The notes under the pieces were generated by a model. The model searched no databases. It was not told where the DNA came from and was given only the letters and a program-made list of their open reading frames with translations. This document shows positions 1 through 38,206 of a stretch of 38,206 nucleotides of DNA, piece by piece (the stretch's first letter is position 1; each line of letters begins with the position of its first letter). The translations under genes and the position numbers were made by a program. The stretch comes from a virus: IMG/VR virus record IMGVR_UViG_3300015171_000014, positions 1-38,206 of that record; one strand, given 5' to 3'.

Positions 1-78
1 CGTAGGCGTAGGCGGCGGCGGCGTAGGCGTAGGCGTAGGCGGCGGCGGCGTAGGCGGCGGCGTAGGCGGCGGCGGCGC
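1..78. repeat. Triplet microsatellite, left end (GTA/GGC units)
   Basis: Uninterrupted CGTAGGC / GGCGGC units fill the first 78 bases. On the minus strand they encode Ala (GCC) and Tyr (TAC). A 21-base block at 1-21 recurs from about 28. The purity of codon use suggests recent growth by slippage rather than old protein sequence. The same repeat type fills the right end. Confidence 0.9.
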
Positions 79-565
79 GACACTTAAAAGCGACGGTTCG
101 CGCTCCCGCGCTCGCAGCTTTAACCGATTTGAGGTCGGTTGCGACCTCGCACGCCAAAGCGCAAACCTCTAGTGCATCCTTGTATTTCGGATTCACTTCG
201 CCGGCAGCGCGCAATGCCAGCGGCAGGATTTGACGGCATCCCTGCACGAGAACTTCCAGTGAAAACGCCTTCTGGTCAATCGCATCGCTGCCCAGCTGCG
301 CGATACCGACGCGGCGCATACCTTTCGTGCGCGCTTCGTCTGACGGCCAGTTCGCATCGTTCAGTCGGATTTTATAGTGACGCACTGCGCGGCCAACGCA
401 TGACGGTTCGTCGCCGTGCGGCAGGCCAAGCGCGTAATTCACGGCGGCTTCCACGCACATTTTGCCGGGGATTGGCTCGCCCATGCCTTTGACCAATCCG
501 GCGTCAATCGTTTGCAGGACTTTGCGGGCTACGGCTTCGTTCAGTTCGATTGCTTGCGTTTCCAT
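1..565 (-). CDS. Ala/Tyr/Asp-repeat phage protein, N-terminal 188 codons (continues at 38206)
   Basis: The minus-strand frame opens at ATG 565 (METQAIEL...) and stays open to base 1. A globular N-terminal part of about 165 residues (motifs GKMCVEAAVNYALGLPHGD, CVGRAVRHYKIRLNDANW) leads into an Ala-rich tract of AYAAAY type written almost only with GCC and TAC codons. The frame at base 1 continues exactly into the frame at 38206, where the tract changes to ADAAAD and ends in a C-terminal domain, giving about 245 residues in all. This architecture occurs in many phage and prophage proteins, some labelled Imm-5-like; I know no function. An SD (GAGGGAGA) precedes the start. Third gene of the leftward operon. 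It escapes ordinary ORF calling because it runs off the window. Confidence 0.8.
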   Translation of the reverse strand, partial: METQAIELNEAVARKVLQTIDAGLVKGMGEPIPGKMCVEAAVNYALGLPHGDEPSCVGRAVRHYKIRLNDANWPSDEARTKGMRRVGIAQLGSDAIDQKAFSLEVLVQGCRQILPLALRAAGEVNPKYKDALEVCALACEVATDLKSVKAASAGARTVAFKCRAAAAYAAAYAAAAYAYAYAAAAYAY

Positions 566-579
566 GCGATTCTCCCTCG

Positions 580-783
580 TTATATTAACTGACTCAAAAT
601 CCACGCGACCCCTACACACATCACCCCAATCGCCCCGAGCAGCCACCAGACCAGGGAGTCGTGGTCTACGGACTCACAGCAATACTCGCAGGGCGCGTTG
701 TTGAGTACGCTGGTGCCCGCGCATATCTGGCACGCCGTCAGCCCTTGCTGCTCCCCTGCTGCTGGATTGTTGTTGGGGGTCAT
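580..783 (-). CDS. Small membrane protein with zinc-knuckle-like cysteines (67 aa)
   Basis: The protein has two CxxC-type pairs, TACQICAG (17-24) and APCEYCCES (31-39), then one hydrophobic segment (about 46-65, WWLLGAIGVMCVGVAWILS) and a two-residue tail. It looks like a cytoplasmic zinc-binding head on a single C-terminal membrane anchor. It lies 14 bases upstream of the Ala-repeat gene and 9 bases after the 86-residue gene in the leftward operon. No family recognised. Small membrane proteins in early phage operons often act on the host, but that is only analogy. Confidence 0.7.
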   Translation of the reverse strand: MTPNNNPAAGEQQGLTACQICAGTSVLNNAPCEYCCESVDHDSLVWWLLGAIGVMCVGVAWILSQLI

Positions 784-792
784 GATTGCGCC

Positions 793-1053
793 TTAGGCGA
801 TTTGCGTGGCACGAAACGGAGCGGCCAGTTCGCGGGCCTTCCGGATGATTTCCTGCGATTCGGAAATGCGGCGCTCGGCTATTTTTACCGCAAGTTCGCT
901 CGCTTCAATCGGATCGCGGATAAAAGTGCTATCCCACGTTTTCAACTTGCGACGACCATCCGGCGTAATCAGCCACGCGCCGTTTGGCTTTCCTTGTACG
1001 GTGCGGATGCTGCCATCCTTCCAAACTTTATACCATGCCGTCATGTCGCTCAT
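793..1053 (-). CDS. Hypothetical phage protein, first gene of leftward operon (86 aa)
   Basis: The start ATG at 1053 has a strong SD (AGGAGACAGGAA). The N-terminal half (WYKVWKDGSIRTVQGKPNGA) looks like a small beta domain; the second half (about 46-80) is a charged amphipathic helix rich in Glu, Arg and Ala. The gene lies directly downstream of the leftward promoter at 1097-1126, so its mRNA should be the first and most abundant early message. No known family recognised. Confidence 0.75.
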   Translation of the reverse strand: MSDMTAWYKVWKDGSIRTVQGKPNGAWLITPDGRRKLKTWDSTFIRDPIEASELAVKIAERRISESQEIIRKARELAAPFRATQIA

Positions 1054-1096
1054 TTCCTGTCTCCTGTATTAGCGCCTGTGCGCGGTTGATGGATAC

Positions 1097-1126
1097 GTTA
1101 TACGCTTGCAATAGAGGGGTTGTCAA
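1097..1126 (-). promoter_or_regulatory. Leftward sigma70-like promoter
   Basis: On the minus strand TTGACA (1126-1121) and TATAAC (1102-1097) are separated by 18 bp, a near-consensus sigma70 promoter about 45 bp ahead of ATG 1053. The -35 box overlaps the left arm of the inverted repeat at 1116-1143. It is the only good promoter seen for the leftward operon, whose genes then overlap down to 32146. Confidence 0.7.
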
Positions 1127-1143
1127 GCGTTTTCTACAACCCC
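1116..1143. promoter_or_regulatory. Inverted-repeat operator between divergent promoters
   Basis: GGGGTTGT (1116-1123) and ACAACCCC (1136-1143) form a perfect 8-bp inverted repeat with a 12-bp centre. TTGCAA flanks it at 1106-1111 and 1144-1149. The left arm covers the leftward -35 and the right arm abuts the rightward -35, so one protein could control both promoters. The encoded 51-residue HTH protein next door is a candidate ligand (inference). Confidence 0.65.
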
Positions 1144-1171
1144 TTGCAATTATTTTCTGTTTCTGTATTAT
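1144..1171 (+). promoter_or_regulatory. Rightward sigma70-like promoter, probably leaderless
   Basis: TTGCAA (1144-1149), a 16-bp spacer and TATTAT (1166-1171) form a plausible sigma70 promoter. Transcription would begin about seven bases on, at 1178, which is the A of the ATG of the HTH gene. No Shine-Dalgarno lies between the -10 and the ATG. Confidence 0.6.
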
Positions 1172-1177
1172 GCGCGA

Positions 1178-1333
1178 ATGGACTACATCAAACAATTAGT
1201 CGCGGCGCAGAAAAGACGCAATGAAATCATTGCTCTGCGGGCGAAAGGATGGACCGGACAGCGGTTGTCCGAGAAATTCGGCGTTTCGACGCAACGGATT
1301 TATGCGATTTTGAAGGGCGCGAACGGAAAATGA
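1178..1333 (+). CDS. Small helix-turn-helix DNA-binding protein (51 aa)
   Basis: This ORF of 51 codons reads MDYIKQLVAAQKRRNEI and carries a clear HTH at about 15-46, with GWTGQRLSEKFGVS followed by the recognition-type helix TQRIYAILKG. The size and charge fit a minimal regulator or Cro-like factor. There is no SD, and the rightward promoter is placed so that mRNA begins at or near the ATG, suggesting leaderless translation. The stop overlaps the next gene's start (ATGA, 1330-1333). A role as regulator of the divergent promoters is inferred from position; the HTH itself is read from sequence. Confidence 0.7.
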   Translation: MDYIKQLVAAQKRRNEIIALRAKGWTGQRLSEKFGVSTQRIYAILKGANGK

Positions 1334-1833
1334 AAGGCAAGCCATTCTCCCGCCAAGATTCGCGCCGCGCGCATGAGCATGTGTCTGCGCTGACCGGCAG
1401 GCCCATCCCGCCCGAGATTGCAAAGAATCTAATAAAAGAGCGCAAATCATCCGGGCTACCGCGCGAACAAAAGGAACACAAGGAACAGATAAAGACCATC
1501 GTTTGGTGGGACAAGTACGCTCTGGCGCACAGTCTCGACCGGCGGCTATTGTTTGCGATCCCTAACGGCGGCAAGCGCGATTATCTTGTCGGCGCGTGGC
1601 TTAAATCGGAAGGCGTGCGTGCTGGCGTTTCTGACTTGTTCTTGATGATCCCGCGTGGGCAATATCACGGCTGCTTCATTGAAATGAAAGCCGATGACGG
1701 CGACGAACGCGCGAACCAGCAACAATTCATTGAGCTTGCTATCGAGCAAGGTTATCTCGCGTCGTTTGCATATGGTGCGGTAGAGGCTTGCGAGCGTATT
1801 CAGACCTACCTTGAATCCCCGGTCGCTCTCTGA
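1330..1833 (+). CDS. VRR-NUC domain nuclease (167 aa)
   Basis: The start is the ATG at 1330 overlapping the HTH stop; an upstream in-frame ATG at 1249 lies inside the HTH gene. Residues about 60-161 match the VRR-NUC branch of the PD-(D/E)XK nucleases: AIPNGGKR, then EGVRAGVSDLFL with D102, CFIEMKA with E118 and K120, and a Gln pair at 130-131, ending GYLASFAYGAVEACERIQTYL-like. Phage VRR-NUC proteins are thought to act as structure-specific nucleases in replication or repair, often beside SNF2 helicases, as here. The N-terminal 55 residues are charged and probably flexible. Confidence 0.88.
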   Translation: MKGKPFSRQDSRRAHEHVSALTGRPIPPEIAKNLIKERKSSGLPREQKEHKEQIKTIVWWDKYALAHSLDRRLLFAIPNGGKRDYLVGAWLKSEGVRAGVSDLFLMIPRGQYHGCFIEMKADDGDERANQQQFIELAIEQGYLASFAYGAVEACERIQTYLESPVAL

Positions 1834-1834
1834 C

Positions 1835-2041
1835 ATGAGCAAACCCAAAACAACTGAGCCGCGCCCCTGCAAAAATCCCGATTGCGGAAAAATATTCTCG
1901 CCGACACGCGGGCGCGAGAAACAGATGTACTGCTCCAAGGCGTGTAAATATACGCATTACAAGCGCAATAAAACAGAGTGGCCCCAGCCGCCGGAGCCTG
2001 CGATTGGGGGGATTTTGCGTGGGTGGATATGCAGCCGTTAG
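1835..2041 (+). CDS. Small zinc-finger protein (68 aa)
   Basis: ATG 1835 follows the VRR-NUC stop by one base; an in-frame ATG at 1811 would lie inside that gene. The sequence has a four-cysteine pattern, PCKNPDCGKIFSP then YCSKACKY, typical of small zinc ribbons that recognise nucleic acid or hold partners. The tail is Pro-rich. The end overlaps the methyltransferase start by 13 bases, so translation is probably coupled. Function unknown. Confidence 0.7.
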   Translation: MSKPKTTEPRPCKNPDCGKIFSPTRGREKQMYCSKACKYTHYKRNKTEWPQPPEPAIGGILRGWICSR

Positions 2042-2961
2042 CCATCGACCTGTTCTGCGGCCTAGGCGGCTGGTCGGAAGGCTTGCTCGCGGAAGGCTGG
2101 CAGGTTATCGGCTTCGACATCGAGCGCCACGAATACGGCGACGAAAAATACCCCGCGCAACTGGTTTTGCAAGACGTGCTGACGATCCACGGCTCGCAAT
2201 TCAAGGATGCCGCGCTCATAGTTGCCTCGCCGCCCTGCCAGGAATACAGCTACATGGCTATGCCGTGGAGTCGGGCGAAGGCTATCCGCACTGAGTACCT
2301 GTCGGGCGTGCGCGACCGCTCCAAGTTGACCGCGCTATTCGACGCCTGTTTCCGCATCCAGCGCGAGGCTTGCGAAGCGGCTGGTCGGCATATCCCGATG
2401 GTGGTTGAGAACGTGCGCGGCGCCTGTGAGTGGGTCGGGCGGTCGCGGTGGAATTATGGGTCGTTTCATTTGTGGGGCGATGTGCCGGCGTTGATGCCGA
2501 TGACGAAGGGGGTGCAGAAATTCAACCCTGATGGCACAGATCATCCGACCGGCTCATGGTTCGCTGTTGCTGATAGCAAGAATCGCGGCGCACGCGAAGG
2601 AGGTCAGAAAACCCCAGCAGGAAATTGCTCAGAGACAATGTGGAAAGACAGCCCGATTGCGAGGCTTGCTCACGCGACACCGGCAGAAATGGAACTTCAC
2701 GGCTTCAAAGTCCCCGGCTTCCGCTTCGACGGCAGCGGGAAGTCGTTTCAGACGGCGAGCGTAGCGGCTGCGGAGAATGGCGCAAAAGGCTATGTACCAG
2801 AAGGTACGCAGGCATTAGGCAAGCACGGCCATCCGCGAATCTTGCCACAGATCGTCAACAAAACCGGTTCCGGCAGCAAAGCCCGCAAAGCCGCGAGCGC
2901 GAAGATTGCGAAAATTCCGCTGCCGCTTTCGCGGTATATCGCCAGCGTGTATAAGCCATGA
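2029..2961 (+). CDS. DNA C5-cytosine methyltransferase (Dcm-like, 310 aa)
   Basis: The S-adenosylmethionine motif I reads DLFCGLGGWSEG (residues 7-18). The catalytic motif IV is ASPPCQEYS with nucleophile C70, and motif VI is VVENVRG (125-131). These are the hallmarks of cytosine-5 methyltransferases. The protein is short, and the usual target-recognition region and late motifs are hard to place after about residue 180, so its specificity cannot be read. I chose ATG 2029, which places motif I at the N-terminus as in the family. Methylation of phage DNA to evade restriction is the likely role; neighbours are a nuclease, zinc fingers and a second methyltransferase. Confidence 0.85.
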   Translation: MQPLAIDLFCGLGGWSEGLLAEGWQVIGFDIERHEYGDEKYPAQLVLQDVLTIHGSQFKDAALIVASPPCQEYSYMAMPWSRAKAIRTEYLSGVRDRSKLTALFDACFRIQREACEAAGRHIPMVVENVRGACEWVGRSRWNYGSFHLWGDVPALMPMTKGVQKFNPDGTDHPTGSWFAVADSKNRGAREGGQKTPAGNCSETMWKDSPIARLAHATPAEMELHGFKVPGFRFDGSGKSFQTASVAAAENGAKGYVPEGTQALGKHGHPRILPQIVNKTGSGSKARKAASAKIAKIPLPLSRYIASVYKP

Positions 2962-3152
2962 CCGACCGCGCCGAAGTCATGAAATTACACGCCCTTGCGC
3001 TGCCAGCCATTGGATTTTGCTACCACTGCACCGGCCAGTTATTCGGCGGGACATTTCACCCTGCCTGTAAGCGCCCGTGGCTCGAGCGCAGGGTTGCGGA
3101 TTGGGATGGGGCGGTGGCTAGGATTGCGCACGAAATAAGGGAGGGAAAATGA
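2958..3152 (+). CDS. Small Cys-containing protein between methyltransferases (64 aa)
   Basis: The gene begins by ATGA overlap with the methyltransferase stop and ends by ATGA overlap with the helicase-methyltransferase start, so it is embedded in a coupled block. It contains FCYHCTGQ (CxxC) and a downstream HPACKR, enough ligands for a single zinc site, followed by a charged helix. It may be a small accessory factor for the modification proteins, but that is only a guess from position. Confidence 0.65.
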   Translation: MTDRAEVMKLHALALPAIGFCYHCTGQLFGGTFHPACKRPWLERRVADWDGAVARIAHEIREGK

Positions 3153-5341
3153 ACGATTACGAAAAATTTCTAGCTGCAAAAGCGAAAGTCGATCCGGCAA
3201 CCGGACTGAAAACAATTCCGGAACTCAATCCGCTACTGTTCGACTTCCAGCGCGATATTGTGACGTGGGCGCTAAGACGTGGGCGCGCAGCAATCTTCGC
3301 AGACTGCGGCCTCGGCAAAACGCCGATGCAACTCGAATGGGCGAAACACGTACCCGGCGACGTTTTAATCTTGGCCCCGCTCGCAGTGGGCGCGCAGACG
3401 CAGCGCGAGGGCGAAAAATTCGACGTGCCGGCCATTTACAAACGCGATGATGGCGCGGAAATTATCACGATCACCAATTACGAAATGCTGGAGCATTTCA
3501 ACCTCGACAGATTTACGGGAGTAGTCCTAGATGAAAGCTCGATACTCAAAAGCTATGACGGAAAGACGCGCACGCAGATTATTGATGGTTTCGCGCAGAC
3601 TCCGTTCCGGCTTGCTTGCAGCGCGACTCCAGCGCCGAATGACTATATGGAGCTTGGGAATCACGCGCAATTCTTAGGCGTCATGTCCTATACCGAAATG
3701 CTCTCCATGTTTTTCGTGCATGACGGCGGCGAGACGCAGAAGTGGCGACTCAAAGGCCATGCCGAAGCCGAATTCTGGCGCTGGCTGTGTTCGTGGGCGG
3801 TGATGATTCGCAAGCCGTCAGACCTCGGATACGATGACGGCGCTTTCAAGCTGCCGGAAATGGTGATGCACGAATCTACCGTCAAAGTCGAAAATCCCTC
3901 GCAAGAATTTCTTTTCCCGATGGAAGCGCAGACCCTGCAGGAACGGCTGCGCGAACGGCGTAACACCATTGGCGAGCGCGTTGCGGATTGCGCGGCGATT
4001 GTCAACGCGACAGACAAGCCGTTTCTGGTCTGGTGCAATCTCAACGACGAATCTGAACGGCTGGCGAAGTCGATCCCCGGTGCGGTACAGGTCAAAGGCT
4101 CCGATTCGCAACAGCACAAAATCGATTCCATGATCGGATTCAGCGAAGGCCGCATCCGCGTGCTGGTAAGCAAACCGTCGATATGCGGCTACGGCATGAA
4201 CTGGCAGCATTGCAGCGATATGGCGTTCGTCGGACTGTCCGATTCCTACGAGCAATTCTATCAAGCCGTGCGCCGTTGCTGGCGTTTCGGGCAAACCAAA
4301 ACCGTGAACGTCCACGTGATTACCGCCGAAACCGAAGGCGCGGTCGTTGCCAACATCAAACGAAAAGAGGCGGACGCAATGAAAATGGCAGAGTTAATGG
4401 TTGAACATATGAAAGACCTGAACAGCGAAGCATTGAAGGGTGCGACGATCCGCAGCAAGTCGGAATACGTGCGCGACGTGAAAACCGGCGAAGGCTGGAC
4501 GCTGCATCTTGCGGATTGCGTCGAAGTCGTGAGCGAACTCGCCGATGATTCCGTGGGATTCTCCGTTTATTCCCCGCCGTTCGCCAGCCTCTACACGTAC
4601 AGCAACAGCGACCGCGATATGGGTAACTGCGCTGATGAGGCGGAATTCATGGAACATTACCGGTTCCTGGTTAAAGACATTCTCAGGGTGACAAAGCCCG
4701 GACGCCTGACCAGCTTCCATTGCATGAACCTGCCGACCACGAAAACGCACCACGGCTATATCGGAATCAGAGACTTTCGCGGCGAGTTAATCAGGATGCA
4801 CATTGAGGCCGGCTGGATATTCCACAGCGAAGTCGTGATCTGGAAAGACCCGGTGACGGCGATGCAGCGCACCAAAGCTATCGGCTTGCTGCATAAGCAA
4901 CTCAAAAAAGATTCGTGTATGTCGCGGCAGGGCATCCCAGACTACCTCGTAACCATGCGCAAGCCCGGCGACAATCCTGATCGCGTCGGCCATGCCGACG
5001 ACTTCCCGGTCGAACAGTGGCAGCAAATCGCATCCCCGGTCTGGATGGACATTAACCCAAGTGACACGCTGCAATTCAGATCCGCCCGCGAACACAACGA
5101 CGAACGGCATATTTGCCCGCTGCAGCTCGAAGTCATCCGGCGTGCGTTGCGGCTCTGGTCGAACCCCGGCGATCTCGTATTAAGCCCGTTCACCGGCATC
5201 GGCAGCGAGGGGTATATCGCCCTGCAAATGCAACGACAATTCATTGGCGCCGAACTGAAACGCAGTTATTGGGAACAGGCCTGCCGCAATCTGGGGACGG
5301 CGCGCTTGAGTATGGGCGAGTTATTCTCGGACGCCGGTTAG
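3149..5341 (+). CDS. SNF2-family helicase fused to N6A/N4C-type DNA methyltransferase (730 aa)
   Basis: The N-terminal part (about 25-400) is an SF2/SNF2 ATPase: ADCGLGKT Walker A (51-58), VVLDESS Walker B (125-131), CSAT motif III (157-160), and the motif VI stretch YQAVRRCWRFGQ (371-382). The C-terminal part (about 445-725) is an amino-methyltransferase: YSPPFASL as a DPPY-like catalytic motif (474-481), and near the end SPFTGIGSEGYIAL, an FxGxG SAM-binding motif, then FIGAELKRSYW. The order, catalytic motif before SAM motif, is the permuted beta-class layout. Such fusions occur in phages. The ATPase may translocate DNA while it is methylated, perhaps as replication-linked protection (inference). 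Confidence 0.88.
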   Translation: MNDYEKFLAAKAKVDPATGLKTIPELNPLLFDFQRDIVTWALRRGRAAIFADCGLGKTPMQLEWAKHVPGDVLILAPLAVGAQTQREGEKFDVPAIYKRDDGAEIITITNYEMLEHFNLDRFTGVVLDESSILKSYDGKTRTQIIDGFAQTPFRLACSATPAPNDYMELGNHAQFLGVMSYTEMLSMFFVHDGGETQKWRLKGHAEAEFWRWLCSWAVMIRKPSDLGYDDGAFKLPEMVMHESTVKVENPSQEFLFPMEAQTLQERLRERRNTIGERVADCAAIVNATDKPFLVWCNLNDESERLAKSIPGAVQVKGSDSQQHKIDSMIGFSEGRIRVLVSKPSICGYGMNWQHCSDMAFVGLSDSYEQFYQAVRRCWRFGQTKTVNVHVITAETEGAVVANIKRKEADAMKMAELMVEHMKDLNSEALKGATIRSKSEYVRDVKTGEGWTLHLADCVEVVSELADDSVGFSVYSPPFASLYTYSNSDRDMGNCADEAEFMEHYRFLVKDILRVTKPGRLTSFHCMNLPTTKTHHGYIGIRDFRGELIRMHIEAGWIFHSEVVIWKDPVTAMQRTKAIGLLHKQLKKDSCMSRQGIPDYLVTMRKPGDNPDRVGHADDFPVEQWQQIASPVWMDINPSDTLQFRSAREHNDERHICPLQLEVIRRALRLWSNPGDLVLSPFTGIGSEGYIALQMQRQFIGAELKRSYWEQACRNLGTARLSMGELFSDAG

Positions 5342-5405
5342 CGTCTTTTCCGCCCTGCGCGCGATTCACCCAAACCGCCTCCCGGCGCAAGCTTAATCGA
5401 ATAAT

Positions 5406-5479
5406 GGGGAATCGCTCTGTACGTTTCCCCACACAAAGCCTAGAATAAAGCCTTGAGCGCAGTAAGCCGGGCAACCGGC
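5406..5479 (+). promoter_or_regulatory. Structured intergenic leader with two inverted repeats
   Basis: The 158-bp gap after the helicase gene holds GGGGAA (5406-5411) with TTCCCC (5425-5430), a possible -10 TAGAAT (5441-5446), and a tight hairpin GCCGG-GCAA-CCGGC (5466-5479) with a GNRA-type tetraloop. A G7 Shine-Dalgarno (5486-5492) follows, seven bases before the next ATG. It looks like a promoter with operator, or a leader RNA, controlling the replication genes. No riboswitch class is matched convincingly. Confidence 0.45.
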
Positions 5480-5499
5480 AGTAAAGGGGGGGTTACGGT

Positions 5500-5724
5500 A
5501 TGACCGTATCTAACGGCGTCAAAATCCTGAACCGGCACAAGATGGACGTGCTAAGGCGCAGGCTGGATTACCTGTCGGCGCGCATTGCCAATTCCCCGAT
5601 TGATCTGTCCCACGACAAGGCCGAATTAGCCGCCTTGGGCCTGGCGCTGGATTTAATCGAGGCGCATGGGTTATGCACCACTGAAGCATTGCCCGATTAC
5701 GTCAAACCGGCGAGGAAAGCATGA
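5500..5724 (+). CDS. Hypothetical early protein upstream of replicative ATPase (74 aa)
   Basis: Start ATG 5500 has a strong SD (AAAGGGGGGG). The product is mostly helical and charged, with MDVLRRRLDYLSARI (15-29) and KAELAALGLALDLIEAHGL (41-59). The stop overlaps the ATPase start (ATGA). The position suggests a replication accessory factor; no family recognised. Confidence 0.7.
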   Translation: MTVSNGVKILNRHKMDVLRRRLDYLSARIANSPIDLSHDKAELAALGLALDLIEAHGLCTTEALPDYVKPARKA

Positions 5725-6938
5725 GCGCCGGGTTTGATGACGAAATGGCGGAAACGTCAAACGCGCCTCCGGATTGGGCGACGGAACCGCTCCCGCCCGA
5801 ATCCACGCCGAAGCCAAACGGCGCGCACCGCACCCCATTAAACACGCCGAGCGCACCCAATTCCGACGAACCGCCGGAACGCTACCACCTGGACTGGCCT
5901 GACCTCCAAAATCGCACGCCGCCGGCCCGTCGATGGGCAATAGAGGGCTGGCTTGGCATGGGTCACGCAACGCTGTTGATCGGGCAAGGCGGGATCGGCA
6001 AAACACTAGTCGCGCAGCAAATGCTGTCCTGCTTAAGCCTCGGCAGAACGTTCATCGGCCCAGATCCGGAACGCGAATTAAAGTGCTTAATGTGGGCGTG
6101 CGAAGATGACCACGACGAGTTGTGGCGCCGCCAGATCAACGTCGCCAGATGGCTAAAATGCGGCCTAGATGACTTCCAGGGCAGATTCCACCTTGAACCG
6201 CGCCAAGGACTTGATAACACAATATTAACAAGCGAATTTGGCAAACCAATCTGGACGCCGTTGCGCGAACAACTCATGCAACAGGCGCACGACTATCGCG
6301 CCGACGTGGTGTGCATCGACAATATCGGGCAGACGTTCGGCTGCAATGAAAACGTCAGGCACGATGTAACCATGTTTATCAACGGGTTATGCGGCGCGCT
6401 CCCAGGCCGCGCGATCCTGTTATTAGCCCATCCGTCGCGCAGCCAAGGCAGCGAATTCTCAGGCTCAAGCGCATGGGAAAACACCGTCAGAACCCGCATA
6501 TTTTTAGGCGCCAAACTACCGGGCGATACATCAACGGAAGACACCGACGACGCCGCCCGCGTACTCGCCAAGCGCAAAACGAATTACAGCGCAAAAGACT
6601 GGCGCAAGCTGCGCTTCGAGGATGGTCTATTAATCCCGGAAGACATTGATTCGCAAGGCGGACTGATAAACAGCATCCGCCAATCAAACGCCGAAAACAC
6701 AGTCCTAAAAGGCGTCGCCAAACTGCGCGAAATGAACAAACCCACAATGGCCGGCAACCGCAGCCCGAATTACATCCCCACGTTATTGATTGCATACGGA
6801 TTACACGATGGATTGTCGAAATCCGAACTTGCGCAAGCGCTTCGCACGCTTGAACTCGATAAGCGGCTCATTCCCGCGCATGTCGGCAAAGGCGCAGATC
6901 GGCACCCGATAATTGGCCTGATTCCGGCGGAAACATAA
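5721..6938 (+). CDS. RepA-like / AAA_25 replicative ATPase (405 aa)
   Basis: A flexible Pro-rich N-terminus (1-60) is followed by a RecA-fold ATPase: GQGGIGKT Walker A (88-95), the acidic MWACEDD segment (124-130), Walker B VVCIDNIGQ (196-204), and LLLAHPSRSQGSEFSGSS (234-251), a motif typical of phage and plasmid RepA-like hexameric helicases. The C-terminal 120 residues look like a small winged-helix region. It probably unwinds DNA at the phage origin; candidate origin repeats begin six bases after its stop. No separate primase or polymerase was found, so host enzymes probably do the synthesis. Confidence 0.82.
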   Translation: MSAGFDDEMAETSNAPPDWATEPLPPESTPKPNGAHRTPLNTPSAPNSDEPPERYHLDWPDLQNRTPPARRWAIEGWLGMGHATLLIGQGGIGKTLVAQQMLSCLSLGRTFIGPDPERELKCLMWACEDDHDELWRRQINVARWLKCGLDDFQGRFHLEPRQGLDNTILTSEFGKPIWTPLREQLMQQAHDYRADVVCIDNIGQTFGCNENVRHDVTMFINGLCGALPGRAILLLAHPSRSQGSEFSGSSAWENTVRTRIFLGAKLPGDTSTEDTDDAARVLAKRKTNYSAKDWRKLRFEDGLLIPEDIDSQGGLINSIRQSNAENTVLKGVAKLREMNKPTMAGNRSPNYIPTLLIAYGLHDGLSKSELAQALRTLELDKRLIPAHVGKGADRHPIIGLIPAET

Positions 6939-6943
6939 AATAT

Positions 6944-6989
6944 ATTGTGTGCGGGATTGTGTGCGGGGATGTTGCGGGGTTGTGCGGGG
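6944..6989 (+). repeat. Tandem iteron-like repeats (four copies)
   Basis: ATTGTGTGCGGG (6944-6955), ATTGTGTGCGGGG (6956-6968), ATGTTGCGGGG (6969-6979) and TTGTGCGGGG (6980-6989) lie head to tail. The first two are identical over 12 bp. Regularly spaced G3-4 tracts could also form a G-quadruplex on this strand. Confidence 0.75.
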
Positions 6990-7025
6990 TTGTAACAGTC
7001 CGAACGTGTTGGGGGGGGTGCGGGG

Positions 7026-7056
7026 ATGGGTAATACCCCTAAAGGGGGATACCCAT
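7026..7056. repeat. Imperfect inverted repeat (hairpin)
   Basis: ATGGGT (7026-7031) pairs with ACCCAT (7051-7056), and inside it CCCC (7036-7039) pairs with GGGG (7044-7047) around a TAAA loop. There is no T-run, so it is less likely a terminator than an origin or regulatory structure. Confidence 0.6.
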
Positions 7057-7159
7057 TCCCGCAACCACACGCCGCAAACGCATAACCGCAAAACCGCATT
7101 TGCATTCCCGCAATTTGGAAAACGATAATGTGGGAACGGACAGACAAAACCGAAAAGGT

Positions 7160-7188
7160 TTGACACCGAACAGACGAAAGCGTAAAAC
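7160..7188 (+). promoter_or_regulatory. Promoter for small terminase, near-leaderless
   Basis: TTGACA (7160-7165), a 17-bp spacer and TAAAAC (7183-7188) are followed by the ATG at 7198, so the expected transcript has only about three bases of leader. No SD is visible. This repeats the arrangement at the HTH gene. Confidence 0.5.
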
Positions 7189-7197
7189 CCATAACCC

Positions 7198-7644
7198 ATG
7201 ACCTCGGTTGCCATTTTGCATCGCGATCAAATCCTTGAGCGGGTAGCTGCCGGCGAACATCTTGCCGCCATCGCTGCCAATCTCGGTGTTTCGGCACCAG
7301 CAATCTCAAAAGTCCTTGCCAATGACCCAGCGTATGTCGCGGCACGTCAGGAATGCGTGGCGACCCGATTGGAGCGTTTTGAGGCTGCTTTGGATGAGGA
7401 TGAAGCCGTCGAGTCCATGGTTAAGCTCGCGCGTGTGAAGGCGCAACTCTCTCAGGCCCAATGGCGCGCCGAGTGCGAGTTTCCAGAGCGCTGGTCGAAG
7501 GGAAACCGGCAGATTGGCCCGACCTCGCAGACGCCAATGGTGCAAATTTTCTTGGCCGAAGGCGCGAGCGCAACTGTCGTATCCGCGCAACAACCGACTA
7601 ACGCGCGAACACTTGAACCCGCAAGCGATGACGCGCAGAGGTGA
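7198..7644 (+). CDS. terS: Terminase small subunit-like protein (148 aa)
   Basis: The N-terminal third is an HTH (LERVAAGEHLAAIAANLGVS then SKVLAND, about 12-42), followed by helical residues and the segment AQWRAECEFPERWSKGNRQ (about 83-101), similar to small-terminase-like proteins of many proteobacterial phages. Small terminases recognise the packaging site and recruit the large subunit. The C-terminal 45 residues are low complexity. The start is the only ATG that keeps the whole HTH; it lacks an SD. It opens the late rightward block, and the candidate origin lies just upstream, where a pac or cos site could also be. Confidence 0.7.
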   Translation: MTSVAILHRDQILERVAAGEHLAAIAANLGVSAPAISKVLANDPAYVAARQECVATRLERFEAALDEDEAVESMVKLARVKAQLSQAQWRAECEFPERWSKGNRQIGPTSQTPMVQIFLAEGASATVVSAQQPTNARTLEPASDDAQR

Positions 7645-7669
7645 AATGGTCGGGAAGCCGCGCCAATGC

Positions 7670-7697
7670 TTGTTATACGTGTTTCGTTGCGTATAAT
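7670..7697 (+). promoter_or_regulatory. Promoter overlapped by a perfect inverted repeat
   Basis: TTGTTA (7670-7675), a 16-bp spacer and consensus TATAAT (7692-7697) form a strong promoter. A 7-bp inverted repeat, TTATACG (7673-7679) and CGTATAA (7690-7696), spans the -35/-10 region, so bound protein would block polymerase. It probably drives the packaging and head genes. Confidence 0.65.
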
Positions 7698-7744
7698 GGT
7701 CATTATGTTAAATTATCCCGTGATTTCATAGGAATCAATTACTT

Positions 7745-7968
7745 ATGAGATTTCACCCTGATTGCTTGCTCGACTTGAACGCTTTCAATGATGCGTGGTG
7801 CGGCATCATGGAAGTGACGGCGCCAGGAAGCGCCTCGTCGCCGCAGCAAAATACTTTTCCGACCATGAAACCGTCCACCATGGCGACCACCCCGGCCTTG
7901 TCGGATGGGACTCCGGCGACAACTGGGGCTTTACGCGGCTATCCAATGCCGTAGAATGTTTCCCGTGA
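7745..7968 (+). pseudogene. Small gene, possibly frameshifted
   Basis: ATG 7745, with a weak SD AGGAA, begins MRFHPDCLLDLNAFNDAWCG and runs to TAG 7954, but its second half turns into low-complexity Ser/Thr/Pro sequence. A different frame, open from 7792 to TGA 7968, encodes a far more protein-like segment, with ARKRLVAAAKYFSDHE and then GLVGWDSGDNWGFTRLSNAV. The simplest reading is one gene of about 70-75 residues broken by a one-base change or needing a -1 shift. No classical slippery heptamer was seen. Alternatively the second frame starts at GTG 7795. Function unknown. Confidence 0.4.
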
Positions 7969-7991
7969 AACCACTCTCGTAACAATTTGAT

Positions 7992-8192
7992 ATGGCAGAC
8001 CTAACGCCCGACAAACGCAAGAAAATGGCCGCGATGCTGTTCGCAGGTCCGCGTAAGTCGTTCCCGATCAATGACCCCGAACACGCGCGATTGGCGATAG
8101 GCGGTGCTACAAGGTCGGAGCGGGCTGGGAATATCAGTCCTACGGTTGAGGCTGGGATTAAAGCGAAAGCTAGGGGAGTATTGGGGAAATGA
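7992..8192 (+). CDS. Conserved phage hypothetical protein (66 aa)
   Basis: The segment GPRKSFPINDPEHARLAIGGATRSERAG-like (about 19-46) matches a motif common in small phage and prophage proteins, in which a K/R-SFPI..-HAR core precedes a Lys-rich helix. No biochemical role is known to me. It overlaps the next gene's start by ATGA. The start lacks a clear SD. Confidence 0.65.
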   Translation: MADLTPDKRKKMAAMLFAGPRKSFPINDPEHARLAIGGATRSERAGNISPTVEAGIKAKARGVLGK

Positions 8193-8464
8193 AAAAAATC
8201 CTTTTCTTGTTGTTTTTAGCCGGTTGCGCGACCGCTCCCCCCGTCGAAGACATACGATATGTGAGCGCCGGCACAGTCGCAGATTCCTGCCGCCTCCTGA
8301 CCCGGAAGCCCGTTCCTGATGACTGGGGCGGCTGCGCTCAGGTTACATCGAATAACGTCTGTGTGATCTATCTAAGCCGTGATGAGCCGGTTTGTTTGCT
8401 CGAACATGAGCGAAAGCATTGCTGGGCGGGGAATTGGCACGGGAATAAGCCGGAGGGGTGTTAA
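8189..8464 (+). CDS. Lipoprotein with HExxH motif (91 aa)
   Basis: A lipoprotein signal (MKKILFLLFLAGC, lipobox LAGC, acylated C13) is followed by a Cys-containing mature domain with four regularly placed cysteines before VCLLEHERKHCWAGNWH. H73-E74-x-x-H77 fits the zinc metalloprotease motif, with G81 and H84 as a possible third ligand, close to but one residue longer than the metzincin HExxHxxGxxH. The protein is too short to be a normal protease. It should sit in the host envelope. Similar HE-x-x-HC lipoproteins occur in phages and conjugative elements without proven activity. Confidence 0.75.
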   Translation: MKKILFLLFLAGCATAPPVEDIRYVSAGTVADSCRLLTRKPVPDDWGGCAQVTSNNVCVIYLSRDEPVCLLEHERKHCWAGNWHGNKPEGC

Positions 8465-8486
8465 GGGCTTCTCCAATAAAAATAAA

Positions 8487-9968
8487 ATGCCCGTTAAATT
8501 AGAACTCAGCCCCAAGCAAACCGCAGCTTTCCAAAGCGATGCACAGGAAATTCTTTACGGCGGCGCAGCATTTGGGGGCAAGTCCTTTTTTCTCCGGGTG
8601 ATCGCTGTTTTCCTGATGGATGCCGTTCCCGGTATTCAAATCTTCATCTTCCGGCGTACCTTACCCGACTTAAGAAACAACCATCTTCGGGGGCCAACCT
8701 CCTTTCATGCCCTCATGGAAGAAGGTCTCAGAGACGGGCGAATCCAGTACCGGGCGCAGGAAAACGAGTTTGTTAATCCGAAGACCGGTTCCCGAATCGC
8801 TTTAAGCTACTGCCAGTATGAAGACGATGTGGTGAAGTTCCAAGGGGCTGAAATCCATGTTTTGCTGATGGATGAGCTTACCCACTTCACTGAATACATT
8901 TACCGCTACCTCCGGTCTCGGGTGCGTATCGTCGGGGTCAAAATCCCCCCCAATATCGTTGGCAAGCTCCCAAGAATCGTTTGCGGCTCGAATCCCGGCG
9001 GGATTGGCCACGCTTGGGTAAAGCGGATGTTTGTCAACGGGGTAAAGCCTAACGGCGATCTAGCAGTCCCTGGTGAAGTATGGCAGACCGCTGCGGAAGA
9101 TGGGGGGATGACGCGGCAATATATCCCCGCCAAAATGACCGACAACCCCCAAGGCATGACCGAAGACCCGCAATACGGGGCAAGGCTCGATGGCTTGGGA
9201 AGTCCGGACTTAGTGCGCGCCATGAAAGACGGCGACTGGGATATTGTTGCCGGCCAAGCGTTTGAAAAACTACGCCGGAATATTCACGGAATCGAGCCTT
9301 TCACCATTCCCGAGGAGTGGATGAAATTCAGGTCAATGGACTGGGGTTCGAGTAAGCCGTTTGCTGTCGGCTGGTATGCCGTAAGTGACGGCAACGAATT
9401 GCCGGATGGCCGCTCCTACCCTCGCGGCGCCTTGATTAAGTACCGCGAATGGTACGGCTGGAACGGCTCGCCCGATCAGGGGGCGAGGCTCGAAACCGGC
9501 GAAGTTGCTAGGGGCGTCAGGCTTCGAAGCGTTGACGAACACGGGCAGCAGGAAAAATACGCCTATTCGGTTGCCGACCCAGCCATGTGGAAGGTAGATG
9601 GCGGTCCGAGTCACGCGGAACAGTTTATGCGCTACGCTGTAATCCTCAGAAAAGCCGCGAATGCCCGCAAGATTGGCTATCTCGAAGTCAGAAACAGGCT
9701 GGCGGGGGATGAGGAGCCGATGTTCTACGCTTTTAACACCTGCCTGCATTTCTGGCGCACAATGCCGGACTTAGTGCTGGATGAAACCAATCCGGAAGAC
9801 GTGGACACCGATCAGGAAGACCACGTTTTTGACGAAACGCGTTATGCCTGCATGTCGAGGCCGTATGTAAGGGCTGCTGATAAGTCGAGACCGACTATCT
9901 GGCCGCAAGGACAGACGTTCGATCAACTGGTAAAGGGCGCGAGAACGCGCAGATTGGAGAGTGCCTGA
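8487..9968 (+). CDS. terL: Terminase large subunit (493 aa)
   Basis: The N-terminal ATPase has a Walker A-like YGGAAFGGKSFF (24-35) and Walker B IHVLLMDELTHF (123-134), followed by CGSNPGGIGHAW (166-177), a coupling motif common in phage large terminases. The C-terminal nuclease begins near RSMDWGSSKPFAVGWYA (282-298) with D285, and VADPAMWK further on supplies another acidic residue. It would pump DNA into the prohead and cut it. I chose ATG 8487 (MPVKLELSPKQ); the frame extends upstream over the lipoprotein gene, but that part has no terminase features. No good SD is seen at this start. Confidence 0.93.
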   Translation: MPVKLELSPKQTAAFQSDAQEILYGGAAFGGKSFFLRVIAVFLMDAVPGIQIFIFRRTLPDLRNNHLRGPTSFHALMEEGLRDGRIQYRAQENEFVNPKTGSRIALSYCQYEDDVVKFQGAEIHVLLMDELTHFTEYIYRYLRSRVRIVGVKIPPNIVGKLPRIVCGSNPGGIGHAWVKRMFVNGVKPNGDLAVPGEVWQTAAEDGGMTRQYIPAKMTDNPQGMTEDPQYGARLDGLGSPDLVRAMKDGDWDIVAGQAFEKLRRNIHGIEPFTIPEEWMKFRSMDWGSSKPFAVGWYAVSDGNELPDGRSYPRGALIKYREWYGWNGSPDQGARLETGEVARGVRLRSVDEHGQQEKYAYSVADPAMWKVDGGPSHAEQFMRYAVILRKAANARKIGYLEVRNRLAGDEEPMFYAFNTCLHFWRTMPDLVLDETNPEDVDTDQEDHVFDETRYACMSRPYVRAADKSRPTIWPQGQTFDQLVKGARTRRLESA

Positions 9969-10300
9969 TGGATATTGCATTCACTCCGCTGGGGGCGCTT
10001 ATCGCTGGCGGAACGGCTCCCACCGCGCAGACAAATGGGGCGGTAACCGCTGCCGTTACCCAGATTACATTGCCTGCGGTGCCAGCGGATGGCGCGAACG
10101 CGCGATTTGTTGCGCAAGGCACACAGGACATCGCATGGTGCTGGGGGAGCAACGCGAATCTGACGTTACAGAATGGCGTTTATATGAGCGCAAATGCGAC
10201 GGAAACATTCGCCGTTCCGGCACAGCAGACCCAAGTGTCAGTAATCGCGGGCGCAACCGGAACTACCCTCCGCATAGGCCTCGGGCGCGGGAGCAACTAA
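9968..10300 (+). CDS. Small structural-type protein (110 aa)
   Basis: The gene starts by ATG overlapping the terminase TGA. The product is Ala/Thr/Gly-rich with beta-strand character throughout (ITLPAVPADGANARFVAQG, NLTLQNGVYMSANATETF) and no signal peptide. This composition and place between large terminase and portal suggest a virion decoration protein. It ends overlapping the next start by one base (TAATG). Confidence 0.65.
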   Translation: MDIAFTPLGALIAGGTAPTAQTNGAVTAAVTQITLPAVPADGANARFVAQGTQDIAWCWGSNANLTLQNGVYMSANATETFAVPAQQTQVSVIAGATGTTLRIGLGRGSN

Positions 10301-10779
10301 TGGCGCTGCGCACCGCCGGGGCATCAAAGTTTGTCGTTGGAACGGCTACCAACGACAATGCTGCCGCCGGCACTGTTGGCGAGATCATAACTTCCAGCAT
10401 TCCAGTTGGCTCGGAAGTTACGCTGACGACGGCCGTCACCGCCAACGTCACCAGCATATCTGTCCCCGCAGGTGACTGGCACCTGAGCGCCGTCGTCAAC
10501 TTCGACCTGGCCGGCACCACCGGCACGCTATTCCAAGGCGGCGCATCCCTTACTTCTGCGGTGCTGCCGACTCAACCGGGCGGCGGCGGCCTTGGTACGG
10601 ATGCTTTACTGAGTTTCCCGGTGCCGATTACCGGGCTAACCGGCGACTTGGTTCTGCCCGGCGGCGTTGTGCGCTTGTCGATTGCTTCGACCACAACCGT
10701 GTTTCTTACTGCCAGTTGCACGTTTACCGTTGGTACATGCAAGGCTTTTGGCACAATCACCGCGCGGCGCATACGTTAA
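10300..10779 (+). CDS. Virion protein of decoration/fibre type (159 aa)
   Basis: ATG 10300 overlaps the previous TAA. The same frame is open from 9961, but the upstream part lies under the previous gene. The product is beta-rich (TSISVPAGDWHLSAVVNFD) and ends VFLTASCTFTVGTCKAFGTI followed by a basic ARRIR tail, a pattern frequent in phage proteins of unknown role encoded among head genes. Probably a capsid surface or fibre protein, by composition and position only. Confidence 0.65.
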   Translation: MALRTAGASKFVVGTATNDNAAAGTVGEIITSSIPVGSEVTLTTAVTANVTSISVPAGDWHLSAVVNFDLAGTTGTLFQGGASLTSAVLPTQPGGGGLGTDALLSFPVPITGLTGDLVLPGGVVRLSIASTTTVFLTASCTFTVGTCKAFGTITARRIR

Positions 10780-10813
10780 AATCCTGCGCCTATAACCCCA
10801 GCGCCCATAAATC

Positions 10814-13102
10814 ATGGCAGATTCTCAGACATTCGATGCGCCCTCCGAAATCGGCAAAGACCCGAAAGCGGTAGTTCGCCGGTGGCTGCTCGAAATCAAA
10901 CTCGCCGAAAAATTGCAACGCGAATGGTCGAAGCAAGGCAAGGACATCCTCGAACGCTATCGCGGTGAGCGCGCCAAGAAAAATTCATTCAATATACTGT
11001 GGGCCAACACGGAAACGCTGGCGCCTGCGGTGTTCAACTCTACGCCAAAGCCGGATGTGCGACAGCGATTCTCGTCCGCTGACCCGGTAAGCCTCGCAGT
11101 CGCTGAAGTTTTGCAGCGAGCATTGTCATATTCGGTGGAGGCGTACCCATTCTATAACCAGATTCAACTTACCGTGCTTGACATTTTATTGCCGGGGCGC
11201 GGCGTCGATCGAGTGAAGTATCTGCCGACTTTCAGGCCCGCGGCGACGGCGGAAAGCGGGGCGCCCAATAATGACACTGAAATTGCGGCTGACACGTCCG
11301 ACGCGGCTATTGGCGACAACCAGGCCAATTCAACGGACGTTATCGAGTCCGAGGGCGGCGATGCCGATTCTGGAGGCGCGGAGGATACCGACGATTTGGA
11401 GGAAGTCGATTACGAAACCGTCGAATGCGAGCATGTGCAGTGGGATGACTTCCTGCACGGCCCAGGCAAGACGTGGGGCGAAGTGACGTGGGTTGCATTC
11501 AAGCATCGCATGCACAAGGACGAATTGCGCAAGACCTTCGGCAGCGGCACCGCAGATAAAATCAAAATGGATGCGATGACGGATACCGAAGTCAAGGACC
11601 GCGATGCAGATACCTTCAAAACGGCACTCGTCTGGGAAATCTGGGACAAGTCGTCGCGCAAGGTATTATTCGTAGCACCGTCCTTAGAAGACATGCCGTG
11701 CAAAGAGTCTGACGATCCGTTGGACTTGAAAGATTTTTTCCCGACGCCAAGGCCAGTCTATGGCATTGACGATTCAACGAGCCTGATTCCAGTGCCGCTG
11801 TTCGCTCAGTACAAAGAGCAGGCCGACGAACTCGACCGCATTTCGACGCGCATCAACAAAATCATCGACGCGATCAAAGTGCGCGGCATCTATGACTCGA
11901 CCTTGCAGGAACTGGCGACACTCATGGAGTCGGGCGACAACGACCTGATACCGGCCACTAACGCGATAGCGTTTCAGCAAATGGGCGGCTTGGACAAGGC
12001 GATCTGGTTCATGCCGTTCCAGATGGCCGCGGAAGTCCTGGTGACGCTCTATAAACAGCGCGAGGCCTGCAAGCAGGTTATCTACGAAATCACCGGCATC
12101 AGCGACATCGTGCGTGGGTCGAGTGACGCGCAGGAAACGGCGACCGCGCAGCAAATTAAATCCCAATGGGGCACGCTGCGGCTGCAAAAGATGCAGCGCG
12201 ATATCCAGCGATATATCCGCGATCTTGTGCGGATAAAGGCCGAAATCATCGGCGGCAAGTTTTCGCAGGAAACGCTTGCGAAAATGACGCAGTGCAAGTA
12301 CCCGACTGCGGCAGAGCAACAGGCCGCGCGGACGACGGTTCAAACCCTGCAACGCATTCAGCAGGCGGCACAGCAGGCCACGCAGTCTGGGCAGTTGCCC
12401 CCGCAAGTTCAACAAGCCGCCGCGCCGCTGATGCAACAGGGCGCACAGGCCATGCAGCAGGCGCAGACGGTATTGCAGTCCGTGAGTTGGGAACAAATCA
12501 TGGCGGAATTGCAGTCCGATTCCATGCGCAATTTCAACATCGACATTGAAACGGATTCGACTGTCGCGGCAACTATTAGCGAGGATATGCAGTCCCTGGC
12601 GCAACTTTTGCAGGCAATCGGTCAGACCATGCAGACGTTCGCGCCGGTCGTTGAGCGCGGCATGATGCCGGCAGATGCCGTTAAGCAGATATTACTGTCT
12701 GTCTGCCGTCGCGCCAAGATGGGTAGCGCGGTGTACGACGAAATCGAGGAAATGAAAGCACCCGGACCGGCGCCGGACCCGAACGCTGGAAAGAATGCGT
12801 TGCAGCAGGCTAAGGACGCGTCGGATGCGCAGTTAGCCCAACAGAAGCACATAGCCGAGCAGCAGCGCGCCGCAATGAAGGAACAGTCCGCGCAGCAGTT
12901 GGAAGCGGTGCGCCAGCAGGGTGCCATGCAATTGGCCGCCATGGAACGGCAGGCCAAGGACAATAACGACCGGCTGCTAGCGCTGCTCGAGTCTCGGACG
13001 AAAATCACCGTTGCCGAGACCGCCGCTGGTGCGGTTACGGATGCCGCGCAGATTGCGGCGGCTAGTGCTGCCGCAAATGCTGACGCTGGGGCGATGCAAT
13101 GA
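10814..13102 (+). CDS. Portal protein, P22-like (762 aa)
   Basis: The length fits the long P22-type portals. The N-terminus RRWLLEIKLAEKLQREWSK and NSFNILWANTETLAPAVFN match podovirus portals. The central region has the conserved EITGISDIVRGSSDAQETAT and QIKSQWGTLRLQKMQRDIQR. An acidic insert lies at about 155-215. The last 250 residues are Gln/Ala-rich helices, as expected for a portal barrel running into the capsid. As a ring at one capsid vertex it would bind terminase during packaging and then the connector proteins encoded downstream. Confidence 0.88.
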   Translation: MADSQTFDAPSEIGKDPKAVVRRWLLEIKLAEKLQREWSKQGKDILERYRGERAKKNSFNILWANTETLAPAVFNSTPKPDVRQRFSSADPVSLAVAEVLQRALSYSVEAYPFYNQIQLTVLDILLPGRGVDRVKYLPTFRPAATAESGAPNNDTEIAADTSDAAIGDNQANSTDVIESEGGDADSGGAEDTDDLEEVDYETVECEHVQWDDFLHGPGKTWGEVTWVAFKHRMHKDELRKTFGSGTADKIKMDAMTDTEVKDRDADTFKTALVWEIWDKSSRKVLFVAPSLEDMPCKESDDPLDLKDFFPTPRPVYGIDDSTSLIPVPLFAQYKEQADELDRISTRINKIIDAIKVRGIYDSTLQELATLMESGDNDLIPATNAIAFQQMGGLDKAIWFMPFQMAAEVLVTLYKQREACKQVIYEITGISDIVRGSSDAQETATAQQIKSQWGTLRLQKMQRDIQRYIRDLVRIKAEIIGGKFSQETLAKMTQCKYPTAAEQQAARTTVQTLQRIQQAAQQATQSGQLPPQVQQAAAPLMQQGAQAMQQAQTVLQSVSWEQIMAELQSDSMRNFNIDIETDSTVAATISEDMQSLAQLLQAIGQTMQTFAPVVERGMMPADAVKQILLSVCRRAKMGSAVYDEIEEMKAPGPAPDPNAGKNALQQAKDASDAQLAQQKHIAEQQRAAMKEQSAQQLEAVRQQGAMQLAAMERQAKDNNDRLLALLESRTKITVAETAAGAVTDAAQIAAASAAANADAGAMQ

Positions 13103-13527
13103 GGTTTTGGCTTGACTGCGAATGGAATGGCGACGGCGGCGATCTTATCTCCATCGCGCTGGTGAATGAGCATCGAAGTGGACAGTTTTACGAAGTTGTC
13201 GGTTGCGCTTCGCCAGTTCCGTGGGTTGCCGAGAATGTAATGCCCGTGCTTGGCAAAACGCCAGATGAATGGGCATCCATTGGCGTTCTTCGGGAGCGGC
13301 TATTTAAGTTTCTGGCTCCATACGAAACTGTCCAAATCACGGCAGATTGGCCCGAGGATATAGCCAGATTCTGCATGCTTTTGATTGTTGGCGACGGCAT
13401 GCGCATCAACACGCCTCCACTATCGTTTGAAATTGATCGAAACTTGGATTCTGTGAAGTCACGTATTCCGCATAACGCGCTTGAGGATGCTTTGGCTTTG
13501 CGCGCCTCGGACGGTATTTCAGAATGA
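13099..13527 (+). CDS. DnaQ-like 3'-5' exonuclease (142 aa)
   Basis: The N-terminal RFWLDCEWNGDGGDLISIAL has the first acidic pair of the DEDD exonuclease fold, ITADWPEDIARF (about 75-86) the second, and the C-terminal IPHNALEDALALR contains the His and Asp of the DEDDh active site. The layout resembles Rv2179c-like 3'-5' exoribonucleases. Such genes sit between portal and scaffold in many proteobacterial podoviruses; why is not known. The start overlaps the portal stop (ATGA). Confidence 0.75.
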   Translation: MRFWLDCEWNGDGGDLISIALVNEHRSGQFYEVVGCASPVPWVAENVMPVLGKTPDEWASIGVLRERLFKFLAPYETVQITADWPEDIARFCMLLIVGDGMRINTPPLSFEIDRNLDSVKSRIPHNALEDALALRASDGISE

Positions 13528-13856
13528 CCCGAAAGCGTTATATCCAGATTGAAGGCGAACTCGTTGAAGTCAGCCGTGATTTCGTACCCGGACCCGTCGC
13601 CCCCATGATTTTCGGGGATTTGCCGGATTATCAGTCACCGGTGACGGGAAAACCTGTTTCTGGGCGTGTGCAAAGACGCGAAGATTTAAAGCGCACCGGT
13701 TGTAGGCCATGGGAAGGACGCGAGCAAGAGGTAAAAGAGGCGGCGCGCCAACTCGGGTATGAGGCCGCAAAATACGAGGGAAAACTAGACGCTGATGTGC
13801 GCTCGGCGTTGTGGCAGATGTCGCCGGAAAAACGAAAGCTACTTGCAAGCGGTTGA
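13524..13856 (+). CDS. Conserved phage hypothetical protein (110 aa)
   Basis: The start MTRKRYIQIEGELVEVSRDF is a signature of a widespread phage family next to head genes, followed by a Pro-rich segment with PVTGKPVSGRVQRREDLK. The C-terminal half is charged and helical. It overlaps the exonuclease stop by ATGA. The family has no proven function known to me. The 125 bp between it and the scaffold gene hold no gene; an upstream in-frame ATG at 13925 lies there. Confidence 0.65.
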   Translation: MTRKRYIQIEGELVEVSRDFVPGPVAPMIFGDLPDYQSPVTGKPVSGRVQRREDLKRTGCRPWEGREQEVKEAARQLGYEAAKYEGKLDADVRSALWQMSPEKRKLLASG

Positions 13857-13981
13857 AAAGCGGCGCAGGATGCGGTTAATTTAAGATTTTTGTAACAGCT
13901 CAACGCTGTGAAGCGTAGGGCACCATGTCTAAGCGATGGTCGGTCGCGATGGCGTGTCCCACTTTAGACGGAGACGGACAA

Positions 13982-15112
13982 ATGGCAGGATCAGAACAAG
14001 CGGCACTCGCGCTCGACGAAACCGAAGACGCGAAGACGGCGGACAGCAGCGAAATATCGAAGCCGTCTATCGAGGATACAATCCGCGAGAAACTTGCGGA
14101 GATCCGCACGCGTGGCGATAGCGAGACGGCCGACGACGATTCGGTCGCGGCAGCGCCTCCGCAAATCGACCCAAACACGCAATCGCCCGAAACGCCGGAA
14201 GCCAAAGCCGCGCGCATCCGCGACGGTAAAGGCCAATTCGCAAAAACCGTTGATGCACAAGGCAATCCGATTGTGCAGCCATTACGCGCGCCGAATTCCT
14301 GGACGCCGAGATCAAAAAATGACTTCGCAAAGCTGCCGGAACACATCAAGGCCGAAGTCCTAAAGCGCGAGGACGAATTCCACCAGGGCATTCAGGAGTA
14401 CAAGACCGATGCGCAGATCGGCAAGCGCATCACTGAAATTTCGCAGCCGTATGCGCCGCTTATTAAGGCCGAGGGGGCAAACGTCGAGGCGGCATTTGCC
14501 GACTACTTGAACTCAGCGTTTATCATGCGACAAGGCGATGAGGGTAAGCGTACAGGGCTGGTGGCGCAACTGTGCAAACAGTTCGGCGTCAACCCGATGA
14601 ATGTTGCGCATATGCTCGGCATTCCCATGCAAGGTGTGCCGAACGCGCAGCAGGCGCAATATCCAGCGCAAAACGACCCGAACGCGCAGCGCATTGCGCA
14701 ACTAGAAAATTTTCTACGGCAACAGCAAGAAGAAAAGCAACAGCAGACATTGCTTGCCAAGCGGCGTGAAGACGAAGAAATTGGCAACATGATTAAGGAC
14801 TTCGCAAGCAACGACAAATATCAATTTTTTGAAGACGTAAAACCGGAAATGGCGGTTTTGCTACAGACGGAAAGAGCGAAAAACCTCGCGGAAGCATACG
14901 ACATGGCATGTTGGGCGCGACCCGACATTCGGCCTCTCTTGCTCCAACAGCAGGAAGCGGCACGTCGAGAGGACGCTCAGAAAAAAACCCGGCAAGCACG
15001 CTACACGGCTGGCACAAACGTGACGCACCGAGGTGCGGCCCAGACGCAGGCGGCTGTTGGCTCGATTGAAGACACCATTCGCTCAGAAATGAAGCGGCTG
15101 GGCGTGCATTAA
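13982..15112 (+). CDS. Capsid scaffolding-type protein (376 aa)
   Basis: The protein is acidic at its N-terminus, Ala/Gln/Glu-rich and largely helical (SIEDTIREKLAEIRTRG; a Gln-rich coil at about 235-270), and it directly precedes the major capsid gene, the usual place and composition of scaffolds. ANSWTPRSKNDFAKLPEHIK (about 103-122) is common in such phage proteins. ATG 13982 has a good SD (GGAGACGGAC); an upstream ATG at 13925 would add 19 residues but has a weak SD. Confidence 0.7.
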   Translation: MAGSEQAALALDETEDAKTADSSEISKPSIEDTIREKLAEIRTRGDSETADDDSVAAAPPQIDPNTQSPETPEAKAARIRDGKGQFAKTVDAQGNPIVQPLRAPNSWTPRSKNDFAKLPEHIKAEVLKREDEFHQGIQEYKTDAQIGKRITEISQPYAPLIKAEGANVEAAFADYLNSAFIMRQGDEGKRTGLVAQLCKQFGVNPMNVAHMLGIPMQGVPNAQQAQYPAQNDPNAQRIAQLENFLRQQQEEKQQQTLLAKRREDEEIGNMIKDFASNDKYQFFEDVKPEMAVLLQTERAKNLAEAYDMACWARPDIRPLLLQQQEAARREDAQKKTRQARYTAGTNVTHRGAAQTQAAVGSIEDTIRSEMKRLGVH

Positions 15113-15143
15113 GCGGCGACACGGGCTTACGCCCAAGCGCCGC
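15113..15143 (+). promoter_or_regulatory. Two-stage hairpin between scaffold and capsid genes
   Basis: GCGGCG (15113-15118) pairs with CGCCGC (15138-15143), and inside it GGGC (15123-15126) with GCCC (15131-15134). There is no U-run. It starts right after the scaffold stop and may stabilise or process the mRNA so that capsid protein is made in excess. Confidence 0.5.
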
Positions 15144-15171
15144 GCACGCAAAGATATAAGGAGCTTTCCTC

Positions 15172-16158
15172 ATGGCATCACCAGGGCAAAGTACGCTGTT
15201 CACGACCTTTACGGAATTGGTATCGACCACTTATCGAAACCACGCCAAAACGGTTGCCGACAACGTAACGAAACACAACGCGCTTTTTCGGCGCTTGGCG
15301 GAAAAGGGCCAGATTCGACTCGAAGACGGCGGCTTATCCATTGTTCAACCAATCGAGTACGCGGCTAATAGCACGTACCTGCGCTATTCCGGCTATGACG
15401 TGCTCAACATCAACGCGGTTGATGTGCTGACCGCCGCGGAATTTCCTTGGCGTCAAGTGGCCGTTAACCTCGCAGCAAGCGGCCTTGAGCTTCGCACAAA
15501 TATGGGCGAAGAACGAATCGTCAATTTCCTGAAGGCGAAGATCAAGAACGCCCAGCACTCGCTTGCAAATGGCCTTTCCGTGGATTTATATTCGGATGGC
15601 ACGGCAACGAACCAGATAGGCGGTTTGCAGTCGATCATCGCGGACGCCGGCACGGGCACCGTGGGCGGCATCAACTCCACCACGTTCCCGTTCTGGCAGA
15701 ACCTCGTGCAGTCAGCAGCGGCGCCAATTCAAGGCGGTGCGGCAGTGACCATGGGGCCGTCCACCATCGAGCAGCAGATGCTCGCCTTGTGGATCAAGTT
15801 GTCACGCGGGAACGATGCGCCGGATTTGGTCGTGATGTCCGACGACTACTTCCAGTTCTTCGAGCAGTCGCAGACTTCGCTCAAGCGTTACACGGCAGAT
15901 CAAACGGGCGCTGGCGGCATGATTAGCATGAAGTACAAAACCGCCGACGTATTTTTCGATTCGAGCGGTGGCATTCCGGCCTCGCATGCGTATTTCGTCA
16001 ATGTCGATTACATCGATTTTGTCGCGCACCGCGATGCGAATATGGAAATCATGCCCGAACTCAAATCCGTCAATCAGGATGCCATTGTCATTCCGATTCT
16101 GTTCCAGGGCAACCTGGCGGTGTCGGCGCGCTTCCTGCAAGGCGTCATGAAAGCCTAA
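15172..16158 (+). CDS. Major capsid protein (328 aa)
   Basis: Position after the scaffold, size, and segments such as TFTELVSTTYRNHAKTVADN (10-29), APDLVVMSDDYFQFFE and VDYIDFVAHRDANMEIMPEL indicate a phage major capsid protein of HK97-like fold. The start has a strong SD (AAGGAGCTTTCCTC). No N-terminal delta domain of HK97 type is evident, which fits a separate scaffold. Hundreds of copies would form the icosahedral shell. Confidence 0.85.
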   Translation: MASPGQSTLFTTFTELVSTTYRNHAKTVADNVTKHNALFRRLAEKGQIRLEDGGLSIVQPIEYAANSTYLRYSGYDVLNINAVDVLTAAEFPWRQVAVNLAASGLELRTNMGEERIVNFLKAKIKNAQHSLANGLSVDLYSDGTATNQIGGLQSIIADAGTGTVGGINSTTFPFWQNLVQSAAAPIQGGAAVTMGPSTIEQQMLALWIKLSRGNDAPDLVVMSDDYFQFFEQSQTSLKRYTADQTGAGGMISMKYKTADVFFDSSGGIPASHAYFVNVDYIDFVAHRDANMEIMPELKSVNQDAIVIPILFQGNLAVSARFLQGVMKA

Positions 16159-16176
16159 CGGCGAAAGGAAAGAAAC

Positions 16177-16884
16177 ATGCCCGGCTATACTCCACAGTAC
16201 CCGCTGCTCGGCTCAACCGGCGAAAATTTCTTTTTCGCACCGGACACCACGCAGCGACAGGCACTCGGTTCCATCATCGGAGCGGTTGATCCGTTCTGGG
16301 GCGGCGGCGAGTTTATCTACCTAAAGGCCAACGGCACCATCGCGCAGGGCAACCTTGTGCAATGGGATGCGGCGCCCGGTGGCCCATTGGCTACGGCGCT
16401 TGCCAACACCGCCAACGTTGGGCGACCCACAGCGGTCGCCATGGCCGCAATGGTTACCGGCAATTTCGGCTGGTTCCAGATTGGTGGCTATGCAGCCGTT
16501 TCTGCCACTGCATCGGTTGCTGCCGGAACGACTTTCGGCATCACTGGTGCGGGAACGGTTGGCGCGAATACCGCAGGCAAGCAAATCCTGAATGCGGTAT
16601 CGGCACAGGCCTCAGCAACGACCGTCGTCAAAGCAAATACGCAACTGGTAAGCGGTAGCGTCAAGGGTTATGCAACGAATACCGACGGCTGGTTTGTCGG
16701 TGTTGCGTTGTCTGGCACTGGCGTCCAAGGCGGCGCTACGCTTGCCACGCTCGACCCGGATGGCCGCACCTTTACCATGAGTGCCACGGCGTCGGCTACG
16801 GGTTCGGTTAGCGTGACCGCGACGTATACCGGCTTTATCATCGCGGCAATCAATCGGCCATTCGTGCAGGGCGCGATCACTTAA
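16177..16884 (+). CDS. Head decoration-type protein (235 aa)
   Basis: The gene is 18 bases after the capsid gene with a good SD (GAAAGGAAAGAAAC). The product is Gly/Ala/Thr-rich; the N-terminal half (FIYLKANGTIAQGNLVQWD; VAMAAMVTGNFGWFQIGGYA) resembles small virion decoration domains, and the C-terminal half (about 150-235) adds a beta-rich Ala/Thr segment. Probably bound to the outside of the shell; no enzyme motif. Confidence 0.65.
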   Translation: MPGYTPQYPLLGSTGENFFFAPDTTQRQALGSIIGAVDPFWGGGEFIYLKANGTIAQGNLVQWDAAPGGPLATALANTANVGRPTAVAMAAMVTGNFGWFQIGGYAAVSATASVAAGTTFGITGAGTVGANTAGKQILNAVSAQASATTVVKANTQLVSGSVKGYATNTDGWFVGVALSGTGVQGGATLATLDPDGRTFTMSATASATGSVSVTATYTGFIIAAINRPFVQGAIT

Positions 16885-16895
16885 TCGGAGGGACC

Positions 16896-17267
16896 ATGAC
16901 TCAAGCTCTCAAATTAAGCGCAAGCGGTATGTCCGCGGTTGCGGCGCAAGCGGTTCTCGGGGATGTCGCGACAGGTTTAGTGGCGGCTGGATCAACGCTG
17001 GCAACGGCGTTAGCGCTACCGGCGTCGATCAACTTCATCGCAACTGCGGCGGCGGCGACCGGCGTTATTCTTGCGGCGAACGCGAATCCAGGCGATGCTA
17101 TTTTCGTGTTTAACGGCGGCGCGAATGCGGTGCTGGTTTATCCGCCTACTTCAACGGGAACGGTGCAAGGCGCAGGGGCGGGTGTGGGATTTTCAGTGGG
17201 CACGCTGAAGTCGGCTACATTTGTTGCCGCTGCACCACTTACATGGGCCGCAGATCTGAGCGCGTAA
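16896..17267 (+). CDS. Small Ala-rich virion protein (123 aa)
   Basis: The gene is 11 bases downstream of the previous one with SD GGAGGG. The product is very Ala/Gly-rich with beta segments (SINFIATAAAATGVILAANA; GDAIFVFNGGANAVLVYPP) ending near ATFVAAAPLTWAADLSA. Similar small beta proteins follow capsid genes in other phages. It is the last gene before the terminator at 17308-17333. Confidence 0.65.
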   Translation: MTQALKLSASGMSAVAAQAVLGDVATGLVAAGSTLATALALPASINFIATAAAATGVILAANANPGDAIFVFNGGANAVLVYPPTSTGTVQGAGAGVGFSVGTLKSATFVAAAPLTWAADLSA

Positions 17268-17307
17268 TAATCTCCCTCTCTCGCCCTTCACACGGAAGCG
17301 AGAGTTA

Positions 17308-17333
17308 GCGGCTTTAATGGAGCCGCATTTTTT
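17308..17333 (+). terminator. Rho-independent terminator after capsid gene block
   Basis: GCGGCT (17308-17313), a 7-base loop and AGCCGC (17321-17326) form a perfect GC-rich stem followed by A and six T (17328-17333). It separates the capsid block from connector and tail genes and probably lowers transcription of the latter. Confidence 0.85.
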
Positions 17334-17388
17334 AAGCGCATTCGTCGAGAGTGCTCTTAAAATCACAGAAAATAACAGGAGAACATAA

Positions 17389-18009
17389 ATGAGCGTTTCA
17401 ATGCAACAGGGGCGACCCCCTGCCGTGCGTTTTGAACAAGTGGCAATTGAGGACCGCAACGCCTCGATTTCCGCTGGCCGCAAAATTTACCGCGACGAAA
17501 ATCACGTATTCGTGCGCCAGCAAGGCTCTCACGACGAAGTGGAAAAAAACGCTGAAGAATGGCTTGCGCAGAAAAACCGCGAGGCCATGGAGGATAAATT
17601 CCCGCCGCAGCTCGCGGAGGCCTACCAGAAAAAGTACGAAATGTGGCTGAAGGGTGTGACAGTCATGGACGGGACTCCGCTCAAAGAATGCCCGTCATTC
17701 AGTAAAGCCGAAGTGTTGACGTTGGCCGGCGCGGGGGTGCATTCGCTTGAAGACCTGGCCGAACTGCCAGAGGCGGGATTGCAAAATGTCGGCATCGGCT
17801 CGCGGGAGCTGCGCGAGCGCGCCCGCGATCTCATGAAGGCCGCGAACGGCCCAGGGAAGCTCGCCGAGGAAATGAACGCGATGCGCGTCGCGATGGAAGC
17901 CATGAAGGTCGTGAATGATTCGATCAAGGCAGAAAATGCAACGCTTCTCGCGCATGTTGACGACTTGAAAAAATCCTCTGACCGCAAAAACAAAGAACGC
18001 AAGGAATAG
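17389..18009 (+). CDS. Phage protein with helix-hairpin-helix-like core (206 aa)
   Basis: The start has SD AGGAGAAC. The first third (FVRQQGSHDEVEKNAEEWLA) is charged. Residues about 105-145, with LTLAGAGVHSLEDLAELPEA then NVGIGSRELRERA, resemble the small helical fold seen in helix-hairpin-helix or SAM-like domains. The C-terminal 50 residues are a Lys/Glu-rich coiled coil. It lies between the capsid terminator and the fibre-type gene, so a head-completion or assembly role is possible but unproven. Confidence 0.65.
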   Translation: MSVSMQQGRPPAVRFEQVAIEDRNASISAGRKIYRDENHVFVRQQGSHDEVEKNAEEWLAQKNREAMEDKFPPQLAEAYQKKYEMWLKGVTVMDGTPLKECPSFSKAEVLTLAGAGVHSLEDLAELPEAGLQNVGIGSRELRERARDLMKAANGPGKLAEEMNAMRVAMEAMKVVNDSIKAENATLLAHVDDLKKSSDRKNKERKE

Positions 18010-18027
18010 CCATGCGAAAGCGCCGCG

Positions 18028-19017
18028 ATGCAGAATAATTTCGGGACGGTCAATTATCCGTCTGGCGGCGTCGTTTCTGGCGCTTCGGTAAAGGTTCTGA
18101 ATTTTCCGTCCGGCACTCTTGCGACTATCTACGGATCGAACTCGCAACTTGTCGGCGCGCAGATTGCGAATCCGATTGTCGCGAGCGCGTTGGGGTTTTA
18201 CAGTTTCTTTGCGCCATCTGGGCATTACGCTCTGGTTATTTCCGGTGCTGGGCTGACTAGCTATACCGTCAACGACGTGTTTTTGTTTGACCCGCTGGAT
18301 TCAACGTCGCAGGTTATAAACCAGATCGGCGACGTAACTTCAAGCGTTGCTGGGGCAGCATTCAGCGGGGTGGCTGGGACAACGCTTACAAGCACCAAAG
18401 CGGGCTTCACTTTGCAAGTAGCCGCTTCGCCATCAACCGATGCCAATAGCGGCTCCTTTACTCTTAACGCAGGGACTGGCGCGATCAACGGCGGCGGCAT
18501 TAATTTTTCCGCTGGCGCTGGCAGTCTCAGCACCGGAACGGGCGGCACGATAAACTTTATTGCGGGGTCGGCACTTACTGCGGGGGGTATAAATTTTACT
18601 GCGGGTTCCACCGGTTCTGTTGCGGGATTCCTAAACCCAATAATTTTTACTGGCGGCAGTTGCGGCAGTGCAAATGGCGCTGGTGGCGCCATAAGATTTA
18701 TCGGCGGTAGCCCCGGATTGGGTTTTGGAAATGGCGGTTCGATAGTTTTGAATCCATCTGCGGCCACCGGAGGCGCCGTCTCTGGCTCCGTCATAATTCA
18801 AGACGGCACCGCCATTCCGGCTGGCGGCAAACTGAATGTTTCATTAACTTTTACATCAACACCTGGTTGGGGCATATATCCCGGAAGCGGAGTGCCAACC
18901 ATATCCGCGGCCAAGGGTTCCCTATACCTACGCTCAGACGGCACCACAAATACAACGCGCATGTATGTCGCCACCGACAGCGCGGGCACTTGGACAGCGG
19001 TTAATACTGTAGCATGA
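18028..19017 (+). CDS. Fibre-like virion protein, Gly-rich (329 aa)
   Basis: The N-terminal 90 residues (NFPSGTLATIYGSNSQLVGA; FFAPSGHYALVISGAG) form a beta module common in phage structural proteins. About 130-260 are Gly/Thr/Ser repeats (INGGGINFSAGAGSLSTGTG), probably a beta-helix or repeat stalk. The C-terminal segment with AAKGSLYLRSDGTTNTTRMY is a frequent closing module of fibre-like proteins. Its place before the connector genes, not with the other fibres, is notable. The stop overlaps the next start (ATGA). Confidence 0.65.
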   Translation: MQNNFGTVNYPSGGVVSGASVKVLNFPSGTLATIYGSNSQLVGAQIANPIVASALGFYSFFAPSGHYALVISGAGLTSYTVNDVFLFDPLDSTSQVINQIGDVTSSVAGAAFSGVAGTTLTSTKAGFTLQVAASPSTDANSGSFTLNAGTGAINGGGINFSAGAGSLSTGTGGTINFIAGSALTAGGINFTAGSTGSVAGFLNPIIFTGGSCGSANGAGGAIRFIGGSPGLGFGNGGSIVLNPSAATGGAVSGSVIIQDGTAIPAGGKLNVSLTFTSTPGWGIYPGSGVPTISAAKGSLYLRSDGTTNTTRMYVATDSAGTWTAVNTVA

Positions 19018-19769
19018 CAATCGCTCTCGCCCAGCCAGCTACCACTACCAGCATTTTGCAGGTTGTGCAAAACGCCGCGAATCGCATTGGAGTCAATCCG
19101 CCCGCGGCACTTGTCGGCTCGACTGACGCGATTGCAATCCAAATGCTCGCGCTGGCAAACGCCGAAATTCGAGGCTTGGCAAGCGGGCAATCAGTGGGGC
19201 GTAACTACGATTGGCAGGCACTGACCACGGAAGTTATTTTCGTCACTGTCGCAGCGGAATCGCAAGGGAAAATGTCGATCCTCGCGCCGGGCTTCAAATT
19301 CCTGATAAACGACACAATCTGGAATCGCGATCTGATTCGACCGATTCCGGGCGCGCTGACAACGCAAGATTGGCAACTCCTGAAGTCGAGCTCAGTCAAA
19401 GGCCCGTGGAATATGTATCGCATCCACGGAGGTTATTTGCAGATGATCCCGAGTCCGCCAGCAGGCCAAACTTGCGCGTTTGAATATCAGTCAATATACG
19501 CAGTCACGGACGCGGCGCAAGCAAATCTGAAGGCGACTTATACCGCTGATACCGACCTTACAATACTGGATTCGACGTTGGTAGAAGACGGCCTTGTGTG
19601 GCGCTGGAAGCAAGCCAAAGGTTTCGACTTCGGCAACGATTTCCAGATGTATCAGACCACAGTTATCAACTACATGGCGCGCGACGGCGGCAAACCACAT
19701 ATCAACATGGGCAACAGCGACAGTTTCACGCCGTTTCTGTTGATCCCGGAAGGTTCTTGGGGGCATTGA
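19014..19769 (+). CDS. Head-tail connector / tail accessory protein (251 aa)
   Basis: The N-terminal helix TTTSILQVVQNAANRIGVN, RNYDWQALTTE (about 64-74) and SSSVKGPWNMYRIHGGYLQM (about 126-145) match podovirus connector proteins of the P22 gp4-like class, which form the ring below the portal. Aromatic residues in FEYQSIYAV and VWRWKQAKGFDFGNDF are typical. It is directly before the gp10-like stabilisation gene, the same order as in P22-like tail machines. Start overlaps the preceding stop by ATGA. Confidence 0.7.
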   Translation: MTIALAQPATTTSILQVVQNAANRIGVNPPAALVGSTDAIAIQMLALANAEIRGLASGQSVGRNYDWQALTTEVIFVTVAAESQGKMSILAPGFKFLINDTIWNRDLIRPIPGALTTQDWQLLKSSSVKGPWNMYRIHGGYLQMIPSPPAGQTCAFEYQSIYAVTDAAQANLKATYTADTDLTILDSTLVEDGLVWRWKQAKGFDFGNDFQMYQTTVINYMARDGGKPHINMGNSDSFTPFLLIPEGSWGH

Positions 19770-21334
19770 TGCTATCCGCAATTATGCGTCCAATCCAAAA
19801 GTCGCGCGCTCAGTCGCCGTCTGTGCCGTCGCCGGTCAGTGGCTGGAATACCAAAGACCCATTAGGCGCGATGTCGCCGACGTTTGCCTGCGTGCTGGAT
19901 AACTGGTATCCGGACACGGACGGGGTTCACACGCGTCCAGGCAGTGCGAAATATGCAACCGGACTGCCGGGAGCCGTGGAATCGCTGATGTCTTACGCAG
20001 GGACAAAATTATTCGCGGCCAGCGTAACCGCGCTTTACGACGTGACGAATTCCGGTGCAGTCGCTGCGGCAGTCGTGAGCGGGCTTACGAACGCGCGTTG
20101 GCAACACGCCAATATTGCTGTATCCGGCGTCGGTACGTTCATGTACGCAGTCAATGGCGCCGATGCGCCGCGCGTGTATAACGGCGCGGCATTCGTGACT
20201 GTGACTGGCGTATCAACGCCAGCATTGACGAATCCACCTACCGCCGGTCTATCGTCTCTGGTGAATGTCGGTCTATATCAAGGACGCCTGTTTTTCACGG
20301 AAATAAATTCACTCCGCGCGTATTACCTGCCGATAGCAGTAGCCGGGGGCGCGCTGGCGTTGCTTGATCTAGGCGGTATGTTCAAGCTAGGCGGCACGCT
20401 TCTGGGAATGTGGCCGTGGACAATCGACGGTGGCAATGGGCCGCAGGACTACGCGGCTTTTGTGAGCAGCGAAGGCGAAGTCGTTGTGTTCCAGGGGAAC
20501 GATCCGTCAGTCGCCGCGAATTGGGTTCTGAAAGGCACATACCGCATTGGTCGGCCAGTGGGCGGTTATCGCTGCGCGTTTCGCTTTCGCGGCGAACCTA
20601 CCGTGATTTGCAGTGACGGCTTGCTGCCCATGCCGGTTGCCGCGAGCCGTGATGACGCAGGTATTTTAGCCGTGGCACTGTCCGCGAATATCTCCACGGC
20701 ATTTGTGGATTCCGCCGCGATGTTTGCAAGCAATTTCGGCTGGTGCGGGGCGTTTTGTCCGGACGGCTCAATTTTCGTGAATATTCCCACGGTCTACAAC
20801 TCGCAAAGTTATCAGTACGTGATGAACACGAACACGAACGCATGGTGCAGATTTACCGGCATCGTGTGCAACTGCATGGAAATATTTAACGGGTTTTTGC
20901 ATATTGGCGGCAACACTAACACCACAAAATTCGGCACTGGTTCAGCGGACAATGGCGCGAACATCGTTTGCGATGCGCAGCCTGCTTGGAGCATGTTCGG
21001 CGCGGCGGGGGCCAACAAACAGTGGCAGACCATGCGCCTGCTGCTGTCGTCGCCGTCACCCGCAAATATCGCAGCGGTATTCAATACCGACTTTAAGACG
21101 GTGACGCCGCAAAGCAATCCGGCGCCGTATGGCGCAGCGCTCGCGCAGTGGAACATCACGCACTGGAATACGACGCTTTGGTACGGCGGTATAAAAATTC
21201 TGCGTCAGTGGCTTGGCATCAACGGCGTCGGTTATTGGGGAACACCTTATGTCAGAGTCGTATCGGGAACAAACAGCGGGTCGCTTACATGGTTTTCCAC
21301 AGATTATGAATTCACCGTTGGCGGTCCGCTATGA
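19769..21334 (+). CDS. Packaged-DNA stabilisation protein, P22 gp10-like (521 aa)
   Basis: ATG 19769 overlaps the connector's TGA; the frame is open further upstream but only beneath that gene. The sequence has SPVSGWNTKDPLGAMSPTFA, then CVLDNWYPDTDGVHTRPGSA, and repeated blade-like beta segments with trailing Trp motifs (ALLDLGGMFKLGGTLLGMWP), the pattern of phage stabilisation proteins annotated as P22 gp10-like. In P22 this protein plugs the portal-connector exit after packaging. The C-terminus overlaps the GNAT gene by 29 bases. Confidence 0.8.
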   Translation: MLSAIMRPIQKSRAQSPSVPSPVSGWNTKDPLGAMSPTFACVLDNWYPDTDGVHTRPGSAKYATGLPGAVESLMSYAGTKLFAASVTALYDVTNSGAVAAAVVSGLTNARWQHANIAVSGVGTFMYAVNGADAPRVYNGAAFVTVTGVSTPALTNPPTAGLSSLVNVGLYQGRLFFTEINSLRAYYLPIAVAGGALALLDLGGMFKLGGTLLGMWPWTIDGGNGPQDYAAFVSSEGEVVVFQGNDPSVAANWVLKGTYRIGRPVGGYRCAFRFRGEPTVICSDGLLPMPVAASRDDAGILAVALSANISTAFVDSAAMFASNFGWCGAFCPDGSIFVNIPTVYNSQSYQYVMNTNTNAWCRFTGIVCNCMEIFNGFLHIGGNTNTTKFGTGSADNGANIVCDAQPAWSMFGAAGANKQWQTMRLLLSSPSPANIAAVFNTDFKTVTPQSNPAPYGAALAQWNITHWNTTLWYGGIKILRQWLGINGVGYWGTPYVRVVSGTNSGSLTWFSTDYEFTVGGPL

Positions 21335-21791
21335 TGCTGATGCGCGCTGCGATTACACGCGGGCGGCAGAAGTCACGGCGTTTATCACCGCTCGCGCGCC
21401 GCACGTTACGAGTCTTGGCCAGCATGTCTGCATCGCAGTCGTTCGCGGGGATTCACCGACTGCACCGCTTATCGCTGGCCTCGCGTTTAACGAATACCGA
21501 TCTGGGCGCGATATTCAAATCCACATGGCTGCGAAATCGCCGCGTTGGGCCACGCGACGCATTTGGGGCGAAATCCTGCGTTATCCGTTCATTCAACTTG
21601 GCTGCGCAAGGCTTACGGCATGCACCGGCTCCCGGAATACTCGTTGCGCTCGAATGCTCGAAGGCATCGGCTTTCGATTGGAGGGGCAATTGAGAGAATT
21701 TTACCCAGACGAGGATTTGCTGATTTACGGGCTGTTGGCCAAGGATGCGGCGAAGTGGATACGCCATTTCAAGGGGCCACAGCATGGCTAA
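21306..21791 (+). CDS. GNAT-family acetyltransferase in the tail module (161 aa)
   Basis: I chose ATG 21306, inside the end of the preceding gene; an earlier ATG at 21249 is possible. The core reads VCIAVVRGDSPTAPLIAGLAF, DIQIHMAAKSPRWATRRIWG, then FIQLGCARLTACTGSRNTRC and ARMLEGIGFRLEGQLREFY, an acetyl-CoA-binding GNAT fold. Near-identical layouts accompany gp10-like genes in many podoviruses. Targets are unknown; acetylation of virion proteins or of a host protein are possibilities. It overlaps the next gene's start by 8 bases. Confidence 0.85.
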   Translation: MNSPLAVRYDADARCDYTRAAEVTAFITARAPHVTSLGQHVCIAVVRGDSPTAPLIAGLAFNEYRSGRDIQIHMAAKSPRWATRRIWGEILRYPFIQLGCARLTACTGSRNTRCARMLEGIGFRLEGQLREFYPDEDLLIYGLLAKDAAKWIRHFKGPQHG

Positions 21792-22689
21792 TTTCATACC
21801 GGGGGTCGCTCCGACAAATACGCGGCTCGCGTCAACCGCAACCGGCGCGCTGCCTGGTATAACCACGGCTCCGACCGCGCCCGCAGGCACGCCGCTGGCG
21901 CCCGTTACATGGGCTGGCAACACGTACTCCGCGAACACTGGCGGTGCGATCAACAACGCGCCCAATCAGTTCACGCAATTGGGCGGGGCCGGTACGAATC
22001 TTAGCGCCAACAGTTTCATGGGCACTGGCGGCCAGATGTATCACCTGGACGCATCCGGCAATCCAGTTTTGGGTTACGACGACGGCGCGTTTGCCGCATC
22101 GCACCCGAATAGCCCGGTGCAGGACTTGAACAACTTGGGCACCGTTCAGCAGGCACCGCAGGCCCAGACCTCCGGCGTGCCATTGAGCGCTGCGCAACAG
22201 CAAACCGGCGAGGCCGCATGGAATTCACGTAATCCGGGTGTTGCGTATCCTGGCGCTCAGGCGCAAACCAGCGCTGCACCAGTTGCCGCAGCAATGACGC
22301 CAGCCGCGCCACAGCACGCCGCCACGTACGGCGGCTACGATGCCGCGCCGTCAGCGCCGCAAATGAGTTTCGCGCAACCACAGGAGCAGGCACAGTCGGC
22401 GCAATCCGCGAACTTCGGCAACGGAAAACAGGGCGGTGGGTCCGGTAAATCCGCGTCGAACAGGCCGCCGACGCCGAATCCGTACAGCGCAGCATCCCTC
22501 GATATGGGCCAGGGAAGCGGCGGATTCAGCAACGGAAAACAAAGCGGCGGCAACGGAAAACAGCTACAATCACAACCGCCCGCGACCGGGAGCGCATACA
22601 GCAACGGCATGAACTACGGCGGCTATAACAGCTACGGCTCGCCGCAATCATCGTCAAATCTTGGAATGGTATTCGGGAGCGGTCGATAA
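21784..22689 (+). CDS. Low-complexity virion/ejection-type protein (301 aa)
   Basis: ATG 21784 with SD AAGGGG is the likely start; an in-frame ATG at 21745 lies deep in the GNAT gene. The product is Gln/Ala/Gly/Pro-rich, with three similar copies of a short motif, FGNGKQGGGSGKS, FSNGKQSGGNGKQ and YSNGMNYGGYNS (about 215-285). No signal or domain recognised. It is first of four consecutive genes whose composition fits internal proteins ejected with the DNA. Confidence 0.65.
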   Translation: MANFIPGVAPTNTRLASTATGALPGITTAPTAPAGTPLAPVTWAGNTYSANTGGAINNAPNQFTQLGGAGTNLSANSFMGTGGQMYHLDASGNPVLGYDDGAFAASHPNSPVQDLNNLGTVQQAPQAQTSGVPLSAAQQQTGEAAWNSRNPGVAYPGAQAQTSAAPVAAAMTPAAPQHAATYGGYDAAPSAPQMSFAQPQEQAQSAQSANFGNGKQGGGSGKSASNRPPTPNPYSAASLDMGQGSGGFSNGKQSGGNGKQLQSQPPATGSAYSNGMNYGGYNSYGSPQSSSNLGMVFGSGR

Positions 22690-24047
22690 TGGGTAAAGAC
22701 TCGCCACAAACCCCGCAGGCACCAGACCCGTTTGCTACGGCTGCGGCACAGGGCGCGCTGAATCAATCGTCGATGGCGACGCTACTCAGCCAAAACCGCA
22801 CGAACTCGGTTAATCCTTGGTCCACGACGACTTGGACGCAGGGACCGCCGAAAGTTGGCGCGACTGCGGCGCCCAGACCTGCTACGCCGGGGGCAATCCA
22901 AACTCCAGCGCCGCCCACGCCAAACCCAACAAACAGCGGCGATCAGTTTTCCGGCGGGGCGAATGATACAACGTCAACCGTCAACAATAGCGCAGGCGGC
23001 GGGGCTTACGATCCGAATGACCCATCAGGATACCGCGCCCGCGCATTAGCCGCCGTCGGAGGTGGCGATCCTAACTTGTCCGGCGATTGGACTCAGACCA
23101 CAACGCTGAATCCCGAAGACCAGGCGCGCCTCGACAAACAGCGTGCGTTGATGGGGCAGCAGCTAAATATTGGCGGCACGCTACTTGACCGCGCGCAGCA
23201 AAACCTGTCCACGCCACTGCAACTTCAGACCGGCGTAAATGCGGGAAGCTTGCAAACGAATGTCGCGCAGCCCGGCCAGATTCAGAACCGCATCAGCAGC
23301 CAGGGTGTGCCCGGCGTTGTCGGCGGAAATCAATTGTATGGCGATCTGTCGAACACGCAGAACGCGCTGTATAACCAGACAACCTCAAGACTCGATCCCC
23401 GATGGAATCAACAGCAGCATGATTTGGTGAACTCGCTGGCCGCGCAGGGCATTACGGCGGCATCGAATCCCGCCGCCTTTAATCGGGAAATGGACAATTT
23501 CAACCGAGCGAAAAACGACGCTTACCAGACCGCGACAAATAACGCTATCGCTGGCGGCGGCGCGGAACAGTCAAGGCTTGCTAATTTGGGACTCGCCACG
23601 AATCAACAGATGTTCGGGCAGAACGCCGCACAACTCGCCGCAAATAACGCTGCTGCGAATCAAGGATTCACGCAAAATCTTGCCGCCGGCCAGTTTGCGA
23701 ATCAGGCGCAAAATCAGAAATTCGGCCAGGACGTGACGAACGCAAATCTGTTCAACAGTTCGGCCCAGACGATGTACAACTCGCCGCTGAATACGCTGGC
23801 TGCGTTAATGAGCGGTTCGGCTGTAGCGCAACCGCAGACGCAGGCCGCGTACATGGGCACCATGGGAACGCCGGATTTCGGGAACTACGCCAATCAGAAA
23901 TATCAGGGGGATTTGAATTCCTACAACTCGCAGGTAGGGCAGCAGAACGGAATGATGGGCGGATTGTTCTCTCTCGGCGGTTCGTTGCTGGGCGGTCCAG
24001 CGGGCGGGGCAGGAGCCACTCTGCTCGGCAAGCTATTTGGCGGATAA
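22689..24047 (+). CDS. Ejection-type internal virion protein (452 aa)
   Basis: The start overlaps the previous TAA. The sequence is extremely Asn/Gln/Ala-rich. The central part (about 150-390) is helical with repeats such as NQQMFGQNAAQLAANNAAAN. The C-terminus, GGLFSLGGSLLGGPAGGAGA then TLLGKLFGG, is a glycine-rich hydrophobic tail that could insert in membranes. This architecture is common in podovirus internal proteins. No lysozyme or transglycosylase motif seen. Confidence 0.65.
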   Translation: MGKDSPQTPQAPDPFATAAAQGALNQSSMATLLSQNRTNSVNPWSTTTWTQGPPKVGATAAPRPATPGAIQTPAPPTPNPTNSGDQFSGGANDTTSTVNNSAGGGAYDPNDPSGYRARALAAVGGGDPNLSGDWTQTTTLNPEDQARLDKQRALMGQQLNIGGTLLDRAQQNLSTPLQLQTGVNAGSLQTNVAQPGQIQNRISSQGVPGVVGGNQLYGDLSNTQNALYNQTTSRLDPRWNQQQHDLVNSLAAQGITAASNPAAFNREMDNFNRAKNDAYQTATNNAIAGGGAEQSRLANLGLATNQQMFGQNAAQLAANNAAANQGFTQNLAAGQFANQAQNQKFGQDVTNANLFNSSAQTMYNSPLNTLAALMSGSAVAQPQTQAAYMGTMGTPDFGNYANQKYQGDLNSYNSQVGQQNGMMGGLFSLGGSLLGGPAGGAGATLLGKLFGG

Positions 24048-24048
24048 A

Positions 24049-25761
24049 ATGGCCGCGTCTTTACCAATCATTGATTATCAGAGCGAGCTTGAGAGCAACG
24101 CTCAGAATCAGCGCCTCGCACAAATGTTGCAACAGCAGGCATTGCAGGCGCCTGGCACGCAGATGATGGGTCCGATTGCGATTCGGCAATCGCCATTGCA
24201 GGGACTGGCGCGGATGCTGACGGCGGCAAATTACGGGGCACAGCAGCGTGGGATGGAAGAACAGCGCCGCAAACTATTCATTGATCGGCAGCAAGGATTC
24301 CAGAACGCTGCCGACGAACTCGCAAGCAATATCGCAGGTTCACCGGCGCAGCCCGCGAATACCGATATCAATAAATCTGCGCAGTCGTTGGATTCGTTCG
24401 ACGGCAATCCAGCCAAAGCCGCAGTCGCACCGATGGACTTGGGCGCGGCTCTGTCGAAATTCGGCGTAGCGACCGGTAATCCGCAAGCCGGAATTCCGTA
24501 CATCATGCAGCAGGCGGAACAAAAGGCGTTTCTGAACACCTTGCCCCCGGACAACGCGCCGCAAGCATTCCAGCAGGGCGCGGCGCCGGGTGCAAACGGC
24601 GTTAATCCCCAGGTACTCGGCGCATTCACGGGCGGCGATCTACCCGCGCCGGCTGGTTCGCAAGCGCCGACCGCGCCGAACGTGTATCCGGGAACCGGTG
24701 TGCCGGTTTCCACCATTAAAGCGATCATGTCGGCTGACCGGCAGGGTTGGCAGGCCAAGCTCGGGCAGATGATTGCTGACAGTGCGAAACCGCAGATTGG
24801 AAGGGGCGACGGCCTTTATGTTCCCGATGGCAAAGGCGGCTTTATGCTGGCACCGGGGTATGCGTCGGGCGTTTCTCAGATGGAACAGACCAGAGCGCAA
24901 TTCAAGCCCGGCAGCGTGCAAAAATTCGGCGCAACTGGCGTTCCGGTGCAGGGCACGTTGCTGCAAGAATTGCAGTCAATGAGCGGGGCCGGAAATCCCT
25001 ACATGGGCGGCACCACGCCAGCAGGTATTGCGGCAGCGAATCCAGGTGCTGCTGTAAAAATCGCCGGCCCGGCTGGATTGGCGAGCATCGAACCTGCGCC
25101 GAATGCCGCGCCAGCAGGCACCGCGCCCGCAGCCCCCGCAGAACGTCAAAGCGATCAACAGGCCAAATACGGTGACTTGTCTGTGGCGAATTTCACCAAA
25201 GCCGAGGATGCGCTAAACAATTCTGTCGCTCAAGGCGCACAACTGAAAAACAATCAGAATCTTGCCAAACAGATGGCAACCGTATTTCAGTCTGGCGGCG
25301 GCGCGGAAATTCGCTCGAAATTGGCGCAGGCTGCCCAAGCCGTGCCGGGTATGCCGTCATCCGTTGTCGATGCCCTGGCAAATGCGGCGCCGAATTCGCC
25401 GGGTGCGCTCGCCGCCATGCAGACTTTCAACAAACTGAGTGCGGAACAGGCGATGGAAGCCTTGAAAGAGGCGATGAATAACGGGCGCATCACGCAGTCC
25501 GAATACAAAATCTGGCTTGACCGTCTGCCAAATATGTCCACCGACCCTAAGGCGATCAACGAACTCTTTAACTATACCGACAAGGTTTATCAGTCGAACC
25601 GCGAGCAGCAGGACTTCATGCAGCAATACAAGCAATCCGGCAAACCGTTGGGCGGATTCGCGCAGGCATGGGCGCAGCGGCGTCAACAACAGCTTGAAAC
25701 CCCTGCGGCTTCGCCTTTGCAAACGCCCAGTAAAGTTGTGAACTTTTCGGACCTCCAATAA
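24049..25761 (+). CDS. Ejection-type internal virion protein (570 aa)
   Basis: The ATG is one base after the previous stop; an in-frame TTG at 24037 is less likely. The N-terminal 90 residues are a Gln-rich amphipathic coil (NAQNQRLAQMLQQQALQAPG), the middle is Pro/Ala/Gly-rich and probably flexible, and the C-terminal 190 residues are helical (MEALKEAMNNGRITQSEYKI). No catalytic motif. Place and composition suggest an internal protein ejected into the host envelope. The stop overlaps the next start. Confidence 0.65.
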   Translation: MAASLPIIDYQSELESNAQNQRLAQMLQQQALQAPGTQMMGPIAIRQSPLQGLARMLTAANYGAQQRGMEEQRRKLFIDRQQGFQNAADELASNIAGSPAQPANTDINKSAQSLDSFDGNPAKAAVAPMDLGAALSKFGVATGNPQAGIPYIMQQAEQKAFLNTLPPDNAPQAFQQGAAPGANGVNPQVLGAFTGGDLPAPAGSQAPTAPNVYPGTGVPVSTIKAIMSADRQGWQAKLGQMIADSAKPQIGRGDGLYVPDGKGGFMLAPGYASGVSQMEQTRAQFKPGSVQKFGATGVPVQGTLLQELQSMSGAGNPYMGGTTPAGIAAANPGAAVKIAGPAGLASIEPAPNAAPAGTAPAAPAERQSDQQAKYGDLSVANFTKAEDALNNSVAQGAQLKNNQNLAKQMATVFQSGGGAEIRSKLAQAAQAVPGMPSSVVDALANAAPNSPGALAAMQTFNKLSAEQAMEALKEAMNNGRITQSEYKIWLDRLPNMSTDPKAINELFNYTDKVYQSNREQQDFMQQYKQSGKPLGGFAQAWAQRRQQQLETPAASPLQTPSKVVNFSDLQ

Positions 25762-27725
25762 TGGACGTTCAGATGCCAGATGGAACGGTTGTGCGCGGCG
25801 TGCCTGATGGCATGTCGAAAGCCGACCTGTTGGCAAAACTGCATGGCAATGGCATTGCGACTGGAATAGAACCGCCGCAGGGTGCTACTTCGTCTCATTG
25901 GGACGTGTTTAAGAACGCATTGGCAAAAGGGGCTTCGGGAGCGGTTGATTCAGTCGTTAATACGCCTGCCAACATTGCTGATATTGGCAACGGGCTTTAT
26001 GTGGCGGCTAAAAACCTTGCGACAGGCGAGAAGGAAACGCCGGAACTGGACTTGCCGCGCTTTCAACCTGCTACGAACGCGGCAACCGCAGTTGGCGCAA
26101 TTGACCCGAAAATAGTACCGCAGGGCAAACTCCAAAACATTACTGACTTCGCCGGCCAAGCCCTCGGGGGTGCGGCTGTAGGAGGCGGCGCTAATTCGAT
26201 TGTCCGCAACACGGTAAAAGGTGCGCTCGGAGCGGCGACACGCGATGCGACGATGCTTGGCACGAGTGCGGTAGCTGGTGGCGCAGGGGTCGAAGGGGCA
26301 AAACAAATCGTCCCGGACATGCCGTTTGTCCAACAACTCGCGGGCATGGCTGCGTCCATGATTGCGGGCGCACCGTTTGCCGTTCGCTCAACTGCTGGCG
26401 AAAATCTCAACGCTGCGATTCGGGAGATTCCACCCGATAAAATTGCTGCGGCACAATCTCTCTGGGAACGTGCACGAGCCGCTGGCACGTCGATTACCCC
26501 GCTTGAGGCTCTCCAGCAGACAGGCGGCGCAAACCCCGTGGCAGCGGCTCTACAGCGCGTTACGGAGGCCTCCGCTCAGGGTGGCCCGAAACTAGCCCCG
26601 ATGATGGCTGACCGGGCAGTAAACAACGCTACGGCTCTTGAAAGCGCACTACCGCGCCCCGTGGCCAGTCCCGATCAGATTGCCCCGAACGTGGCGAGAG
26701 CCGCAGAAGGTGCGATTGATACGGCCCGACAAGGGGTAAATGCACAAGCCGCGCCGTTTTACGCGGCGGCTGAACAGCAGAAAGTCCCGGCGAATACCTG
26801 GAATTCCATGGTATCTGACCCCGCGATGCAAGCCGCGCTTGCTGCGGTAAAGAAATCGCCGTTGCTGGGTCTGGAAAACGAACAGCCGGGTTCGCTGCGT
26901 TGGCTGGATATGGCGAAAAAATACCTGAATTCGTCTGCCGAACCCTCCTTGGGAGCGGATGCCATTCAGCGCACTTCCGCTGCTGCTGCTGGGAACGCTG
27001 CGGGGCAGATGTCTGACATTCTCGGCACCGTGAACCCAGACTACGGACGCGCGCTCGCTATTGGCGCGGCTGGGCGGCAGAACGTGGTTAATCCCATGAT
27101 GGAGGGCTTGCCAGGCAAGCTCGCCGGAACCGGTGACCTGAACTCGAAACTTGCCGCACTCATTCACCCCGGCGAATCATCGCCCGCACTTGTCGCGCAG
27201 ACCATGCGGCAGATGGGGCCAGCAGCAAACGACATGCTTGTGCAGGGATTGCGCGCCCGGTTTGATGCGGCGAACAAGGGCAATATAGCGAATTCGCTTG
27301 AAGGCAATCCGTGGGGCGGCGCCAAGTTTGCATCAGACATTGCCGGGAATAAATCACAGGCGGCGAACGTGGATGCGGCGCTTCAAGCCCTGTCACCGGA
27401 AACCGCACGTAAAGTCGGCGACCTGTTGCAGATATTCGGCGCGCAAGGCAAACGACAGGCTCCCGGTTCGCCGACGTCGCAGAACGCCGCGACGATGGCG
27501 GATTTGGCTGGCAACGCATCGAGTTTTAAACCGATGTCGCTGCTCTTGCCGCTTGTCGATAAATGGCGGTATGGCTCGAACACGAAAATGCTTGGCGACC
27601 TGTTGGCTAATAAGGACGTGCATTCCGTTATGGACGCGGCAAGAATCGGGGGGGCGACACCCGGAAAACTCTTGCTCTTGCAATCGTTGCTGAATGCGGA
27701 CAACCAAATGCAGGGAGCTAAATAA
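25761..27725 (+). CDS. DNA ejection / internal virion protein (654 aa)
   Basis: The N-terminal MPDGTVVRGVPDGMSKADLL (5-24) is a short domain often found at the start of large phage internal proteins. Residues about 130-210 form a Gly/Ala-rich hydrophobic region (GQALGGAAVGGGANSIV; MLGTSAVAGGAGVEGA) that may cross membranes. The remaining 440 residues are helical. It is the largest of four consecutive ejection-type proteins; these could form the channel that lets DNA cross the periplasm. Overlaps the next gene's start by one base (TAATG). Confidence 0.7.
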   Translation: MDVQMPDGTVVRGVPDGMSKADLLAKLHGNGIATGIEPPQGATSSHWDVFKNALAKGASGAVDSVVNTPANIADIGNGLYVAAKNLATGEKETPELDLPRFQPATNAATAVGAIDPKIVPQGKLQNITDFAGQALGGAAVGGGANSIVRNTVKGALGAATRDATMLGTSAVAGGAGVEGAKQIVPDMPFVQQLAGMAASMIAGAPFAVRSTAGENLNAAIREIPPDKIAAAQSLWERARAAGTSITPLEALQQTGGANPVAAALQRVTEASAQGGPKLAPMMADRAVNNATALESALPRPVASPDQIAPNVARAAEGAIDTARQGVNAQAAPFYAAAEQQKVPANTWNSMVSDPAMQAALAAVKKSPLLGLENEQPGSLRWLDMAKKYLNSSAEPSLGADAIQRTSAAAAGNAAGQMSDILGTVNPDYGRALAIGAAGRQNVVNPMMEGLPGKLAGTGDLNSKLAALIHPGESSPALVAQTMRQMGPAANDMLVQGLRARFDAANKGNIANSLEGNPWGGAKFASDIAGNKSQAANVDAALQALSPETARKVGDLLQIFGAQGKRQAPGSPTSQNAATMADLAGNASSFKPMSLLLPLVDKWRYGSNTKMLGDLLANKDVHSVMDAARIGGATPGKLLLLQSLLNADNQMQGAK

Positions 27726-28369
27726 TGGCAGGCTGGAACGGCTTAGGCAATTTCACCTATACCTATAACTGGGTGCAGGACAACGCGAACGGTGTATTTA
27801 TCACCGATTCGCGCATGGATCAGGAATTCGCCGACGTGCGAAGCGGCTTGTTGAATTGCTACACGCTGACCGGTGAAACGGCCCCTGTTGCCAACCTCAA
27901 CATGGGGGGCTTCAAATTCACGAATTTTGGCACGGGCGGCAACGCCCCGAACGCCCGCACGGATGTTACGAATATCGCGGTAGTGCAGGACGGAACCCCC
28001 ATGTGGGGCGGCTCGAATACCGGCACTGCGAACGCCATAGCTATTTCCCCGACGCCAGGCGTGACCGCGCTGGTGGCCGGTATGACGTTGCGGTGGTTGC
28101 AACCCGCCTCAAATACTGGCGCCGTGACTGTATCCGTGACCGGACTGGGTGCAGTTGCATTGACCCGGAACGGCGGCACGCCCATGAGCGGCGCGGAACT
28201 GCCGGCAGGGGGGATTGTTGAGGCGGTCTATGACGGCAGCAAATTTCAGGAAACGGCGTATATCACCATTCCAGGGGCCACGCCAACAGCTTACGGCAAC
28301 GCAACGACTTCCGTTTTTATTGTTGAACGGTCCATCAGACGCGCACGTCAGTACGCGGCAGGCATGTAA
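27725..28369 (+). CDS. Tail fibre/spike-like protein, adsorption module (214 aa)
   Basis: The N-terminus reads NYTYNWVQD-like (NFTYTYNWVQDNANGVFITD), and APVANLNMGGFKFTNFGTGG (about 52-71) is a motif shared by many phage tail spike and fibre heads that dock on the tail. The rest is beta-rich, ending with a basic helix ERSIRRARQYAAGM. At 214 residues it lacks a receptor-binding part, so it may be an adaptor onto which the following proteins attach. Confidence 0.7.
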   Translation: MAGWNGLGNFTYTYNWVQDNANGVFITDSRMDQEFADVRSGLLNCYTLTGETAPVANLNMGGFKFTNFGTGGNAPNARTDVTNIAVVQDGTPMWGGSNTGTANAIAISPTPGVTALVAGMTLRWLQPASNTGAVTVSVTGLGAVALTRNGGTPMSGAELPAGGIVEAVYDGSKFQETAYITIPGATPTAYGNATTSVFIVERSIRRARQYAAGM

Positions 28370-28381
28370 CTAGGAGGAAAA

Positions 28382-29101
28382 ATGGCAAACGATGTAACGC
28401 TTCCGCTTGACTACCAAAACTATATGTGCGGCTTCGTCACCAGTAACGGTACGCAGTGCAAGATACTAGTGGATAAAAATGCGCCTGCGGTCATGGCGCT
28501 AGTTACGGGCGAAACCGCGTTGCCGGGTGAAGCCTCGGTTCGCCAGCGCATTTACACCGGCGGCGTGCGCGTGATCGACGGCACGATTTCCTCGACGGAC
28601 GGCACGGCGCGCTCACTACTCGTATTCGAGGGCGTCGAAACCACGTTATTTACGAATATGGGCGTTCCGACGATCACCGGGCAAAACGTGATTACTCGGA
28701 CGGTCGGTTCAAATATCACTGACGGCTACCGCGTCGGCGACTCGCTAATGGGATTCGGGCATACGACTGCCGCGAATGACGGCGTGGCGACGGTGCTAAC
28801 CGCCGTTACAGCGACAACGCTGACGGTGAACGGAACCCCGTGGACGAATGAAACGATTGCGTCAACCTATCGACTTTTCCGCGTTATTCAGCGTACCCGC
28901 ATTGCGGTGGCGCTGAATTCCGGTAACACCGATTCCGCGCCGAACGTCGCTATGTTCGGATCGTCGCAGACACAGGATAAGACGATGGACACGACCGGCA
29001 CGTCACTAGGCGCGACCGGCGCGTTGATTGTCGGGATGCAGGCCGCGATTTCCGCGTTGCCTGCGCAGATTCTGGTGCAGTGCAAGGCGGCTCGGTACTA
29101 A
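28382..29101 (+). CDS. Phage structural protein in fibre region (239 aa)
   Basis: Strong SD (TAGGAGGAAAA). The product is beta-rich with MANDVTLPLDYQNYMCGFV at the start, LLVFEGVETTLFTN in the middle and a C-terminal helix GALIVGMQAAISALPAQILV. It is four bases before the Gly-rich gene, so the two probably form a receptor-binding set. No known domain recognised. Confidence 0.65.
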   Translation: MANDVTLPLDYQNYMCGFVTSNGTQCKILVDKNAPAVMALVTGETALPGEASVRQRIYTGGVRVIDGTISSTDGTARSLLVFEGVETTLFTNMGVPTITGQNVITRTVGSNITDGYRVGDSLMGFGHTTAANDGVATVLTAVTATTLTVNGTPWTNETIASTYRLFRVIQRTRIAVALNSGNTDSAPNVAMFGSSQTQDKTMDTTGTSLGATGALIVGMQAAISALPAQILVQCKAARY

Positions 29102-29104
29102 AAC

Positions 29105-30169
29105 ATGACACAACCACAGGGCGCGGGGATTCCTGGGCAGTCTGGTGCGGCGGCTTCCAGCGGCACCAGCAGCGGCGCGAACGTACAGGGTGCGGCGGTA
29201 CTCGTTACCACGTCGCTGACATACACGGTGCCCTATACCGGATCTTACCGCATTGGCGCGTTAGGTGCTGGTGGCTCAGGCGGAGCGATATTCCAGACAG
29301 CGGCGGGTGGAGGTGCCTCGGGTGGTGGCGGTGGCGGTTTCGTGGAAAAAATCGTGGCACTCAGCGCAGGCACTGGACTTGTCATCACGATTGGGGCTGG
29401 CGGGGCAGCGGCTGCGTCTAGTGTGTCCGGTACTGGCGTTGCTGGAAATGCAGGAACATCAACAACGATAACCGGTGGTGTGACGATCACCGCGCCCGGC
29501 GGGTCTGGTGGGGCGTTCGTTATTGTCAACACGAACACCGCAACCGGTGGCGCTGGCGGCATTGGGGCAGGCGGCGATTTTAATGCAACTGGTGGGGCTG
29601 GAGGCGCCGCTACGTTTACCACGAACGGGGCTGAAAGTGGCGGCGGGGGGGCTGCTGGCTCGCCGTATGGCACCGGGGGGGCTGGCGGCGGATTTGCCGG
29701 CGGCGCCTCGTCGGGCGCCGGTAATGCTGCGGCGGGTGGCGCAGGGACTGGAAGCGCCGGAACTGCGCAAGTGGGCGCAGGAAACGCTGCCGGAGGAAAA
29801 AACGCAGTGGGCCAATCGACCACGCGCAGCGCAGATGGAATCGACCGCACTGTTACCGCGTCGTTCTCTCCGTCATTTGACGCGATAATCGCGCCTTCCA
29901 GGGCGCTTACTGGCGGCGGCGGAAGCGGGGCGGGTGGCGAAGGCGGCGGGGGGGGGCCAGGCGGGGGGGGTGGCGGCGGAAGTGGAATAACCGCTTCTGC
30001 ATTAGGGGCTGTATTCGGTGGCACTGGTGGCGCGTCACGAGCTAATACCTGCACTTCACAAACAGCGACGTTAGGAGGGGGGTCTGGGGGGGCGGCATCC
30101 GCTGGCACAGGCCCAGCAACCTCTGGCGTCGGCGGCAACGGATTAGTCGTTATTGAACGTCTTTCGTAA
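29105..30169 (+). CDS. Glycine-rich tail tip / adhesin-like protein (354 aa)
   Basis: An N-terminal 70-residue beta domain (VLVTTSLTYTVPYTGSYRIG) is followed by about 260 residues of Gly-Gly-X repeats with Ala/Ser/Thr, closing VGGNGLVVIERLS. Such polyglycine-rich domains form helix bundles in some phage adhesins (S16 gp38 is an established example of the architecture) and carry receptor-contact loops. The gene has runs of seven to nine G (29645-29651, 29675-29681, 29948-29956, 29963-29970, 30086-30092). The opposite strand has a long Pro-rich ORF that is only a mirror of these codons. Confidence 0.75.
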   Translation: MTQPQGAGIPGQSGAAASSGTSSGANVQGAAVLVTTSLTYTVPYTGSYRIGALGAGGSGGAIFQTAAGGGASGGGGGGFVEKIVALSAGTGLVITIGAGGAAAASSVSGTGVAGNAGTSTTITGGVTITAPGGSGGAFVIVNTNTATGGAGGIGAGGDFNATGGAGGAATFTTNGAESGGGGAAGSPYGTGGAGGGFAGGASSGAGNAAAGGAGTGSAGTAQVGAGNAAGGKNAVGQSTTRSADGIDRTVTASFSPSFDAIIAPSRALTGGGGSGAGGEGGGGGPGGGGGGGSGITASALGAVFGGTGGASRANTCTSQTATLGGGSGGAASAGTGPATSGVGGNGLVVIERLS

Positions 30170-30190
30170 CACAACCACAGGAGAATCAAA

Positions 30191-30640
30191 ATGGAAGTCA
30201 TCATCCCCGCACTAATCGTAATCGGCATCGTCGCTTTCCTGCTTACGCATAAATCTTTGGCATCCGATCTTAAAGCAAAGGGCAGCGCAGACCTAGCAAC
30301 GCTTAGTGACGCGTTGAAATCCGCGCATCAGGCCATCAGCGACTTGGGCGAAAGCCATGCGACAGCCGTAACCGCCGTTGCCGCGCAACCCATCGCGCCT
30401 CCGGCAGTCTCGGTAAGCATCGCCCCCGGTGCGCCGCAAGTGCCGATTACAGCGCCGCAGCAGAATGGCAATGTTGCCATGCCTGCAACGCCGATTCCCG
30501 TCCCGTTGCCGCAGCCGCCAGCAGGCTACGCACTGGCTGGATCGAACTACCCGGCTGATATGTACCTCAATCCGCAAGGGCAGCTTGGCAAGTTTGTTGG
30601 CGGTCTGGCGGCGGAAAACTTCGTTGTAGGAGCAGCATAG
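30191..30640 (+). CDS. Membrane-anchored Pro/Ala-rich protein (149 aa)
   Basis: The SD is CAGGAGAATC. One N-terminal transmembrane segment (about 3-19, VIIPALIVIGIVAFLLT) is followed by a helical region, a Pro/Ala-rich linker (about 65-108) and a small C-terminal segment (GSNYPADMYLNPQGQLGKFV). The N-in or N-out topology is uncertain. It opens the lysis region, so it may help host membrane disruption, or be a structural protein left from the tail module. No family recognised. Confidence 0.6.
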   Translation: MEVIIPALIVIGIVAFLLTHKSLASDLKAKGSADLATLSDALKSAHQAISDLGESHATAVTAVAAQPIAPPAVSVSIAPGAPQVPITAPQQNGNVAMPATPIPVPLPQPPAGYALAGSNYPADMYLNPQGQLGKFVGGLAAENFVVGAA

Positions 30641-30653
30641 CAGGGATAACGCA

Positions 30654-30667
30654 CCCTCATTGGAGGG
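30654..30667 (+). promoter_or_regulatory. Hairpin covering the Shine-Dalgarno of the first lysis gene
   Basis: CCCTC (30654-30658), loop ATTG and GAGGG (30663-30667) form a five-pair stem that contains most of the SD GGAGG (30662-30666) for ATG 30671. Pairing would hide the ribosome site. Confidence 0.45.
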
Positions 30668-30670
30668 CCG

Positions 30671-31000
30671 ATGGACAAAGACAGGAGCAAACAAGGCGTG
30701 AGCAACCTTGATAAAAGCAAGTACAAAGGCAGCGAGCAGGAGCGCAGCAACGATGCGCAACGTGATCGCCGCTCTAGTGACGTAGCAATCGGGCGATTGG
30801 AAACCGATGTCGCTATCATCAGGGATGACCTGCACGAACTTGTCTTATCCACACAGGCCATTGTCAACTTCTGGAACGAGGCCGAACACAGCTTACGCAT
30901 GCTGTCGCGCATCGGCGCGCTTGCCAAGATTGTTGCGGCCATCGGTGCCGCATGCGCGACATTATGGGCGGCGATTCATTTCGGCGACAAAATCAAATAA
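30671..31000 (+). CDS. Membrane protein, candidate holin or holin partner (109 aa)
   Basis: The N-terminal 60 residues are charged (about 1-36) then form a short coiled coil (AIGRLETDVAIIRDDLHELV). A single C-terminal hydrophobic helix (about 82-103, GALAKIVAAIGAACATLWAA) ends with HFGDKIK. This layout, cytoplasmic coil plus one C-terminal membrane helix, resembles XhlA-like haemolysin proteins that work with a holin. It directly precedes the endolysin, overlapping its start. Either holin or accessory role fits; no defining motif separates them. Confidence 0.6.
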   Translation: MDKDRSKQGVSNLDKSKYKGSEQERSNDAQRDRRSSDVAIGRLETDVAIIRDDLHELVLSTQAIVNFWNEAEHSLRMLSRIGALAKIVAAIGAACATLWAAIHFGDKIK

Positions 31001-31386
31001 TGCTAACCCTAGAAGCCTACTTCGGCCAGCACGCAGCAGACGCAGCCCCAGGCGAACTTTTACCGGAATACCAGGATAACGCCGCCGACCTGTTGCCGCG
31101 TGTCACGGCTTTACTGGCCGAACTTGGTATTACCTCACCTGTGCAAAGGTCAGGCTGGCGACCGGCTGCGACTAATGCGGCTACGGCGAATGCCGCGGCG
31201 AAGTCGAAGCACATGACGGGTAATGCCGTGGACGTGGCGGATAACGATGGTTCGATCAACGCGGCGGTGACAGATGCGATGCTGGAAGCGCATGGCCTGT
31301 GGCGCGAGTCGCCAGCCGCTTGTCCGACCTGGTGCCATATGCAGAACCTGCCGCCGCACTCCGGCAAGCGCACGTACTTCCCGTGA
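31000..31386 (+). CDS. Endolysin, M15-family peptidase (128 aa)
   Basis: I chose ATG 31000, overlapping the previous TAA; the frame extends to 30952 under that gene. RSGWRPAATNAAT (50-62) and SKHMTGNAVDVAD (69-81) match the SxHxxGxAxD zinc site of M15 D-Ala-D-Ala carboxypeptidase-type peptidases (H71, D78); PTWCHMQNL supplies the last His (H113). It would cut peptide cross-links of peptidoglycan. There is no signal peptide, so it should need a holin for export. The end overlaps the next start (GTGA). Confidence 0.85.
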   Translation: MLTLEAYFGQHAADAAPGELLPEYQDNAADLLPRVTALLAELGITSPVQRSGWRPAATNAATANAAAKSKHMTGNAVDVADNDGSINAAVTDAMLEAHGLWRESPAACPTWCHMQNLPPHSGKRTYFP

Positions 31387-31805
31387 TCGCCACCGACGCC
31401 GCCCTGCTAGTCGTCATCCTGCTTGCTGCATGGTCGTTCTACCGCGCCCAGCGCGACCCGCACTTCGACTTCAACGCGTTTGACATCATCATGGAGCACG
31501 GGCGGGTCAGTCGGATTGCCTGCGTGTTCATGGCGGCGTTTTTCGTCCATTCGTGGATTATGATTAAACTCACGTTCGACGGGAAAATGTCGGAAGGCTA
31601 CCTTACGATCTATGGCGCGACATGGGTTGCGCCGATACTCTCGGTGATTCTGGCCGGCGCAATGAAGGGGGATTCAAATGCTGGAATTAGCGTTAGCACA
31701 GTGGAAACTCGTAGCAATAGCACTGTTGTCAGTGGCACTGTTGCTGATGACGCACCTGTGGTACAACCAGGTAAAGGCAACCGCAGCCGTACAGGGAAAG
31801 TTTGA
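31383..31805 (+). CDS. Three-helix membrane protein, candidate holin (140 aa)
   Basis: The GTG at 31383 overlapping the endolysin TGA is the likely start; an upstream ATG at 31299 lies inside the endolysin gene. Three hydrophobic segments are visible: AALLVVILLAAWSFY, RIACVFMAAFFVHSWIMI and ATWVAPILSVILAGAM, a class I holin-like layout. A hydrophilic tail of about 42 residues overlaps the i-spanin gene by 128 bases in another frame. With the 109-residue protein there are two holin candidates around one endolysin. Confidence 0.6.
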   Translation: MIATDAALLVVILLAAWSFYRAQRDPHFDFNAFDIIMEHGRVSRIACVFMAAFFVHSWIMIKLTFDGKMSEGYLTIYGATWVAPILSVILAGAMKGDSNAGISVSTVETRSNSTVVSGTVADDAPVVQPGKGNRSRTGKV

Positions 31806-32145
31806 TGCGTTTGTCGAGTCAACGAAAGCGATTGGCGAAAAACAAATCGCCGACAACGCGGCAACCGTCGCGCACTCCAAAGAGGTAATAAAAAATGTTG
31901 CTGACTCGTACGAAACTGATATTGACGCTATTCACGCTCACTACGCTGCAAAGCTGCGCGACGGTGGAAAAAATACCGGTGGCAGTTACATGCCCCCCGC
32001 TGCCGGCAGTGACAAAGGAAATGATGCAGCCTCCGCGCAATGCCAAGTTAGTGACGGAAGCCTTGAAGAAAACGCAGCCTTAGACGCTCGCGAACTCATG
32101 GCTTGGCACGCTTGGGCGATTGGGAATAAAATTCCGGTGCAGTAG
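31678..32145 (+). CDS. Rz: Inner-membrane spanin subunit, Rz-like (155 aa)
   Basis: The N-terminal membrane anchor (about 8-26, QWKLVAIALLSVALLLMTH) is followed by a periplasmic coiled coil (NQVKATAAVQGKFDAFVEST; EVIKNVADSYETDIDAIHAH) and a polar C-terminus. This is the topology of Rz-like i-spanins, which pair with an outer-membrane lipoprotein to fuse membranes at lysis. The complete o-spanin gene lies inside it in the +1 frame. An SD (GGGG) precedes the ATG. Its stop abuts the stop of the opposite operon without a gap. Confidence 0.8.
   Translation: MLELALAQWKLVAIALLSVALLLMTHLWYNQVKATAAVQGKFDAFVESTKAIGEKQIADNAATVAHSKEVIKNVADSYETDIDAIHAHYAAKLRDGGKNTGGSYMPPAAGSDKGNDAASAQCQVSDGSLEENAALDARELMAWHAWAIGNKIPVQ
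31895..32083 (+). CDS. Rz1: Outer-membrane spanin lipoprotein, Rz1-like (62 aa)
   Basis: The ORF is wholly embedded in the i-spanin gene, +1 frame. A lipoprotein signal peptide (LILTLFTLTTLQSC) ends in a lipobox LQSC (C21 acylated), and the mature part of about 42 residues is Pro-containing (CPPLPAVTKEMMQPP), as in Rz1. SD GAGGT lies about eight bases before the ATG. Nested Rz/Rz1 pairs are known only from Gram-negative hosts. Confidence 0.85.
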   Translation: MLLTRTKLILTLFTLTTLQSCATVEKIPVAVTCPPLPAVTKEMMQPPRNAKLVTEALKKTQP

Positions 32146-32250
32146 CTACTTCCCACCCACCACAAGCGCGGCGATGGCAGCGCGAAGTTCGTGCGATTGA
32201 TATTCGCTGGCACTCGCCGCCTCGACTACCCGTTCATACTCAGTTTTCAT
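32146..32250 (-). CDS. Small protein, last gene of leftward operon (34 aa)
   Basis: ATG 32250 overlaps the stop of the 61-residue gene (ATGA) and has SD GGAGAAG seven bases upstream. The product is helical and charged (MKTEYERVVEAASASEYQSH), ending LVVGGK. It is too short for ordinary gene calls, but the coupling and SD support it. Function unknown. Confidence 0.5.
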   Translation of the reverse strand: MKTEYERVVEAASASEYQSHELRAAIAALVVGGK

Positions 32251-32432
32251 TTCATCTTCTCCATTCGGGTTGTGATCTCGTGCGGGCGATGCCGCCAGCA
32301 TTTTTTTGACGGATGCCGAGTCATGTTCTTGCACCGCACGCGTTTGAGACATGCGGTATGGCCGGGCCAATCAATATCCGTTGCGTGCGTACATCGACTA
32401 GCCGCATCGCTCAACTCGTCCGGGTCGGTCAT
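32247..32432 (-). CDS. Small basic protein (61 aa)
   Basis: MTDPDELSDAASRCTHATDI, then a basic Cys/His-rich tail (CLKRVRCKN; KKCWRHRPHE). The Cys/His residues could hold a zinc ion. It starts three bases after the 96-residue gene in the leftward operon. The overlapping frame of a longer ORF (start 32370) is probably not used, except its last 34 codons. Function unknown. Confidence 0.55.
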   Translation of the reverse strand: MTDPDELSDAASRCTHATDIDWPGHTACLKRVRCKNMTRHPSKKCWRHRPHEITTRMEKMK

Positions 32433-32435
32433 GGC

Positions 32436-32726
32436 TTAGTCCTTGCGGGCGGCTAGATATTCGCGAGCGGAAGTCAATTCCTTTGACCACGCAGCGGTAG
32501 ATTGCCAAGACGAAATAAACGCACCGTCCAGCGCATTGACGAGATTGCGCAGTCGCTCAATTCCATCCACCACGTCCGCTTGGGGCGGGGAGGCGCGGAG
32601 GTAAAGCGATTCGACGGCGTAATAATCACGGCCTGATACCAGATAATCAGCGTAATGCCACTCCAGGTCTTTGTCCCATTTCCAGCGATACGCGACCGGC
32701 TCAGGCCACTCCTTGTTGTCAGCCAT
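32436..32726 (-). CDS. Phage accessory protein, Ea-type (96 aa)
   Basis: The N-terminus EWPEPVAYRWKWDKDLEWHY and SLYLRASPPQADV are common in small early proteins of phages, where a PVA(Y/W)R segment precedes a Trp/Tyr-rich part. The C-terminal half is helical (RLRNLVNALDGAFISSWQST). No known activity. Its start lies within the end of the 24-residue ORF upstream. Confidence 0.65.
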   Translation of the reverse strand: MADNKEWPEPVAYRWKWDKDLEWHYADYLVSGRDYYAVESLYLRASPPQADVVDGIERLRNLVNALDGAFISSWQSTAAWSKELTSAREYLAARKD

Positions 32727-32793
32727 TGGCGTCCTTTCCAGGTCTGAATTTACGCGGCATCCAATCGCTAGGCGGCGTTCTGATTAACGTCAT
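32719..32793 (-). CDS. Micro-ORF linking two early genes (24 aa)
   Basis: ATG 32793 overlaps the stop of the 98-residue gene (ATGA), with upstream GGAGACGC as SD, and its own stop TGA lies inside the start region of the 96-residue gene (ATGGCTGAC). The peptide is basic and Pro-rich (MTLIRTPPSDWMPRKFRP). It could be a coupling leader rather than a functional peptide. Confidence 0.4.
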   Translation of the reverse strand: MTLIRTPPSDWMPRKFRPGKDANG

Positions 32794-33086
32794 TGCGTCT
32801 CCTTCAAGTCGGCATCGAGAGCTGCGTCAAGTTCATCGCCATACAGCGAGTACCAAACATCGCCTATGAATTCCAGATGGTCTACGCTCCAATCGTCACC
32901 CTTGGTGCGCAATAGCCGATACCTCTCCGCATCCTTGGCGTTCTGCTCGGCGCGTTGCTCGGCGGCAAGGGCGCGACGGTGTAGCGCGGCCTCGCTATCG
33001 ACCAGTTCTTGCAGACGCTTTGCCATCGCATCGTGCGGCACTTCACCGCAATAGCTGCATGGCTGCGGCAACGTCTCGTTGGTCAT
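32790..33086 (-). CDS. Phage accessory protein with CxxC knuckle (98 aa)
   Basis: The N-terminal PCSYCGEVP is a single CxxC knuckle. A central coiled coil (VDSEAALHRRALAAEQRAEQ) is followed by AERYRLLRTKGDDWSVDHLE, a motif found in many small phage proteins. Probably a DNA- or protein-binding accessory factor, but no activity is known. It begins nine bases after the 167-residue gene's stop. Confidence 0.65.
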   Translation of the reverse strand: MTNETLPQPCSYCGEVPHDAMAKRLQELVDSEAALHRRALAAEQRAEQNAKDAERYRLLRTKGDDWSVDHLEFIGDVWYSLYGDELDAALDADLKETQ

Positions 33087-33095
33087 GGCTTGGCC

Positions 33096-33599
33096 TCAAT
33101 GAATTTGGAATCGGCGTTCGATTCCTTTGAAACAATGATAGATTGGCAGCGGGTCTTTCCAGTCAAGATGTACGCGCCAGAAGAATAATGTTAGCTCGTA
33201 CCACTGCGGAAAGCCGCCTATGTGCTCCGGTAACTCGCCTTTTCGCCATGGATATAAAATGTGTGTGCGCGGACTTAAGGTTGAACGAGAGCGGCGCGGG
33301 TGAAATAGTATTTCTTCATAAGCGCCGTCAGAGTGGTCAATCATGCAGCCGGTGTGATGTGGTTTCTTGTAACTAAGACTATGTATGTCAATAAAAAAGT
33401 TTCGGCCCGTTGGCTTGCCATCGCCCTGAAGTTCAAACAGGACGGTGCAAATATCGTGATCGTAATAATCCGGCAGGCGCACAGTAGGCACAATGACGAT
33501 TTGCCTCTCGTCTGCGCTCGTTTCAATATGCGCCTGCGGATGCGTGATGTGCAGACGCTTTAAGTCCTCGGTTGGACTATGCTTCCAAGCGTTGCTCAT
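33096..33599 (-). CDS. Unrecognised early protein, Trp/His-rich (167 aa)
   Basis: No family recognised. The protein is soluble with an even spread of aromatic and histidine residues: LKRLHITHPQAHIETSADER, NFFIDIHSLSYKKPHHTGCM, and GFPQWYELTLFFWRVHLDWK, then IYHCFKGIERRF. Base composition is less GC-rich than neighbours. The start overlaps the previous stop by ATGA. The aromatic, mixed alpha/beta sequence suggests a folded enzyme or binding domain rather than an unstructured accessory protein. Confidence 0.65.
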   Translation of the reverse strand: MSNAWKHSPTEDLKRLHITHPQAHIETSADERQIVIVPTVRLPDYYDHDICTVLFELQGDGKPTGRNFFIDIHSLSYKKPHHTGCMIDHSDGAYEEILFHPRRSRSTLSPRTHILYPWRKGELPEHIGGFPQWYELTLFFWRVHLDWKDPLPIYHCFKGIERRFQIH

Positions 33600-34186
33600 T
33601 TCCCTGCCTCCCGGTCGGCCTGGGAAAGCATGGCACGGTAGATTGCGCGCGCCAGATCGTCATGGTCGCAATCGACGCGAAAATGATACGCATCGCGTAT
33701 GGCTCGCAGCATCGCCTCGCTCGGCTCCCTCGGCACGAGGCAGGAATCCGGCGCGGGGGCAGCCGTTCCAGTCGCGCTACCAATTCCATCAGGCCCGGCA
33801 ATGCTCGCTGGTTCCTGTTCGGTGGAGGCGGACGGGGCAGACCCAGCGGCTGGGGACTCGCGAGAATCCGGCGGACTGTTGTCCCGCACAATCTGCCCCG
33901 CCGCCTGTTCTTGCTCCGACCTCTTGGGGGAGGGTTCGGCTAAGAGATTTTGTCGAAAGTAAGCAGCCAGGGCGCGTAACGCATTTTTCGTCGCATCGCT
34001 TAGGCCAGCCGTCTCTTCCGACTCTCGTTCCAATTCGACAGCAACCACTTCCGGCAGGCGCTCCAGTTCGGCAATGCGGCGCTCCCGCTGCTCGATGAGG
34101 TCGGCGGCGGCGACTCTAGTTTTGTATGATGCGAATGTCGGCAATTCAGCATTGCGCAGTTTCTCGCAAATATCGGCGGCATTCAT
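33596..34186 (-). CDS. Phage accessory protein, helical with disordered middle (196 aa)
   Basis: An N-terminal coil (about 25-60, LIEQRERRIAELERLPEVVA) is followed by a Ser/Pro/Ala/Glu-rich disordered region (about 83-148), and a C-terminal module LVPREPSEAMLRAIRDAYHF then LARAIYRAMLSQA. The last module is frequent at the ends of early phage proteins. No enzyme motif. Overlaps both neighbours by 4 bases. Confidence 0.65.
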   Translation of the reverse strand: MNAADICEKLRNAELPTFASYKTRVAAADLIEQRERRIAELERLPEVVAVELERESEETAGLSDATKNALRALAAYFRQNLLAEPSPKRSEQEQAAGQIVRDNSPPDSRESPAAGSAPSASTEQEPASIAGPDGIGSATGTAAPAPDSCLVPREPSEAMLRAIRDAYHFRVDCDHDDLARAIYRAMLSQADREAGK

Positions 34187-34476
34187 GGCTTTACCTCTAG
34201 CGGGTCCTGTCCAGCGCAGTAAGTGACGGGAATACCAGCCCGCAACGACCTAACTTCTGCCCGAAGTGCGCTAAGAGTATTTCCTGCGAGCATTATTCTT
34301 TTAAGGGAGTCCATTCGAGCATTGATATGGTTAATCTGGTCATATAGCGGCTGCCCGTGAAATCCTCCTCTTACAAGGTTAAGAGCTTCGGCAAGATGCG
34401 ATTCAAGTTTCCCCCAAGTGTCTACATACGCCGAAGCAGGATTATCACTGAAAATCATCGGTGGTTCGTGCTTCAT
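34183..34476 (-). CDS. Hypothetical early protein (97 aa)
   Basis: ATG 34476 with SD GGGGAGGAA overlaps the upstream gene's stop; the frame is open to 34593 but that part lies beneath the neighbour and is unlikely. The sequence is helical (WGKLESHLAEALNLVRGGFH; LKRIMLAGNTLSALRAEVRS). Unknown. Confidence 0.6.
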   Translation of the reverse strand: MKHEPPMIFSDNPASAYVDTWGKLESHLAEALNLVRGGFHGQPLYDQINHINARMDSLKRIMLAGNTLSALRAEVRSLRAGIPVTYCAGQDPLEVKP

Positions 34477-34808
34477 TTCCTCCCCTCCCCTCTCAGTTCC
34501 GCGAGCTTGGCGGCAGGAAGCGCATCGGCTTCTAATTTCATAGCGTGGGCGTGCGCTTGCCATGCCTCTGACCGGCGCATGTAAAATTGCCACTTTTCCT
34601 CAAGCTCACCCACCCGCACCTCAAGGCTTGCGGCTCGCTCGCTCGCGGCAGTCAGCGTGGATTTGAGGGCGGTTAGCTCGCGTTCGAGGGTGCGGGCGAA
34701 GTCGGCCCACTCACGGAGAATGTCCGTAACGAGTTCATCGTTGCACCATCTGTTAGCGACTGCATCCGTGCGCGGTGTCTGCGTCTCGGCGCCTGCGGGA
34801 TTGGTCAT
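34473..34808 (-). CDS. Coiled-coil early protein (111 aa)
   Basis: After a polar N-terminus (PRTDAVANRWCNDELVTDIL), residues about 40-78 form a heptad-like coil (LERELTALKSTLTAASERAA; LEVRVGELEEKW) that suggests dimerisation. Similar short coiled-coil proteins are common in phage early operons. It is directly downstream of the DpdA-like gene with ATGA overlap. Confidence 0.6.
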   Translation of the reverse strand: MTNPAGAETQTPRTDAVANRWCNDELVTDILREWADFARTLERELTALKSTLTAASERAASLEVRVGELEEKWQFYMRRSEAWQAHAHAMKLEADALPAAKLAELRGEGRK

Positions 34809-35401
34809 AGTGCAAGTTCCTTTTGGTGATCCATTTTATAAATGCTTTCACGCATCCACGAAAACCGCGAAAGCCCAGTGCCGTCTATGCTGTCAGCGCC
34901 CATTTTCTCGAAGTACTCGAAACGCGCGGGAGTGTTGACGCGACCAATGTGTACCCACTTCCCAAGAATCTTGGCGGCTTGAACGATCTGTTTTGTGTAC
35001 TCAGAAAGTTTGAAATCAGTTGTCCCGCCGATAAATACAGTTTCTATGCTTTCCCACGGAATAGGCAAATCCTGTTGGCCGTCCTGAATCGCCAAGGCTA
35101 ACGGCCAGCCTGCAAGGCGTTCGCACCACCTATGGAATATCTCAAGCGTGCGCCTTGCGCTTCCCACCACGTCAGGCACCGTCACAAAAATGCACTGACT
35201 GCGCCGCTCGGATTCCCGTTCCAGCAGAGCAAGAAATTCCCTTTCCTTGAATCTCGAAAATGCGCCGTTATCCACCGCGAAACGAGCGTCTGGGCGTTGC
35301 AAGCGGAACCTGGTCAACGGGGTCAGCAGTTGCTGCACCACGCATCCTATTTCCTTCTCGCATGTATCCAGCGATTCGCTGGTATCAAGCAGCACGAGCA
35401 T
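34805..35401 (-). CDS. TGT-superfamily protein, DpdA-like (198 aa)
   Basis: The spacing of motifs follows the tRNA-guanine transglycosylase barrel: AVDNGAF (42-48, like DSGGF), FVTVPDVVG (72-80, D77), ALAIQDGQ (102-109), VFIGGTTDFKLS (122-133), HIGRVNTPARFEYF (151-164) and GADSIDGTGLSRF (168-180, D173 where TGT has its nucleophile Asp). In phages, short stand-alone TGT relatives are mostly DpdA proteins that exchange guanine in DNA for a 7-deazaguanine such as preQ0. No zinc-binding C-terminal domain is present, unlike tRNA TGTs. Activity and substrate are inferred. The gene lies mid-operon, overlapping a 31-residue membrane ORF upstream and a coiled-coil gene downstream. Confidence 0.6.
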   Translation of the reverse strand: MLVLLDTSESLDTCEKEIGCVVQQLLTPLTRFRLQRPDARFAVDNGAFSRFKEREFLALLERESERRSQCIFVTVPDVVGSARRTLEIFHRWCERLAGWPLALAIQDGQQDLPIPWESIETVFIGGTTDFKLSEYTKQIVQAAKILGKWVHIGRVNTPARFEYFEKMGADSIDGTGLSRFSWMRESIYKMDHQKELAL

Positions 35402-35480
35402 GTGGCACCCAAATGATAAAAGTGGTCAGCGCGACAATCACAAAACCTACAAACAAAAGTTCGCGCCAGAATTTCAACAT
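35385..35480 (-). CDS. Single-span membrane micro-protein (31 aa)
   Basis: ATG 35480 opens MLKFWRELLFVGFVIVALTT, one hydrophobic helix, ending WVPHARAA before TGA. It overlaps the 82-residue gene by 7 bases and the DpdA-like gene by 17. It is too short for common gene finders. Hydrophobicity and chain overlap support it, but it could also serve only to couple translation. Confidence 0.5.
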   Translation of the reverse strand: MLKFWRELLFVGFVIVALTTFIIWVPHARAA

Positions 35481-35722
35481 TCGCACGTCACCTCAACGCC
35501 GGAATGAATGCCTTTGCTGATGACTTTCGCGCCTAATGTGCGAGCTGCCAATTCCGTCAGCGCCTCTTGAAATATCGCGGCGTCCTTTTGACTGTCGAAA
35601 AAAGCAAGAATGTCCTCGACTTTGATTACAGACTGCGAAATAACTGTAATCGCGTATGAGTCTAGGACGGACTGATCGACCGGACATTTGGCGCGAACAT
35701 TTAACCTATATTCGGCTCTCAC
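35474..35722 (-). CDS. Small protein, possibly T-fold-like (82 aa)
   Basis: The N-terminal YRLNVRAKCPVDQSVLDSYA, then KVEDILAFFDSQKDAAIFQE, and the C-terminal KVISKGIHSGVEVTCEC. The order (CP-x-x-x-Q then D, a helix with F-x-E, a final G-x-H-S-G-V strand) is loosely reminiscent of QueF-type T-fold enzymes of 7-deazaguanine metabolism, but the protein is short and the match is by eye. It is two genes before the DpdA-like gene in the same operon. Overlaps the DUF551 gene by 4 bases. Confidence 0.6.
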   Translation of the reverse strand: MRAEYRLNVRAKCPVDQSVLDSYAITVISQSVIKVEDILAFFDSQKDAAIFQEALTELAARTLGAKVISKGIHSGVEVTCEC

Positions 35723-36084
35723 TCCACGCCCCCTGGCGGCTTGGGGAGGGCGGACCAGTAACTCACACGGTCATCGAAATTGCCGTTGCCGCCTTCTGGC
35801 CTCCAATGCCCACATGAGATTTCGCCGAACAGGGAATAAAATGAGTCATGGCGACCGCTTCCGGCGCGATGCCCTCTGTACCAAATCAGCACGCGCTCAT
35901 TCTCAGGCGGCAACCTCTCCGCACATGCCACCCACGGCGACTTAAGCGCCTGTAGTGCGGCGAGGAGGATGCGACAGTCGGCGCCAGTTATCGGAAATCG
36001 CCATACTTCCAAGCCGTTGCCCTGCGATATGCCATAGGCTGCTGCATTCAGCCTCGCAATCAACTCGGTCGCACCATCACTCAT
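35719..36084 (-). CDS. DUF551-like protein (121 aa)
   Basis: The C-terminal half, WVACAERLPPENERVLIWYR, then CGHWRPEGGNGNF and VSYWSALPKPP, has the DUF551 pattern of early phage proteins: a W-V-x-ERLP start, a GxW middle and a final (Y/H)W-xx-LP-xPP. DUF551 function is unknown. The N-terminal 50 residues are a helical extension. The start overlaps the 36-residue membrane ORF by 8 bases. Confidence 0.8.
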   Translation of the reverse strand: MSDGATELIARLNAAAYGISQGNGLEVWRFPITGADCRILLAALQALKSPWVACAERLPPENERVLIWYRGHRAGSGRHDSFYSLFGEISCGHWRPEGGNGNFDDRVSYWSALPKPPGGVE

Positions 36085-36187
36085 CTTCGCGCCCTTTCAA
36101 TATTAACCACATCGCACACAGGCCAGCAGCAAACGCCAGCGCAAATAGAAACCACAACGTCGTTTCCGGAACGCAGACGGGGTTCAT
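36077..36187 (-). CDS. Single-span membrane micro-protein (36 aa)
   Basis: The ORF reads MNPVCVPETTLWFLFALAFA followed by AGLCAMWLILKGREDE: a short N-terminus, one transmembrane helix and a charged tail. It overlaps the 71-residue gene by 4 bases and the DUF551 gene by 8. A longer ORF in another frame across this stretch is a shadow. Function unknown. Confidence 0.55.
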   Translation of the reverse strand: MNPVCVPETTLWFLFALAFAAGLCAMWLILKGREDE

Positions 36188-36399
36188 TCAAAATCGCGCC
36201 AGTGATTATCGGCGTACTGCGATGCACGCCCGTTCGCCATCCAATACGGCACGCCAACAAGTTCATCGAACCGCTTACCGTATGCTGCCAGCCAGCGTGC
36301 GGCGTAATCGTCTGTTTCGTCATCCTCGATGGCTTGCGATTCCTGGTCGGCGCTGTTGCAGACGGAGTGGCGTAGGTCTATCTGCGTGTAATCTCTCAT
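36184..36399 (-). CDS. Small acidic early protein (71 aa)
   Basis: ATG 36399 has SD CAGGAGGC and overlaps the exonuclease stop by ATGA; the frame upstream to 36579 lies under that gene. Acidic N-terminal half (SQAIEDDETDDYAARWLAAY-like), Trp/Tyr-rich C-terminus (ELVGVPYWMANGRASQYADN). No family recognised. Its place after the exonuclease suggests a recombination accessory role, only by position. Confidence 0.6.
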   Translation of the reverse strand: MRDYTQIDLRHSVCNSADQESQAIEDDETDDYAARWLAAYGKRFDELVGVPYWMANGRASQYADNHWRDFE

Positions 36400-37016
36400 G
36401 CAGCCTCCTGTATCTTCGCAACGCGTTCGGCAACTTCTGCTAGGAATTTCACGACCTCGGATTCCAGCGTTGCAATATACGCGTCGTCTCGTTCGATGCG
36501 CTGCACGTACAGGCGCAGCGGTTCCGGCATGCGGGGATCGTAACTCACGAAGTCCCACCACTTGCGGCCTGTGAGCCACATGCAGCCCTGCACCTGCGCC
36601 GCGTGTTCATCGGGCATGCCGGTCAGCACGGTTTGCAGATGCACGGCGGAATTAAACGGGCACTTGATTTCAATGCCGCCGTCATCCTCAATAGTGCCGT
36701 CAGGACTTCCGCCGCACAGTTCGATGGTCGGATGCTTGATAAATCCGACCTCGTCCACAAACGCCGCAGCATGCGCCTCGTATGCCATGCGCGCAATCGG
36801 CTCAGTTTCCGTGCCGTGCAACATGGCCGCGCTGGTGAAATGGTCGGACGGCTGGCCCGTGATGCGCTCAATCACGACTTCCCAAAGGTACGTGCCGCGC
36901 GGCGCAAGGTATGCGCCCTTGCTGCCTTTGCCGATCACGTCCTTGAACCGGCTGGCTGTGACGTAGCCGCAGCGGTCGTAGAGCCATTGGGCGGATTGCT
37001 GCGGGGCTTCGCTCAT
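36396..37016 (-). CDS. YqaJ/lambda-type recombination exonuclease (206 aa)
   Basis: Residues 18-24 YVTASRF and 68-76 GTETEPIAR are typical of lambda exonuclease/YqaJ family proteins. The PD-(D/E)XK site is GGSPDGTIE with D106 and GIEIKCP with E116 and K118. The C-terminal GCMWLTGRKWWDFVSYDPRM is also typical. Such enzymes resect double-strand ends so that an annealing protein can bind; the ERF gene directly upstream is the partner. Start and stop overlap neighbours by 4 bases. Confidence 0.88.
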   Translation of the reverse strand: MSEAPQQSAQWLYDRCGYVTASRFKDVIGKGSKGAYLAPRGTYLWEVVIERITGQPSDHFTSAAMLHGTETEPIARMAYEAHAAAFVDEVGFIKHPTIELCGGSPDGTIEDDGGIEIKCPFNSAVHLQTVLTGMPDEHAAQVQGCMWLTGRKWWDFVSYDPRMPEPLRLYVQRIERDDAYIATLESEVVKFLAEVAERVAKIQEAA

Positions 37017-37810
37017 GCAGCCTCCTTGGGAAACGATTTCACGCGCCCCGATAGCGCCTTTTTAACCTGCTCATACGCCGGAATATCGCCAGCCGCATTC
37101 AACTCCGCAGACAGCCGCGCCCACAACGCATCGGCATGTTTGCGGTCGGCAATGTCAGCGACCTCTTGCAGCATCGCATCCAGCCGCGTGGCATCCAATC
37201 CTACCGGCGTTTCCTTGCCGTCATTGTCGATACCCTTCGGCGCAACGCCGGTCGCCGCGAACAGCGTGTATCGTTCGAGATAGGAAACGACGCTGCCGAG
37301 GGACTGAATAGGATTCTTGCCGCCGCTGTCATCCGGCTTCGCTTTCAGCGTTGTGCGCTCGGAATGTCCTTGTTCGTGCGTGAGTATGCAGGTCACGGCG
37401 ACAAGGCCATTTTCTTCCTGCGCCGTTTCCCACGTCGCGCTGATGCCGACTTTTGCTAATGCCTCGCCAATAATGGCGGCGGCATTGTCGAGCGTTGCGT
37501 GCCTGTAAGCGGTGCGCTTGCCGGTTCGTTCGCTGGTGAAATCAACCTGGCGGTCTTTTTCAATGGACGGAGGATTGCGCTTAAACGCGGCCATTGCCTG
37601 CGTATAAGCCTTGCGCGCTTCGTTCTGTTCCCACCGCAGTTGCAGGTCGAATAGCTGCGCCATGCGTTGCACGTCTGCGCCCTGCTGCACGGCGACGGCG
37701 ATCATTTGCATTGGCGTCATGGGCGACCCCTGCGGCATTTCGTATTGCTTATCGGCAACTACCATGCCGGACTTGTAATCCTGTTCCCCTGTTGCGTTTT
37801 CGTTGCTCAC
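37013..37810 (-). CDS. erf: ERF-family single-strand annealing protein (265 aa)
   Basis: The central domain (about 60-195) matches the ERF family: WEQNEARKAYTQAMAAFKRN, KVGISATWET with the ILTHEQGHSERTTL strand, and the signature NPIQSLGSVVSYLERYTLFA (166-185). The C-terminus (about 195-265) is helical and may form the interaction part. ERF proteins anneal complementary single strands during recombination and genome circularisation in P22-like phages. With the YqaJ-type nuclease it makes a two-component recombinase; no phage SSB was seen. Confidence 0.88.
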   Translation of the reverse strand: MSNENATGEQDYKSGMVVADKQYEMPQGSPMTPMQMIAVAVQQGADVQRMAQLFDLQLRWEQNEARKAYTQAMAAFKRNPPSIEKDRQVDFTSERTGKRTAYRHATLDNAAAIIGEALAKVGISATWETAQEENGLVAVTCILTHEQGHSERTTLKAKPDDSGGKNPIQSLGSVVSYLERYTLFAATGVAPKGIDNDGKETPVGLDATRLDAMLQEVADIADRKHADALWARLSAELNAAGDIPAYEQVKKALSGRVKSFPKEAA

Positions 37811-38037
37811 TTCGCCCCCTCAAGTTTCGGTTGCCGCGATTTTTGTTCTGCATCAATCTCACGCCCCATCGCAACAAGCGCGTCCGCGTTGATATGCGCG
37901 ATTTCCAGACTACGCAGATCGCCCGTACCTTCCAGCTTTTGGTCGATCTTCGGCAACTGCGCCATGCACACCTTCCGCAGCGCGCGCCAGTTGCGAACGT
38001 TGCGCCGGAAGTAGTATCGGATGAATGCGCGGATCAT
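37807..38037 (-). CDS. Small basic protein before ERF (76 aa)
   Basis: The N-terminal 30 residues are strongly basic (MIRAFIRYYFRRNVRNWRAL) and the rest is charged and helical (SLEIAHINADALVAMGREID). It overlaps both neighbours by 4 bases. A nucleic-acid-binding role is conceivable from the charge. No family recognised. Confidence 0.65.
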   Translation of the reverse strand: MIRAFIRYYFRRNVRNWRALRKVCMAQLPKIDQKLEGTGDLRSLEIAHINADALVAMGREIDAEQKSRQPKLEGAK

Positions 38038-38206
38038 TGCGCCACCTCATCACACAGCCACAGCCACTCCGCGCCTTTGCATTTCAGCTTGATTAGCGCC
38101 TGCACCGCTATTTCCGCCGCGAGCGACAGAATTTTGTTGCGAGCGTCGGCGTCGGCGGCGTCGGCGGCGTCGGCGTCGGCGGCGGCGTCGGCGGCGGCGT
38201 AGGCGT
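38034..38206 (-). CDS. Ala/Tyr/Asp-repeat phage protein, C-terminal part (continues at 1)
   Basis: This is the other end of the gene starting at 565. The frame enters at 38206 two bases into a codon, which the single leftover base at position 1 completes in frame (TAC-GAC-GCC). The repeat here uses GAC (Asp) instead of TAC (Tyr), then a short C-terminal domain ARNKILSLAAEIAVQALIKL and CKGAEWLWLCDEVAQ before TGA 38036-38034. If the ends overlap by the shared nine bases CGTAGGCGT, the frame is also preserved. The stop overlaps the next start (ATGA). Confidence 0.8.
   Translation of the reverse strand, partial: AYAAADAAADADAADAADADARNKILSLAAEIAVQALIKLKCKGAEWLWLCDEVAQ
38144..38206. repeat. Triplet microsatellite, right end (GTC/GGC units)
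   Basis: GTCGGC and GGC units run from about 38144 to the end and change to GTAGGC in the last nine bases, the unit that fills the left end. On the minus strand they encode Ala and Asp. It joins the repeat at 1-78 if the molecule is circular. Confidence 0.9.

Follow-up and report, generated by a model that had tools for sequence, protein, structure and literature searches.

Modification of DNA with 7-deazaguanines is an established feature of phages. Among the described systems closest to the locus considered here, Pantoea phage MED16 contains dADG in its DNA though dpdA is its only gene of this kind (PMC8306585), and Salmonella phage 7-11 contains trace dADG (PMC6884629); in our comparison, the DpdA of 7-11 is of the same type as that of MED16. 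Orion, another phage with DpdA only, has no modification, and phages Dp-1 and HVTV-1, which encode proteins called QueF-L by HHpred, have mostly dPreQ1 in their DNA, not 2′-deoxyarchaeosine (dG+) (PMC6884629). QueF-Like itself uses ammonia in place of the NADPH hydride on a shared thioimide intermediate (PMC5485725). Regarding precursor supply, YhhQ is the preQ0 importer of E. coli (PMC5372724), and the host genus of the cluster P mycobacteriophages has no preQ0 pathway (PMC6884629).

The window, i.e., the whole stretch of viral DNA that was analysed (38,206 nucleotides, IMG/VR record IMGVR_UViG_3300015171_000014), carries a gene for a small DpdA-like protein, hereafter mini-DpdA, with a queF-like gene directly upstream. 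The features of this gene pair are as follows, the residue matches to bacterial TGT being those of a forced profile alignment:

34805..35401, minus strand: mini-DpdA, a TGT/DpdA-superfamily barrel protein of 198 aa, with its ATG at 35401 and without internal stop
35270..35272, minus strand: D44 of DNGAF, aligned with the general-acid Asp of TGT (Zymomonas D102, in TDSGGFQ)
35171..35173, minus strand: D77 of PDVVG, aligned with PDII of MED16 DpdA and LDGIGD of 9g-type DpdA
35084..35086, minus strand: Q106 of QDG, aligned with the Gln of TGT VQGG (Q203)
34883..34885, minus strand: D173 of DSIDGT, aligned with the nucleophile Asp of TGT (Zymomonas D280, in FDC)
35474..35722, minus strand: QueF-like (QueF-L) T-fold protein of 82 aa, whose GTG start overlaps the previous stop codon
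35684..35686, minus strand: C13 of the QueF-like protein, which aligns in the CP motif with the Cys that forms the thioimide in QueF (Bs C55)
35385..35480, minus strand: ORF of 31 codons that lies between the queF-like gene and mini-dpdA and encodes a hydrophobic stretch; a possible gene, judged from its sequence only

The mini-DpdA ORF belongs to a widespread family with a typical size of about 200 residues. Relatives with 33–54% identity were found by tblastn in 24 phage records, including Synechococcus phages (54%) and cluster P mycobacteriophages (41%), and pattern- or alignment-based scans retrieved at least 405 relatives in viral contigs; the ORF is therefore not a chance one. The scans also retrieved 54 relatives in cellular genomes and 171 in plasmids. 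The protein is assigned to phrog_15826 (1e-38), a group of unknown function, and some members of the family are already labelled “DpdA-like” in GenBank, those of the cluster P mycobacteriophages being annotated as “DpdA-like tRNA-guanine transglycosylase.” Pfam and NCBIfam gave no significant match for mini-DpdA, a sequence search of the PDB was equally unhelpful, and megablast of the window against phages returned no match.

Several members of the family are found in unusual settings. In the Seuratviruses phiG7 (L007:12866-13524) and SHIN8 (L015:5866-6524), mini-dpdA is split over two overlapping frames between the DNA polymerase clamp gene and the polymerase gene, and represents either a pseudogene or a frameshift. 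Caballeronia and Paraburkholderia genomes and megaplasmids (L109-L148, L314:4710-6181) encode a divergent clade of 220–290 aa, in many cases directly followed by a PP-loop gene with the motif SGGKDST (PAPS-reductase-like), and one plasmid with a member of this clade has SMC, phospholipase D and VapC genes nearby, a defence-like setting. Genes of the PAPS-reductase family also adjoin or lie near mini-dpdA in Rhodococcus phage ReqiPine5 (L011:8616-9533) and Erythrobacter phage R6L (L014:9346-10389). A further clade is represented in 134 records of Pseudomonas plasmids, one of them a P. aeruginosa megaplasmid of 365 kb (L312:7749-8612).

In an alignment of 79 diverse family members (A2), D44, P76, D77, Q106, G125, G126, K131, H151 and D173 are invariant (79/79). 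An earlier reading of the same DNA, made from the sequence alone, had proposed the 198-residue ORF as a DpdA-like protein following the motif order of the TGT barrel, with D44, D77 and D173 at the positions of the key TGT aspartates and without the zinc domain of tRNA TGT. The ORF holds up and lies on the minus strand, which that reading had not given. The motif order is borne out by the forced alignment, which also places AIQDG on the VQGG-type Gln segment and FIGG on AIGG, but a direct profile comparison of A2 with bacterial TGT is weak (E=0.011). D44 and D173 fall on their TGT counterparts, but hhalign aligns D77 with the “SDIV” Asp, which precedes the DEC Asp by a few residues, so that its equivalence to TGT D156, suggested by strand order alone, is less certain. 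Inspection of all the Cys and His residues of the protein (C14, C20, C70, H90, C93, H151 and H192) confirmed that the zinc-ligand Cys/Cys/Cys/His cluster is absent.

AlphaFold (AF2) predicts a confident TIM barrel for mini-DpdA, with alternating strands and helices (pLDDT 95.5, pTM 0.91). The best single Foldseek match in the PDB is ThiG (7.5e-6), followed by many TGT structures from 6.6e-5, and queuine transglycosylases of Bella96, Sonali and others stand near the top among viral models. Scores like those of TGT are also reached by ThiG, pyruvate kinase and others, so that the fold by itself cannot decide the family. The best viral fold match, BFVD A0A0F7L9Z1 (499 aa), comes from an uncultured marine virus, aligns partially (TM 0.76 on the query) and is possibly a fused form of mini-DpdA. 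The structure search thus left standing the question of an unrelated barrel, which the sequence-only reading had named as one outcome that would refute it, and profile comparison answered it in favour of DpdA. The ThiG match, together with a sub-threshold Pfam match to EAL that covers 50 residues, would fit a chance resemblance to TGT of an unrelated TIM barrel (ThiG, glycerophosphodiesterase or EAL type); this explanation is scarcely credible and is strongly disfavoured by the profile match to DpdA (6.8e-9, with ThiG at the noise level of 0.4) and by the adjacency to queC, queD, queE, yhhQ and queF-like genes described below.

Profile comparison by hhalign relates A2 to DpdA of the MED16/7-11 type (E=6.8e-9) and of the 9g/CAjan type (E=3.1e-5), the negative controls ThiG, QueC and QueE giving 0.08–0.5. 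Searched over whole reference genomes, the A2 HMM detected the DpdA of MED16 (5e-7), the full-length DpdA of Sonali (5e-5) and the DpdA of 7-11 (1e-3), with a doubtful match in CP220 (0.016) and nothing at E≤1 in the genomes of nt-1 (DpdA2), HVTV-1, Dp-1, CAjan and 9g; the comparison with later DpdA subfamilies consists of these sequence searches of reference phages. PF01702 (tRNA TGT) has no match in the record at E≤10. Together, the profile comparison and the reference-genome search indicate that the mini-DpdA family is homologous to DpdA yet forms a branch of its own. The assignment as a DpdA-like enzyme linked to 7-deazaguanines, already made in the sequence-only reading, is well supported: the profile match is to the DpdA of a phage in which dADG has been measured, and genes of the preQ0 pathway recur next to mini-dpdA.

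Indeed, queC, queD, queE or yhhQ is found immediately beside mini-dpdA on the same strand, often with an overlap of a few bases. After clustering at 80% identity, one of these four genes lies within 400 bp of mini-dpdA in 26 of the 52 non-redundant viral clusters (the assignments of L016 and L017 in this count being taken from a separate search), compared with 50 of 1369 control ORFs, i.e., the other ORFs of the same viral loci; the remaining half of the viral clusters has no recognised Que neighbour. The same holds for 8 of 26 cellular clusters. Neighbours were identified with Pfam and NCBIfam as QueC (PF06508, 2e-44), QueD (PF01242, 2e-27), QueE (TIGR04508, 2e-46, below the curated cut-off) and YhhQ/Vut_1 (PF02592, above the cut-off in all five tested, as well as Majeke gp53). 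The two nearest relatives of the window protein (72% and 71% identity) have a divergent queD, above the Pfam cut-off, directly upstream, and the gene for a plasmid homologue (54%) is followed by yhhQ. These conserved neighbours support 7-deazaguanine chemistry for the family. Short genes resembling queD by eye only are also present beside the mini-dpdA genes of L006, L054 and L058.

The same neighbourhoods bear on the possibility that mini-DpdA modifies host tRNA and alters decoding during infection, its Que neighbours raising the supply of queuosine. The TGT superfamily works on tRNA, and in cells yhhQ and the que genes contribute to the queuosine of tRNA (PMC5372724). Three actinobacterial genomes (L106, L111 and L149) have yhhQ adjoining mini-dpdA and no TGT match, so that a role in tRNA queuosine is unlikely for the precursor imported there. 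This absence, the missing zinc domain and homology to DpdA rather than to TGT make the tRNA explanation decidedly improbable; moreover, we know of no role of archaeosine synthase in bacterial tRNA, which counts against it in view of the queF-like gene of the window.

Full-length DpdA (phrog_887) is absent from most records with mini-DpdA, some of which are fragments, and mini-DpdA is thus the only candidate inserter there. On the other hand, Sonali, R29Z, phiG7 and the viral locus L003 encode a full-length DpdA and have genes of the preQ0 pathway in addition to mini-DpdA, which is hence not the sole inserter in those phages. In these four, mini-DpdA might have an accessory role, removing or recycling modified bases or setting sequence specificity together with full-length DpdA. 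As an account of the family, such a role is improbable given the many records in which full-length DpdA was not found and the invariance of every catalytic-type residue.

With the gene at 35722-35474, which the sequence-only reading had overlooked, archaeosine (or preQ1) takes the place of preQ0 as the predicted base. The product of this gene is homologous to that of an ORF adjoining mini-dpdA in L001 (1.7e-9). By hhalign, a profile of the QueF-like proteins of the window, L103 and Aoka (gp39) matches QueF at 6.1e-9 (controls 0.2–0.8), and a larger viral QueF-like set does so at 1e-5 (controls 0.03 or worse). Pfam QueF (PF14489) has no match in the window record, and the L103 homologue stands at the cut-off (27.3 bits). 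The pairing with mini-dpdA is conserved: a scan with the L001 homologue, used because the four-sequence QueF-like alignment was too diverse as a query, returned eight loci, with mini-dpdA directly upstream in seven of the seven that have the full gene and queD close downstream in five of the loci. No relatives were returned by a viral scan with the window QueF-like protein itself. Its AF2 model (pLDDT 85.7) has the order beta-beta-alpha-alpha-beta-beta, and its top 11 fold matches in the PDB are all archaeosine synthase QueF-L (5k0p/5jyx; 3e-6, TM 0.81), ahead of the reductase QueF (2.6e-3). The catalytic Cys (C13; alignments A6 and A7), Asp and Glu are invariant in the QueF-like alignments, and the window protein has VEDILAFF in place of the QueF motif for NADPH (E-S/L-K-S-x-K). 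The protein thus resembles archaeosine synthase in its predicted structure and would be expected to convert preQ0 to archaeosine in an ammonia-dependent manner.

The modified base could nevertheless be a different one: mini-DpdA would still be the inserter, and the QueF-like protein would either act as a reductase and yield dPreQ1 or do little and leave dPreQ0 or dADG. The QueF-L proteins of Dp-1 and HVTV-1 went with dPreQ1 (PMC6884629), and MED16 and 7-11 contain dADG, but the replacement of the NADPH motif in the window protein and its better fold match to archaeosine synthase than to the reductase render this outcome unlikely, if far from negligible.

As to the precursor, the sequence-only reading had seen no folE, queD, queE or queC homologue in this DNA, and none came to light in the 38 kb record, which has no Pfam match for FolE, QueD, QueC or YhhQ (PF01227, PF01242, PF06508 and PF02592), no local-HMM match for QueE and no full-length DpdA (phrog_887). 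No end repeats are present in this linear record, which may be incomplete. With neither preQ0-synthesis genes nor yhhQ in this possibly incomplete record, a precursor supplied by the host fits. Elsewhere in the window, Pfam matches one protein to C5-cytosine DNA methyltransferases; it is probably the product of an ORF with a PPCQ motif (1978-2961, plus strand), a further possible DNA-protection gene.

Given the genes, their homology, their conserved residues and pairing and their predicted folds, we consider it reasonably probable that the pair is a two-gene cassette for 7-deazaguanine DNA modification, in which mini-DpdA inserts host preQ0 and QueF-L converts it to dG+; we infer the DNA substrate, the source of preQ0, the final base and the protective role. 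According to this scheme, mini-DpdA would be a reduced DNA-guanine transglycosylase that flips a guanine of phage DNA into its barrel, where D173 would attack C1′ of the deoxyribose while D44 assists the release of guanine, and preQ0 from the host queuosine pathway would take the place of the guanine. The Cys of the adjacent QueF-like protein, which lacks the NADPH-binding motif, would then attack the nitrile, and addition of ammonia would yield dG+, which may shield phage DNA from host restriction enzymes. The main uncertainty of this mechanism is the final base, given the dPreQ1 of Dp-1 and HVTV-1, and the second is the coexistence of mini-DpdA with full-length DpdA.

The phage of the window thus probably uses archaeosine, made from a precursor that the host supplies, to disguise its DNA. 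A broader and more tentative proposal is that the family constitutes a separate, minimal (~200 residues) DNA-guanine transglycosylase which, in phages, prophages and plasmids, travels with one or two helpers (queC, queD, queE, yhhQ or QueF-L), each phage supplying only the step or the uptake that its host lacks; here, QueF-L would make the DNA deoxyarchaeosine. Mini-DpdA is the smallest form of the inserter among those compared here, falls outside the DpdA groups of the tested reference phages, and occurs with single helper genes instead of a full pathway. In the literature consulted, which covers DpdA subfamilies incompletely, no description was found of the small inserter, the one-helper cassettes or the pairing with QueF-L, and an earlier description may exist. 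The family makes it testable whether phages with a “singleton” DpdA are modified and from which precursor, and the gene pair of the window whether QueF-L can produce archaeosine on DNA. For instance, cluster P mycobacteriophages bearing yhhQ are predicted to be modified only when the precursor is present in the medium.

Compared with the known systems, mini-DpdA shares with the DpdA of MED16 and 7-11 the DNGAFS and PDxV motifs, an equivalent strand order, and H and D/S motifs late in the barrel, and in these phages, as in the window, dpdA is found without preQ0-synthesis genes. However, the MED16/7-11 DpdA is 261 aa long and has WHLHESID in strand 3 and GSSG in strand 4, where mini-DpdA has QDG and GGTT, respectively, and the significant local alignment between the two covers the first part of the barrel only (95 columns). 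The 9g/CAjan DpdA of the Queuovirinae has the motif D-S/N-G-A-F and the GG in common with mini-DpdA, and LDGIGD where the latter has PDVVGD, but is longer (306–317 aa, with a C-terminal extension) and is encoded in phiG7 by a separate gene beside the mini form. Majeke gp54, from a cluster P mycobacteriophage, and gp81 and gp40 of the Arthrobacter phages Sonali and Aoka belong to the mini-DpdA family itself (~34% identity) and differ in their neighbours, which are yhhQ in Majeke, yhhQ and a queF-like gene in Aoka, the full pathway in Sonali and a queF-like gene only in the window. Finally, the archaeosine synthase QueF-Like of Pyrobaculum, 22% identical to the window protein, has the same T-fold and Cys/Asp pair and likewise no NADPH motif, but whereas QueF-Like of archaea acts on preQ0-tRNA (PMC5485725), the window protein presumably acts on DNA.
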